Of a stretch of DNA of 64,000 nucleotides, positions 1 to 64,000 are shown in pieces. Position 1 is the stretch's first letter; each line of letters begins with the position of its first letter. This DNA is from Pisolithus tinctorius (Eukaryota > Basidiomycota > Agaricomycetes > Boletales > Pisolithaceae). The stretch is from the NCBI GenBank assembly GCA_024663395.1, contig JANFAH010000014.1:186001-250000 (forward strand), given 5' to 3'. Below the pieces are notes generated by a model. The model was not told the DNA's origin and made no database searches. It saw nothing but the letters and a program-made list of their open reading frames with translations. Made by a program: the position numbers and the translations under genes.

Positions 1-159
1 TGTCAACTCTTGTATCTAGTCCGCTGGGCTGGTTACGAGAACACCGACGAAGAAACCTCTTGGGTGCTTGCAACCGAGCTGGATCACGCTTCTGACATAG
101 TGTCCGCTTTCCATGAACGCTATCCACACAAACCTGGCCCGTATCAACCTCCGCCATAA
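1..159 (+). CDS. gypsy Pol C-terminus, chromodomain (partial)
   Basis: Frame 1 is open from the first base to TAA at 157-159. It encodes 52 residues with the chromodomain-like pattern LYLVRWAGYENTDEETSWV followed by a short helix and the tail KPGPYQPPP. Chromodomains at the end of integrase direct chromoviral elements to methylated histone tails, a known family property. Element 2 ends with the same layout at about 6840-6989, which confirms the assignment. The upstream part of Pol is outside the window. Confidence 0.85.
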   Translation, partial: CQLLYLVRWAGYENTDEETSWVLATELDHASDIVSAFHERYPHKPGPYQPPP

Positions 160-319
160 TACTCCGCCTACATAAACTTCCTCCGCGGGCTAACTCCGCC
201 TCTTACCGAACTACCTTAAGTACTTTAGAATTTTCTCCGCTTATCCGTTTCACTTCTCAGAGTCACAAGCAAAAACACAAGTCTATCTCGTAGTAGTACA
301 AAATATACAGACTAAAGAC

Positions 320-347
320 AAAAAAAAAAAAAAAAAAAAAAAAAAAA
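320..347. repeat. A28 homopolymer
   Basis: An uninterrupted run of 28 A residues lies between the pol stop and the 3' end of the antisense ORF. Read on the minus strand it is a T28 run about 15 bases beyond the antisense stop codon. It could act in 3' end formation or be replication slippage. No TSD or SINE/LINE body is attached to it. Confidence 0.8.
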
Positions 348-362
348 GAAAACAAAACTACT

Positions 363-1540
363 TTACTCTTCCATCGCTTGTTCTCCGCCACCCTCCTGTT
401 CTTCACCGCCTTCCTGCTCTCCTTCGACTTCTTCCTCATTATCCCCCTCCGCACCTTCGTCCGCTTCCTCTCGCTGTTCCTCCGCCGCCTCTGACTGAGG
501 CCTTTTCCAACCTCCTCCCGCACGCTCGAGTTCAGCCAGTCTGGCTTCGCGCGCGTCTTCCCTTCTCCTCATCTCCGCCCACTCCGCCCATGCGCGGTAC
601 ATCCCCCACTCGTCGGCAGTCCGCTCCGCTGCCTCCGCCATCCGCTCCGCTGCCTCTGCCATCCTCTCGAAGGCTGTCACGGCCTTTTCATGCGCCGCCG
701 CATACCTCTCTGCAGCCTGCAGCTGCCGCTCCCGCTCCCACTCCGTCCACCAGGAGGAGACCCCCGAGGGTCCCTCGAGCGGCGTCTCTGGCTCCTCCTC
801 GTCCTCTCCACCTGCCTCCCGCTCGTCGTCCGCTTCCTCCGTCTCCGTCGCTCTCTCCTTTCCCTTCCCTCGCGTCCTCTTCTTCTTCTCTCCTCGGGAA
901 CTCCCCGTCCCTGCTCTCTTTCGCGGGGGCCCCGCCGCCGCCTCTTCCTGCGTCCAGCTGCGCGTCTTCTTTTTGTTATGGCAGGGCGCACAGGCCCTGG
1001 TTTTGCCTTGTCCTGGCTCGCACTGGCCCGCCATCAGACTCGCTGCGCAGCGGGTGCAGGGGGGCCGCCTGGTCGCGGTGGCCACCACAGAAGCCCCGGG
1101 CACCTTCTGGGCGGTGTTGACGTCGTACACCGCGCCGGTCAACCTGGAATAGAGTAAGGTCAAAAAATAATAAAAATAGCTCTCTGCCTCTGCCTCTCCG
1201 CCTCTTCCTCTGCCGCCCTCTTCTGTCGAGCCTCCTCTTCCTCTGCCGCCCTTCTCCTCTGGGCCTCCTCTTCCGCTCTCTTCTTCCGCTCCGCCTCCAA
1301 CCGCTCCTCCTCCGCCTTCCGCCTCTTGGCCTCCTCGCGCTTGGCCTTGCGCTCTGCCTCGCGCTCTCTCTCTCTCCGCTCGGCCTCCTCTCGTCGGCGC
1401 GCCTTCTCCGCGGACTTCTCTCGCTCGGTGTCGGTGGAGTCGTCGGTGAGGACGACCAGCTCTTCATCCGCGACTTGGGAGTAGTCGCGAACGTGGCCGG
1501 GGGTTGGCTGGGGGGTGTTGCTCTGGCGCTGGGAAGGCAT
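363..1540 (-). CDS. antisense accessory gene of gypsy element 1 (copy 1)
   Basis: The product is unrecognised. It lies between pol and the 3' LTR, on the opposite strand to the retroelement genes. The first exon starts at ATG 1540 (MPSQRQ) and encodes about 120 residues dominated by E/R/K/A-rich coiled coil. The second exon (about 1150 down to 363) opens with GAVYDVNTAQ and carries a CTRC...C...CAPC cysteine cluster, followed by basic RKR/GEKKKR stretches, a Trp-containing helix and an acidic E/G-rich tail. An acceptor (ttccag) precedes exon 2. I see no GT donor, so a GC donor or a damaged site is possible. Copies at 7172-9032 and about 29998-31590 share the layout and intron position. A nucleic-acid-binding or protein-interaction role is inference only. 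Confidence 0.6.
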
Positions 1541-1720
1541 GGTGATGGGGGAAAAAAGGACGAAGGTTCGATACCCTAACACGTGTTTTTAAGCGGTACT
1601 TCGAACTCCGACGGAGCTCCGCCGCGGCTAAAGCCATCATCCTCGAGGCATCAAAATAATTTCAAATGATCAACTCGTGTTGATCTCGTCCCGTACATGT
1701 GGCCTTCAGGGGTTCAGGCC

Positions 1721-1735
1721 CTAAGGGGGGGGCAC
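1721..1735 (+). other. polypurine tract of element 1
   Basis: A purine run with eight consecutive G residues sits directly before the TGTCATAA start of the 3' LTR. This is the expected position and composition of the plus-strand primer of an LTR retrotransposon. Confidence 0.7.
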
Positions 1736-2450
1736 TGTCATAACCGTGCGTTCGTCATAAGTCTTTGCTCACTCCGCATCCCTTTCCGCCGGTCATCCGC
1801 TCACTCCGCACCAACTCCGCCCAACTTCTGTTGGTTGCGAACCATCTCCGCTCCGACTGCTGTCGGACTTGTGTTGCCCTCCTACCGGACCGAGCGGTCC
1901 GTTCTCTGAGGGGTCATGTGACTACCTTCGCAGTCAGGTACTCCGCGGCGCGCTCACCGCGTGGTCCAGCGCCTGGACTGTTTCCTTTTCTGTATGTTCT
2001 GTGTTACCCGTTTGTATGTCCTCCGTCTACCCTTCATTCGTCGTCCAGGAAATTTTACTTGAAAACTTACGAGTCTCCGTATGTCAGTTCCGATTCCGAT
2101 TACTGTACCTCCGTAGTAGTATAAAAACATGTACTGTACTCCGCTGTTCTTCAGTACGAATATCAACTTAGTTCCTACTCCCTCTGATTCCGTCTTCTGT
2201 CTGTCGGAGTTATCTCCGAACTCTCCGTCTGTACTCTCCCTCTGAAATACGAGGGCTGAGATCGTGCAAGGGGGTAGCGCACGAGCTAAACCCGACGCCC
2301 TCACTCCGCTCCGCCTTTGTCTCGGCGGTCTTCGTTCCTGCCGACACTCCGCTAGTCGGAGTTCTGTCTCTGTGCGTCGGACTTGCTTCCGAACCCCTCT
2401 CTAGACCTTATATACCGTCGGAGTTGGTCGGAGTAGGCCCGGACTTGACA
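1736..2450 (+). repeat. LTR-A, 3' LTR of element 1
   Basis: The LTR runs from TGTCATAACC to GGACTTGACA (TG...CA), 715 bases. Its ends were fixed by alignment with the solo copy at 19274-20008, which has a perfect TSD. It is CpG-rich, with repeated ACTCCGC motifs. A short ACCTTATATA stretch near 2405 may belong to its core promoter. Decayed fragments occur at about 23695-23818 (-) and 29134-29208 (-). Confidence 0.85.
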
Positions 2451-2845
2451 AAGGGCAAGTAAGCACCAAGGCTCATCCAACTCCAGCAATAATAAGTCTG
2501 GAGGTTCTGGCAACAACAGTCAGGCCAAGACCAGTCAGGAGAAAGCCAAGACTGGCAACAATAACAACTCCGCACCTTCCCCCAAGCCAGCTTCATCGAA
2601 GCTGGGTAATAACAATAACAGCAACTCATCTAAGCACAAGCCTAGCAAACTCGGCAAAGATGGAAAGCTCACCCCAAGGAATGCAAGCATCGCATAGACG
2701 GAAACCTCTGCATGTTCTGTGGAGGGTCTGTCACTTTGCTGACAAATGCCCCAAGAAAGCCAGAAAGGCCAAGGCTCGTGCTGCAGCCACCACTGAGGCT
2801 GCACTGGCCTTGGGCTCAGGTTCTACCCCCAAGACAAAAAAATAG
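2451..2845 (+). pseudogene. gag 3' part of element 2 (frameshifted zinc knuckle)
   Basis: A Gly/Asn/Ser/Lys-rich linker (2455-2690) leads to a CCHC zinc knuckle read as CMFCGG in one frame and GHFADKC in another. A one-base indel therefore lies within the knuckle near 2725. A Lys/Ala-rich tail ends at TAG 2843-2845. The knuckle would bind RNA during particle assembly. The upstream capsid part is absent. Confidence 0.7.
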
Positions 2846-2889
2846 GTAGCAGCTCCTGGGACTCTGCACAATCTGGGAGCTGCGTTGAC

Positions 2890-5800
2890 TCCAGTTGTGC
2901 AAACTTGGAGGCTCATCTCAATGTGTCTGCTCTTTCCAGTCCGAACTCTTTAACCCCCTATGTCACATTAGAAAACCCAGATTTACCTTGGCTTCGTACT
3001 TTAGTGGACTCTGGTTCCACTCACTGTTTTATAGATAATCATTTTGCTAATCAACATTCCTTTACCCCTTACTCAGTCTCCCCAATCTGACTCCGGCTTT
3101 TTGATGGAACGTTCACCTTTACTATAACCCAAGCAGTAGATGTCAACATCCACTTCGCATCTGGCAATGTCACAGCAGTAACCCTGTTTTTAGCCCCGTT
3201 GGATTCTGAGTGTAGGATAGTTCTCAGACATGACTGGCTCACCTGCTACAATCTGTTGATTGACTGGGTACTGAGCAGTCTAACATTCTGGACTCCTGCA
3301 CAAGGAATGCCAACCCCATCAACACCCCCTGAAAGCCTGGTTTCCACCAGCCTCCCTGACTCTGGCCCTAGTGACCAACCTGGCCTTGCACCATCTGTAC
3401 CGGTTTCCGACTCCCCGGCTCGCACCCCCCTGAAGGCCCCTCTTGTTTCTCTAATCAACACAGCTGCTTTTGTGTGCGCCTGCAAACTAGAAGGATCTGT
3501 CCAATTCCAACTTCAGCTCCACTCCTCGGACTCAGCTCAAGCCTGATTGGCCTCAGCTTCCCCTCCTCCAGCCTTGCCCAATGTACCAGAAGAGTACCAT
3601 GACTTTGCTGATGTATTCAGCAAGGCCAAGGCCTCAGCACTCCCACCTCACCAGGAGTATGACCTGAAGATAGAGCTCAAAGAAGGAACAACCCCGCCCC
3701 TCGGCACCATCTACTTGCTGTCCCTGGTTGAGCTGCAAGCTCTCCGGACTTTCATTGATGAAAACCTCACTACTGGATTCATTCAGCCTACCTCTTCCCC
3801 CTATGCTGCTCCAGTCCTTTTTGTCAAAAAGAAGGATGGCTCCCTCCGGCTTTGTGTAGACTTCTGCAGCCTCAACAAAATCACTAAGAAGGACCACTAC
3901 CCACTCCTGCTCATCTCTGACCTCTTAGATTCACTGAGCCGAGCCAAGATCTATACTAAGATTGATCTTCAGCATGCTTACCATCTCGTCTGGATTGCCC
4001 TGGGCAATGAATGGAAGACCACCTTTTGGACTCGGTATGGATCCTATGAGTGGCTGGTAATGCCCTTCGGCCTCACCAATGCCCCAGCTGCTTTCCAGCA
4101 CTTTGTCAACACTATCTTTGCAGATATGTTGGATGTCTGCGTGGTTGTCTACCTAGATGACATCTTGATCTACTCCAGAGATAAGGAGTCTCACAAGTAG
4201 CATGTCCAAGAGGTCCTCCACCGGCTTCAGCTTCACGGCCTCTATGCAAAGCCGGAGAAGTGTGAGTTCCACTCGGTGTGAAGTACAGGTTTACCCTCGG
4301 GTGACCAGGCTTCAAGACCAGGTGACAGGGGCTAGTCCAGGTGGCCAGAGTCAAGGCCAGAAGACAGGGCTTAAGTCCAAGTGGCCAAAGTCGAGGCCAG
4401 GAGACAGGGGCCAAGTCTGGTTGGACTGGAGTCAAGGCTGGACAAACAAAGGGAAACAGACCAGAGTTATGTCTGGGTGACCCAGACATAGACCTGGGAG
4501 GACTGGGGTGGAGCAGCACAAGGCCAAAGTGGACCGGAGATAGGGGTAAAACAGCGGACATGAGTTATCTGGGCTGGAGTTGGGTTATCCAGGACCAGAG
4601 TTGGGTTTTCTAGGCCGGACTAGGACCAGACTTGACCGGAGATAGGGGCTAGGGGTCTGGACTGGACTGAGTCTGAGTCTGAGAGTCATGGATATGACAC
4701 TCGGACTCGGTCGAATACCTTGGATTCCACCTCTCCCCTGCTGGCCTCACGATGTCGAAGGAAAAAGTCCAGACCATCTGTGATTGGCCTGAGCCTTGCA
4801 AGGTCAAAGACATTCAGTCTTTCCTTGGCTTTGCCAACTTCTACTGCCATTTTATCTTTAACTACTCAGACACCATCATACCACTGACTTGGCTTACCTG
4901 CAAGGGGGCTCCTTGGAACTTCTCTGAGGAATGCCGCTGGTCATTCAATAACCTCAAGGCCACCTTCACCACCACACCGGTCTTAACTCACTTCATCCCT
5001 GGGGTCCCTATCACTGTCAAGACCAATGCATCGGACTATGCCATTGCTGGCATCCTCTCTATCACCTGTGGCGATGGCCAAATACATCTGGTTGCTTTCT
5101 ACTCCCAGACTCTGACAGCCCTGGAATTAAATTATAACACCCATGATAAGGAATTGCTTGCAATTTTTGAAGCATTCCAGACTTGGTGTCACTACCTTGA
5201 GGGCTTGGCCTCACTGGTCAATGTTGTTACCGACCACAAAAATCTTGAGTACTTCTCTACCTCTAAAGTACTCACCCGCCACCAAGCTCACTGGTTGGAA
5301 TTCCTGTCTCAGTTCAACATGATCATCAGATTCAGGCCCGGTAAGCTCGGGTCTAAGCCCAATGCCCTAACTAGATGATGGGACATCTACCCCAAAGAGG
5401 GGGATAGTGGCTATGCCCGAGTGAACCTGCAAAACCTGAGACTGGTCTTCACCCAGGAGCAACTAGCGGTCTCCCTCCATGCCACTTACCTTGAGTACCT
5501 GGTCTTATGGGTGGTTGTGCTAATGGATATAGAAAAGCTCCATAATGATATCCTGACCGCACTACCAGACAACCCGGTCTCACAAATCCATCTGTCTGAC
5601 ATGTCTGATCCCCGGTGGTCAGTAGATGACACCAGCTTCCTGTGGCTTGATGGAAGAATCTATGTGCTGGACTCAAATGACCTTCGCCTTAGGGTCTTGC
5701 ACCTCAAGCATGACCACCCTCTGTCTAGCCACTTCGGCCAAAACCGCATACTAGAGCTCATACGGCGTGAATATACCTGGCCTGGCCTCAGGACCTTCGT

Positions 5801-6989
5801 CAAGGACTATGTCCAGTCTTGCATGGCCTGTGCTCAGGCTAAGGTTCCCTGCCACTGGCCTTACAGCCTTCTCAAACAACTTCTGGTGCTGGAGAAGCCA
5901 TGGAATTCTATCTCTATGGATTTCATCGAGCAACTTCTGGCCTCAACTGGCTTCACAGCCATCCTCGTTGTAGTTGACTGGCTTTCCAAGCAGGCCATAT
6001 TCATCCCCACCCATGACACCATAACAGCCCCAGAACTTGCCAAACTATTCCTACTCCATGTCTTTTCAAAGCACGGAGTACTGGCCCATGTAACCTCAGA
6101 CTGAGGCTCGGAGTTTGTATCTCATTTCTTCTGGTCACTCAGTAAGGCCTTAGACATGTGCTTACACTTCACCTCAGGCTACCACCCTGAGGGTGATGGT
6201 CAGACCGAGAGGACCAACCAAACCCTTGAGCAATACCTCCGAGTGTACTGCAACTACCAGCAGGACAACTGGGCTGACCTACTACCTCTGGCTGAGTTTG
6301 CTTACAACAATGCCCCTAGCACTACTACTGGTGTTTCACCTTTCTCCACTAATAAGGGCTATCATCCCAACATCTCAGTATACCCAGAGCGCAATCTCAC
6401 CTCCACTCAGGCTCATGACTATGCAGTCAACTTAGACTCACTGCATCAATACCTATGGGAAGAAATGACCTTAGCACAGCAGCGCTATCAAGGACTGGCC
6501 AATGCTAAATGCATGCCAGCTCCGGACTTCAAGGTCAGTGACCAGGTGTATGTCAAAGCTAAATACTTCCGGTCAACCTGGCCTTCCAAGAAACTCTCAG
6601 AGAAGAACCTTGGACTGTACCTGGTCATAGCTCAGGCCAGTACCCACTCTTTCACACTGCACCTGCTGAACTCAATGTGCACAGTACATCTGGTCTTCCA
6701 TGTTTCCCAACTTGAGCCAGCCATCCCAAATACCATCCCGAACTGGACTCAACCACCACCCCCACCAGTCAAGGTTGACGGTGAACTGGAGTTTGAGGTA
6801 GCAGAAATCCTCAACTCCAAGGTTGACTGGTGTCGCCAGTGTTGGTTACAGTATCTAGTCTGGTGGACCAGCTACAAAGGGACAGATGAAGAAACCACTT
6901 GGGTACTTGCTACCGAACTGGACAATGCCTCTGAACTCGTACAAGAGTTCCATTCTCACTACCCTGGTAAACCTGGCCCATATCAATGA
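2890..6989 (+). pseudogene. gypsy pol of element 2 (PR-RT-RH-IN-chromodomain)
   Basis: One frame continues from about 2890 to TGA 6987-6989 once the LTR-B insert (423 bases plus 5-base TSD) is removed. Visible are protease LVDSGSTHCFID (about 3000), the protease end DWLTCYNLLIDW, RT with YLDDILIYS (about 4150), the RT thumb and RNase H (FYSQTLT, ELLAIFEAF, VVTDHKNLE), the integrase core (MDFIEQL, VVVDWLSKQA, YHPEGDGQTER) and a C-terminal chromodomain (about 6845-6989). In-frame stops lie at 3088-3090, 3544-3546, 4198-4200, 5376-5378 and 6102-6104. Each fits a C-to-T change (CGA to TGA, or CAG to TAG). No frameshift is needed over 4 kb, so decay was by point transitions. Confidence 0.9.
4277..4699 (+). 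repeat. solo LTR-B (internally deleted) inside pol
   Basis: The sequence runs from TGTGAAGTAC to GGATATGACA and is flanked by the direct repeat CTCGG (4272-4276 and 4700-4704). Removing it with one TSD joins CEFHS to VEYLGFH, as gypsy RT requires. Full copies are 901-903 bases, so this one lacks about 480 internal bases. Confidence 0.92.
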
Positions 6990-7171
6990 GGACCAGTCTC
7001 AACTGGCCTCAGTTTCAGTTTCAGTTTTCTATTGGTATCTAGTGTTCCTTTGATCTCTTACTTACTTTGCTTTCTCTTTCTTGTTTTCTCTTACTGTACT
7101 ATAGAAGACTGAGACCGGACACTGCCCATGACATTTGCAGAGAAGGAACTACAAGACTGTACGCTACAAAA
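6990..7171 (+). other. spacer between pol and antisense gene of element 2
   Basis: An AT- and pyrimidine-rich spacer separates the pol stop from the antisense stop codon at 7172-7174. No gene is seen. It corresponds in position to the A28-containing spacer of element 1. Confidence 0.5.
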
Positions 7172-9032
7172 CTACTTGGCCTTGGCCATAGTTTCATCCT
7201 CCCTGCTGGACTCCTCCTCCTTGTCCTCGCCATGGGCCTTCAGCCAGTCGGCCTCCTCACACAGCTCATCGGAATCAAGCTCAGATGAGCCCAAATCCGA
7301 GGGGAACATGGCCATCCCAAAGCTGTAGGACTCATCGAGCATAGCCTCAAGTGCATCAGTGATGTGGGAGGCAGGAATCTGCTACCTAGTATGGGGTGTG
7401 GGCTCCAGCCTAGGGATAGGCAATCTGAAGGGGTGAGTTTGACCCAAGAGGAGTCGCCCTAGCAGTAGGAGGGTGATAGGAATGAATGTGACTGAGTCGC
7501 ACGAGTCGCTTGACTTGTAAACGAAAAGCGCGATGGATTAGGGAGTGTGCAGGCCTTGAGTCTGCCTAGAAGTCTGTCAGAATTATGCCTGCGACTCAGT
7601 GCTAGGCAGGGGAAACAGTATGGGTTGTGTCGACGTCATTACTCTGCTTGCTCTCTCTATCTCTAACTTGGGGGCTTCAAAGTTTCTATTTTTCTGTCAA
7701 CAAAGACAGGTATATGTGTAGCTACATGCCAAGTATGTAACTATGAAGTAAGCGATGTCAAAGGTGAAAAGATTGTCAGGAAATGATGGGAATTAGGTGA
7801 GATCGACATAATGATGGCCCTGAGGCCAGAATAGTGCCAGTAATCAAAAGAGAGACTAAATGTAAATGAAGCGAAAGTGATCCGAATAGAAGCGAACAAG
7901 AAGAGAATGAGAGCGACAGCAAAGCACTTACACAACCCATAGTGCGGACCCGAAGAGTGCCAGTGAGTGAGTACAGGCAACTGTGCACCCGTCACAAGTG
8001 TTGGACTTCGTCGCAATGACTAGGGAGAGTGTTGGATGGTGATGTGACCATGGGGGAAGTGAGTCGACAGAGGGGGATGTAGCACTGGGTGACCTAGAGT
8101 GCAGAGGGTGTCAAAGTCACTCGAGAGGGGTCGCATTTGTGTCGCATTTTCCAGAAACCCTATAGCCACTTAGTAGACCTCCTATTGACACTATACATAC
8201 ACTCTTAGTGTAGGGAGATCCCTCTCCCCACAGCGATCCTACCAGAGTTCTCAGCCACGGTCTCATGGGCCTCGAAGAGGCCCACCAGGTTGTTCGTGAT
8301 CAGCCCCGTGATGTTAATCAAGCACTTGAGCTTGTCTTCCAAGCCTGAGAACACTGTCGCACTGGGCCCCCTTGGCCTGCTCCTACCAGCCTCATCTTCA
8401 TCGATGTCCAGCACCTCCAGTGGCTTGTCAACGGCCTTCAACTTCTTCTTACTAGGCCCAGGCTCAGGCATCTCCTCATCAGCCTTCCACTTCTTCCCCT
8501 TATCAACTCTCCCGGCCTTGGGACCAGCCTCGGCATCCTTTCTATCTCTGGGCCACCAGCATTTACCTTTTGAGAGGTTGCAGCGCATGCAAGCCACCCT
8601 CTTCTTGTTGCTGTCCGGGCGCAATGAGTACAACTAAAAAGGAGGTTAGAAGAAAGAATGTGCACAAGGTTAAGAGGTCACTCACCCAGGGTCCATAACC
8701 ACCTTCTTCACCTCCCCCCCGGCCTCATCACCATCATCAGCCTTGGCCTTGTGTCTTTGCTCAGCCTCCCTTTTCTCCTTGGCCTCCCATTCTGCCCTCT
8801 CAGCTTCGGCCTTCTCCCTCGCCGCCCTCTCGCCCTCAAGCCACACCTGCTCTTTGCACCAGGCCTGTTCAGCCACCTTTCGTCTCTTTCTCTCCTTGGC
8901 CTTCACCCTCATCATCTCCTCCTTGTCATCAGTGTTGTATCGGATGGCATTGTCTGATACCTGGGTCCAGTCAACGATGACCCAGCCTTCATCGTTTTTG
9001 CCAGTCGTGCTGATCAGCCTTGATTCAGACAT
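7172..9032 (-). pseudogene. antisense accessory gene of gypsy element 2 (copy 2), split by LTR-C
   Basis: Exon 1 (9032-8686) starts MSESRLIST and encodes a charged coiled coil (KAKERKRRK, AEAERAEWEAKEKREAEQR). A 52-base GTGAGT...TTTTAG intron (8685-8634) follows. Exon 2 (8633-8233) contains RVACMRCNLSKGKCWWP, basic segments (KKKLKAVDK) and a helical NLVGLFEAHETVAENSGRIA. LTR-C plus its TSD then interrupts. Removing them joins GRIA to DALEAMLDESYSFG and an acidic tail ending EDETMAKAK at TAG 7172-7174. The phase across the intron favours CTHC in one frame but CMRC in another, so a one-base indel probably exists. Function unknown; it resembles copy 1 in plan. Confidence 0.65.
7365..8232 (-). 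repeat. LTR-C inserted in antisense gene
   Basis: Read on the minus strand it begins TGTGGGGAGAGGG and ends GCCTCCCAC, about 868 bases, with no ORF. It is flanked by ATCGC (8237-8233) and ATCAC (7364-7360), a 5-base TSD differing by one CpG-to-CpA change. The ends are near inverted repeats (TGTGGGGAG/CTCCCCACA in the copy at 30317-31455). A solo LTR is the simplest reading. A non-autonomous terminal-repeat element is possible. Confidence 0.8.
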
Positions 9033-9150
9033 GATGAATAGGATGAGAAAGAAAGATGCAAAGGGCTTAGCGGCCTACAAGTATCAATTTTTCGAACTCA
9101 GCCAAGTTTCGGACTCAGCCTGCCACCCTCGCAGGGGTCTCATGGGTTTG

Positions 9151-9169
9151 ACCCCTAAGAGGGGGATAC
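9151..9169 (+). other. polypurine tract of element 2
   Basis: A purine-rich AAGAGGGGGATA run directly precedes the LTR start TGTCATAG at 9170, matching the site used for plus-strand priming in element 1. Confidence 0.6.
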
Positions 9170-9696
9170 TGTCATAGTCGTGTCTCAACCCCAGCTGGAC
9201 TCAGCCTCACACTCATCCAGTCTGGACTCGGCCTTGCCTGTCCTCTATCCCCAGATGTCCTAGTGCAGTAGACACTGCTTTGCAGTGTCTGTCACTCCAG
9301 TTAAGTCCTGCCCGGTCCTGTCCCCGGTCCACTCTGTCCTGGTCTCCATCACCTTAGTCATACATTACTAATACTTGCCTTACCAATCACCTTAGCAATC
9401 CTAGCGAGACTGGCATTACCAGTCTCTGTACTATAGTTGTTTCTGGTATATAAACTCGTAGATACTTGGCCTGTACCCCTCAGTCTGAAATCAACTAAGT
9501 TAACTCTGATAACCCCACTTCGGCCTCAGACTCGGACTGAGATCCATGCAAGGGAATAGCGCTGTATCTCCAGTCACTAAGTCCAATCAGTCCAACCATC
9601 TGTGTCTTCGACTCCCCTCCTGATCCTGACCCCTCAGACTCGTACCCGCTTCAGTCTCCAGTCCAGTCTCAACCCAGACAATCTGTGAACTTGACA
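9170..9696 (+). repeat. 3' LTR of element 2
   Basis: The LTR runs from TGTCATAGTC to GTGAACTTGACA, 527 bases, TG...CA. It shares end motifs and layout with LTR-D at 32258-32842, including CATGCAAGGGAATAGC. The base following it resumes LTR-B sequence (CTTTGG). Confidence 0.8.
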
Positions 9697-9771
9697 CTTT
9701 GGTTGGTCAGACTTAGCCCCTGTCACCTGGTCTTGAAGCCTGGTCACCCAAGGGTAAACCCATACTTCACA
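9697..9771 (-). repeat. LTR-B fragment, reverse
   Basis: The first 75 bases of LTR-B in reverse orientation (minus strand starts TGTGAAGTATGG at 9771). It is cut on its left by element 2, and its right edge interrupts the RT of the minus-strand gypsy element 3. The rest presumably lies left of the window. Confidence 0.85.
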
Positions 9772-10353
9772 CCTTCTAAGCACCTCCAGCACAATCTTGT
9801 CATGCTCCCCCTGATTGTCCATTTTTGTAAATATCATTAGGTCATTGATGTAGACAACGAGCACATCTTCCATATCGCCAAAGATATCATTCATCATGTT
9901 CTGGAATGTAGCAGGTGAGTTACAAAGCCCAAAGAACATGACTAGGGGCTCAAAAGCACCACGATGGCATATGAAAGCAGCTTTCCACTTGTCACCTTCT
10001 CTGATCCTAACATTGTTGTATCCCCAATGAAGATCCATCTTCATGAAGAGTTTGCAACCTTTCAACTTGTCCACAAGTTGAGATATTAAAGGGAGTGGGT
10101 ACAAGTTCTTTACAGTATGCTCATTTAAATATCGATAGTCCTGAACCATACACTTCTTCCCATCCTTTTTAGGGACCACTGGAGAAGTTTGTGGCGATTT
10201 ACTAGGCCGGATATAGCCCTTCCTGAGTTGACCATTGACAAAGTCACTGACTTCTCTTTGCTCATCAGGGGAGAGAGGGATCAACCTTTCCTTCTTTGGT
10301 ACGAATGACTCCTTTAGTTCTATAGCATGGTCCCAAGGTTTCCTAAGTGGCAT
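9772..10353 (-). pseudogene. reverse transcriptase fragment of element 3
   Basis: The stretch encodes fingers and palm: GYIRPSKSPQTSPVVPKKDG, MVQDYRYLNEHTVKNLYPLP, KMDLHWGYNNVRI and the active-site box VVYINDLMIFT. Active gypsy RTs have YxDD. Here the first Asp is Asn (GAT to AAT, a C-to-T change on the opposite strand), so catalysis would be lost. The frame stops at the LTR-B junction after LEVLRRCE. Confidence 0.85.
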
Positions 10354-10458
10354 GCACTTGGATTCCTTTTCAGAAAAGACTGATAAATATTTGTGATATG
10401 CCCTCAGAACAAGTTCCTCAGGGGTTTTGTCTGTTTTTGGTTTGTCTGTTCCTAGATT

Positions 10459-10935
10459 TCAAATCCAAGTTACATAAGAGTCCATGGCTTCTCTTTCAAG
10501 TTTCTCCACCTTGTGTATGAACAAGGATTTAGGGGCCAACTGCTGGCATCTAGCCAGACATCTTCCCATTTTGACCTCACCAGTTCTCCAATCTATTAGT
10601 GGGTTGTGCTGATGTAGCCAGGTATGTCCCAGGATTATGGTACTACCTCCTAGATTGGTGATTTCAGCAAGAAGGTCCTCATGATGGTCAAGATAGGAGA
10701 CTTGAAGGTGAGCCTGATGCATAATGCTTCCAGCAGAATTAGGCAATCCATTGACATTAAATACATCCACTGCCCTTGGCAGTGCTATCTTTGGAACCCA
10801 GTTCCTTTCAACAAAGTCCTTATCTATAAACACTCCAGTAGTGCCACTATCAAGCAGCACATTCACCCTGAATGCCGAACCAGCATTCATCTGCAAAACC
10901 AATGGGACCTCCACAGAGTCTTTCAAGTTCAGCAT
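10459..10935 (-). pseudogene. retropepsin domain of element 3
   Basis: An aspartic protease domain with VLLDSGTTGVFIDKDFVE and the later flap and end segments TIILGHTWLHQHNPLIDW. It is separated from the RT ORF by stops between 10354 and 10458. In an active element it would cleave Gag-Pol. Confidence 0.8.
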
Positions 10936-11339
10936 GCATCAGGTTTCAGACTGTACAGAGGTCTTTGCACTACTACTTTCCAGATCTGGGAGATCAAAAG
11001 AAACATTTTTTTGTTTTTTGTTGCAAGTGGAATTAAGCAGGCATGGTTTTACATCTGGCCCCAAGCCCTTTCAGGACTCCACTTCAGATGATGTAAAAGT
11101 AAGAGAAGGGGAAACAGATTCTGAACCATTAAATAACTCCTGTGGTTCTTCAACATTGAGAAAAGAGAAACAGTTAAAAGAAACTACTGGTACACTATTT
11201 TTGGTTTTTTGATTTTTGATTTTTGTATTTTCTTTTGTATTTTTAAGTCCATAAGTAGAATGAAATCTGTAAAAAGAAGAAGAGGAGGAGGAAACAGGAA
11301 CAAATGTCCATACACTAGAGTCTGCAGGACCTGATTTCA

Positions 11340-12332
11340 CTGCAGCTCCAATTCTTTTAACTGGTTGATATGAGCAACAATCTGCTTGAAGCTCATCCCC
11401 TCCATTGCTTGTAGGCAGGGGTTGGGTCCAGTGTCAGCATTTACAGCCCTGACAGGGCGTCCTTGTGGTTGTGCCTGTTTAGGGCACTCGCTTCAGTAAT
11501 GGCCCTTAAGGCCACATCCAAAACAGGTAATATGGGACTTGTCCTTAGGGGATCCCTTCCCTTTTCCTTGCTGTTGTGTGGCACCTATGTACATAGGGGC
11601 ACCAGCCCCAGGCTGCATTCCTGTGGCAGAGAAACCATGAGGTTGGTTCTGAGGCCATACCCTCAAAGAGGAGGCCATCATGTATCAGTGGTTTTCAAAG
11701 TTTCTGGCCACCAACCAGAGCTCTGTTACATACTCCTTGTACATGTCCTTTCTTTTCCCCAAATGATGCATGAGGCAGAGCACCTTGGGGTTTATAGCCT
11801 GTTCAAGGCACAGAATAGCTAAATCATCGGAAGTGCTTGCCATTAGCTTCCAACCATTGAATTCCACCAAGAAGGTGTCCATCTGAGACTGTCCCTGCCT
11901 TGCTTTTTGCATTGTCTTCTGGGCCCAATCCCCATTGTTCATGGGCCAGAATCTGGAGTTGAGGTTGGCCACCACCTCATCGATTGTTGGCCAGTTTGTG
12001 TTTGCCAAGTGGAAATCCAACTTGGCATGGGCATAGTTACCAGCAACTGGACCAGTCATCCAGGTCCAGAACACCATGCAATCCTGGCTTGTATAGCAGT
12101 GGACTGCTGCTTTGCAGTAGGCTCTCATTTTGATCACCCATTCCTCATATTTAGCCATGGAACCATCAAAAGTGCTGGGCTTGGCAACACCCCTCTTCGT
12201 GGGGTCAAAGTTAGTTGTTTGCACCACTGCTGGCACTGGCATGTATTGCTGCATGGCTTGCACCATTGCTGCCACCATAGCCTGCACCATGGTGTAATCA
12301 ACAGGGGGGGGTTGCAGTTGGTTTGGGTCCAT
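11340..12332 (-). pseudogene. gag of element 3 with zinc knuckle
   Basis: The gag starts at MDPNQLQPPP (12332). A capsid-like helical domain follows (FDGSMAKYEEWVIKM, WMTGPVAGNYA, SRFWPMNNGDWAQ). A TGA at about 11682-11684 splits the frame. The second part has a CCHC knuckle, CFGCGLKGHY then TGA then SECPK. Both stops fit CGA to TGA. Confidence 0.8.
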
Positions 12333-13169
12333 TTCTGCTTGTTAGTGGGACTGGTTTATGAAGGGGGCAGCAGATGGAATGGCAGTTCCGAAGGTTGTAG
12401 GGAGTATTAAAGACAAACCCAAGTTTGTTTGGGTCAGGAGAGGGCGAAGGCGGAGGATAGACAAGCTCCAGAGTTACTTCATGGAAAAGCTCAAGAGGGG
12501 GAAGGGGGAGCAGGGTGAGTGGGGATAACAAGCATGAGAGGCATGGAGTAGAGAGTTCCCTTTTGTAAGGGAGGAACCTAAGAGGGAGGCAAAGCTCAAC
12601 CTCTTCCTTCTTGATGGCGGGAATGGTGGTAGAGTAAAAGTAAAGTAGGCATACTACTCGCCAATGATGTTCAGGACCACTAAACACATAGTCCATTCAC
12701 TGTCGCACACCTGATCAATCTCCTAGAAATAGGGAGAGACCAGCCTGGCACACTATGTGAACTACAGTGGGTACGAGAATGTTGACTATGGGTCTACCTC
12801 TGCTGCCATGCAGGAACCACAACTATGTATGGCTCAGCTGCTCTGGACCTTGCAGGCCCTCTTGATCAAGCATTGCCCTACATGCACTGAGCTCGACCTC
12901 AGGATGGTGTATATACATAAAGTAAAACTCCCTAAGACACTTGCCCAACTGGCTTTGTCACTCGGGCACTCTCGGTCACACTGACAGAGGTGGAAAGAAT
13001 CTAAGGGCAGAACTGCCTACTACAAGTATTGTACTGCCATTGACCCTCGGTGCCAGGTATGAAGAGATAGGGGAGAAGTTGGAATCTAGTTCAAGTGAAG
13101 CAACCAAAGATGAAGGTCTTCTCAGCTATCACTTCAAACCAGAGAGTGTGGGAGTGGAACCCATTGATT
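12333..13169. other. repeat-derived DNA without assignable gene
   Basis: Short ORFs (75-132 codons) occur on both strands but none resembles a known family. The stretch presumably contains the leader or 5' LTR of element 3 and the edge of the Helitron-like block. No LTR ends could be fixed. Confidence 0.4.
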
Positions 13170-13640
13170 GAGGGATTTCCTTTGGTCTTATATGACTAAA
13201 TAACTCCTTCCCAGTGATCCCTGGTTCAGCTCGGAGTACAGTCTGGCCAACCCTCCCATGATACTGGGAGTGCCCAGGAGGGTTGTGCTTCACTTGAGCC
13301 TTCAGGCAGGCTTTTCTTCAGCTGTGATGTAGTAGTTAGTGGGTGATTGGTGTGTTTATGATAGGATTAATGCCAGATTGGACCTCTACATCATTCTCAG
13401 CTCTCACAGCACTGATTAGTTCCAAGACACATGGGGTATTGGTGAGGAAACAGTACAGGATGACATCCTCAGTGAAAATCATCCATATACTGCTTTGTAC
13501 AGGCAGGCACATAATGTCATGAGGGCAAAACCACCAGAGGAACACATTGACTTGAGAGTGTGTTTGCAACTCCAGCCAGGGACTGAAGGCTAAAAGTACA
13601 ACCTTCCCACTGCTGAGGATATTGCACAAGGAAATGGAAA
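13170..13640 (+). pseudogene. Helitron Rep/helicase N-terminal fragment
   Basis: Frame fragments read VQDDILSENHPYTALYRQAH, MRAKPPEEHIDLRVCLQLQ and KYNLPTAEDIA. These match the region before the Helitron-like N domain in fungal Helitrons. An internal TGA lies where Arg is expected. The upstream part (13170-13330) is loosely similar to 14620-14745 in the palindrome loop. The downstream Rep part is at 15535-16770, separated by the palindrome insertion. Confidence 0.6.
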
Positions 13641-13843
13641 GGGAGCAAGAGCAAGACAGAACACTGTATATTCAGTTGAGGCAGTTGGTTTTGCTTTAGT
13701 TGTTTTGAGGTACTTGATGAACAAGAGATAGAACAGTAGATTGTTCAATGGGGATTGAGACAGAAATCCCCAAGTTTATATACAGGTAGAGGTACACACA
13801 GACCAGGTAAAGTATAAGGAAAGAGAACAATGTAACTACCTTG

Positions 13844-15420
13844 TACAGTGAGGGACAAAAGTGTTGCAATGTTTGTGAGGTGTGACTTGTTGCTGATGTA
13901 GCTTGGGCTATTCTTCACAGATAACCATGATACCTATACCACTAGAACAGGGTGACTCTAAGCTTTCCAGAGAACTAAGGTTCAGTCCAAACAAAGCAAT
14001 ACATGCTGAGATACACCCTATTCTTTCCAAAAAGTGCATTGCAATGCTTTTGTCCCTGACTGGTGAAATTGTGAAATGTGACCTTTTGATGGGATTGAGG
14101 GCATGGAGGATGGGGAAAAAAGATTACATAATAAACCACATGATCATCCAGATGATTTGTCAGCATGCAAACAATGACAAACATTGGACTTGTACCATTA
14201 ATCCTCCCTCTTTTACCATCACTCATGAAATCATCTCTCTAGCACACATGGTCATTTTCTCAAGGAATTCTTATCAAATACTGGTGGCCACCACAGTTCC
14301 ATTAGTATAACATGCTCTTAGAACCATCAGTCCCTTAAAAAACCTGCTGTCAGTCATTTCCTGGACTGTTTCCCCCCCCATGCCTGATGTGTTCTGGGAC
14401 TAATCAGTACTTGGAAGGCTGAAAATGTTATGGAGGTCAATCTGGCACTTCAGAACATGATGTACAAACCAGTCCCCTCTCAACCAATGCATTTTTGGCA
14501 CAGGGACAGTGGTATGGAAGTTAGGGAAAGACAAAATCCTCTTTACCCTTGGGTGTCATCAGAAGGATATGCTACTGAACTGCCATGGAGCAGAATCCTG
14601 TGCTTCCATCTGGCCCTGAATATTGCCTTTGGTCACATATGACCAAATAATCCTTCCCCAGTCATCTACAGTTCAGATCAGAGCAAGATCTAGTGAACCC
14701 TCTTATGGTGCTCAGAGCACAAGGAGGTTTTGTCTCACCCCAACTTCCATATCAGTGTTCCTGTGCCAGAAATGCATTGGTTGAGAGGGGACTGGTTTGT
14801 TCATCATGTTCTGAAGTGCCAGATTGACCTCCATAACATTTTCAGCCTTCCAAGTACTGATTAGTCCCAGAACACATCAGGCATGGGGGGGGAAACAGTC
14901 CAGGAAATGACTGACAGCAGGTTTTTTAAGGGACTGATGGTTCTAAGAGCATGTTATACTGATGGAACTGTGGTGGCCACCAGTATTTGATAAGAATTCC
15001 TTGAGAAAATGACCATGTGTGCTAGAGAGATGATTTCATGAGTGATGGTAAAAGAGGGAGGATTAATGGTACAAGTCCAATGTTTGTCATTGTTTGCATG
15101 CTGACAAATCATCTGGATGATCATGTGGTTTATTATGTAATCTTTTTTCCCCATCCTCCATGCCCTCAATCCCATCAAAAGGTCACATTTCACAATTTCA
15201 CCAGTCAGGGACAAAAGCATTGCAATGCACTTTTTGGAAAGAATAGGGTGTATCTCAGCATGTATTGCTTTGTTTGGACTGAACCTTAGTTCTCTGGAAA
15301 GCTTAGAGTCACCCTGTTCTAGTGGTATAGGTATCATGGTTATCTGTGAAGAATAGCCCAAGCTACATCAGCAACAAGTCACACTTCACAAACATTGCAA
15401 CACTTTTGTCCCTCACTGTA
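13844..15420. mobile_element. 1.58-kb near-perfect palindrome with Tc1-like ends
   Basis: Both ends read TACAGTGAGGGACAAAAG inward, the CAGT...ACTG form with TA of Tc1/mariner elements. The left arm (13844 to about 14523) is repeated inverted in the right arm (about 14741-15420). A 408-base block inside the arms differs at essentially one codon, and divergence grows towards the roughly 217-base loop. The outer 217 bases of each arm form a MITE of their own (inner end CATTGCAATGCTTTTG..., near 14062). A third copy of this MITE lies at 28601-28814. No CpG is present. A transcript would fold into a very long hairpin. Confidence 0.85.
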
Positions 15421-15534
15421 TAGTAGTGAAGGTCATGGAATGTTATAGAATATGACATCATAGATGATGTCATTGTGGAGTGGGCTTATTGAGAAAGTCT
15501 TGTGATAAGTCATGTGATTCATCTAGAACAGGAA
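15421..15534. other. short spacer after palindrome
   Basis: AT-rich sequence between the palindrome and the Helitron Rep remnant, probably Helitron-derived. No feature seen. Confidence 0.4.
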
Positions 15535-16770
15535 TCAATTCCAACAGAGGAGATTGCTGCCATTGTGCCTGGGGATGGATCTGGGGAAATTAGAGCCCAG
15601 AGAGATATCATCCTCCAACTTCAAGGTGGGGGACTGGAATGTATCAGCCAACTTCATCCTGCCTATCTTTGCCTGCACTATGTCCTTCTGTTTCCTCTTG
15701 GTGAGGATGGCTAGCATCTTGACATTCCACCACAAAATCCAGGGGGTAGAAATTTGCATGCCAAGAAAGTCACTCAGATTCTTTGGTATGCATATCACTT
15801 TCATGTCCACCCCCTCAATATAGAGCCTGCCAATCTTTTCCATGGTGGGAGACTTTTTCAGCAGCTGGTCTGTGATGCCTGGGCCTCTATTGACCAATCC
15901 AACCTCACTTTGGCTGCCAACAACCAGAAAAAACTCAGAGTTGAGTTGTATGGGGGGCTTCAGGATAGATTGGCAAATGATCATCATGCAGACATGGCAG
16001 ATGTTGGTCACATGGTCATCCTTCCCTCCTCCTACAAGGGCAGTGCATGATACATGCAGCAACTCCTACAGGATTCTTTGGCCATCTGCAGGGAGTACAG
16101 AAAACCTGATCTCTTCCTGACCATGACTGCAAATGGGAGCTGGCCTGAAATTGCAGATAATCTATTTCCAGGTATTTTATAATTTTATTTTTCTTGCACT
16201 CCCTCATTTTCTGACTTTGTCTACTATGTGACAATATAGGGCAGAAAGCTGTGGATCAACCTGACCTGGTGGCATGAGTCTTCCATGCCAAGTCAGAGGC
16301 CTTGCTGAAGAAAATCCATGATGGCTACTTTGGAGCTGTGGCAGGCTTTGTCTACACCATTGAGTATCAGAGGCATGGCCTCCCTCACATGCATCTCCTC
16401 ATCTTCCTTGAGGACCAGGACAAGATTCATATCATGGAGCAGATTAATTCTATCATCTCAGCTCAAATCCCAGACCCTGTCCTCTATCCAAAGCTCTATG
16501 ATGCTGTTACCAAGTGCATGCTCTGTGGTCCCTGTAGTCCACAGAGGTGCATGGAGAACAATTTCTGCAAGAAGCAGTTCCCAAAGGTATTCTGTGAGGA
16601 AACTCTTATAAAGGAGGATGGATATCCAGAGTATGCTTGCCCTGATAATTAAAGGACTGTGGTGAAGAATGGTGTCACCTTTGACAACACCTATGTGGTC
16701 CCTCATCCTCAGGAACTGCTGGTGCTCTTTGACTGTCACATCAACCTGGAAGTCTGTGGATGTTACACCT
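15535..16770 (+). pseudogene. Helitron replication initiator (Rep) remnant
   Basis: Sequential blocks are IVPGDGSGEIRAQRDIILQL, HPAYLCLHYVLLFPLGEDGW, LYGGLQDRLAND, ILPSSYKGSA, YTIEYQRHGLPHMHLLIFLE, ISAQIPDPVLYPKLYDAV and YVVPHPQELLVLFDCHIN. HGLPHMHLLIF is the HUH metal-binding motif of rolling-circle nucleases. Stops and frame changes interrupt it (for instance after YKGSA and CPDN), and several fit CGA to TGA. The SF1 helicase domain is missing. The palindrome lies between this part and its probable N-terminal piece. Confidence 0.82.
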
Positions 16771-17168
16771 TGAGCCACCCCCTTTCTGCTTCTGGTCACA
16801 TGACACATATGTCCTCACATGTCCAGGCTTCCAGATCATTGCCCTCACTATTGTCATCATCTGGGCTGGGGTCTGGGTCTTGCAGCACCCATATAGAGGT
16901 AAATTGGTTGATGGACTTGAGGGGCTGCACACTGCTGCACCCTGATTGCTCTGTTGTATGTTTCCCTTGTCCTGTTTCTGCCTTTACCTTTGTACAGTAT
17001 ATTTGATAAGTTTCCTGTCCATCAATCCACTGCCCCATCACTGTGCCTGTCTGATTGCACAGCCAGTTTGGGCTTTGCCAAGTCATACTGACTCATTCCT
17101 ATTTCATTGCTTACTGTCTGCAGCAGACTACTATTTACAGAGTTATTGTATGCCCTCCTCTGGGAGGT
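16771..17168. other. decayed repeat DNA
   Basis: No domain recognised after the Helitron remnant. Short ORFs on both strands look spurious. No CpG is present. Confidence 0.4.
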
Positions 17169-17390
17169 ACAGTGGCTCAAAAAACTGTCTGCATGTTTGT
17201 ATGTTTTACATTAGTTATGACTAAATGCAATAACCCCTAACCATAGCCCTAAACCATGAGTGTATGAAATAAGGTACTTACTCTTGGCTTTCTATTGGTC
17301 CATGAATCAAGTGATTTGGATAGGAATTGATAGAATAGCAGCCATTTGAAAATGACATGTCATGCAGACAGTTTTTTGACTTCAAGTTTT
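17169..17390. repeat. Tc1-type end with internal inverted repeat
   Basis: TACAGTGGCTCAAAAAACTG at 17168-17188 is a Tc1-like terminus with TA. Its inner part TCAAAAAACTGTCTGCATG recurs inverted near 17363-17381. This is either the left end of the Tc1 element encoded just downstream (IR/DR-type end) or a separate roughly 220-base MITE. No matching right terminus was found after 18543. Confidence 0.6.
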
Positions 17391-17486
17391 GATTATATAT
17401 ATTGATCCTGGCATGCTGTTATATTGTTACATACATCCATCAAGGGTTCTATTATGTTACCTTTATGTACTGAGTATGATCCAACA

Positions 17487-17494
17487 TATATAAA
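17487..17494 (+). promoter_or_regulatory. TATA box of Tc1 transposase
   Basis: TATATAAA lies about 36-43 bases before the ATG at 17530, with a short pyrimidine-rich leader in between. The position fits a compact core promoter. Confidence 0.5.
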
Positions 17495-17529
17495 CCTCAC
17501 CACCCTCTGCTCATTTTCTCATCATCACC

Positions 17530-18543
17530 ATGAAGTCCATTTCCACCTCTCAAAGACAAAACATCATCTCTCTTGCCTCTCTTGGCCTGTCCACCAGGAA
17601 GATTGCCTCACAGACTGGTCTAGGGAAGTCTACAGTATCCCAGGTTCTTCAGGAAATCCAACCAGAGAGGTCTAGGCTTCATGGTGGTGACCCTTCCAAG
17701 CTTTCCTCTACCAACAAGAGAGCTATTGTTCAGCAAATCTTTACTGGAAAGGCCAAAAATGCTGTTCAAGCCACTCATTTCATCAACTCTATTGTTGATA
17801 GTCCTGTTTCTTCTCAGACAGTGAGAAATACCCTCAAAGAAGCCTCATTGAAGGCTGTGGTGAAGAAGAAAAAGCCATTGCTTTCTACTGGTCACAAGAA
17901 GAAGAGGTTAGCCTTTGCTCTTAAGTATCAGCATTGGACTGTGGAGGACTGGAAGAGAGTTATATGGTCAGATGAGACCAAAATCAACAGGATTGGGTCA
18001 GATGGACAAGAGTATGTGTGGAAAAAGAAGGGTGAAGGGCTTATTTCCAGAGAGGTCAAAGGTACAGTCAAGTTTGGAGGTGGTTCACCCATGGTTTGGG
18101 GATGTATAGGGTGGAATGGTGTTGGGGTCTTGAGTGAGGTTGAGGGAAGGATGGATACTGAACAGTATGTGGCCATTTTGCAGGAAGGGTTGCTTCAAAG
18201 CAGGGAGGAATCTGGAATTCCAGAAGATGACATTATCTTTCAACAAGATAATGACCCCAAGCATACTTCTAGAAGAGCCCAGAAATGGTTTGAAGAGCAG
18301 GATATCAAGCTTCTAGACTGGCCTGCACAATCTCCAGACCTCAACCCAATTGAACACACTTGGAATCACCTCAAAAGATCTCTCTCAGGTTATGAGAGTG
18401 CTCCTACAGGGGTTCATCAATTATGGGAAAGGGTGGTAGTGGAGTGGGGGAAGATTTCTGTGGAAGAGTGTCAAAAATGGATAGAAAGCATGCCTAGAAG
18501 GGTTGAAGCAGTTATCAAGGCCAAAGGAGCTCATACATCTTAG
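17530..18543 (+). CDS. Tc1-like DD34E transposase, intact ORF
   Basis: 337 residues from MKSISTSQRQ to stop at 18541-18543. An N-terminal HTH region (about 10-60: SLGLSTRKIASQTGLGKSTV) is followed by a second HTH-type segment (about 60-110), KKKKPLL, then the catalytic core. Catalytic residues are visible: D in VIWSDETK, D in FQQDNDPKHT and E in LNPIEHTWNH. Exactly 34 residues lie between the second D and the E, which is the Tc1 signature. The length is normal for the family (about 340). The ORF contains no CpG, so every Arg uses AGA or AGG, yet it has no stop or frameshift. The enzyme would cut and paste elements with TA targets. Whether the surrounding element still has two usable ends is doubtful. 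Confidence 0.93.
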   Translation: MKSISTSQRQNIISLASLGLSTRKIASQTGLGKSTVSQVLQEIQPERSRLHGGDPSKLSSTNKRAIVQQIFTGKAKNAVQATHFINSIVDSPVSSQTVRNTLKEASLKAVVKKKKPLLSTGHKKKRLAFALKYQHWTVEDWKRVIWSDETKINRIGSDGQEYVWKKKGEGLISREVKGTVKFGGGSPMVWGCIGWNGVGVLSEVEGRMDTEQYVAILQEGLLQSREESGIPEDDIIFQQDNDPKHTSRRAQKWFEEQDIKLLDWPAQSPDLNPIEHTWNHLKRSLSGYESAPTGVHQLWERVVVEWGKISVEECQKWIESMPRRVEAVIKAKGAHTS

Positions 18544-19273
18544 ATACTCAGTAAAAATATTAATAATATATTGCTGATTGTTGACAGAAAAGATTTTCCA
18601 TGCACAATTTGAACACCAATCATATGGTTCCAAAAAAAACATAGATTATATGATTTTGGCAAGCAGACATGTACCCAACCAAACATTGGCACAAGCTGAA
18701 TAGCTTCAGGATTGATTTTGTGGTCACATGACCCCTGTCACACTGTCAGCCACCCTCACTTAGATAATTGGTATGACCCTTTGCCTCTTCTGTTACTGCA
18801 GAGATGCTGTGAGGTTGGGTTGTCATCCCATAGTTTCCCCTTGATGACTCTGAGGACTCTCAACTTGCCTTTCACTTCCCCCTTGATTCCAAAGAACTCA
18901 CAGCAGTCACCAAGAATGCCACAGACCATGCAGTAGCAGCTATCAACTCCTGTTACTCCCCTGAAGTTGCATGGATGTGAGATATGATGTCAACCAATGT
19001 GTTCTTTGGTGGGTTTTGTCAATGCAAATCATGGGTGAGGGTTGGCTGACTGCAGCCCAGGCAAGGGGAAATCAACCCTTTGTGTAGTGGTGGAGCCCTG
19101 AACAGAAGGCCTGAAGAGAAAATTGGAAGTCAATGCAGAGAAACATTACACTGCTTGTGAGTCATCACATTGTCCTTACCTGGGTTGAACTGATGGGGTC
19201 ATGCTATGCCCAGCCCTGCTAGAAGCACTGCCTTCAGTGCAGAAAGAGCTTGCTAAACTGAAAGTGCAGTCAG
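18544..19273. other. repeat-derived DNA without gene
   Basis: CpG-free and without a recognised domain. The end at 19200-19273 joins in frame-like fashion to 20009 onwards across the solo LTR-A, so it belongs to an older coding relic. Confidence 0.4.
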
Positions 19274-20008
19274 TGTCATAACTGTGTGTTCATTCTAGGT
19301 CCCTACTCACTCCGCACCATCTTCCACCAGTCGTTCACTCACTCTGCACCAACTCTGCCCAACTTCTGTTGGTTATGAGCCATCTCTGCTCTGACTGCCA
19401 TCAGACTTGTGTTGCTCTCCTACTGGACCGAGCAGACCATTCTCTGAGGGGTCATGTGACTACCTTCAGACTTTTCCCTGACAGCGTGCAGTCAGGTACT
19501 CTGCAGCATGTGCACCACATGGTCCAGCACCTGGACTGTTTCTTTTTCTGGATGTTCTATGTTACCCATTCATATGTCCTTCATCTACCCTTCATTTGTC
19601 ATCTAGGAAGTTTTTACTTGAAATTTTCTGGGTCTCCATATGTCAGTTCTGATTCCAGTTACTGTACCTCCATAGTGGTATAAAAGCATGTATCATACTC
19701 TGCCATTCCTCAGTATGAATATCAACTTAGTTTCTACTCCCTCTTACTCTGTCTTCTGCCTGTCGGAGTTATCTCCAACTCTCTGTCTGTACTCTCCCTC
19801 TGAAATACAAGGGCTGAGATCATGCAAGGGGGTAGCACACGAGCTAAACCTGATGCCCTCACTCTGCTCCACCTTTGTCTTGGCAGACTTCATTCCTGCC
19901 ACCACTCTGCCAGTCAGAGTTCTGTTCCTTTGTCTCGGACTTGCTTCTGAACCACTCTCTAGACCTTATATAGCATCAGAGTTGGTCGGAGTAGGCCCAG
20001 ACTTGACA
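19274..20008 (+). repeat. solo LTR-A
   Basis: 735 bases from TGTCATAACT to CAGACTTGACA, with a perfect TSD GTCAG (19269-19273 and 20009-20013). It aligns along its length with the 3' LTR of element 1 (1736-2450). Many ACTCCGC-type sites there are ACTCTGC here, so CpG-to-TpG/CpA change accounts for much of the difference. Confidence 0.92.
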
Positions 20009-20540
20009 GTCAGATTGATTACAGAGCAAGATACAACAAATCAAAGAGCACAACAGCAAGACATTCAAATTCACTGGCAAAAGGAAGAGTATGACCATGC
20101 AAACTCTCAGCTGTGTGATGTAAGTTGCTCTGTCACATTCACTGTGCCTGGCTCAGTGATCTCTCAGGTTATGACTGCCCTTTCTGTCATCCATAGATGA
20201 ATTCTCTTGGAGCAGGCAAGGAACCTGATTACTGCCAAACTTGGTGAAACATGGGACAGCCTACTAAGTGCACTAAGGGGCACAACAGTTGACCATATCT
20301 ACATGGCATTCCAACACAACCCTTATTATCAAAGCACTGGATATCCTGTTTTGAAGAAAGCACTGTATTTCCTACTTTTGGAGGGCAACATCATTCAGCT
20401 CCAAGGCAACTTTGCCACACACAATGTGAGAGTACAGGATGTCCAGAGGGCATTGATGAATCTGGACTTGCATGTCAGCTCAAGCTTCAGAAAGGCCATC
20501 AAAAATTTATTCAAATTCATATATGAGCAACCCTTGTGAT
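20009..20540 (+). pseudogene. unidentified coding relic
   Basis: An ORF at 20207-20539 (110 codons, DSLLSALRGTTVDHIYMAFQ, ALYFLLLEGNIIQLQ) and a coiled-coil-like upstream segment (KIQQIKEHN) suggest one older gene, perhaps with an intron near 20120-20195 (GTAAGT...CATAG). The solo LTR-A interrupts its 5' part. I do not recognise the family. It is CpG-free. Confidence 0.4.
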
Positions 20541-21008
20541 GTAATTAAGTATCATGTACATACCTGTTAGGAATTTTTGGGGTTGCTTCCCCTTATCATA
20601 TGAGTGATTCTGCTCTTTCTGATGAGATTGATAGTCCAAGCCATCCCTCTTTACAAATTTATTCCCCTTTGAGGGGGGATTCATCTTTTGTTGATAAAGG
20701 GTGTCCCCTTTCTTTATGTACTCAAAGTTCCCATTTGTTGAAGGGTAGTGATCAATCTTCCTCCCATGTGGGTACAAACCACTTCATCCTTGGAAGGATT
20801 TCCCTCCAGAGCTGGTGTGGCTCAATCTTATATGCATACTTATGGCTTTTTGCACCATTTCCATGTGGCACACCTCTTTGAGGATCTCCTCAATTGTTGA
20901 GTGCTCAGTGGAAATTCCATGAGCTTCAAATACACTCTTGATTATTGTATGCAGTAATCTGTGCAAGAATTTCCTTTGGAATGAGTAATCATCTGGAGGT
21001 TGCACCAT
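20517..21008 (-). pseudogene. gypsy gag fragment, minus strand
   Basis: Segments MVQPPDDYSFQRKFLHRL, FEAHGISTEHSTIEEILKEV and the Lys/Gln/Ser-rich tail SKGNKFVKRDGLDY look like capsid and linker of an agaricomycete gypsy gag. The frame is broken near 20780. No adjoining pol is seen because a Tc1 element begins at 21039. Confidence 0.55.
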
Positions 21009-21266
21009 TCAGTGTGCATGACATTTTAGCTCATTGTACAGTGACTTCCAAAATTGATTCAATGTTTGCACATTTTGGGTTGTTTGTTGAATTTATCAAG
21101 AACAAAGACAAATAAGACCAAAGTGTAAGTTGATGACATAAGCCATTTGCACAGGACTATCCATCAAAAAAAGAATTATGCAATTTGCATTAGTATCCAT
21201 AAAGGTATATACAATTTAATTTGCCATTTTTGGAAGTGTGTATCAGAGATATAGAAACTGATAATT

Positions 21267-22969
21267 TTAATACTTTGTATGACCTCCCTTGGCTTTTATC
21301 ACTGCTTGGACCTTTCTAGGCATACTTTCAATTAAATTCTGATACACCCCTGGGACTATAATATTCCACACCACTGCCACTCTCTCCCAAACCTCCCAAA
21401 CTCCCTTTGGCTGTGTTGAATACTTGTTGAGCTCCTGTTTGATGTGATTCCAGAGGTATTCAGTGGGGTTCATATCTGGAGACTGTGGAGGCAAGTCCAG
21501 AGCATTGATATTGTTGTCCTTCAACCACTTCTTTGTCATATCCATGACTCTCGGACTCGGACTCAGTCCAGTCCGGACCCCTAGCCCCTATCTCCAGTCA
21601 GGTCCAGTCCTAGTCCAGCCTAGAAAACCCAATCCTGGCCCTAGATAACTCAACTCTGGCCTGCATAACCCAAGTCCGGTGTTTTACCCCTATCTCCGGT
21701 CCACTTCAGCCTCCCGGCCTTGCGCTGCCCCACCCTGGTCCTCCCAGGTCTATGTCCGGGTGACCCAGACATAACTCTGGTCTGTTTCCCTTTGTTTGTA
21801 CTATATTTAGTCTAGCCCATTCATCTGACTTTGCTTACTGTACAATCCTGTGTCCGACCCCGGTTATGCCAGTCACCTGGACTTTACCTATTAGCCTCGG
21901 CACAGCCACTATGGCTGTCCTCCTCTTGCTAATCATCTTTCTAATAGCTTATTCACAAGTCCAGCTTCATGTTCTTTACTCCGGACCAGCCTCATGTATT
22001 TAACCCCTGTACATACTTCGTAGCACCCTCAGTCAGAATATCAATTAAGTATTACCCTCAACTCCTGTACTACACCCTGAGACTACTCTATAGCTAAGGC
22101 CAAGCCTTAAGCTATCCCTGGCCCCTGTCCCAGACCTCTCCCCAGCTTGCATAAGGGTACAGCACATAAGCTGAGACCAAGGGAGGTAGATCCAACCCTG
22201 GACCAGCTTCCCCCCTGTGTGCACCCCAAGACCGGTCGGTTTCCCACACTACCAGTCTTGTTCCCATGCTCCTGGCCTTAAGTCCGGTCCTCCGGACTTA
22301 GCCCCTGACCCCCGGCCTTACTCTGGTCCCACCAGACTTGGCCCCTGTCTCCTGGCCTTGACTTTGGCCACTCGGACTTAGCCCCTGTCACCCAGTCTTG
22401 AAGCCTGGTCACCCGAGGGTGAACCCATACTTCACATTCTTGGCCTTTTTGGAGGTATGTTTTGGGTCATTGTCCTGTTGAAAGATAACATCCTTCACAG
22501 GAATTCCAGAATCTCCCAAGCTAGGAAGCAACACAGTCCATTCTTTGTATTTCAGAGCAAAGGCTAAATGCTTCTTCCTGTGAATTATAGAAAGAAGTGG
22601 TCTTTTCTTCTTTGTTACAGCCTTGAATGAATGTTTTCTGAGGACCCTTCTGACTGTTCGTGAGGAGACTGGATTGGAGATTATGGAATTGATGTTCTTT
22701 GTAACCTCAACAGCATTGGTGGCCTTGCCTGTGGTGATTTGTGTAATAATAGCATGCTGAGAGGTGGATGAAAGCTTAGCAGGATGTCCAGAAGAAGGTG
22801 CTTGTGGATCAGGAAGAAGGTTCTTGAGCACCCTGGAGACTGTAGGCTGGCTGATACCCAGCCTGGAGGCAATAGTGTGGGTAGAATGACTATTACAGGC
22901 CAGAGAAATGATGTTTTCCTTCTGAGCAGAGGAGATGGGGTGCATAGGATAGTTAGGAAGCATTGACAA
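21267..22969 (-). pseudogene. Tc1-like transposase, internally deleted and split by LTR-B
   Basis: The frame starts MSMLPNYPMH (22969). HTH segments (TIASRLGISQPTVSRVLK) align with the intact copy at 17530. After KYKEWTV it jumps in frame to LLPSLGDSGIP, so about 85 residues containing the first catalytic Asp (SDE) are missing. The second Asp (FQQDNDPKHTS) and the Glu (NPTEYLWNH) remain, on opposite sides of LTR-B. Removing LTR-B and one AAGAA restores SKKAKKWLKDNN. It ends KGGHTKY at 21267. Confidence 0.88.
21534..22436 (-). repeat. solo LTR-B, full length
   Basis: On the minus strand the LTR runs from TGTGAAGTATGG to GGATATGACA, 903 bases. The TSD is AAGAA (22441-22437 and 21533-21529 read on the minus strand). 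It contains many CpGs in an otherwise CpG-free surrounding, so it inserted late. Confidence 0.93.
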
Positions 22970-23321
22970 TGTAGACAGTGGTTGAATAGCTTGGACTGAA
23001 ATGGTTGCTAAGGTACAATAACCATAGCAACCATCTTTGATGATTTTTGAAATTGTTTTATGTGATATTGGTTGGATTCTGATGGATCCAATACATAGTT
23101 ACAAAATTGATTCAATGACATGGTGATTTAAATCAAGAATATTGCCATGGATACTAATTCAAATTACATAATCTTTTTTTTGATGGATAGTCCTGTGCAA
23201 ACAGTCTATGTCATCAACTTACACTTTGGTCTTATTTGTCTTTGTTCCTGATAAATTCAACAAAAAACCCAAAATGTGCAGACATTGAATCAATTTTGGA
23301 AGTCACTGTATGATGTGACAA

Positions 23322-23678
23322 GTGAATGCCAGTGCAGCAGCAACCATAGTAGTCACTCAAACAGCAACAAAGGAAAAGAAAACTGGCAGGTCAACATATG
23401 CAGCAAGTGCTGCAATGAACAGTACCCCATCAATAATTAAGGTTACCTTGTGGACATGGTGGAGAATCCAGTGTATCCTCACTTTCCCAAGGAAGGAATG
23501 GGAATGAAGAAACAACACCACTCCCAACTGCCATAAGGACACTGGCCCACACAGTGTTCTCAACTTTCTGAGGTGATTTCTTGAGACATAACACCATTAT
23601 AAAGGCAATGTCCCCAAGAATTATCAGGGACAAAAAGCTTAGATATACTATGCTGTAATGTTGACACACAGCACTCAA
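23322..23678 (-). pseudogene. membrane-protein-like fragment
   Basis: Hydrophobic helices (YLSFLSLIILGDIAFIMVLC, VLMAVGSGVVSSFPFL, LIIDGVLFIAALAAYV) are spread over two overlapping frames, so there is a frameshift near 23500. It may be a captured piece of a host integral membrane protein between the Tc1 element and an LTR-A fragment. The family is not recognised. Confidence 0.35.
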
Positions 23679-23694
23679 AGAACAGAACTCTGAC

Positions 23695-23818
23695 TGGCAG
23701 AGTGTTGGCAGGAATGAAGTCCACTGAGGTAAAGGCAGAGCAGAGTGAGGGCATTGGGTTTAGCTCATGCACTACCCCCTTGCATGATCTCAGCCCTTGT
23801 ATTTCAGAGGTAGAGACC
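23695..23818 (-). repeat. LTR-A fragment, reverse
   Basis: The complement matches the LTR-A segment around 2230-2340 (AGGGCTGAGATC, CATGCAAGGGGGTAG, ATTCCTGCC). All former CpGs are TpG or CpA. Both ends are truncated. Confidence 0.7.
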
Positions 23819-25560
23819 CATAGGTAGTCATACCCTTCACTGCCATTCATCTGGCATCATGATTCTGGGTGCACAACATACATACAATGCTTACACATTG
23901 CATGTCTCCCAGGGCATGGCCCTCTCCAAAGCAGGCCTCACACCTGCAATATTCAACCTTGCAGACAAGGCTGCATGCATCATCCACCATTCTCCATATG
24001 ATGACATGCATCATCACATTGTGTACCTTGAAGACAACCTCAACAACCATGATGATGAGATTCATCACTTACAAGACAAGATTGGCAAACTCCATCATAC
24101 ATGCCCAGCTCCCACATTGGTCTAGCAGGAGGCATGTGAATTGCATCCCTTGGTGGCCCTGACCACCACATCCTCAACCAGCCTGGAGCTGGTCCCTCCA
24201 TGTCTCAGACAGCCCTCCTTGCTGTGACATTTGTTTCAGGGGGGAGGGGGCAGATGAAACCTGCTGGTTCTGGTTCTCACAGCTTGAGGGAGCAACCCTT
24301 GTCACAGCATGGATGACCTCACTGTCCTCCTATGGAGGATGAGATGATGGTTGACCACACTGTCAGCTTCCCAGACATCCCTAGTGATGTCCACATGACC
24401 CCAGATGAGGGTGCACCCTCTGTCCATGCACAGGGAACAATGTTCCCTGAGTTTGATGGGACAGAATGGCCCCATCATGTGCTTAGTCTGGGTGAAGGCT
24501 CAGATGGTAAAAATAAAATCCTCTTTGTGAGGATCAACAACAATCTCTACACCTATGAGGGCAAAAAGATTGACAGCATGAAGCACAACCTCAGGTTGTG
24601 CATCACCCCACCAGTCCCAGTGGGCAAGAGACCATACAGCTAGGCCATATGATTTGAAGGAGGCATCCTGGGGCCCATTGCCCTCTTCAACACCACAGAT
24701 GCTATCTGCCAGCTCTACATGAGAGCATTAAAGGAGCCAGAAGATAAGGCTCCCTACATCCAAAAGGTGCAGGACCTTATAACTTACCTCAACTTGTGGA
24801 AAAGATGCAAGTTGGGGTCAAATGAGGTCATCAACCCCACACTGAGCAAGTGGAAGCCCCCTGCATGGTCTTCCAAGAAATCTCATGAGAGGAGAGAGGC
24901 TCTCAAAGAAAAGGGGAAGGCAGTCTGACCCCAAGCAGAGGAGGAACAAGCATCCACTGTGGGGATACCCCCACCTACATCTGACCCCTCTGGAGGTGCT
25001 CCAGTGCTGCAGGAGTGGATAGCAGATGCTCCTTTGGGCCCAACTCCAGCACCTGATGTAGGATCAAATCCTACCCCCACTCTCATTGACTGCATAGCAG
25101 TTCAACTGCATGAGACTCAACAGGTCTCTGAGCAATGGCCTGGACTGAGCTCCCAAGCTCAGTCCTCCATGAGGACACAACCTCCTTGCAAAGCAAAAGG
25201 GGCCAAGCCCTCTGGTGGGAAGTCTAGGGGTATCCCCAAACTACCATCAAATGCTCCTCCCTTGACAGCTCTGTTGAGGTTTGGAGGGAATTCATTGACA
25301 AAGAACAGAGGTGCCCTCACTGGGGTGAAGACAGTGAGTCCACACTCATGGCCATGCTCCCAGGAGTACTGGGGACATCTAGCAGGCCAGATGACTCCAA
25401 TGCAGAAGCCAATCCCCCATCTCTGCACAATGTCCAAGGGTTCCTCCTCTATGAGTGTCTGGCACCAGTTCCCCAGAGCCATAGGGCTCAAAATGCCTGG
25501 ATGCATGAGTTGGCTTGCCTACTTGTGGTAAGGGGATGGTACCAGTCCCTCCTTGACTGG

Positions 25561-26755
25561 TGTCATATCCATGCCAGTCCTAGTCCGGCCTAGAAAACCC
25601 AATCCTGGCCCTAGATAACTCAACTCCGGCCTGCATAACCCAAGTCTGCTGTTTTACCCCTATCTCCGGTCCACTTTGGCCTCCCAGCCTTGTGCTGCCC
25701 CACCCCGGTCCTCCCAGGTCTATGTCCAGGTCACCCGGACATAACTCCAGTCTGTTTCCCTTTGTTTGTACTATAATTAGTCTAGCCCATTCATCTGACT
25801 TTGCTTACTGTACAAATCCTGTGTCTGACCCCGGTATGCCGGTCACCCGGACTTTAGCTATTAGTCTCTGCACAGCCTCTGTGGCTATCCTCACTCTTGC
25901 TAATCATCTTGCTAATAGCTTATTCACAAGTCCAGCTTCATGTTTGTTACTCCAGACTGGCCTCATGTATTTAACCCCTGTACATACTTCGTAGCACCCT
26001 CAGTCAGAATATCAATTAAGTATTACCCTCAACTCTGTACTACCCCTCGAGTCTACTCTATAGCTAAGGCCGAGCCTTAAGCTATTCCCGGCCCCTGTCC
26101 CAGACCTCTCCCCAGCTTGCATAAGGGTACAGCACATAAGCTGAGACCAAGGGAGGTAGATCCAACCCCGGACTGGCTTCCCCCTTGTGCGCACCCCAAG
26201 GCCGGTCGGTTTCCCATGCTACCGGTCTTGTTCCCGCACTCCTGGCCTTAAGTCCAGTCCTCCAGACTTAGCCCCTGACCTCCAGCCTTAACTCCAGTCC
26301 AACTGGACTTGGCCCCTGTCTCCTGGCCTTGATTCTGGCCACTCGGACTTAGCCCCTGTCACCCAGTCTTGAAGCCTGGTCACCTGAGGGTAAACCCATT
26401 GTAAGGAGAGAGATCTCCTTACTATGGGATTGGGTATTAATTTCTATTTTATTTGTTTTATGGTTTCTTTACTTACTGTTGTGGGTACTATACTTGAGTA
26501 GTATAGTTCGCTTTTTGTGTGCTTAGTCAGCACTTACTTACAGTTTCTTTGTACTGTAAGTTTTTACCAATAGACAAGTTACCCCCAAAGATGAGAATCA
26601 GCTTAAGACTGCCCCAGACTGCCCTAGACAGTTCCCTATCCCCTCCTTCTCTTGCCCAGGCTATAGGAGCCCCTTTGGTCTTACTCTCTCCCTCTCAGAT
26701 TCCTCTACCCCAGCCTCAATCCACACTATTATATTTCCTCACACCGTACTTCACA
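25561..26755 (-). repeat. LTR-B, reverse, carrying a smaller insertion
   Basis: TGTCATATCCATG at 25561 to ...ACTTCACA at 26755, flanked by ACTGG (25556-25560 and 26756-26760). The LTR body is cut at 26400 (ACCCAT) and its last bases ACTTCACA resume at 26748, after a roughly 345-base insert. A short deletion lies near its left end. Its intermediate CpG content suggests an older copy than 26899-27799. Confidence 0.88.
26401..26743. repeat. small TG...CA insert nested in LTR-B
   Basis: The insert begins TGTAAGGAGAGAGATCTCCT and ends TTTCCTCACA. It is flanked by CCAT (left) and CCGT (right), consistent with a 4- or 5-base TSD after one CpG-to-CpA change. The first 25 bases resemble the start of LTR-C (TGTGGGGAGAGGGATCTCCC), so a related LTR family is likely. 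No ORF is supported. Confidence 0.65.
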
Positions 26756-26898
26756 ACTGGGCAGACATCAGCCCAGTCAAAGGTGCATCACATCCCTGGG
26801 ATGGCAAGTTCACCACCTCAGCTGATAGGGCTTTGATTGCAGCATATCTCACTGCTAATGGGGTCAGTGCATATGACACTGACAATGTGCTGCAATGG

Positions 26899-27799
26899 TG
26901 TGAAGTACGGGTTTACCCTTGGGTGACCAGGCTTCAAGACCAGGTGACAGGGGTTAAGTCCGAGTGGCCAAAGTCAAGGCCGAGAGACAGGGGCCAAGTC
27001 CGGTTGGACCGGAGTTGAGGCCGGAGGTTAGGGGCTAAGTCTGGAGGACCGGACTTAAGGCCGGGAGCGTGGGAACAAGGCCGGTAGCGTGGGAAACCGA
27101 CCGGTCTTGGAGTGCGCACAGGGGGAAGCCGGTCCAGGGTTGGATCTACCTCCCTTGGTCTCAGCTTATGTGCTGTACCCTTATGCAAGCCGGGGAGAGG
27201 TCCGGGACAGGGGCCGGGGATAGCTTAAGGCTCGGCCTTAGCTATAGAGTAGTCTCGAGGGGTAATACGGAGTTGAGGGTAATACTAAGTTGATATTCTG
27301 ACTGGGGTGCTACAAAGTATGTACAGGGGTTAAATACATGAGGCCGGTCCGGGATAATGAACATAGAGCCGGACTTGTGAATAAGCTATTAGTGAGATGA
27401 TTAGCAAGACAAGGATAGCCACAGTGGCTATGCAGAGGCTAATAGCCAAAGTCCGGGTGACCGGCATAACCGGGGTCGGACACAGGATTGTACAGTAAGC
27501 AAAGTTAGACAAAAGGACGAGACTAAACATAGCACAAACAAATGAAAACAGACCGGAGTTATGTCCGGGTGACCCAGACATAGACCTAGGAGGACCGGGG
27601 TGGAGCAGCGCAAGGCCGGGAGGCCGAAACGGACCGGAGATAGGGGTAAAACACCGGACATGAGTTATGCAGGCCGGAGTTGAGTTATCTAGGGCCGGGA
27701 CTGGGTTTTCTAGGCTGGACTAGGACCGGACTTAACCGGAGATAGGGGCTAGGGGTCCGGACTGGACTGGGAACGAGTCCGAGAGTCATGGATATGACA
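26899..27799 (+). repeat. solo LTR-B, full length, CpG-rich
   Basis: 901 bases from TGTGAAGTACGG to GGATATGACA, with TSD AATGG (26894-26898 and 27800-27804). It has by far the most CpG of all copies (CCGG is frequent), while the flanking ORF has almost none. It is therefore the most recent LTR-B insertion in the window. Confidence 0.94.
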
Positions 27800-28191
27800 A
27801 ATGGGCTCAACAAGTGGGTCAAGAATATGTCAACAGCATCATTGTGAATGGAGGGGAGAATAACCCTCAGGTCATGGCAAAAATCAAGCCCCTGAGGAAG
27901 GCTCTCACTGAACCCTGCCCCCCAAGCAATGTCAGATCGAGGGAGTGGTACAAGCATCAGGCTCAAGTCATTGGTTGCACCATCAACCAGGTCCCTCTGG
28001 GTCACACACCCTTATGGGCTGACAATCAGCAGATCATCTCTGCATTCACCTCTGTGGCATTTATTTATGACCTTCCCCACTGTCCTTGTGGGGGAGCATC
28101 CACTGTCAGGGGAAATCCCTCTGCTAAAGACTCTGAGCCTGAGGAGGGTGAAATGACTGACAACCTGTTTGAGGGTGAGGATAGGTCATGA

Positions 28192-28600
28192 ATGTGAGGG
28201 AGTGTTCCCTCTGGAGACTCAACTCTCTGATTAAAGGATTGGGTCCAACACCCTTTCTCTACATAGAAACTTTGAGGCCTAACCCTCAAAGTATCAGTTC
28301 ACAAAGCCTAACCTTCATGCAAGTGTTTCTTTTCCTTTTCTTCCCATTCCTTTCTTTTCTTCTCTTTTCTTTTCTTTCTGAGCCTGGGTCAGCTCTGCAG
28401 GGGAGGGTATTAGGGGTTATGCCCCAAAAATAGGAACTACTTAGTATAGGCATGTGATACCTTGGTATCACATGCCTCTTCATATATAAATATTGTCATG
28501 AAAATTTTAGATAGATATCTTTTTGTCTCTACATCTTACTGTGTGAATACCATACAGTACACTTCATGTGTGTGAGCTTGAGACAACCCCAGCATAACCT
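28192..28600 (+). other. putative 3' end of the retroelement-like unit with a 30-base hairpin
   Basis: Downstream of the long ORF a pyrimidine-rich stretch (28328-28380) is followed by a purine tract GCAGGGGAGGG and a possible LTR start TATTAGGGGTTATG near 28411. A perfect inverted repeat with 14-base arms and a 2-base loop lies at 28448-28477 (AGGCATGTGATACC and complement). No matching 5' LTR was found, so the LTR reading is tentative. Confidence 0.4.
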
Positions 28601-28814
28601 TACAACAAAAGTGTTGCAATGCACTTTTCAGAAAGAATAGGGTGTATCTCAGCATGTATTGCTTTGTTTGGACTGAACCTTAGTGCTCTGGAAAGCTTAT
28701 AGTCACCACTTTCCAATGGTATAGGTATCATGATTATCTGTGCAGAATAGCCTGAGCTACATTGGCAGCAAGTCACACCTCACAAACATTGCAACACTTT
28801 TGTCCCTCACTGTA
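28601..28814 (-). mobile_element. MITE, third copy of the palindrome-arm Tc1-type element
   Basis: Right end ACTTTTGTCCCTCACTGTA and left end TACAACAAAAGTGTTGCAATG are inverted repeats. The left end lacks about 8 bases of CAGTGAGGGA. The body matches 13846-14062 and its inverted partner near 15200-15420. It is non-coding and presumably was mobilised by a Tc1-type transposase. Confidence 0.8.
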
Positions 28815-29133
28815 TCATCACCCATCATCAATATACTTCACTCCAAGTCCTCCCTGAGCTCAGAATAGCTTAGGACATTGAATTAAGTTGTCATCCATCC
28901 TTCTGTGGGCTGACAGCAGTCTACCCCATTGCTCCCTCTCACATTCTTGCTCCCTCTTTGTCAGGAGCACTCCCAACCCTCAGCATTCATCTTTGAGTGT
29001 TGTAACTCACAAAAACCTGCCCAAATAAGACCTTCAACCATCTAGGTACTGCATAGGTGCACCACCACTCACTTTCTTTGTCTTTTGTGTTGGTTTTGGT
29101 TGGTTTGCACCACTGAACCACACTCTGACTTAC
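28815..29133. other. decayed repeat DNA
   Basis: No recognisable coding or repeat family apart from short spurious ORFs. Confidence 0.35.
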
Positions 29134-29208
29134 AGTGGGCAGAGTTGGTGCAGAGTGAGCAAATGACTGGCAGAGTAGGGTGCAGAGTTTGGATGCATGG
29201 TCATGACA
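29134..29208 (-). repeat. LTR-A 5'-end fragment, reverse
   Basis: The complement begins TGTCATGACCATGC and continues with CACTCTGCACCAACTCTGCC, the start of LTR-A with its CpGs lost. Cut off after about 75 bases. Confidence 0.65.
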
Positions 29209-29460
29209 CAGGTGGATCTTCTTGGCTCTATATTGGTGGCTTGGTGACAAGTTATGAGCTGACAGGGCTCATAACCTCTTAACAATGATGCAAACATGGA
29301 GGTTGACATGGGAACCACCAGGTACAGGTGCAATAGCAAGCAGGTGCAGTAATCTCAGAGCTCAGTCCAGTCAGGTGAAAAGGTGGGTCAATGAGCTGAT
29401 GTTCTTGTCTCATGGGGATTTTCTCCCATGCAGTAGCTACCTTTTGTCTACATCATACAT
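29209..29460. other. unassigned sequence next to LTR fragment
   Basis: By position this would be internal gypsy sequence preceding an LTR on the minus strand. It is too decayed to assign. Confidence 0.3.
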
Positions 29461-29992
29461 TTGAGGCTTTGATGCCCTCCATGCTCTAGGTCACCCAATA
29501 GTCCATCCTTTGTTGTCAACTCATTTCCCCTGTTGCTGCATCACCTCTTGAAACTCCCCCTAGCCATTGCAATGAAGGACTGACACTTGTGGCAGGTCCC
29601 TGGTCATCCTGTACTTGCTCACTTGTGTTCTTCAGGTCCACTCTACCAGTTATGTAAGCACTTTTCTGTTGATCTTCATCTCTACTTGTTCACTTCCCTT
29701 CAGATGACTTCTGCTCCCTTTACATTAGTCTTTCCTTTGATTGCTGACACTACACTGGCCTCATGGCTATCATTATGTTGATCTCAATTAATTCCCTTCA
29801 TTTCTTGTCACTCTTTTGACATTTGATGTTGCTTACTTCATAGTTACATACTTCACATGTAGCTACTCATACACCTGTCATCATCAACAGGAAAAATAAC
29901 AATTTTGAAGCCCCCAAGTCAGAGAATGAGAAAGAGAGAGAAAGTAATGACATTGACACAACTCCATCCTTATCCCTTGCCTAGCACTGAGT
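29461..29992 (+). repeat. partial LTR-C
   Basis: GATGCCCTCCATGCTCTAGG to TGCCTAGCACTGAGT matches the interior of LTR-C at about 30445-30948, and the complement of about 7590-8110. Both ends are missing. It abuts the truncated second exon of antisense gene copy 3. Confidence 0.75.
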
Positions 29993-30316
29993 AGCCACCC
30001 TCTCCTTCCCTTTCCCTCATGGCTGTTTCTTCTTCTCCCCTTGGGAGCTCCCTATACCCACCCTCTTCCACAAGGGCCCTGCCACTGACTGCTCCTGCAC
30101 CCAACTACACACCTTCTTTTTGTATTGGCAGGGCACACACACCCTTGCCTTACCCAACCCAGCCTCACACTGGCCATGCACCACTTGCATGGTGCTCTCC
30201 TGGTCATGGTCACCACCATAAAGGTTCCATGGACTGGGTGGTTGAAATGTCATACACTGCACTGCACACCCTGTAAATAATAAAGCCAAGGGTCAGCTCC
30301 ACTTGGCTTGTAGTAC

Positions 30317-31455
30317 TGTGCTGTGGGGAGAGCAATCTCCCTACACTAGGAATATGGGTATAGTTGCACTGGTGAAAGCCTACTAAGCATCTATAGGCAT
30401 TGCAACAAAGTTGACACAAATGTGATCCCTCTAGAGCAACTTTGATGCCCTCTATGCTCTAGGTCACCCAATAGTTCATCCATTTCTGTTGACTAACTTC
30501 CTCTATCATTGCATCACCTCTCAATGCTCCCCTTAGTAATTGCAACAAAGGTCCAACTCTTGTGACAGGTCCCTGGTCACCTGTACTCACTCCCTTGCAC
30601 TCTTTGGGTCTGCTCTACCAGTTATGTAAGCACCTTTCTGTCAATCTTATTCTCTACTTGTTTGCTTCCCTTTGGATCGCTTTTGCTCCCTTTACATCAG
30701 TCTTTCCTTTGATTGCTGATGCTAGACTGGCCTCATGGTCATCATTACATTGATCTCAACTAATTCCCATTATTTCTTGTCACTCCTTTAAGTTTTGATG
30801 TCACTTACTTCATAGTTACATACTCTGCATGTAGCTACTCATATACCTGTCATCATCAACAGGAAAAATAATGATTTTAAAAGAGAAAGAGAGTGGAAAT
30901 AACAACATTGACATGACCCCTTCCCTATCCCCTGCCTGGCACTGAGTAGCAGGCATAATTGTGCCAATTTCTAGGCCAGCCTGACACTCCTCTACTCATC
31001 AAACTGTCACTCTTTTCATTTAAAAGTCAATCAACTTGCTCAACCTCAACTTGGTCAAGTCCACTCCCTACCACTCTCCTGCAGCTAGATCAACTCCCCT
31101 TGGGTCAAACTCACTGTCAAGAAGTGACAAGGTTACATTAGTGACTGGCAGATGAACAGCAGATGAACCACAGATGAACCTTAGATGAACTAGCCCTTTT
31201 TCCCACACTTCTGTTTTGACAGGTTATGTATCACTGCTAGTATCTTTTCTTACCCCTTGTCCCTTATTCTTACAAGCTTGTTTTTGCATATATATACTTC
31301 ACCTCTCTTACTTACAAAACCTCAGTTGTCTTGCCCATACTCAGGCCATGGCTGAGTTACTTCCTGCTTAGTTTTTGTCACTCACCCCCTCAGATTGCCT
31401 ACCCCTAGGCTGGAGCCCACACCCTCATACTAGGTAGCAGATACCTGCTCCCCAC
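30317..31455 (+). repeat. LTR-C, longest copy, in intron of antisense gene
   Basis: Starts TGTGCTGTGGGGAG and ends ACCTGCTCCCCAC, about 1,139 bases, with TSD AGTAC (30312-30316 and 31456-31460). Removing insert plus TSD leaves a normal-size intron. No ORF. Confidence 0.8.
31146..31190 (+). repeat. short degenerate tandem repeat
   Basis: AGATGAAC recurs four times at 11-12-base spacing within LTR-C. This looks like local slippage. Confidence 0.6.
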
Positions 31456-31590
31456 AGTACTACATACCTTTGGGTGGCTTCTCTCTGCCTGGCCTGAGCC
31501 CTCTCCTCCTCCACCCTTCTCTGCTGTCTCTCAGCCTCCTCCTCCACAGCCTTCTTCCACCAAGCCTCTTCCTCCTCCCTCTACACATCA

Positions 31591-32257
31591 TTGGATTAGG
31601 GCAACTGTGGGAGTGCAAGACAATCCTGACTGTTTCTTCACAACCAAACTGAAAAAATGTCTACACTGCTATCATACAACCAACCTCTCTAGTTTCACTG
31701 AAACCAACATAACAACAAATGAGGGAAGTCATCTGGGCATGCATGCTGGGAGATCAGTTATATGCAGGAATAAGATTAGACTGCATAGCTCACAGGGTCC
31801 AGCAAAATCTCTAGTCATAGAATTGGCAACTGATGTGAGTGAACACAAATTTTGAATGTTCTCCAGTAAACCATCCTGGAAGTGGCTTACAAACTCAGGA
31901 AGAGAAATACATTCCAAGAAAGACAGCTCGAGTTCCACCACACACCTGCCCACTGCAAAATGGGCTTTAGGGTGGCTTGATGACCTCAACTAGAGTGATC
32001 TATTCTGTCAACATGGGGTTGCTCTAGAACATACTCCTGAGGCCAGCTGAGGAGTTTGGGCAAATTCCATGTCTGTTTTCAGGGAACACAGATGACCCAA
32101 GTCAAACACCTCAGCAACAATATTGATTTGCATCATTAGAGAGATAGGGAATGACAGAATTGCAGTCACAACCAATCAGTGACAGGTTTAAACCATTTTT
32201 TTGCTTCCTGATGGTTTGTAAATGTGGATGAGCCCAATGTGGCAGAAGAGCTTGCAC
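31591..32257. other. repeat-derived DNA without assignable gene
   Basis: A minus-strand ORF at 31729-31989 (86 codons) has no recognised motif. The CpG-poor composition matches the graveyard. Confidence 0.35.
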
Positions 32258-32842
32258 TGTTAAGTCTGGTTCATCACCAGTCCAAAGCCAGTCCAGAGTC
32301 CAGTTGGGGGTCAGAGGGTAATACAAGATACTGGATTGTTTTGGACTATTGGACTTAGTGACTGAAGGTGCAGTGCTATTCCCTTGCATGGGCTGTAGTC
32401 TGGTCAAGAGGCAGAAGGCAGAGAACAGAGGAGACCAGGTTTTATGAGACTAGATTGATCTCAGACTGAGGCTAAACAGATTTTCCTACAGCTTAAATAT
32501 GAAAGGTAAAGTAAGTGTAACATAGCACCAGAGACTGGTTTGCACCAGTACAGCAATGATTGGTAAATGGGTTGGTAAGTAAGTTGTTACAAAGAATATT
32601 ATCAAGCAAAGTATGAACAAAGGATTACTGGGAACTGGGGCAGGACTAGTGGCTGGGCTGGGTATTACACCAGTCCAGTACCAACTGAGCAAACAACTTG
32701 ATTTGGCACTGCCTTGCAGTGCCTCATGAACCAACACATTTTTGGGTCTAAGGGTAAAGGCCAGGACCAGGGCAAGGGATGGGTGTGACCAGTCAAGACC
32801 AGGGTAGAGCCAGTCTAGGGTGGTCTAGACATGGTCATGACA
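32258..32842 (-). repeat. solo LTR-D (related to LTR of element 2)
   Basis: On the minus strand the LTR runs from TGTCATGACC to CCAGACTTAACA, 585 bases, with TSD TGCAC on the plus strand (32253-32257 and 32843-32847). It shares the CATGCAAGGGAATAGCAC segment and end motifs with 9170-9696. Confidence 0.88.
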
Positions 32843-33160
32843 TGCACCCACCAGAAACACTGTCAAACATCATCTTCTTTGGAGAAAGCTTCTCACCAGT
32901 GGGCACAAGGTGCTCAAGAATTTCTAAATAAATTTCAGCTGGGATAGCCAGACATCAGCAAAGTTACAAGTAGTCTGCTTGTCTGATCCATCTGATTTAG
33001 TCTGACAAACTTTAATTCAATTCATTTGAGCTCTTGGCACACCATTCAGTTATCTAGTGTCAGACATCTGGATTGTCTGGATTGTCTGAATTGTCTGCAG
33101 CAGACTGTATCAGACAAAGCAGACTAGATGTAACTTTCCTGATGGAAGGCTGTGGTCACC
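32843..33160. other. right edge of the repeat half
   Basis: Contains a run of imperfect GATTGTCTG repeats at about 33070-33100. CpG returns abruptly from about 33160 (CACCGACACAGCGTC). Confidence 0.5.
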
Positions 33161-33768
33161 GACACAGCGTCAGATGTCTTCCACAGGAAACACGCAGAAC
33201 TTTTCATTCAAGTAATTATGAACCTACTAATGGTGAGGTCAGCCCGCCGTCGTAGCCCTATTGAAGTCCACGCTTGGACTTGATGACATCCAGGAATGTA
33301 TGATCGCCACTCCCACACTCGGTCACGCCAGGTGTCGATGCACACACAGCAACGATGGTCATGTTATCCGAGGAGCTCGTGCCAGCAGATTATAGAGAAA
33401 GTCCGGGACACTACACCTCTTAAATCACGGCAACGAAAACTGCCCTCGGGACACATCTGGGTTGCGCAAACGGGGGCTGTGAAGATTTACCAATTTTGCC
33501 TGCCAATGGTCTCAAGTTCCTCTCCTGACCCTACGAGTGTAAGACGACACTCAGCTTGTGGAGTGATCGATTTGGAGAGGCCCATGCATGGCTATTCGTA
33601 GTAGTGGTGTATACTTTGATCTCCGAAGCAGTGCCGTATGGGTAAACTGTAGTTCCGGAGGCCTCGTTGCTCGATCTGCGGAAGCAAGATGAGTCAGTCG
33701 GTGATCTATCTCATTTCCATTGCTGTTTGAGCGCCTCCCGTGTCTGTTGCACTTACACCCCCTTGCAC
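33161..33768. other. upstream region of the alcohol dehydrogenase gene
   Basis: Non-coding, with normal CpG content. The first short exon-like ORFs here have no domain and are not annotated. Confidence 0.5.
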
Positions 33769-35308
33769 ATGTCTCTCCCAAGCACTCAACGTGTTGCTCA
33801 GTTCCAAAGATTCGGAGAGCCAGCGAAGATCCTCACCGATTACCCAGTCCCGGATCCTGCCACCCTCTCTCCCAATGAATGTCTTGTCAAAATTGAATAC
33901 GCAGGTGTCTGTCATACAGACGTCCACGCACGCGATGGCGATTTCTCATTGAAGCCCACTCTACCCCGGATCGGCGGCCACGAGGGTGTCGGCAGGGTCG
34001 TTGCCATTGGCGACGGAACTACTAGTAGTCCCGTCAACGTTGGCGATAGGGTTGGTTTGAAATTCTTGGCGCGGGCATGTTTGAGGTGCGAGTATTGCTG
34101 TAGGGGTTTTGAAGTCCGTAAGTCGATTAGTTCACCGAGTACTTCATAAGACTTTACGCCGCCATATTAGGATGTACCTCCGCTTCCATGCACGGGTTTA
34201 CCGTAGACGGTTCATTCGCCGAATATGCTGTAAGTGATGCTGCGCCTTTGATGTATCTCAGCGTGGCGTGAAACCCTCTTACTCAAGATCGCGTGGGCGG
34301 ACTATGTTACCCCGATTCCCGATTCCGTCGATAGCGCAGCTGTGACGCCCTTCTTGTGTGCAGTAAGTCCCTAGCCTTTGTTATCACATGCTTTTCACAG
34401 TCGTGTGAACGAGATTAGGGTGTTACAGTCTACAGAGGTCTGAAACTCATCGATCATCGACCGGGCGACTGGATTGCTATACCCGGGGCCGGGGGAGGAT
34501 TGGGACATTTAGGCATGCCTATCCGATTCTTGAATCTTGAAGTGATGTTAATATCATTCAGCTGTTCAATATGCAAAGCATATGGGCTTCCGCGTGATTG
34601 CTATTGGTCAGTGGATTTACCATCCACTTTCTACCCGAGGGCCCTGACCTGTAGGCAGATAGTGGAGAAGAGAAGCGAGACTTATGCCTTTCCCTTGGTG
34701 CTGAGAAATGGTTTGACTTTAGGGAGAGTGGTTCCAACCTTGTGGATGATGTTATAGCTGCAGCTGATGGGGAGGGGCCTCACGCGGCGTTAATAACCGC
34801 TGCATCCGTATGTCTGCTCCGTTGTCGATCGTCCTTTTTTGAATATTTTATCAGGCAGTATCCTTCACACAAGCCCCCTTCTACCTCCGGCCAGGTGGTA
34901 CCCTCGTGGGCGTCGGGGTACCGCCTGCCACCTTCGATATCCCGTTTGGGGTACTCGTTGGCAAGGTACACAGCTTGTTGTGTGGTAGTGACCCAGGACT
35001 GACACGTCTACAGCAACTTAGGATTTTTGGGTCTGCCTTAGGGTAAGATGCAGAGGTCTTGCTGGATTCCACGTCACTAATCCTACAACTCTTATGTTAC
35101 GGCAGATCCCCGCAAGATACCATCGAAGCCATTGACTACGCCGTGCAAGGAAAGGTGAAGTGTCAATACTCTGTCAGACCCCTAGAAGATCTCGACAGGT
35201 ATGCGATGTCCCTTCCCCCAATTCGTTCTTGATACTTACGTCCTGTTCAGCATCCTCACAGACCTTCAGCAAGGTAACGTGGCCGGCAGGGTCGTCATCA
35301 AGTTGTAG
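33769..35308 (+). CDS. zinc-dependent alcohol dehydrogenase
   Basis: Medium-chain ADH of about 350 residues, start MSLPSTQRVA (33769), stop TAG 35306-35308. It oxidises alcohols to aldehydes (or the reverse) with NAD(P) and catalytic zinc. Visible: catalytic zinc ligands GVCHTD and GGHEGVG, structural zinc cysteines CLRCEYCCRGFEVRC, Rossmann glycines GAGGGLGHLAVQYA, a middle segment EEKRDLCLSLGAEKWFDF, and the end NVAGRVVIKL. About eight short introns were placed with frame kept throughout. The first is 34118-34170 (GTAAGT...TTAG). The intron at 34513-34561 has a GC donor (TTAG/GCATGC...CAG). No stop or frameshift is needed. Substrate is not determinable. Confidence is high for family, moderate for every splice site. 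Confidence 0.9.
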
Positions 35309-36470
35309 ATTCGTGATAGGTGCTTGGTGCTTGTTGGGAATAATTTATCGCCCTTGGCTTGTAAAACTAAGCTCAGATACGATGTGTACGGTATATGCTG
35401 CAACTAGTCATGAGTGCCTTGGAATTGATTAGTTGACTGCCCAGTATCGCGGGGTCAGAAGAGATATCGGCAGGTATAACCAGTGAACCTCTGCAGCTCC
35501 CATTCGTGGGGCTCAGACGTGTCTGAAGGCTATGTATATAGCATTCATTCCCGTGATTCGATGGATAGCAAAGAATGGGATGAGGACTAGCTTCTTGTCA
35601 GTACCACTCATGGCACACTACGTACTCCGATGCGCACGAATTCTTCGCATAACATAGCCATCGTTGCCAGAGCGCCTTGAACTCAACCTTAACGACGACT
35701 TGCTTCAGATTTCAGAACCTAAATCAGCTGCGGGGAGGTCGGACACACCAAAGACTCATTTGGATTCCCTATCATGCAATCCCTTCAACATGTTCGGTGT
35801 CTGACCATCCGCTCCCGTATATTAGATCGCGATAGCCTGGGACAGCTCACCGAGAGGGTTGGAGTGTGACGCATGATGGCAATCTGTACATATAGTCTTA
35901 CGAACTACTGTCACTAACTGATTTGCTCGGTCGACACTGAGATGCAGATAGGGCAGAGCTCCAGATTGGCTCCAGAGCCTGTTACGTCCACCGAAAACCG
36001 ATCTGGAGCTCTGTCCTTCACAATTCTTTTTCGGCGATGCAGGCGGATGTGCATTCCTGGACGCTATCAAGTCCAGGCCTGCAAATATCCTGTAGGTGTG
36101 GCGATCATACACCATGTACCTGCAAGTTGCGGGCAACTGTCACTAATCGACTTGCTTTGTCGACACGGCCCGGGAGTATGGCATGGCCGGACATAAAGAA
36201 AGAGGTCCGGAACTACGATTCACCCTCGTTGCAGGCAAAGATCCGGTGGCATTCCTTCCACACCAAATCTAAAACTCGCCACCAACGAAAAATTGTAGCG
36301 ATCATATGAGCAATCACCCCACGTTCAGAAAGCTTACACAAAAATTGCAAAAACAAGGCACCAAAATGGGTGGCACTAGGCTGGCATGTTCTTATTTTTA
36401 TGCATGGAACGTGAAGTCGTGAGAGAATTCTCTGAGTGTGCTCGAATGAGTCGTCACTGTGACAATTTTA
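35309..36470. other. intergenic region with small repeats
   Basis: No gene seen. It holds a hairpin at 35951-36016 (16-base stem, one mismatch, AGAGCTCCAGAT/ATCTGGAGCTCT). It also holds an imperfect 31-base direct repeat at 35907-35937 and 36136-36166 (ACTGTCACTAA...GTCGACAC). It separates the ADH and F-box genes. Confidence 0.6.
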
Positions 36471-36479
36471 CGCCCTTGG

Positions 36480-36558
36480 TAGTCTCCCAGCCATTCTGGG
36501 GATTTACGGGAGCTTCCGTGCGGTGTTTAAATCCCCAGAATGGCTGGGAACGAGACTA
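36480..36558. mobile_element. 79-base MITE-like foldback with 9-base TSD
   Basis: TAGTCTC + CCAGCCATTCTGGGGATTTA pairs with its exact complement (TAAATCCCCAGAATGGCTGG...GAGACTA), with about 20 bases between. CGCCCTTGG flanks it on both sides (36471-36479 and 36559-36567). A 9-base TSD with long terminal repeats points to a Mutator-like miniature element. Confidence 0.8.
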
Positions 36559-36746
36559 CGCCCTTGGCAAGTTTTAGGCTTGGTTTGGAAGGGATGACAT
36601 TGGGCCCTTACCCGCAGTGCCCGCATGGTGACCCCTCCAAACACGGGCGGAGTATGTAAAGCGACACGACACAGCCGGACCAACTTGACTTGACGGACAC
36701 AATCGTTCCCTCTCTACTGTGACACCCCGACGTTCAGTTTTATAAT

Positions 36747-38092
36747 ATGTTCCGATGGACGGGTGAGTTGATATTCCAGTAGTCTGTGAAAGGTTCCTGA
36801 CATGGTCATTCAGTTCCGGAACGCCGTGTTGGTGACCGCAATCTTCCAACAATCCCAACCGAAATTTACCTAGAAATTTTCGAGTACCTTGCGCCGTCTG
36901 GCAAGAAGCTCTCTGCAGAACAAACGAAGACTCTTACTAGGGTTTCTGGCTCCTGCAAACTCTTCTGCCACATCGCACTTCCCCGCATCTTCGAACGCGT
37001 CGATTTTGTCGGCCTTGTTTACCACAGGCACGATAATCTTCCCTTCTCACGAAACATTTCGTGGTGCAGCCGTATGGCTGCTGGTGAGGATCTCGCACTA
37101 TGGGGCGCCAAGTATACTAGAGAGTGCAACTTCCGCGATTGGCAATTAGAATCCGAGGGGTCGTGGGCGGTCAACATATTCGCGGAATGTTTCACTTCCA
37201 GCCTCAGGCATATGACCAACCTCCGCCGACTTACGTTCACTAGATGCTTCATAACCGATAACCACTGGCGTGCAATAATGGCGTTGAGGACGCTGGGGGA
37301 GTTGGCTTTTGACAAGTGCCAGTTCACAGAAACCGTTCGATTAGAAGATGGGATTCATATTAACCACCCAATGAAACTCGGAGTACCGTCTATCGAGTTT
37401 TACGAAGGCGGTACCCACGCCTATGTCGCCGCTAAGGTATTTAACTTGGGCCATCTGCGTTCCTTGAAGACAGACCTCCCCTTCGCCGTGCTCCTCGACT
37501 GGCCTCAAGATTACATTCTAGAACAACTCCATCTTAGCCAAATAAAATACTCTAGTCCAGCACATGGATTCGTCCTAAGAGCCACTCTACGAAAGATACG
37601 ACAATCCATGGCGGAGCTCAAGCTGTCGTTCCACGATCACATGAGACTTCCTGACTTCGAACACTATCTTCAAGCCAATTTATCGGAGATTATTCAAAAT
37701 TTGCGTTCCCTCACGCTAGTTGTTGATCCTAACATCAGGGATTATCTTCAGTCCCACGTGGTATGGAGTATTTAGATCCCATTGCTGTGTGCAACTCATT
37801 CCCGCTTCTCCAGAAGAGCCCCCCTCTCTGTTTCCGTGTCGGCTTTAGTGAAAGCATGGAGAAGCTGATTGTACAATCTCATGCTCCATGCTATCCCGGT
37901 GGAATTCGGTTCGTACCCCCGTGGCAACCTTCATCGGATCATTTGCAACAGAGTACCCTACCACTTATTTTGGCTGATTTTCCAAATATTAACTACGTAG
38001 AGATCTACGGGACTGCCATCCGTCTGGAAGGTGACTCCTGGGTTGAGGTCCCAGTTCCGTATGTTGCAGTCGGTTCAACTGGGATGCTCTAG
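36747..38092 (+). CDS. F-box domain protein (possible frameshift)
   Basis: The start MFRWT (36747) is joined across a 51-base intron (36763-36813, GTGAGT...TTCAG) to VPERRVGDRN. The F-box motif follows directly: LPTIPTEIYLEIFEYLA...RVSGSCKLFCHIALPRIFERV. The rest has LRR-like hydrophobic repeats (LRRLTFTRC, LGELAFDKCQF, LRSLKTDLPF, LRSLTLVVDP). F-box proteins recruit substrates to SCF ubiquitin ligases through Skp1. Near 37760 the frame must shift by one base to reach EYLDPIAVCNSFPLL and the end VGSTGML at 38092, and no plausible intron explains it. It may be a recent pseudogene or a base error. Such genes are numerous and fast evolving in mushrooms. Confidence 0.75.
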
Positions 38093-38190
38093 GATAGGTC
38101 CTCAGAGGACTGAGTACAAGATATTTCAGTCCAGTCGAAGATTATTACGAGATTATGCCAGTTTCTGCGATGAACGTCCGTTTCAGAAAG
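38093..38190. other. short convergent intergenic region
   Basis: 98 bases between the converging F-box and GH89 genes. Shared 3' ends; no further feature seen. Confidence 0.5.
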
Positions 38191-40550
38191 CTAGCAGTAT
38201 TTTGTTACTAATTGTTGCACAACTTCCCAACCGTTTTCCATAGAACCTAAATTAACTTGCTCAGAACCCAATAATTGCTTATCCCACTGCTCTCCGATCT
38301 CAAGCATAATATCTGAAACCATGGTAGCATTGTACGTCATGCCATTTTTCTTCGTCTCGACGAGGTATCGCACAAATGCTTTCCAGCGTCGAGCATAGTA
38401 TCCACTAACAAGTCCCCCCCATTGTCTGGACGCGTAATCGTTGATTTGTCCCGTCGGACCCCAGAGGGTAATTTGATTACGAGCATTATACTCTAGGTAG
38501 GAGGAAGGCGTCGCATTACCACGCGACCACACCTTAGCCGAATCGATCCATTTGGCGAGCAGGAAGTGCGAATTCGTGAGAAGCACGCGATCGAGGTCGA
38601 AGAGCAGTTGCTGAAGAGGCTCCGCTGCTCTGGAGACATCATCCTCGGTTGATGTCGACGAATTGTATACAATTATGAGGGATTGGTAGATGTCGATAAA
38701 GCGGTTTGTGAGCAATTGGCGGGTGATATCCAGAAGGTCGTAACGATACTCTAGAACAGACCTCAGTTCCTTCAACTCATATCCTGCCTCGATGAGCATC
38801 TTTAAGGCGGGCACCACCATGGTGTTGGTGTTATAGAATATGAGAGTCGGATGATGTCCAGTGCGATTGACGAGGCCAACGAGTGCGGGCTCCAGTTCCG
38901 AAATGCTCTTCACAGTCGCCTGCGAAGATGGATTTGTGTTGCTATAAACCGTGGAACTCAGAAGTTGTCAGGCATCGACAGCGACCGAAGGAGGGTTTGG
39001 TGTATAATACCTCCTAGAGGTCCACGATAAAACGTATGTAGCCCTATCGATTGCATTTGACGACCAAGCCTGGTCAAGCAGTACGTCGTATACCAGTTCA
39101 TTACCTTCGAGCCCCTCAGGTGTCAAACCCATACCGATCATCGTGCTTCCTGGCGACAACAGGGCCTCGATGGGAGCAGCGGTGACGTTGGCAAAGTTGC
39201 CCTCCATACCCTGATTCCCTCCGAAGTCGTGTAGTTGGCACCAGATCCACTGTTTACCGAAATATGAGTCAAGTCGTTGCCACTGCGGTTGAGCCTCGCT
39301 ATAGAGGTCCAAGGTAATCATGCTATCGTTCCCAGGAACACCCCCGAGATACGCCTGTACACGTTCGTTGGTCCAAAATGTTTCCGCGTTGAAGAACAAC
39401 CAGCCTTGCATGAGCCAGACTGCCTGTGGGTCGGCAGCCTTCAAGCTCGCAAAAGTCGCAGACGTAATATTCGCCAGGTACGATAGGTCACCGCTATAGG
39501 GGTTATTCTCGTTGTATTGGTCCAATGTGTAGATGTGAGAAAGGTTTCCGTATGCTGCCGTTTGCTTGTCGATAAACGACTTTTGTAGTGCAGCAAATAG
39601 AGGGTCGAACGGTTCTAAAAACGAATCGTTGGTATACGGAGGTGGGAAACCACTCCACTGGCCGCCGACGACTACGGATGCATTGGGATATAACGTTGTG
39701 AAAGTGCGAGGAACAAAACCAGTAAACGAGGGCATGACCGGGGTCATCCCAAGTTCCACCGTTCGCGAAACCAACTTCTTCTGCAGTGCAAATTGGTCGT
39801 CTATCCATTGTCTCGGCAGCTCTCCCACTGTCCAGCTACTTTGTATGTTGCCAAACCGGTTCCATGCTTGAAAGGCAGGCCCAGAGAGGAAGTCCGCAAT
39901 ATCAGCCTCCGAAAGTCCAGCCTCTTAGAAGACCTCCACAAGGATGTACTCGTAGCCAACCCAGGCAAGAGGTAAATTGACACCGCGTAAGGCCATCCAG
40001 TCAGGAAGTAGTTCCCAGTCTTCGAAGGTATAGAAAGCGGTCGTGTAACTAAATGTCACCGTATTGAAGAAATAGCGGTAACGAACGACAGAGCTGCGCG
40101 TGACTGGCGTCCCGACCGGTGGTAGGGGGCTTGTGATCTGGTCAAGTCGGGAACCGGTCCACCAGATGTCCACTCCTCCAAACTCAGTGACATACCTACA
40201 CCTCCAAGATCAGGGCTCCCGGAAAGAACATTGTACAGGGAAATGCACGTGTAAAGTCCTCGAGCACACGCACTTATCGAGTTGCATTCGATGTCGATCT
40301 GCGCGCTACAGTTATCATCCTGTAAGGTAGCGTCTCTCAAGGTGAAGGTGTCAATAGCAGTGGGATTCCCAGGTGCTAGAGCGAATCTAAATGCACCAGC
40401 GTGTTGCGGAATGGGTCTTTTAACGAGGTCGTATAGCCCTTCGACACGAGCATTAGTATCTGTATTCGAGGCCAAACGAGCAAGGTGAGGGAAGCTCGAC
40501 TTCGCCAGGGTGGCGAGAGCAACTACGAGCGGGACTATGAGAGCTTTCAT
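38191..40550 (-). pseudogene. alpha-N-acetylglucosaminidase (GH89, NAGLU-like) with two in-frame stops
   Basis: Start MKALIVPLVVALATLA (40550), a signal peptide. One intron at 40196-40248 joins GLYT to YVTEFGGVDIWWTGSRL. Domains: an N-terminal beta domain, then the TIM barrel (WMALRGVNLPLAWVGYE, FLSGPAFQAWNRFGNIQ, PEGLEGNELVYDVLLDQAW) and a C-terminal helical domain (LWGPTGQINDYASRQWGGLV). The Glu in YNEN and the Glu in TPEG correspond to the two catalytic acids of GH89. Length is about 768 residues, normal for the family. Stops TAA (39925-39927, in EVF*EAGLSEA) and TGA (38968-38970, in VDA*QLLSS) interrupt a frame that is otherwise perfectly continuous. They may be pseudogene lesions, sequence errors or read-through. 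Confidence 0.88.
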
Positions 40551-40967
40551 GATTTCCAGAGTGAGACGGCGGGCCAACACGCTGGCGAAAGGTGCTTTGC
40601 TGGCCCTCACTATGTCCACTGGAGTAGCAGGGACACTCTTAACAACTTACTTGGCCATCACTGGATCTTCCCTGGCACTCACGATATGACACACGTGGGT
40701 GACCCGGTGGTCCCTCGCCGAAACTAGCTGGTGTGCGTATATATTCGAAGAACTCAGGAATCGGATCACGCGCTCATTGTGATCTGTTGGCATGTGGTTC
40801 GTGGAAGGCGAGCATGTGTACTTGCCAGCTGGAGGGAATTGGGTGTCTGCAGCTGTGGGATTTGGATGTGACTGAGTACCTGCGATGTATGGCAGTTATT
40901 AGTGTCGTCGTGGTAAACAGATCATCGCGAGCCAACTATATGTACTCGATCATAGACAACACAAAGA
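40551..40967. other. intergenic, GH89 promoter / Mad1 3' region
   Basis: About 420 bases between two minus-strand genes. GTGTGCGTATATATTCG near 40731 could supply a TATA-like element for the GH89 gene. No ORF supported. Confidence 0.4.
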
Positions 40968-43493
40968 TCATGTCGCATTGAGCCCACCACCCTCCCTCTT
41001 CGACCTGTCATAACATTCCAACGTCACGCTTGCCAAAAACCCTGGAATGCACTGCTCCTCGCCAACCCAGTAGTCCATAAGTTGTGGAAGGTCTTGAGGT
41101 CCACCCTCGCCCTGCGCGACCAGTTGCATCCGTGCGCCATCTGAGTGGCCTTGATTCTGCGGTTGGAACACAAACGACGCGGAAAGGTCGTAGATCGAAG
41201 TCAACCGCACTTGCCCATTAGGGTAGAAGGCGAGCTTAAAGCCCAGTATGGATGTGATGGCCTCTCTGAACTCTGCACTCTTTGCTGAAAAGACCTTGAG
41301 TTTCAAAGACAGGCAATGTAAGTGGGACAAGCAGTGTGTAAGTCGAAAGGAGTATACCTGTTGAAGCCGTAGTAAGCGCTTCTCTTTCTGCTTAACCGTT
41401 TCCTCGAGTTCTCTTTTTTCGTTGTCAAGGACGTCCCAGCTTTCCTTCGGAATCAAGTCATCTCCTTTCGAGGTCGACGCCTCTGACTTAACCACTGTAG
41501 CGCTGTTTTCAAGGTCCCTTAAACGTTTGATCAAGGCTTCGTTCTCATTCTTCAGTCTGTCCAGCACCGACTGCCTAAGGTCATTCCACTGTTGGGCTGG
41601 GTTGTCCCGAAGGCAAACCACCCGCATGCCAGGGGGGACATGGTTACCTGCCCCTATTTTCCCTCTCAGCTCCCATAGTGTTTGTTCCAAGTTTTCCACC
41701 TTGTCTTCGTGAACTTTGATAGTCGCGCGGGCTTCCTCAAGAGCTAGTGAAATGGGTATTCGTCAGAATAAATAACGGTATATAGCATATCGCACGTGGC
41801 ACCTTTGGTGGCTTCGGCAGCAGCGAATTTGTGGTGCTCGAGTTCCGTTGTGAGTTCCTTGCGAGACTGTCGGATACCGTCTGCGCCAGCTTCCGCGTCT
41901 ATGCCATCGAGAGCCTCTAGTAGTGTATTGTTGAGAGCTTTGTAGTCACTTAGAGACTGTTCCAGCTGTTGAACACGCTGGAGGAGGGAACTGTCTTGCT
42001 CGACAGCATCCTGAGCACCTTCCGCCGTATAACTTGCCTGTTACCAAAAAAAAATGAGATAATTAGGCAGCATGGATACCATACACACCACCAAAGCTCG
42101 CAAAAACCCCGTTTCTCGTTCAGCAAGCTGAGCGCGCTGTTCACGACGAGTGACCTTGGCTTTCAGCATGCTAACCTCCGCCTGCAGCGTACCGACAGCA
42201 GCCTGGGTTTCCGAAAGCATTTCTTGGGTCTTTGTTAGCTCAGCCTCTCGGCTGGACAAAACTGCAACAGTGGCACCATGCTCCTCAAATAGGCGGGCAT
42301 GAGTTAAACGCAACTCAGAGAGACTCTGAACGAGTGAAAGTGACGGATCAGACTGCATGCCAGGTTCCGCTGATTTGTTTGCCCTGAGGTAGGTGTTGGT
42401 GGATCAGCCGTGAAGAGCAATGTACGCCTACCATTCCTGCCGTTCCCGCCTAGCAGCTTCCACCTGTGCTTCAAGAGAAACAACGCGTCCTCTCAACTCC
42501 TCCGTGACGGCGACCTTCCTCTCGAGAGCATGCTTTTCCTCTCGTAAGATTTCGATGTTCGCGTGCTTGTCTTTGTATCTTCCTAACTCCGCGTTGAGTT
42601 TAGCATTTGTAGTCTCCAGCGACCGCATATGTGCAGCCTGGCGGTGTAATTCATCCCTGATAACGACCCAACTTTGATCTTCGTCATGCCGGTTCGACGT
42701 AGGAGCATTTGGGCCTTCCAAGTCATCCAATCTTTGTTGTAAGGCCTGTATGGTCGCTTCCTTGTCTTCCACGATGGCCTTGTATTCTGCGAGTTCGCCT
42801 TCGAGCTCATCATTCCTGCGCGTTAGAGACGTTGCCTGGGATGATTGTGACGCGGATAACTGGGCATAAGAACGTTTCAGAGTGGAGTACTCCTCTTCCG
42901 TTTCTATGTATTTGCTCCGCAAGATGGCTAGAGATTCTCGAAGGTCACGAAGGTCCACTTCTGCTTTGCGCTACACGTTTGCTTCAGTTGTCGGTGTTCG
43001 TATGAACTCATCCGGGAAAATATGAACGCACCCTCTCTTCGGCACTTGAAGTGCGCTCACGTTCCTTCTCTTCCCGCTCCGTTTGCTCTCTCTCGGCAAG
43101 GAGCCGTCTATCCTGCTCCAATCGCTCAATGTAACTTTCCCTATCTCGGAGTTTCGCCTCAGCTTCCGCTCTGCCGGTCTGAGCTGCTAGGAGCTGTCGT
43201 TCGAGGGAGGCATGGGCCATTGTTGAGGAAAAGGCTTGCGAGCGTTGCTGGCGTTTTGCGGTCGAGTGCTGAGGATCTGCAGATGAGATACAAGGGGACA
43301 AAAGGAAAGGAAAATACGATGAGAATACGCATGAGTGACACAAGAAGTACCTACCGCGTTCCAGCTCGGCCATAAGAGAGTCCCGTTTTGAGGATGTCGT
43401 CAGTCGGGCGCCGGCCAATAGCGACGCGCGTGAGAGCGTGTTTGACGACGTCCGACCCACTCCAGAAGACGACGACGACGCATTATTGCTCAT
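40968..43493 (-). CDS. MAD1: spindle assembly checkpoint protein Mad1
   Basis: Start MSNNASSSSSGVG (43493), TGA at 40968-40970, about 700 residues in seven exons. Nearly all of it is predicted coiled coil (ERLEQDRRLLAEREQTEREE, LRRTHAR-like helices, LEARATIKVHEDKVENLEQT). The decisive parts are MRVVCLRDNPAQQWNDLR, which occupies the place of the conserved Arg-Leu-Lys/Bub1-contact segment, and the C-terminal RWD-like domain. That domain reads FREAITSILGFKLAFYPN, GQVRLTSIYDLSASFVF, MQLVAQ and CIPGFLASVTLECYDR, the hallmark of Mad1 C-termini. Mad1 recruits Mad2 to unattached kinetochores. Internal introns are 45-80 bases with GT/AG ends. It is transcribed divergently from the DUF262 gene. Confidence 0.88.
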
Positions 43494-43630
43494 TCCTAAA
43501 ATGTGTTTCTGTAAAGATCACTCAACTCCAGGCTCCAAGCCACTCGGCAAGATTCCAAACGGGGAAACCATACCGCTGGCGCGGTGGCTGCGAGCGCTCA
43601 TGGAGTCTCACTGCGAAATATTAGACCGTC
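43494..43630. promoter_or_regulatory. bidirectional promoter, Mad1 / DUF262 gene
   Basis: Only 137 bases separate the two start codons, so the core promoters and 5' UTRs must overlap or be very short. No TATA box is evident. Confidence 0.6.
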
Positions 43631-45754
43631 ATGTCCGACAAGGCCAAGGACGGGAGCGAATTCGAGGACGACGGGCAACTCGACGAATCCTACGACGAAC
43701 TCGATCGAGGATTGAATGTGAACGGCAGCAGGCGCCGCAACACAAGAGAAGACAGCAAGGACGGCGGTTATCAACTGAAGAATGTTCTCAAACTCCCTCG
43801 GGCGACAACCTACTCGACGCAAGCTGTCTACGGTGAGTACGCCATGCTTTTCACTGAATCCTATGTTCATGAACTGTTTTAGACCAGATACATGCTGGGG
43901 ATATCGACCTCTCGCCAGAGTATCAACGAGGTACAAGCCTCACGCTACATACCGTCACCTCATCTCATGGTGTACCCCGTTAGACGTTGTTTGGCCAGAC
44001 ACGAAGCAAATTGGCCTCATAGACTCTATTCTTCGCAATTTTTATATTCCGCCCGTCATATTTGGTACGACCATCTTTTTTGGAATGTCAATGTCTTTTG
44101 TCTCCGTGCTCTAACCTCGTGCGAATGCTACCAGTAACTCACCAGTATGAGGATGGTTCAGAAACCAAGACATGCATAGATGGAAAGCAACGCTTGACGT
44201 CAATACAACGGTATGGGCCTGTGCGTTTATACATATCTGGGCGCTGACGGTTGTGCTGTTGCTGGTAGGTTCATGGATGGAGAGGTCAGCAACTTGTTTC
44301 TATTTTTGCTCCTTGTATTTAGTCCTTCTATCCCTATCTAGATTCCTCGTAAGTGTTTGTTCTTCATTCTGTTGCTGTATACTAGACGCCTGTTTGTTCA
44401 AATCACTAGACAAAGACCCGTGAGTTGTCTACCAGCATTATGTCTCCTTGTGACCGTGGGTTTCATTAGGCAAACCGGAGACAAATATTTCTTCAAGAGA
44501 AGCTCTGCGCCACAGGGTAAGGGGTCAATGGTGCTACCCGAGAAATATAAACGTATCTTCGTGAACAAACAAATTGTTTGCATCGAGTACCAAGATTTAC
44601 CTGGCAGTGACGAGCGAGAGATATTCCAGGTGTGTCCCCTCTGCTCTTGCGAGTTAACACCGGGTGTGACGATGAATGTCTCGATGTCCAGAGGGTACAA
44701 TTGGGAATGGCGCTCACACCAGCAGGTCAGTACGCCCTACTGCTTCGTCTTTTCAGCCGTTAACATAGCTTACGCTCGTCCAGAGAAGCTCCAAGTCATC
44801 AACTCCCCAATGGCATCATTTGTCCGGTCAATCCAAACACAATACCTCGAATCCAGTGGCCCCCTTGCTGGAGACGAACTCGATTGGGACCGTTCTCGCG
44901 GTGGTGACTTCCGGTGTATCACCCAAGCCTTATACCTCATTTCTAAATATCCACGCCAAGCCTCACTGGCCTCGGTTTTGCAACTCGAGAAGTGGTTGCA
45001 CAACCCAACTTCTCAGCCTGCGCGTAAGGGAAGGAGCAAGGGAAAGGGAAAAGGAAAGGGGAAGGCGAGTGACGAGGACGCACAGCACGAAGGAGAGGAA
45101 GATCTCTCCAAAGATTCTTCGTTTTTGGAAAAAATCCACTCGACTTTCCGAACTTTCTCTCAGCTGGTGGGCAACGACACGCTCAGGCCCTTGTTCCTTA
45201 AGGATGATTGGCGTGTTGCCCCTATCGAGTTTGTGATGATGTGCCTGCTCATCTCGGTCGAGAAGGATAAGCTGCCTCTCAGGGAGATTGCAGAAGGGAT
45301 AGGTGAAATGCGGGTGAAGACAAGGGCAGAGCACACCGACATTCGGAGCAATGCGCGAGTGGCGAAGACGATGTTTGATTTTATCGGTGGGAGGTGTCAG
45401 GTCAACGGTGGCACTAGCGGCTCGAAACGGAAACGGGGGCTTAGTGCTGACGAGGATGATGAATCACAGAGGAAGATCAAAGAGCAAAAACCCGATGCAG
45501 TCGCCGCGAGCACAGCGCGGAGCTCCCGAGTTCCACCCCCACCGCGGCTGGGTTTCACTGGTACTTTTAGCTCATCAGTAGCTCCCGGACCGTCCTCCAC
45601 AGCATCTCGCACCTCGGCACCGTCTTCATCCACGCCGTCAGTTATCCAACCACCGCGCCCAATGCAAGCCGATCGACTTCAGGCCGTGCGGGATGCCAAG
45701 AGCAATGCTGCCGGTTCGTCGACTCTGACGTTCCGACATTTCCAGCCGCCTTGA
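43631..45754 (+). CDS. DUF262 (GmrSD N-terminal/ParB-like) domain protein
   Basis: About 540 residues from MSDKAKDGSE with around ten exons, several of them tiny. The N-terminal DUF262 domain shows DQIHAGDIDLSPEYQRDVVW, SILRNFYIPPVIF and the core motif CIDGKQRLTSIQRF. That motif is the eukaryotic form of DGQQR, the nucleotide-site motif of the GmrSD/DndB-like family. A helical middle part follows (TGDKYFFKRSS, MALTPAEKLQVINSPMASFV, NDTLRPLFLKDDWRVAPIEF). The tail is basic and Ser/Pro-rich (GSKRKRG, KGKGKGKGK), probably a nuclear signal. In bacteria the domain acts in modified-DNA restriction and phage defence; the fungal role is unknown to me. Splicing is well supported: for example TAC-G/AC-CAG across 43833 onwards, and CCT-C/AC-AAA. 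Confidence 0.85.
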
Positions 45755-47651
45755 GATGACGACCTCGGGACACGAGTGCCATTACATTTCTAAATACTTG
45801 GTGCTTACCTGTATCTACATGCTGCGCTACCTGACAGTATACATATGTATATACACCGACAGGTACTCACCAATATGTTGAGTTTTGCGACGTTTTTGCC
45901 CCACTGCAACCATTATGGATTATCGCTCAGCCCTGGATCACCCTGTCTATCTGTCCTGACTTCAGGATTGGACCTATTCTTAAGAATTGGGCGCACCTTC
46001 CGGTTCCCGTGGTGACTACGTGACGAACCCCGGTCAAACACCGCTATCTTTCATTGAGGTCTGAGATCACAAAATCGCAGGACTTAACTATAATTAATTC
46101 TCAACGTTCGACGACTCGCTTGCAAGGTTTCTCCGTTACACTCCAATGCAACTACATATGAACCGAATTGAAAGCCCTACCTGGCAAAGGTCAGTGGGGG
46201 AAGTGTGAACTTGATCCAGCGTTGATCTCCGAGGGCTCGTACGATACTGACACAACTCAGCTGCATAATATTAGCGTGAAAATTTCTCCGAAAAATACCA
46301 AAAAAGAGCAGTGAAAGTTGCACATGGAACACTATGGAACGCCATCGTCGGGTGCAGTTTGTTTCAATGTTGTTCCTCAGGGTACTTCGTGACGATTTAC
46401 CCTCTAGCCGTGGCTCAACGTGTTGTCTTTCATGACGACTTGCTACTGAGTCGCCTGAACGTACTGGTACTATGCGAATCTGAAACGTAGGGCCCTGTCG
46501 AGGACGGTGTTCAGCTGAAAAAAATCAAGAGGCGTTGGTGAGGCCGGCATCCGCGGCTCCAGTGCCAGGCACATTTTCTGAATACGATGAATATGGGCCA
46601 TGAGAGATACGAGTTCTAGAATAGGATCATAATCGTTAGTACTGTGAAGGTGATAAGGCAAAGTCCATATGTGTGCGGCGCCTGCGTTCCTGGTGAACAT
46701 GTGAAATAGATCACATTTAGTACAGTATATGATCGTCCAGAGCTGTACCGGGTCAGACTGATACCGAAATTATACTCTCTCCCCTAGGCAAAAGAAGACA
46801 ATGTTTCCTCTCAACTCACTTTCAAGTGCTGCTACTTCAGGACAACGTGGGGATCCTGTAGCATCGCTCGTTCGCGTTATGCATTGTTTTGAGCTACGGC
46901 AGTTCCAATTGCAAGTTTGTCGTCAATCTAATATGTAGCCTTGGGCAACAACTTACCAGTGCGCAACTATCACCGCCGTTGTTTGACCCAATCAAGGTTC
47001 ACGGAAACCACTTTTGCTAACATTTACATTTCGTTCATTTCCTGCGCGTCGTACATACGCAGAACACGCCTTCCCATTCGACTGTTATCTTTTCCGGTGG
47101 TCTCGCATATGAGTGATTTGGACCGCATTACCAGAGACGAACAGACACCCACCAGCCCACACACTCATACTACTCACTCACATTGAACTTTACCCGACCA
47201 TGTGCCAGATTCCATCGAAAAAGAAGCAAGGAAGTCGTAATGTAAATTTTTTTTGGTTGCAGTTCCTGTCACGTGTGTAGTGCATTCTTGAGCTTGAGAC
47301 CCCGCTTCAACTTATCCCGGAAGCCATACTGGAATACAAACTTGAAGTTTTATCCCTCTTGACCGATCGGCGGAAGGGACAAACTCAGAGAACTCACTGA
47401 CTCACTAGGAATTCTCCGATATGGATCCGGGGTATATTTACCGCGTGGGGCAGAATTAGAAGATTGCACGCCATTTTGGATCTTTCGGCTCCCAGCGTTG
47501 GTGAGCTCACCGCGTGCTCGTTTTCCCTTATCACTAATTTGTCCACGCACCCACTAGATCTGCCCCCTGTGGCTACAAGTATTTGATCGCCCCCCTTACG
47601 GATGGAACTCGCCCGTCCCCCACTTCTCCTCTTGCCCAGGCTTCTCCCATC
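45755..47651. other. 1.9-kb intergenic region
   Basis: No gene is supported. Minus-strand ORF 46470-46700 (76 codons) has no motif and no plausible splice partner. It includes the promoter of the OPT gene near 47340-47650 and a T8 run at 47250. Confidence 0.5.
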
Positions 47652-50600
47652 ATGGCAAGCGAACTAGAAGACGGTCAGTACAGCCATGGCGACTCAGAGA
47701 AAGCAGTCTCCGCAGACCCCAAGGAAACCGGTACATATTTCCCTCCCTCTCCCGCGAAGAGACGTCTTATCTCCAACAGAGCGCATCCTGGAGAATATCG
47801 TCGATTTTGACGACCCTAACCTCGACCGTGAACATATCCTAGAGGGTGTCCTTGGTTGGTTTACTAGAATCATATGAACTTAACGACCCCTTATTCGTTT
47901 CCGCAGAGGACGATTCGCCATACCCCGAAGTGCGCTCTGCTGTCGCTAACACCGATGATCTGGATATTCCTGTATCTACGTTGCGCGCCTATGTGATGGG
48001 TCTTTTCTGGGCCATCCTCATCTCAGGTCTCAACCAGTTCTTTTTCTTCCGCTATCCCTCTGTTACCATCTCCAGCTATGTCGGCCAGTTGCTTTCATTC
48101 CCCATGGGCCGTGCGTGGGCAAAGGTTTGTACCGCCATATTCCCTCCGCAGTGGAAGTCTGCTTCCATATTTCCAATTTGCTCATTACTTTTCATCCTGT
48201 AGTTTATGCCGAACTGGCGTATTTTTGGTTATCAGCTCAACCCCGGTCCATTCACTATCAAAGAACATGTACTTGTCACCATCATGGCCTCCGTTGGTGC
48301 TGGTTGTAGGTGTCCCCGATTAAACCTGGAAGAATGAGTTGACTCCGAGCTATTTACAGCCGCATATGCCGTTAGTAATTTCTCCATGGTTACCTGCACT
48401 TTATTGGAACTTCTCCTCTATCTCAGACGGACATTGTTGCCGTTCAGCGGGTGTACTACAACCAGAGATACAACTTCGGATGTGAGTGCACACGTGCAGC
48501 AACATGGAAAGATTTGCTCATAAATGGCTCCCACGCTTCTTCGGGTCGGATGCTATACTTACTCATTCAGACCAATGGATGATCGTCATGTCTACTCAGA
48601 TGATCGGTTTCTCCATCGGAGGTATTCTGCGACGTTTCCTCGTCAATCCCCCCTCAATGAGTATGTACTCACCTCTAGTCAATCGGATTCGAATCAACCC
48701 TAGTTTGTAGTCTGGCCTATAAACCTTGTCACGTGCGCTCTCTTCAACACTTTACACTCTCAGGTATACACGGGCATGGGTAACTATGGCGGTATCTCCC
48801 GCGAGCGCTTCTTCTTCTATGTGTGGACGGCAGCTGTTCTGTGGTATTTCTTCCCCGGCTTTATTTTCCAAGGTCTCTCCTACTTCTCTTGGGTCTGCTG
48901 GATCGCCCCGAATAATATCGTCGTCAACCAACTCTTCGGCTACGTGTCCGGCCTCGGGATGAGCGTCATTACGTTTGATTGGGCTCAGATTACATATGTA
49001 ATTAGCCCTCTTGCTACCCCATGGTGGGCCGCGGCTAATGTTGGCGCCGGCTTTGCGTTCTTTTTCTGTGGGCTGCCTTCTGTCAGATAATTCTTGACAA
49101 ATCACTGACCGCAGAGATTCAGGGCTCGTCGTTCCATGTCTTTATTACACCAATACTTGGTATAGCAAGTACTTACCGTGCGTATGTCTGTTCCGCTTTG
49201 TCGTCCCGTTATCGAGTTCCCCGCAGTATGTCGACGCGCACGTCCTACGACAATACTGGGGCAGCGTATAATATTACCCGCATAATCAACGCAGACTCCT
49301 CTTTCAACATTACCGCTTACGAGGAGTACAGTCCCCTTTTCCTTTCGTAAGTATTTCTCGATTCGTGAACGAAAGCACGCCTAATTCGATACTAGCACAA
49401 CTTTTGCAATTTCTTATGGGTTATCCTTCGCCTCGATCACTGCCACGCTTGTGCATGCCTTTCTCTTCTTCCGCAAGCAGATTTGGATCCAAAGTCGTCG
49501 TTCAATGCATGAGCAAGCAGATATCCACGCGCGGCTCATGGCCAAGTACAAGCAAGTTCCGGAATGGTGGTACATGCTCATCTTCGGTTGGTGTTGCTTT
49601 ATTTTCTGACCATCGAAGAACGCCTACCGACCCCCTTCAATATAGTGTCTATGTTCGTGATCGGCGTCCTCTCGATTGAGTTCTGGCACACTGAGTTCCC
49701 AGTTTGGGCATTCTGTCTCTCGCTTGTCATTGGTATGTGCCTCTGCCCTGGGAGTGAGTTCGAAGGCTAAGAGCTGTGTGTACAGCGTTTTTCTATGTTA
49801 TCCCCATCGGCATGATCCAAGCCATCACAAACCAGCAAATCGGTCTCAAGTATGATCGTCTCGTTCACTCATGTCATTCACCTCCGTGTGTTCTAACTTG
49901 CTGTGTACAGCGTTATTACCGAGTTGATTGTCGGCTATGCCCTGCCTGGACGTCCAATTGCAATGATGTTATTCAAGACGTGGGGTTATATCTCCATGTA
50001 CCAAGCTCTCGTCTTCGCGTCGGATTTCAAACTTGGCCATTACATGAAGATCCCTCCGCGGACCATGTTTTGGTGTGCGTAATTTTATGTAGCGGCATTT
50101 CGGCGTTACTGACCTACACGCCTTGCTCGACAGGTCAAATTGTAGCGACCATGGTTGCTGGTACAGTCCAGCTCGGCGTGCAAGCTTGGATGTTCACCAA
50201 TATTCCCGACATGTGCAGCCCAACACAGCCGGATGGTTTTATATGTCCCAGCACGGAAGTATTTGGTACTGCTAGTTTCATATGGGGTGTCGTTGGCCCT
50301 CAGAGGCAATTTTCCAGTGGACAGGTGTATCATGGTATGTTTTTTGGTCATTCTAGTTTTCCAATGAGTTATTGACACATATCAACACAATGTTAGGACT
50401 TGTATACTTCTTCCTTATTGGAGCGCTCTTTCCATTCGCTGCATGGGTCATCTCTCTCAAATGGCCTAACAGCTTTATCCGCTATGTCAAGTAAGGATCT
50501 TTCTGTCTTGCTACCGTATCTGCGCGCCCCATTTATGCGTGTGCTTCAGCTTCCCCGTCATCTTCAGCGGTACAAGTTATATTCCCCCAGCGAGCGCAGT

Positions 50601-51028
50601 CAACTATGTCCCGTGGACAATCATCGCCTTCATCTTCAACTACGTCATACGTCGCCGTCACTTCTCATGGTGGACGAAGTACAACTGTGAGTTGATATTC
50701 GTCCACCGTTCGTAGCAGTAGCACCGGAATACAGATGCTGACTGCTCACACTCCCAGATGTCTTGTCTGCCGCCTTGGACTCTGGTCTAGCTGTATCGCT
50801 CGTCCTGGTCTTTTTCATTTTGCAGTACCCTGCGAATGGAACGATAGGCATCAACAGTATCCAGAAATGGTGGGGAAATACTGTGTTTTTGAATACTGCA
50901 GACGGAAAGGCAATGCCTCTACTTCAGCCACCTGCGGGTGGAACGTTCGGGTAAGAAACAGTTCCCTTTCTTTCGTTGATACCTTTTTCTTACCGATTGT
51001 GGCATCGTGTAGTCCGACTCAATGGTGA
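47652..51028 (+). CDS. OPT-family oligopeptide transporter
   Basis: Start [14 protein letters not shown] (47652), stop TGA 51026-51028, about 780 residues in many exons. A hydrophilic N-terminus ([20 protein letters not shown]) is joined across a 50-base intron after KET. Then comes the family hallmark [15 protein letters not shown] and about 14-16 membrane helices: [45 protein letters not shown]-like loops, [58 protein letters not shown] and [20 protein letters not shown] and KIPPR are OPT signature motifs. The end is GGTFGPTQW. Plasma-membrane proton-coupled import of small peptides is the family role. No stop or frameshift was found. Confidence 0.9.
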
Positions 51029-52644
51029 GCAGTGTGGAGGGCTAAGAGCTCTCACATGGCTTATAAGGTATTTCTTGATTTGTGTTTGACGATTTCATGC
51101 ATGTATTACGATGTCAACTTTGTATGTGTATGGTATAAACCCAAAATGACAGTATTTTCGGTGCAAGATTTTGCATGGGCCAACAGCTGTCAGGGGTTGG
51201 ATCATGGAATCCTAGTTACAGTATGGCCTTATCTCTTTCTCGGTCAATCCTCGGTGTATGTCAACTTTGTTTCGCACCATGCCGAGGAGTGGTGCTTGCT
51301 CTGCGTGCCAGGGAACAAAAGAAGAGCTCAAGCCCGTGTAAGACCCGGGTTGTGCTGGCGACCACTGTCCTTCGATCTGAGTAAGCCACGGTTTGCTGTT
51401 GACGACGGGCATCGGTGGCCTTTACAGACGTGCCGCCGTTACTGTTATAGTAGGGGGAACCAGGAGGGCCGAGGGAGCATAGCCGCACAGAGGACACGGA
51501 CACGCGTGTAGAGCTAGGTACATCATCTCATTTCCTACTTCAAGCTCTGCTCATTGCTCGTGAGGCTGGTCCCGCTACTTCACCGTGCCATCGGGGTTTT
51601 GCTTAGCGCATGACAAGTACATATTACGGGATATGTATACAAAAGGAATTACATCGCGGGTATCTACGGTAGGAAGTTGAGGGAGACTACTTGTAGGACA
51701 TCTAGTAGTATACATTAGCCTGATTGACCAGGTGCCAAGATTTTTGAAGAAACAATTATCCCTTCGAATTCATTCCATTTAGCGACCGTATGTAGAGGGC
51801 CATCGGTCTTCCGTAGCTAAGTGCGACGTTCGTCATCGCAACTGAATCACCATTGAAAACTTGGAGCATTATAGGTCGCCAAACCCCATGCGTCATCTTG
51901 TGGATGAAATCAACTCGAAGATTGCCCTGGCCGGCCCGACTCACTTTGGATAACTTTGCCGACGTCCTCCGTCGGGCGGACAACGAAAGAAGCTGAATTT
52001 GAGATAATCTTTTGATGTTAGGTATTCCAGGCACACACCGACCGCGAAGCCCATGACAAAAAAATATATGTGGGGAGCCTTGTACAACATCGCCACTGTA
52101 AAGGTTAGGCTCGTCGTCGAATGAAAAGTGTTCAAGCTATTAGTGAGCTAGTGAGGTCTGAGCTGTGACCCGGATCGACGTTACGCCACAATCGCGGTGA
52201 TCGAAATGATCAGGGGCAAACAACGTCTACGTCCACGAAAGATGAACCGTAAACAGCTGCTCGGATGTGGAACGTGGGACACTCTCAAAACCGACCACTT
52301 GTCTTATTAATATGATTCGATTCCGGACTACCCATAGACGGAGAGCGGCAAGCGACTGCAGGTGTGCGGCAAATGTTGGCACAGGCCGTCCCCGAGATGG
52401 GGAGTGGGCGTTGGCCCATGAGAGGTGGCGAAAGGCACGGTGAGTAGCAGTGAGTAGCATATGTCAATTGCCAGCGGACCCAGTGACTGAATATCATTTT
52501 CAGTGACAGGCCGTATTAGACAACTTGTCGGGCAAGAAGTTTTGCCTGCGGATAACCAGGGACGATCCGTCTGCCTCTTATACTACCCGTTCGGTCTTCC
52601 GATGACCACCGCGCTCCTTCCTTTGGGACTTCAATACTGACGCT
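51029..52644. other. 1.6-kb intergenic region
   Basis: Several ORFs of 60-160 codons lack any recognised motif or codon pattern. Nothing supported; it contains the chitin deacetylase promoter at its right end. Confidence 0.5.
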
Positions 52645-54692
52645 ATGCGTTTGTCGTCGTTCGTTGCTTCGCCCTTGTCATGCCTTTTTATTTCTGCGTT
52701 CGTTTTTTCCCCTTGTGCAAGCGCTCAGGATCGTACCACCGAGCAGGGAGAAGCTCAAATTTCAGGTGCGTCTTATGCAGTTCAGTGTTCAATGGGTGAG
52801 GAGTTTCCGGAGGGCTGTTTACGTGCTTTGCGTCGCTTCGTTGAAGAATGAGTGCCTGTCGAACCCCATAGTTCATCGTGGCGTCGCTGCCCTCGCAATG
52901 AATCGACTTTCCCTTGAGGTCTGGGCATCCTTGGTGTTGAAAGCAATCTCCACGATGGCAATCATACGCTTTGCATGCTGTATCTTGTTTTAAAGCCACA
53001 CTGCCCGAGTACTGGTTTCCTGAACGTTTACTCACGTTTCGAAACAGATCCTAACATAGAATGCACGCCATATCAATATCCCCCCGTCGGTAATGCCAAA
53101 AACAACTTTCCTTTGAGTTGGACAGCAGCTACGATTTTATCCGGCGACTCCGATGCTCAAGCGAAATACCAAAGTATCGAGAGTCTAATCCCAAACATCC
53201 CCCCAAAGGGAACACAGCCGCAATCTCTAGTCGGCAATTGGGGAAACATCACATATGATCCCAGTGATCCTGATTGTTGGTGGACGTTCGAGAAGTGTAC
53301 CACTCCTAAGGTCCCGGGTATTCCAGATGATATAGCTGGACTCCCAGAGGTTGGTATGCTATCTAATGCAAATGGTTGGCAGCGTTGATGTTCACTTCGC
53401 AATCGCAAACAGCCAAATACTCTTGGATATGGCTTCGACGATGGCCCAAACTGCTCGCATAACGCTTTCTACGACTTTTTGCAGTCAAGGGATCAGACGG
53501 CCAGTAAGTCGACTTGCTTATTTGGTTTGTAAGAGTGACATTCCGAGATCCCGTAGCAATGTTTTATATCGGGAGTAACGTCATGGACTGGCCTCTTGAA
53601 GCCCAGCGTGGTTTAGCAGATGGGCATGAGATTTGCGTTCGTAAGTAGGCTCGCTGTGTACCTACCAATATTCCGCATTGACCTTTTCCCCCAGATACTT
53701 GGTCTCATCGTTATAGTGCGCTACCTTTTTGAGGATCGCAAAACACCATTTCGATGCGTTTTGTTGTACAGTGACCTCTCTCACGAATGATGAAGCTTTC
53801 TCAGAGCTTTGGTACAGTGGGTGGCTCTCTATTTCGAGGGTGACATTACACTAAGTTGTTCAATTCAGCTGTGCGCTGGAATCGTTTTCTTTTGCGTGAA
53901 TACTCCCCTGAGCATAACAAAATAGATGCAGATCATCAAACTAGTTGTCGGCGTGACGCCCACTTGCTGGAGGGTAAGTGCCTTCCGCTTTGTACTTTAT
54001 CTTGCTTAGGTGCCTAGCCTCCCTTCGGTGATGTCGACGACCGCATTCGAGCAATTGCCAATGCCCTTGGCTTAACGACCATCATGTGGCAATATGACTC
54101 AAATGACTGGCGTGTTGGTAGTGGAAATATCACTGAAGCAGACATTGATGCCAACTACATGGATCTCATCGCTGCCGCACAAAACGGTACCTTCGGCGCG
54201 GTAAGTAACCATCATCCTTCGAAGTCTATCGTACTAATTTTTTGTGGACAGTCTGGCACAATGATGCTTACTCATGAGTTGAACAATTTCACGATGTCTG
54301 AGGCCGTCAAATTCTACGACCAGTTGGCTTCCGCATTTTCTTACCTCGTCCCAGTCGGCGTGGCCTTCAATGTCAGTAATCCTTACGTCGAGGATGGATA
54401 CACGCTTCCCTCCTTTGCAGAGTGTAAGTAGGCACCACCTTTGAAATGTTGTACGCTTCTTGAGGACATTCTTATCGTAGATATCGATGGTACGCATACT
54501 GGATCAGTTACTGGGAGTGGCGATGGTGACACCATCGGTGGGTCTTCCGACAGCTCTGGGACTGGCGGCAATATTCCATCCGGGAACTCGACAATCACGA
54601 GTAAGAGCGGGGCAGCCATAGTCTCGCATAGTCACGTTGGCTCGTTCGCAAGTGCTGCTGTTCTCATTGCAGGAATCCAGTTTATGTTGTGA
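52645..54692 (+). CDS. chitin deacetylase, GPI-anchored (CE4)
   Basis: Start MRLSSFVASPLSCLFIS with signal peptide (cleavage near CASA/QDR). A 282-base intron (52766-53047) joins QIS to DPNIECTPYQYPPV. The NodB/CE4 domain shows TLGYGFDDGPNCSHN (Asp-Asp metal and base), HTWSHLTSLTN (metal His pair), TPTCWRPPFGDVDDRIRA, TIMWQYDSNDW and MMLTHELNN. A Ser/Thr/Gly-rich stalk and a hydrophobic end (FASAAVLIAGIQFML) indicate a GPI anchor. It would remove acetyl groups from wall chitin. At 53812-53926 the splice from LWY to MQIIKLVV does not keep phase with simple GT/AG sites, so a small lesion or unusual splice site is possible. Confidence 0.85.
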
Positions 54693-55942
54693 ATCCACTA
54701 CCCCTCATCCTCCGTGTCCTCTCCATGGCATTTTTCTGTTGCCACAACCACTCTCAAGGCTTCCTATTACATATGCGTCGTGATCCCTGGAGCCTCCACG
54801 CACTTTCTTTGATACGGTTTTCCTATTTCACACATGGGTGGAGAGGTGTCAGTGTCAGTTTCTTTCAGTGTAATCGAACGTCGGACAGCTACTTACACAG
54901 TTCGGTGGTCTTGTTCCGCGATGTACAATTTTGTAGCTTTGTAATACGGAATTCACCTGATGAATGGACAAGTTTGTGGGCGGCATTCCTTGCAGTATTC
55001 GGTAGTCATGCACATGATCCGACGATAATTCTATATTGATGGCATTTACTCACATAGCTTCGGGGCTAAGAGCCGTAAACGGTCGCAACCGCCCACAAAC
55101 CCTCCTCCTAAGTCTCCGGTTAGGTCCACGTGGAATCGAACCACACCACAAGGTTTTTTCAGCCAACTATGCTTGATAATACCTCTTATCGCACAGGCTC
55201 CGGAGGCCGTCCCGTTGCAGTAATATTGCTAAGGATCAGTCAGCTCGAGCGTAGCCGTACACCTCTCGCGCTCTTTCTGAGACCGAGTCCACGCATTTCT
55301 TCAGCTGCAACAAACCTGACTCAGGGCGTGATTACCATCACAGTAGCCTAATGACAAGCTGGTGGACATAGGACCCCAAGGGAAATTTAACAATGCGATT
55401 AAGGAGCGGCGTCCATGCGATTAACCCGGAAAGTTCTGGATGTTTCGGGACAAAATGATGTCGAGGCCTGGCCTGGCCATGTAGAACTTTGACGCCGCCA
55501 TTCATCGTGCGTGCAGATTAGTAGGCTGAAACGCATCTCATTACTTAATTTTACGTTTGATTATCGCCCTGCAGCGCCCCCAGCGCCCGGCCGATATTGT
55601 TAAAGGCGATTATTAAAGGTGATATCAGTCTGCTAGCACAAACGTGGTCGAATGGACGAACTTTTTACGTGCTAGCTTGCTGCGGTATGTTTTATCCGCG
55701 TCACAGCAAGCCGCAGCAAGGTTGGAAGACGCCGACGAATCCATGATTCAGAAGTGCAATCTGTAAGTAACTAGACACGAGGGGCACGTAATTTACTCGA
55801 CGATAGCTACAGCGCTGCCGGCACGTGCAAGGGAACCAAACAGACGTACATAACGCGCCCTCATATTTCTTTCCGCTCCAGCGTGTAAACACCGCTTGCT
55901 TTCTTTCTTTGTGACTATTCGCATCCACAACAGATCCCCGCA
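54693..55942. other. 1.25-kb intergenic region
   Basis: No supported gene. It includes the peroxiredoxin promoter and short AT-rich motifs. Confidence 0.45.
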
Positions 55943-56851
55943 ATGGTTGCTGTCGTCCAGAAACCTGCTCCTCCATTCAAAGCCACGGCCGTCGTTGAGG
56001 GCCTGTTCAAGGACATCGCGCTCTCTGATTTCCAGGGACAATGGTAAATGGCATCGCTAATTTTGACACTGTACCTACCAGTCCGTCTAACGAAACCTGT
56101 CTCAGGGTGATCCTATTCTTTTATCCCATGTCAGTATTAACTATATCCCAAATCGTTAGTCTTGGCTGAGTCCATTTTAGGGACTTCACTTTCGTTTGTC
56201 CCACTGAAATTCTTGCCTTCAATGACGCACTCCCTCAGTTCAAGGAACTCGGTGCTGTGGTTCTTGGTAGGAAATTGAATTAGCGCTTGCACCGTAGTCT
56301 GATGGTTCATCTAGGTGTCTCCACTGATTCACAATACTCCCACTTTGCCTGGGCCCAACAGCCTAGGAAGCAAGGTGGCCTCGGACCCGATCTTAGCCTC
56401 CCCCTTATAGCAGATAGGAACATGCAAATCTCGCGCGAGTACGGTGTGTTGATCGAGGAAGATGGTATTGCTCTTCGCGGCCTTTTCATCATCGATCCCA
56501 AGGGTGTTGTCAGGTAACCGGTCTCCATTTGCTTTCGGGCGCCAGTGACGCATTTGTTTCACAGGCAAATCACCATCAACGACCTGCCTGTCGGCCGCTC
56601 TGTTGACGAGACCCTTCGGCTCTTGAAGGCCTTCCAGTTTGTAGTAAGTTCCCAAGTACACCTGGATGTTGTCGGTACCACCTTAACGTGATCATTAGGA
56701 GAAGCACGGTGAAGTCTGTCCATTGGGCTGGACTGAAGGATCGAGGACAATCAAGCCTGACCCCAAAGGCTCTCTGGATTACTTCTCCGCCGTCGACAAT
56801 GATATTGGTATGCAGGACGGCACCGCGAGGAAGCGAGCCCGTAAGGATTAA
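55943..56851 (+). CDS. 2-Cys peroxiredoxin
   Basis: Start [10 protein letters not shown] (55943), stop TAA 56849-56851, about 220 residues. A thioredoxin-fold peroxidase with the peroxidatic cysteine in DFTFVCPTE, the supporting [12 protein letters not shown] segment, and the resolving cysteine in [13 protein letters not shown]. That makes it a typical 2-Cys (Prx1/Tsa1) enzyme reducing H2O2 with thioredoxin. Exon joins [14 protein letters not shown] are in frame (donors GTAAAT and GTCAGT). The tail [10 protein letters not shown] is unusually basic and could be a nuclear signal. It converges with the Rrp45 gene. Confidence 0.93.
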
Positions 56852-57058
56852 GACCGATGATCCGCTTCTTGCGTGTGCACTTACCTGGTTCTTGATAGAG
56901 CCATGAAGACTTCTATGTAATAGGGATTGAAGTGTCAAGCAGACGTTACATAGAGAAGTCGGGTACATTACAATGTATACCACTGCACCTCATGCACATA
57001 TAGACCGGTTTCATCTCCTTCCTGCGATCGATGCTAGAACGAAGATGGGGATGTTTGC
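56852..57058. other. convergent intergenic region
   Basis: 207 bases of shared 3' flank between the peroxiredoxin and Rrp45 genes. Nothing else seen. Confidence 0.5.
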
Positions 57059-58191
57059 CTACATAATTTCTATCTTTCTGGTTTCCCAGTCTTCTCGTAA
57101 TCGCATTTGAACAAACTTGTCTAGATCCTTAGCCACCGTTACTGCGACATCGATCAACTGCAGTACTTCCTCCGCAGCAATCGGCACACCACCAGCCTTC
57201 TGTAGAACACAGATTTCACGTTGTGCGTTCAACGCGATGCTCATCAGACCCGTGCTCAACCGTTGTTCCAATAGTGACGGATCTAGCACGGGCCGCATAG
57301 AAGGGTCCGGGAAAAATGCAAACGTAACGCAGAAGGGCATATGGTGGATAGCCAAAGGTACCGGTGATCGTTCTGCTGCTGAATGCTAAGTGGTTGGTCA
57401 GCTGACATTCGAGCACTGAGCCAGCAGAGGGTGCAGATATACGTACGACGATCACCTCGTCCCCGATAACCTCAACCTCCGGCTTGCGGAAATGTTTGAA
57501 GGCCACTATGCCTGCGAGACATGCGCAGTCCAGCATGTTTCCTGCGTCTGCAAGACAGTGGATCGTTAAGCGAAGGTGCCAGACCTACCATAGCCAGAGA
57601 GTTGGATGCGCCCGGAAAACAGTAAGACATTTATGCAACGTACTCGCTCACCGGCAACGATGCAAAGCGATTCTTTGTCAATCGCATCGCTCCTTCTCAA
57701 AATCTTATCTAACATCCGTGTGATCGTTATTTCCTCCTCCGATGGGCTGCCAGGTAGAGAAAATGCGAGCGGTCAGATAGATTGAACACGGACAGAGCGC
57801 ATATTCCTACCGACCGGGTTCGTAATCCACAGACGCCATAGGCGATATCTCGGAGTGTATTGTGATAATGCCCTCTAGAGGTCGTTCGGGTGGCGGCTTC
57901 GTCATTTTTGCCTCGACATAAGCGATCACTCTTCGTTCGCGCAGCGCATATTTTCCAGGGAGAGCACGTCGTTCCAAGTTGTTGTTATAAACTGAGCGGG
58001 TTGTGAGGACACAAACTACTAAAACCATACCGTGTTTTTCCATACCCACACTCCACCCAACCGAGATCTGGACCAAAGTCGAGTGTCGGCGTCCTGGCGT
58101 CAAGGTGATTGCGGCCATCGAGTCGGAGAGACTGTTTCAGTGCTTGGTATACGAACTCTTTTTCAGGTATTGACGGCGACGGCGGTCGCAT
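57059..58191 (-). CDS. RRP45: exosome complex subunit Rrp45
   Basis: Start MRPPSPSIPEKEFVYQALK (58191), end KIEIM at 57059, about 300 residues. RNase PH fold: SLRLDGRNHLDARTPTLDFG, ECGYGKT, IITIHSEISPMAS, RPSEEEITITRMLDKILRRS, ADAGNMLDCACLAGIVAFKH, HHMPFCVTFAFF and LNAQREICVLQKAGGVPI. These fit Rrp45/EXOSC9 of the nine-subunit RNA exosome ring, a structural non-catalytic subunit. Several short introns. It is head-to-head with Trm112. Confidence 0.9.
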
Positions 58192-58352
58192 GCTGGGCAG
58201 TCGGGATGGTGATGGCTGGGCTGAGCTTCTAATTTGGGGTTAAAGACATTTTGACCGCCACCAGCGCTTGATAAACTCAAAAAGATAAAACCTCCTGAAA
58301 TCAATCGATCACCATCACACACCAGGTTTGTCAAAAGCGAGCATCAATTATA
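58192..58352. promoter_or_regulatory. bidirectional promoter, Rrp45 / Trm112
   Basis: 161 bases between divergent start codons of two RNA-metabolism genes. No TATA box is evident, which fits shared regulation of housekeeping genes. Confidence 0.55.
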
Positions 58353-58907
58353 ATGGTTCGTCTCATCACGCACAATCTGCTGGCCTGCCACGTCAAAGGC
58401 TGCACGAGCAACAACTTCCCATTAGCTCTTAAGGACGTCCAAATCGAGTTGCAAGAGGCAGAGTTTAACCCCGAGTTTGTTACGAACATTCTCCCGCGTC
58501 TGGAATGGAGTGCCCTTGCGGACGCTGCTAGGCAGGTAAGTTCGGTGCACCGACTAGATTTTTTCTTTCTTTTTTCTCTTTTGCTGTAAGTTGCATAGGT
58601 GGGAGATACTTCACTGCCGGCTGAACAGCCCGAGATGATGGACGACGATCTACTACGAAATTTGCACCACGTATTGCTAGAGGTATGTCTCACTGTCCTC
58701 ATTACCAATCAGCGATACTTTTCCTGCTTCTAGATTCACATAGTCGAGGGTGCGATGGTATGCCCGAATTGCAAGCACATCTACCCTATTTCAAATGGTA
58801 TTCCCAACATGGTGAGTTAGGATATCTTCTTATCGGTCTCACGAATGGTGTATACATCCGTGAATTATTCCTCTGCATAGTTACTAGCCGAACACGAAAT
58901 TGGTTAA
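58353..58907 (+). CDS. TRM112: multifunctional methyltransferase activator Trm112
   Basis: About 122 residues from MVRLITHNLLACHVKGC to LLAEHEIG and TAA 58905-58907, in four exons (donors GTAAGT, GTATGT, GTGAGT). The first zinc cysteines lie in ACHVKGC, the second pair in MVCPNCKHIYPISNGIPNML. Trm112 is the small zinc partner that activates several tRNA, rRNA and release-factor methyltransferases. Length and motifs are typical, and all exon joins are in phase. Confidence 0.93.
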
Positions 58908-59559
58908 CGAGACAATTTTGTTTTTTGTTCTGTCCAAAAAATCGGGTTATTGGTCTACGCTCCCTTGGGATGGCGTCTCTTCATGTTTGTCTCTCCCTGT
59001 AATGTTTATACTTTCTCTTTAATCCATGCTGCAGAAATCCGTTCTTCCCTCGAACTGCACCGTGTTATCAGTTTCTGGACAGAGGGTATATTATCTCCGT
59101 ACAAAGTCGGTCGGTCAGCTGCCTGCCTTGTTTAATCTTGTCGACTGCCTGTTAGCATCGTTAGCATTTTTGCCTTCGATGTGTAAGGACAACGCGTCCC
59201 AAGGTAGGTTATGAACAGCGGCTGAAGGAACAGGCATAAGAACTTCCATCAAGCACATGGATACCCAATCACACAACGCCAAAAACAATGAGCCCCCTAT
59301 TTCTGAACAGTAAATGGGATGTTAGACTACTTCCAAGGTGACTCCAACTCCTCAGACGACAAGCACTTGTCATCCAGTACAGATGTTTTCATGGCTCGCT
59401 TTACACCGTTTGTGATGACTCTGCAGGTGCAAGTGGTAGTTATGGTCTCGTAAGGGTGTCAAAGTGTGCTAGTTTGTTGTATACGCCGAAGGAGTGTGGT
59501 TGTGGTATGTACGTCGGAGGTTTGATAGGTGCAACTTGGAAAAGTTTGCAAAAAAAAAT
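58908..59559. other. intergenic region before tRNA
   Basis: No gene or recognisable relic. In particular no HyuB-type coding sequence is visible on the minus strand, where the missing half of the neighbouring oxoprolinase would be expected. Confidence 0.5.
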
Positions 59560-59631
59560 TGCCCACTGGCTGGATTGAACAACCGACCTCACCATTACGA
59601 GTGGCGCGCTCTACCACTGAGCTAAACGGGC
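59560..59631 (-). tRNA. tRNA-Thr (anticodon CGU)
   Basis: 72 bases, no intron. Acceptor GCCCGTT pairs with AGTGGGC plus discriminator A. The D arm is GCTCAGTGGTAGAGC. The anticodon stem CGCCA/TGGTG encloses loop CTCGTAA, giving anticodon CGT (codon ACG, Thr). The T arm is GGTTG-TTCAATC-CAGCC. A T9 run follows within a few bases, a standard Pol III terminator. Confidence 0.95.
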
Positions 59632-59727
59632 TCATGAATATTTCGGGATACTTCTCCTCTGGATGCAGTGGCATTGCAATGAAGTGGCCATGAAGTAATC
59701 GAGAGAACCAAGCACAGAGGTTTGTCA

Positions 59728-62614
59728 TTATTCTAGGGTCAAATACAGGTGCTTCCTAGTAAGTACCGCCCGTGCTCCTGGAACAATTACAATCGTCTGG
59801 GTATTGTCGATGACCATGGCTGGACCCGCAATCTCGTCGCCAACGGACAAATTGTCCAACAGGAAGACCGGCGTATCATGCACTCTCCCGACCTTGTCGA
59901 AGTACACGCTATTCCTCGAACTAGCTTTGGACTGATCGACTGGCGTTTTCTTGATTCGCTCTACTTCGGAATATACTGATTCTCCGAGGCTGTCGAACGT
60001 CTTTCCAATGCCACGGACCTGGATAGGAACCATATACATATATGACCTTGCATGGCTTCCCGTTTCTCAATGCCTACCTTAATATCATCAACTACGATGT
60101 TCTTCGTCTCCAATAGGAAACCAAATTCCGCCTTATAGATTTTCTTGAAGGCAGCTTCGAAATCTTCATCCCCATCACCGTCGCTCGGTACAGGCAAAAC
60201 CATCAGTGCAGTATCCGTTCCGTCGAAGCGCATGTTCAACATTCGCTCCACCTTGATGCGGTCCTCCTCGAATCCCTGGCGAGCCAACTCCGTCTGAACA
60301 GCTTTCGTTAATTTGTCAAGTCGTGCGAGGAGCGAAGATCTCGTGGAGCTAGAGTAAAAGGTGGACGACGGTTCTTGGAGTTCATATACTCTATACAATA
60401 CTTGTTAGCTACACCTTAACAAGACGCCAGCAGAGGCTTCACCGATCGGCCAGTGCTAAGCCATAAGCAGACAAAACGGAGCTATAGCGATGAATTAGGA
60501 CAGTCTTGATCCCAAGAATGCCGGCAATTTCGCAGGCATGTTGACCTCCTGCACCCCCGAAACTAGTCAGTCTGCTTCCGTCAATATACATGTGCAGGGC
60601 GTCATACATGTAAGGATACGCACATGTGGCTACCAGTCGAGTATCCACGAGCCTCTGTCAGTGCTCGTATTGGACGACACATTGTTTCGTTCGCGACTTT
60701 GATGAATCTTACTTTTTTGTGAGCTTGTCATAGAGTCGTGCGGTGTGTGTACTCACCCGTAAATGATTTCATCTAGTTCATGAGATACTTCTTGACTGTC
60801 GTTGATTTCCGAGGCGAGTTTCTCGAAAGCCGTCCTCGATGCCTCGACATCCAAAGTTTCGTCTTCGTTCTTTCCAAATATTTTCGGGAAGTATTCGGGT
60901 ATCAAACGTCCAAGGAGCAGGTTTGCATCCGTCACAGCCAACGGCCCGCCTTTGCTGGGAAATGTCAGTGTGGTCACTTTGTGCACAAGGCTGACGTAAG
61001 AACGGAGCTCACCGATAACAAGCAGGACCAGGTTCAGCTCCAGCACTATCGGGTCCTGCCAAGAACAAGCCATTGCGGAACGTCAGGCAAGACCCTCCAC
61101 CAGCGGCAACAGTACTGATGTCCAGCTGAGGCGACTGGATGGTAACCCCGGCAGTCGTCGTCTCGTAGACTACTTCATATCTCCCGTTGAAGCGTGACAC
61201 GTCCGTTGACGTGCCACCAACATCTATTCTGGCTGGGGGTAAGGAAAAGGATCAGAAATCCGCGAAACCGATACCGACCCAATAATCGGGTATTTTCTTT
61301 CCTCGTCCCAACTAGTTAGAGCATAACCAACCACGCCACCGGCAGGTCCACTAAGAATACTCTTCAACCCAGAAAAATTGCTTAGATCGAGCAAACCACC
61401 ATCACTGCCCATGAATTCCACTCGTGGGCTTCTCAACCTTCCATCCCGGAGCTTAGCATCAAAGCCATTGAAGAACCCATCTAAGTATGCTTGCAAAATA
61501 GGGGTCAAGTATGCGTCGGCAGTTGAAGACACCCCTCGAGGCACCATCTTGATCATGGGAAGTAAGCGCGACGACTCCGAGACCTGCGTGAACCCTATTT
61601 CCCGTGCAAGTTGTCCAATCTGTGTTTCGTGCTCCGGGAATGTGTAAGAGTGCACCAGCACGATGGCTATTGACCTATAACCGGAATCAAACAGGCGCTG
61701 AAGATCGCGTTTCACGACCTCAAGATCTCATGACAAGAATCGATCAGCTTCGAGAAACTAGAATGTGAAACCCCAAACAACACACCTGGCCGTTTCATTA
61801 TTCGCACCGCTTCCCCGGATATGCCTTGGACAATGTCCCCGGGTCCATCCGCAAAATCATGTTCATCATGTCCCGGGCCAGTATACCCCTTCTTAACGCT
61901 CCCGTCGTTGTTGAACTGCACCGCATGCTTCTCGGCCTGAGGATCTGATGTATACCCCACAAGTGTGACACGTTCGTCTACTTCAACGACCTCGCTATAC
62001 AAAGGCGGTGGTCGCTTGATGTTGAGGTCAAAGATCCTTGGGCGTGATTGATTACCGATTAGAAGGAGGTCTTTAAACCCTTTCGTGATGAGCAGGGCGT
62101 GCTTGTGGCCTTTGCGTTCCAGAAGGGCATTCGTGGCAACTGTCGTAGATAGGCGAATGTAGTCTGTATGTGAATAGTATTCAGTTTGGTAAGTACAACC
62201 GAAAAACAGGTTCAAATGGGTGATAGGGCGAAACGGAAGGGCTAACCGATCTTGTCTGTTGAGAGGACCGTTCCTCGGGGGATCTTTTCCCCCGTCACGA
62301 TTTCTAGTACTCGGCGGATGCCCTCAGTAGGTGCATCCTGATAATTGGCTGGGTCCTGGGACACTTGAGAATTGTGATATATTAAAAACGTCGTTTTACA
62401 GTGCAGTCGCTACTCACGTAGCTTAATCACCAGCTCTTTGCGCGTTTTAGGGTTCTCGGGATCCGGGTATGACCTGAGAGAAACATAAATGCCGATGAGG
62501 CGAGGGGAGAAAGGTGGCTGGGGAGGGGAGGAAGCCTACATACGCATGAACATCGCAGAAGGTTCCTCCTCGATCTGCGCATATGCGTATTGATCTGTCG
62601 GGTACAGAGGTCAT
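59728..62614 (-). CDS. 5-oxoprolinase-like protein, HyuA half only
   Basis: Start [20 protein letters not shown] (62614), stop TAA 59728-59730, about 770 residues in many exons. The N-terminal hydantoinase/oxoprolinase domain ([33 protein letters not shown]) is followed by the ATPase-like HyuA domain: [75 protein letters not shown] and [15 protein letters not shown]. It ends with HLYLTLE, the point where fungal 5-oxoprolinases (about 1,290 residues) normally continue into HyuB. So it is either a natural HyuA-only enzyme or a gene truncated 97 bases before a tRNA. The family hydrolyses 5-oxoproline with ATP in glutathione turnover. Confidence 0.88.
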
Positions 62615-63264
62615 GGTTATGCAAGACTTGCAATCTCGAGCTCGACCGAGTGAAATAATAGTACAAGGTACCTGCCGCTAGAAGTTGGCGTCCAGTGTGA
62701 TAAGATGTCCACCGGTCGGCCGTATCATAAGTGGGGCGTGACGGTCATGTGCCGACGTCATCTCCACATCGACCATCTACATCACCAAATTCACGTCGAG
62801 TAACAAGTTAACAACCGACCAAGACTGATAATCATTCGATATTAAGTACCACATTTCGTCGATGAGTAACCCCGCGAGAGGGACGTAAGAGATTGATGAA
62901 GGAGAGGCAACATATGTAGGGTGGACAAATATGTATGACGAGGCCAATTGGCATGGGTTTGAAGGGCGATCGATATTAGAAATGGTCAGCGCGCGCAGGT
63001 TAACTTCAGGTTATGTTAATAAGGAAAAGAGAAGAAAGTGTGGGAAAAAAAAGAACGGCAATATGGTAAGGATAAAGAAAGGGGAAAAAATCCAGTACCC
63101 GGCACCAGTAAAGGGCAGAGGTATCAACCGTTGCACAGGTGGGGAAGATAGAAAAACAGGGGGAAGAAAGGGAGGGTCAATACTGATGTGGCGGAATATG
63201 TCGCACCCAAGAAATCCAACATGACTGAAACTATATATAAAAAAAGAGCGATGGCTGTCTTTCT
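62615..63264. other. intergenic region
   Basis: 650 bases between two minus-strand genes. A/G-rich segments at 63020-63180; no gene supported. Confidence 0.5.
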
Positions 63265-64000
63265 TCACTCGTCTAGTTCTTCATCTTCCTCCAAGACGTT
63301 CTGAAGAGGCATGCCGTGCACATATCGACCAGGGCTATTGCTTCCGGCTTCTTCATAAAGCACATTTGGAGTCAAAGGTTCCTCCTCCAGTTCAGGCTCT
63401 TCAACACCAACTTCCTCGATCTCAATCTGGGGCACTGGCTGAGGGGATGGCGTAGGGGAAGTAGCGCGAGGAAGTGGAGGTAGTGACGCATCTTTAGGTG
63501 GGATCTGTATGGGGATTCGGGACGGGGTTGTTACAGTGACCTGCTTTTCCCGCTCACGGTACATTTCGATAAGTGCAGCAGTCTTGCTTTGCGATACTGG
63601 TGTTACCGGCAATTCAGGTTGGACGTGGGGTAGGGTGATAGATTCCGCTCTTGAGTGTCCACTCTCTTTCTGTTCTCTACTCTCTTCACCAATGCCAAAT
63701 TCTGGGAAGTCCATATCACGAGGAGAGGGGCCAACCGACGTTGGAGCATACTCGCTCGCCGACTCGAATGATGACCTCATAGCCTGCGGCGACGGGGAAA
63801 TCGCGGGAACTTGCTCAGGCGCGCCGTAAACCATTTCATCTGGTACATCGTCACCGTCAGATTCATCACCATTAGCCCGCGGTCGTACCGGCAGGGGCCT
63901 AGTTGTCGCCCCAGGAAGGCGCTCAGGATGCAAATCGAAGTATCCAATGCGCTTCGCCTTCGGGTAGGACATCACCGAGTCGATGTCTGCGTCTTCGTGA
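63265..64000 (-). CDS. disordered acidic protein, C-terminal part (partial)
   Basis: The open frame enters from the right edge (HEDADIDSVMSYPKAKRIG...) and ends EEDEELDE at 63265, at least 244 residues. It is rich in Pro, Ser and Glu. One ordered-looking helix, KTAALIEMYREREK, is the best handle. No domain is recognised. The start lies outside the window. Confidence 0.65.
   Translation of the reverse strand, partial: HEDADIDSVMSYPKAKRIGYFDLHPERLPGATTRPLPVRPRANGDESDGDDVPDEMVYGAPEQVPAISPSPQAMRSSFESASEYAPTSVGPSPRDMDFPEFGIGEESREQKESGHSRAESITLPHVQPELPVTPVSQSKTAALIEMYREREKQVTVTTPSRIPIQIPPKDASLPPLPRATSPTPSPQPVPQIEIEEVGVEEPELEEEPLTPNVLYEEAGSNSPGRYVHGMPLQNVLEEDEELDE

Follow-up and report, generated by a model that had tools for sequence, protein, structure and literature searches.

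Related gypsy elements of Pisolithus tinctorius carry a spliced antisense gene kept under purifying selection, whose Zn2Cys6-like product may recognize CGG words of its own element

LTR retrotransposons are already known to carry antisense accessory genes, among them Boty brtn and those of Grande and Retand (PMC7264820, PMC11963269). As excerpted, the reviews place such genes in plants and at least two fungi and give them no settled function. In Boty-like elements of Botrytis cinerea, the antisense gene brtn is described as lying between pol and the 3′ LTR (PMC7264820). The plant antisense additional ORFs include gene23 of maize Grande, that of rice RIRE2 and those encoding the TRP28 proteins of Retand (PMC7264820, PMC11963269), and unlike the gene reported below, they are presented in the excerpted account with no mention of “intron” or “zinc” (PMC11963269). 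The same account mentions HTLV-1 HBZ (PMC11963269). Element-encoded control is documented for VANC of the Arabidopsis VANDAL elements, an anti-silencing protein for which motif binding and hypomethylation have been demonstrated, and whose motif is located, according to the excerpted source, chiefly in non-coding DNA and in tandem repeats (PMC5735166). Among the open-licence papers listed for these subjects, none is described as reporting an antisense retrotransposon gene of the Zn2Cys6 type.

Here we describe an antisense two-exon gene located between pol and the 3′ LTR in at least three related gypsy lineages of P. tinctorius. In the window, i.e. the whole 64-kb stretch of DNA analysed, our results agree with the original prediction that both elements 1 and 2 carry a minus-strand gene between pol/chromodomain and the 3′ LTR, and that 29998-31590 holds a third, related fragment. 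All three copies of the gene in the window are degenerate. The relevant features are the following.

1..159, plus strand: C-terminal end of element 1 pol (chromodomain region), from tblastn of integrase/chromodomain and direct reading
363..1143, minus strand: copy 1 exon 2, with Cys region, basic patches, second helix and acidic tail, from the ORF and family comparison
1144..1190, minus strand: copy 1 intron remnant, acceptor kept and GTGAGT donor missing; one border approximate
1191..1540, minus strand: copy 1 exon 1, conserved N-terminus and coiled coil, from the ORF and homologues; 3′ border approximate
1541..1735, no strand: gap from the antisense start codon to the 3′ LTR of element 1, read from the sequence
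1736..2450, plus strand: 3′ LTR of element 1, from self-alignment with 19271-20008; about 19 CTCCG/CGGAG copies, counted over 1735-2460
3547..6989, plus strand: element 2 pol with RT, RNase H, integrase and SH3_Tf2-1 (Pfam), in several broken ORFs
7172..7362, minus strand: copy 2 acidic C-terminal tail remnant, by direct reading; resembles the tails of relatives
7363..8234, no strand: repeat inserted in copy 2 exon 2, from self-alignment with 29467-31456
8235..8633, minus strand: copy 2 exon 2 as far as the insertion, with a frameshift within the cysteine cluster
8634..8685, minus strand: copy 2 intron, 52 nt, GTGAGT..TTTTTAG, from direct reading and relatives
8686..9032, minus strand: copy 2 exon 1, N-terminal motif and coiled coil, from the ORF and relatives
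9170..9696, plus strand: 3′ LTR of element 2, decayed family-2 type, from its TGTCATA start and the length of less decayed relatives; right border approximate
19271..20008, plus strand: second LTR of the element-1 family, decayed, with 14 CAGAG and 3 CGGAG/CTCCG, from self-alignment and motif count
29998..30270, minus strand: copy 3 exon 2 fragment (30000-30175 is 71.6% identical to 853-1028)
30271..31467, minus strand: copy 3 intron with inserted repeat, from direct reading and self-alignment
31468..31590, minus strand: copy 3 exon 1 fragment (coiled coil), ending at a GTATGT donor, by direct reading

Copy 1 has Arg at the position of the sixth Cys of most relatives, and its antisense promoter would be expected in the gap 1541..1735 or in the LTR. 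In element 2, self-alignment reveals a repeat inserted in pol at about 4275-4700, and the insert at 7363-8234 detaches the acidic tail of copy 2 from the rest of exon 2. A Pfam scan of the window's own exons recovered the pol domains and gave no match above cut-off for the antisense gene. Repeats of the P. tinctorius genome show CpG decay.

Homologues in other gypsy elements were found genome-wide, although the matches listed come from P. tinctorius only, the best protein matches being 97-98% identical. The exon-2 proteins of elements 1 and 2 have 534 and 437 candidate places in the genome, respectively, and the 150 that were scored and listed for each all have E < 1e-39. We assembled 72 loci (30 from family 1, 30 from family 2 and 12 from family 3), in which the identical pairs L035/L036, L039/L040 and L067/L068, each from two contigs, are counted twice. 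In 66 of the 72 loci (25/30, 29/30 and 12/12), integrase sequence lies 3′ of the antisense gene and in the opposite orientation, with an additional same-strand integrase match at family-1 loci L063, L067 and L068; L013, L014, L016, L028, L031 and L060 have no integrase match within the stretch examined around the locus. The antisense gene in gypsy elements is thus genuine, far beyond chance. The elements had been taken to belong to different gypsy families; they are indeed distinct lineages, but integrase identity and trees relate them within one clade. Integrases of family-1 loci are mostly 74-80% identical to those of family 2. L081, an element devoid of the gene, is nearest to family 1, the integrase tree with outgroup joining both at 85/87, and RT and RNase H trees leave its placement without resolution; in one of the trees, two family-2 rows and the outgroup are unreadable and one row is omitted. 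L020 and L026, considered as family-1/family-2 recombinants, were read instead as family-1 insertions in the family-2 gene.

As described, Boty brtn is comparable in being an antisense gene between pol and the 3′ LTR of a fungal LTR element, but its host is an ascomycete and the excerpted description mentions no word arrays. For brtn of Boty-like elements, PMC8365987 and PMC7264820 cite Zhao et al. 2011. HTLV-1 HBZ, too, is an antisense gene on the side of the 3′ LTR, encoding a nuclear regulator with a spliced form, but it has a leucine zipper (bZIP) instead of a cysteine cluster and belongs to an animal retrovirus; the likeness carries no claim of homology.

Neutral decay of the copies, which would have refuted a kept gene, is contradicted by their substitution patterns. 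The dN/dS of the antisense gene is 0.14 in family 1 (stop-free models > 370 aa, 14/30 loci) and 0.18 in family 2 (models > 300 aa, 12/30 loci, of which L012 and L030 begin at an inner ATG), pairs with dS <= 0.03 being excluded. Transversion-only ratios of 0.12 and 0.13 rule out that these low values are an artefact of CpG decay. Selection therefore preserves the antisense gene, and its retention under purifying selection is strongly supported. Four of the five other frames have ratios of 1.03-2.02. The mirror frame is also low (0.23 and 0.27), and together with the long ORFs on the other strand this would be compatible with overprinting, in which the antisense ORF stays open through constraint on the sense strand or through GC-rich low-complexity sequence. 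We regard such an artefact as extremely improbable, because in both families no other frame has as low a ratio as the gene frame (0.14 and 0.17 on gap-free columns) and the gene has a splice-consensus intron and a conserved Cys cluster. The gene has two properties of the antisense additional genes of LTR retrotransposons (aORF-3R), namely an antisense position between pol and the 3′ LTR (66/72 loci) and many copies per family under selection (hundreds of candidate copies at the dN/dS given above). The idea of a kept accessory gene is borne out by these ratios, the conserved cysteines, the recurrent phase-2 intron and the antisense association with integrase.

All three lineages have a phase-2 intron with GT..AG borders. 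The splice-site pattern is present in 26/30 family-2 loci, the GTGAGT donor in 28/30 family-1 loci (the two exceptions being copy 1 and its duplicate locus), and the intron in 12/12 family-3 loci; its phase is 2 in every modelled copy except L049. Public gene predictions match the modelled junction (P0001, 97% over all 345 aa), and a junction-like pattern occurs in 102/120 and 47/60 listed public proteins. The predicted intron size of 52-53 bases is correct for copy 2 (52 nt), but the copy 3 intron carries an inserted repeat of ~1.2 kb, so that ~53 is its size without the insert. Retention of the intron in every lineage fits replication via sense genomic RNA, in agreement with the proposal that the spliced gene survives in this form.

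In the protein, a long coiled coil precedes a cluster of six cysteines, and there are basic patches, another helix and an acidic C-terminal tail. The coiled coil, basic patches and acidic tail had been foreseen, together with a CxxC..CxxC cluster; in intact relatives the cluster comprises six cysteines and extends beyond CxxC..CxxC. The cluster, among the most conserved stretches of the protein, reads CxxCx6Cx12CxxCx6C in families 2 and 3; the family-1 form is CxxCx8Cx9CxxCx6C. Among the listed public proteins, the full six-Cys pattern is present in 106/120 for family 2, 49/60 for family 3 and 18/39 for family 1; the 2-6-12-2-6 spacing is found in 106/120 and 45/60 for families 2 and 3, and family 1 deviates with 2-8-9-2-6 in 17/39. 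Gal4-type Zn2Cys6 proteins have the consensus spacing C-x2-C-x6-C-x5-12-C-x2-C-x6-8-C, which only families 2 and 3 share. A fuller PROSITE-like pattern fits 78/120 family-2, 0/60 family-3 and 0/39 family-1 proteins. PF00172 (Zn_clus) is the commonest Pfam match (14/51 members with E no higher than 1, the best being 0.026) and falls short of the Pfam cut-off, an isolated family-2 domain scoring 18.7 against 21 bits and family 1 scoring 11.8. Given this score, we term the protein Zn2Cys6-like, outside formal membership. Some UniRef names of homologues read Zn(2)-C6 fungal-type, and the best Foldseek matches of models from two families are the Zn2Cys6 DNA-binding domains of Pho7 (E 5.2) and Put3 (E 3.1), which are not significant matches and involve a Cys region with a pLDDT of about 43-65. 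A sequence-profile search of the PDB gave no convincing relative (best E 0.56). Likeness to Gal4-type proteins thus lies in the six-Cys spacing of families 2 and 3, the Foldseek matches and the CGG triplet in candidate target words; besides scoring below the Pfam cut-off, the antisense protein differs in having its coiled coil ahead of the cluster. In Gal4 and Put3, the coiled coil comes after the zinc cluster.

Fungal hosts commonly encode Zn2Cys6-like domains, which would suit a captured host transcription-factor gene that hitch-hikes without benefit to the element. Against this reading, to which we grant a small chance, stand the presence of the gene in at least three lineages, its hundreds of candidate copies and the purifying selection between copies. 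No host paralogue is recognizable by name among the matches listed, nearly all of which are “hypothetical” or “uncharacterized”. None of the matches listed (best 120 of 181, 60 of 60 and 39 of 39) lies outside P. tinctorius; since the protein search needs shared 5-residue words and 61 matches are unlisted, absence elsewhere does not follow.

We also report a new finding concerning the sequence of the elements themselves, namely that LTRs of the gene-bearing families are ~7- to 19-fold enriched over shuffles in CGG-containing words. Family-1 LTRs contain on average CTCCG 14.6 times versus 2.2 in shuffles (20 distinct LTRs from 30 loci), family-3 LTRs CCGGTC 9.4 versus 0.5 (10 from 12) and family-2 LTRs CGGNCTC 3.6 versus 0.2 (22 from 30, decayed ones included), the six less decayed family-2 LTRs having 7-11; loci with no recognizable LTR start or with repeated sequence are omitted. 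Means over 44 host tiles are 1.39 for CTCCG, 0.30 for CCGGTC and 0.25 for CGGNCTC, and the element controls, one copia copy and one other gypsy copy, are at background levels. Dinucleotide shuffling rules out CpG content alone as the source of the word. In family-1 pol coding sequence, CTCCG occurs 52 times versus 19.7 in codon shuffles; the word is enriched in pol coding sequence of L081 as well, and synonymous-codon shuffling rules out codon usage alone. In each gene-bearing family, one of the leading enriched words includes a CGG/CCG triplet, the usual Zn2Cys6 target. According to the cross-table, the family-1 word stands well apart from the words of families 2 and 3; these two families share words (CGGNCTC in family-3 LTRs, 3.2 versus 0.3; CCGGTC in family-2 LTRs, 2.5 versus 0.3 in shuffles), ruling out one separate word per family. 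Moreover, the single copy examined of gene-less L081 carries the family-1 CTCCG array, so that word and gene are not strictly coupled and strict tracking of the gene by the word is broken.

These observations are most simply assembled as follows. The antisense gene would be an accessory gene belonging to a single gypsy clade. Its transcript probably begins in or beside the 3′ LTR, runs against gag-pol and is spliced once. The product would be a coiled-coil-forming, probably nuclear protein with a Zn2Cys6-like, presumably zinc-binding cluster, and may bind the CGG-containing words that are dense in both the LTR and the body of the element encoding it. Through these words it may control the element, most likely by activating it or countering its silencing, damping being less likely. 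The Zn2Cys6-like cluster and the CGG-word arrays lend some support to a regulatory role, and we place the probability of this reading at roughly 45%.

A kept gene may also coexist with unrelated word arrays that act on the sense RNA, e.g. in Gag packaging, or reflect another force, the protein binding something else. The strand bias of the words in families 1 and 2 (58:5, 15:3 and 11:1) and their presence in coding regions would suit a role on RNA, and the family-1 word in gene-less L081 and the words common to families 2 and 3 point the same way. We nevertheless consider this rather unlikely: in family 3, the word is strand-balanced (CCGGTC 4-6 and GACCGG 6-8 per LTR region in five loci), the three gene-bearing families each have a leading word with a CGG/CCG triplet, and target motifs of VANC are, in the excerpted source, likewise one-oriented and present in an unrelated element (PMC5735166). 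We give little credence to a further reading in which the antisense RNA is the functional product, pairing with genomic RNA and feeding silencing or copy-number control while the protein matters little. Such roles of antisense LTR-element transcripts have been discussed (PMC7264820), and the position of the gene next to the 3′ LTR is suitable; dN/dS of 0.12-0.18, conserved cysteines and a recurrent intron would be unexpected from a non-coding role.

If the accessory protein does bind the CGG words of its element, it could represent an independent case of VANC-like self-recognition. VANDALs are DNA transposons. The likeness lies in an element-encoded protein and a short motif that, as excerpted for VANC, is family-specific, dense in the element, one-oriented and also found in an unrelated element; of the gypsy words, that of family 1 is distinct and those of families 2 and 3 overlap, and one-orientation arrays are seen in families 1 and 2 and absent in family 3. 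Unlike the VANC motif, the gypsy word is also enriched within the pol coding regions of family 1 and of L081, outside the non-coding setting. That the antisense protein and the CGG words co-diverged between family 1 and families 2/3, with the gene-less relative using the protein in trans, seems to us doubtful, if arguable.

The antisense protein offers a testable biochemical identity and the elements offer candidate target words, so that simple binding assays could probe function. Should the pairing hold, a transposable element's sequence-specific recognition of itself would have an independent origin in a fungal retrotransposon. It could then contribute to explaining how such elements come to number hundreds of copies in a genome with CpG decay in its repeats.

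Elements 1 and 2, the two gypsy elements under study, each carry a minus-strand gene between pol and the 3′ LTR, as originally proposed; the third fragment noted is also present.

Features in the window
~159, end of element 1 pol (element truncated at the left edge of the window)
363-1540, minus strand, element 1 antisense gene (copy 1)
1736-2450, element 1 LTR
3547-6989, element 2 pol, broken (Pfam RT, RNase H, integrase, SH3_Tf2-1)
9032 down to 7172, minus strand, element 2 antisense gene (copy 2)
from 9170, element 2 LTR
29998-31590, antisense gene fragment (copy 3)

Because these copies are damaged, the gene model is best assessed on relatives. The GTGAGT donor present in 28/30 family-1 loci is missing from copy 1, whose sixth cysteine is replaced by arginine; copy 2 has a frameshift in the cysteine cluster and is interrupted by an inserted repeat; the intron of copy 3 contains a repeat. 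Related repeats of ~0.5-1.2 kb lie at 7363-8234 (copy 2 exon 2), 30271-31456 (copy 3 intron) and 29467-29995 (beside copy 3). Another, dispersed repeat occurs within element 2 pol (4275-4700) and in three longer copies, ~90% identical to one another, at 21532-22436, 25574-26399 and 26899-27801. A 1.58-kb segment (13844-15420) forms a large inverted repeat, matching its reverse complement at 93% identity.

The top-scoring matches to the antisense proteins were P. tinctorius entries (97% and 98% identical), which points to this species or a close relative as the host. Searching the 92.5-Mb source genome with the exon-2 proteins of element 1 (family 1) and element 2 (family 2) gave 534 and 437 candidate places, respectively, and all of the 150 scored and listed for each were significant; a third family gave 386, of which 150 were scored, the lower-ranked ones including family-2 places. 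We extracted 72 loci (30, 30 and, for family 3, 12). In 66 of them (25/30, 29/30 and 12/12), integrase was matched in opposite orientation on the 3′ side of the antisense gene. In integrase trees, family 2 grouped with family 3, and a fourth lineage, L081, joined family 1 (support 100/100 without outgroup; with an outgroup, 85/87 for the grouping of L081 and family 1); RT and RNase H trees did not resolve the placement of L081 with family 1. Two separate loci (L020, L026) have a family-2 antisense gene with an apparent insertion of family-1 sequence within its intron or at the intron border.

The splice-site pattern was found in 26/30 family-2 loci (25 modelled, introns of 47-58 nt), and the donor in 28/30 family-1 loci (54-82 nt); each of the 12 family-3 loci was spliceable (49-52 nt). 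Intron phase was 2 in modelled loci except L049, which has an altered acceptor. The first cysteine of family-2 and family-3 proteins comes immediately after the intron. Among the matches listed, public gene predictions, which are independent predictions and not RNA evidence, share the junction in 102/120 (family 2) and 47/60 (family 3) cases. Many family-1 introns (L041-L068) contain a short inverted repeat like GTCAGGCGGAGCTGAC, with the family word CTCCG inside. Since the start codon lies only 195 (element 1) and 137 (element 2) bases from the 3′ LTR, the antisense promoter is probably located in this gap or in the LTR.

The gene is real and under selection: NG86 dN/dS was 0.14 in family 1 (14/30 loci, 88 pairs) and 0.18 in family 2 (12/30 loci, 62 pairs), in agreement with the original prediction of a kept accessory gene rather than neutral decay. 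Other reading frames gave 1.03-2.02, apart from the opposite-strand mirror frame (0.23, 0.27), where low values are expected because its third positions coincide with those of the gene frame. Counting transversions only, as CpG decay yields none, gave 0.12 and 0.13. TGA is by far the most frequent in-frame stop among decaying copies of families 1 and 2, and an old LTR (19271-20008) reads CAGAG at sites where the other LTR reads CGGAG; both bear the signature of CpG decay.

The product of intact copies is ~330-400 amino acids long. Its N-terminal motif is conserved and is followed by a long helix (pLDDT mostly >90 in the structure models), a cluster of six cysteines, basic patches, another helix and an acidic tail. 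The CxxC...CxxC cluster originally noted is present, its full form being six cysteines with a spacing of 2-6-12-2-6 in 106/120 family-2 and 45/60 family-3 proteins among the matches listed, and 2-8-9-2-6 in 17/39 family-1 proteins. Profile-profile comparisons, to which the coiled coil contributes, linked families 1 and 2 (E 5.5e-12), 1 and 3 (E 1.3e-10) and 2 and 3 (E 2.1e-29); one family-1 cysteine region also matched one from family 2 directly (E 2e-5). PF00172, the Zn2Cys6 cluster, was the most frequent Pfam family among matches, yet under the cut-off. The top Foldseek PDB match was Pho7 (E 5.2) for one model and Put3 (E 3.1) for the other, neither significant; because both are Zn2Cys6 DNA-binding domains and this type came up twice, the result is suggestive. 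The cysteine spacing of two families supports a Zn2Cys6-like protein, and structure lends weak support.

Short words are enriched in the LTRs of all three families relative to dinucleotide shuffles (counts include reverse complements): CTCCG in family 1 (mean 14.6, range 4-19, n=20 distinct LTRs, vs 2.2), CGGNCTC in family 2 (3.6, 0-11, n=22, decayed included, vs 0.2; 7-11 in six less decayed LTRs) and CCGGTC in family 3 (9.4, 7-11, n=10, vs 0.5). Family-1 LTRs are distinct (CGGNCTC 0.0, CCGGTC 0.6). Because counts overlap between the other two families (CGGNCTC 3.2 vs 0.3 in family 3; CCGGTC 2.5 vs 0.3 in family 2), we regard the words of both as variations on a CCGG/CGG core. Host background (44 tiles of 700 bp) averaged 1.39 CTCCG, 0.25 CGGNCTC and 0.30 CCGGTC. 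Single copies of another gypsy clade (L082, 6151 bp; 8, 2 and 2, respectively) and of a copia element (L083, 3501 bp; 2, 2 and 0) showed no enrichment, nor a matching cysteine cluster within these stretches. Words are mainly in sense orientation in families 1 and 2, and balanced for CCGGTC in family 3. In two family-1 loci, pol contains 52 and 56 CTCCG (vs 19.7 and 20.4 in synonymous-codon shuffles), distributed across all three frames.

Each of the three gene-bearing families has a CGG/CCG triplet in one of its leading enriched words, from which we infer that the antisense protein would recognize the CGG-containing words of its own element. This agreement perhaps amounts to two independent cases, given the close relationship of families 2 and 3 and their common words. 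L081, represented by one copy, has a 1258-aa pol ORF followed immediately by the LTR, with no antisense gene between them, and its LTR, which resembles that of family 1, shares the family-1 word (14 CTCCG/CGGAG vs 2.4 in shuffles; pol, 54 CTCCG vs 19.0). As the nearest lineage to family 1, L081 may be a case of gene loss in which the family-1 protein is used in trans; alternatively, the word may be unrelated to the antisense gene. A CTCCG array in this gene-less lineage is reminiscent of Arabidopsis, in which motifs of VANC6, one of the anti-silencing proteins of VANDAL transposons, are also described in an unrelated element (PMC5735166). In the least certain step, a protein reading these words would activate the element or counter its silencing, which we favour over a repressive role, since a gene that is retained should aid the spread of its element and VANC acts that way.

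Antisense genes of LTR elements are already known: the Grande product is described as nuclear and Retand TRP28 as a suspected DNA binder, and the passages on these elements mention no conserved intron, cysteine cluster or word arrays (PMC7264820, PMC11963269). A comparative Pisolithus study lists zinc-finger-domain genes among the most frequent genes near repeats (PMC10066745); some of these may be copies of the antisense gene.
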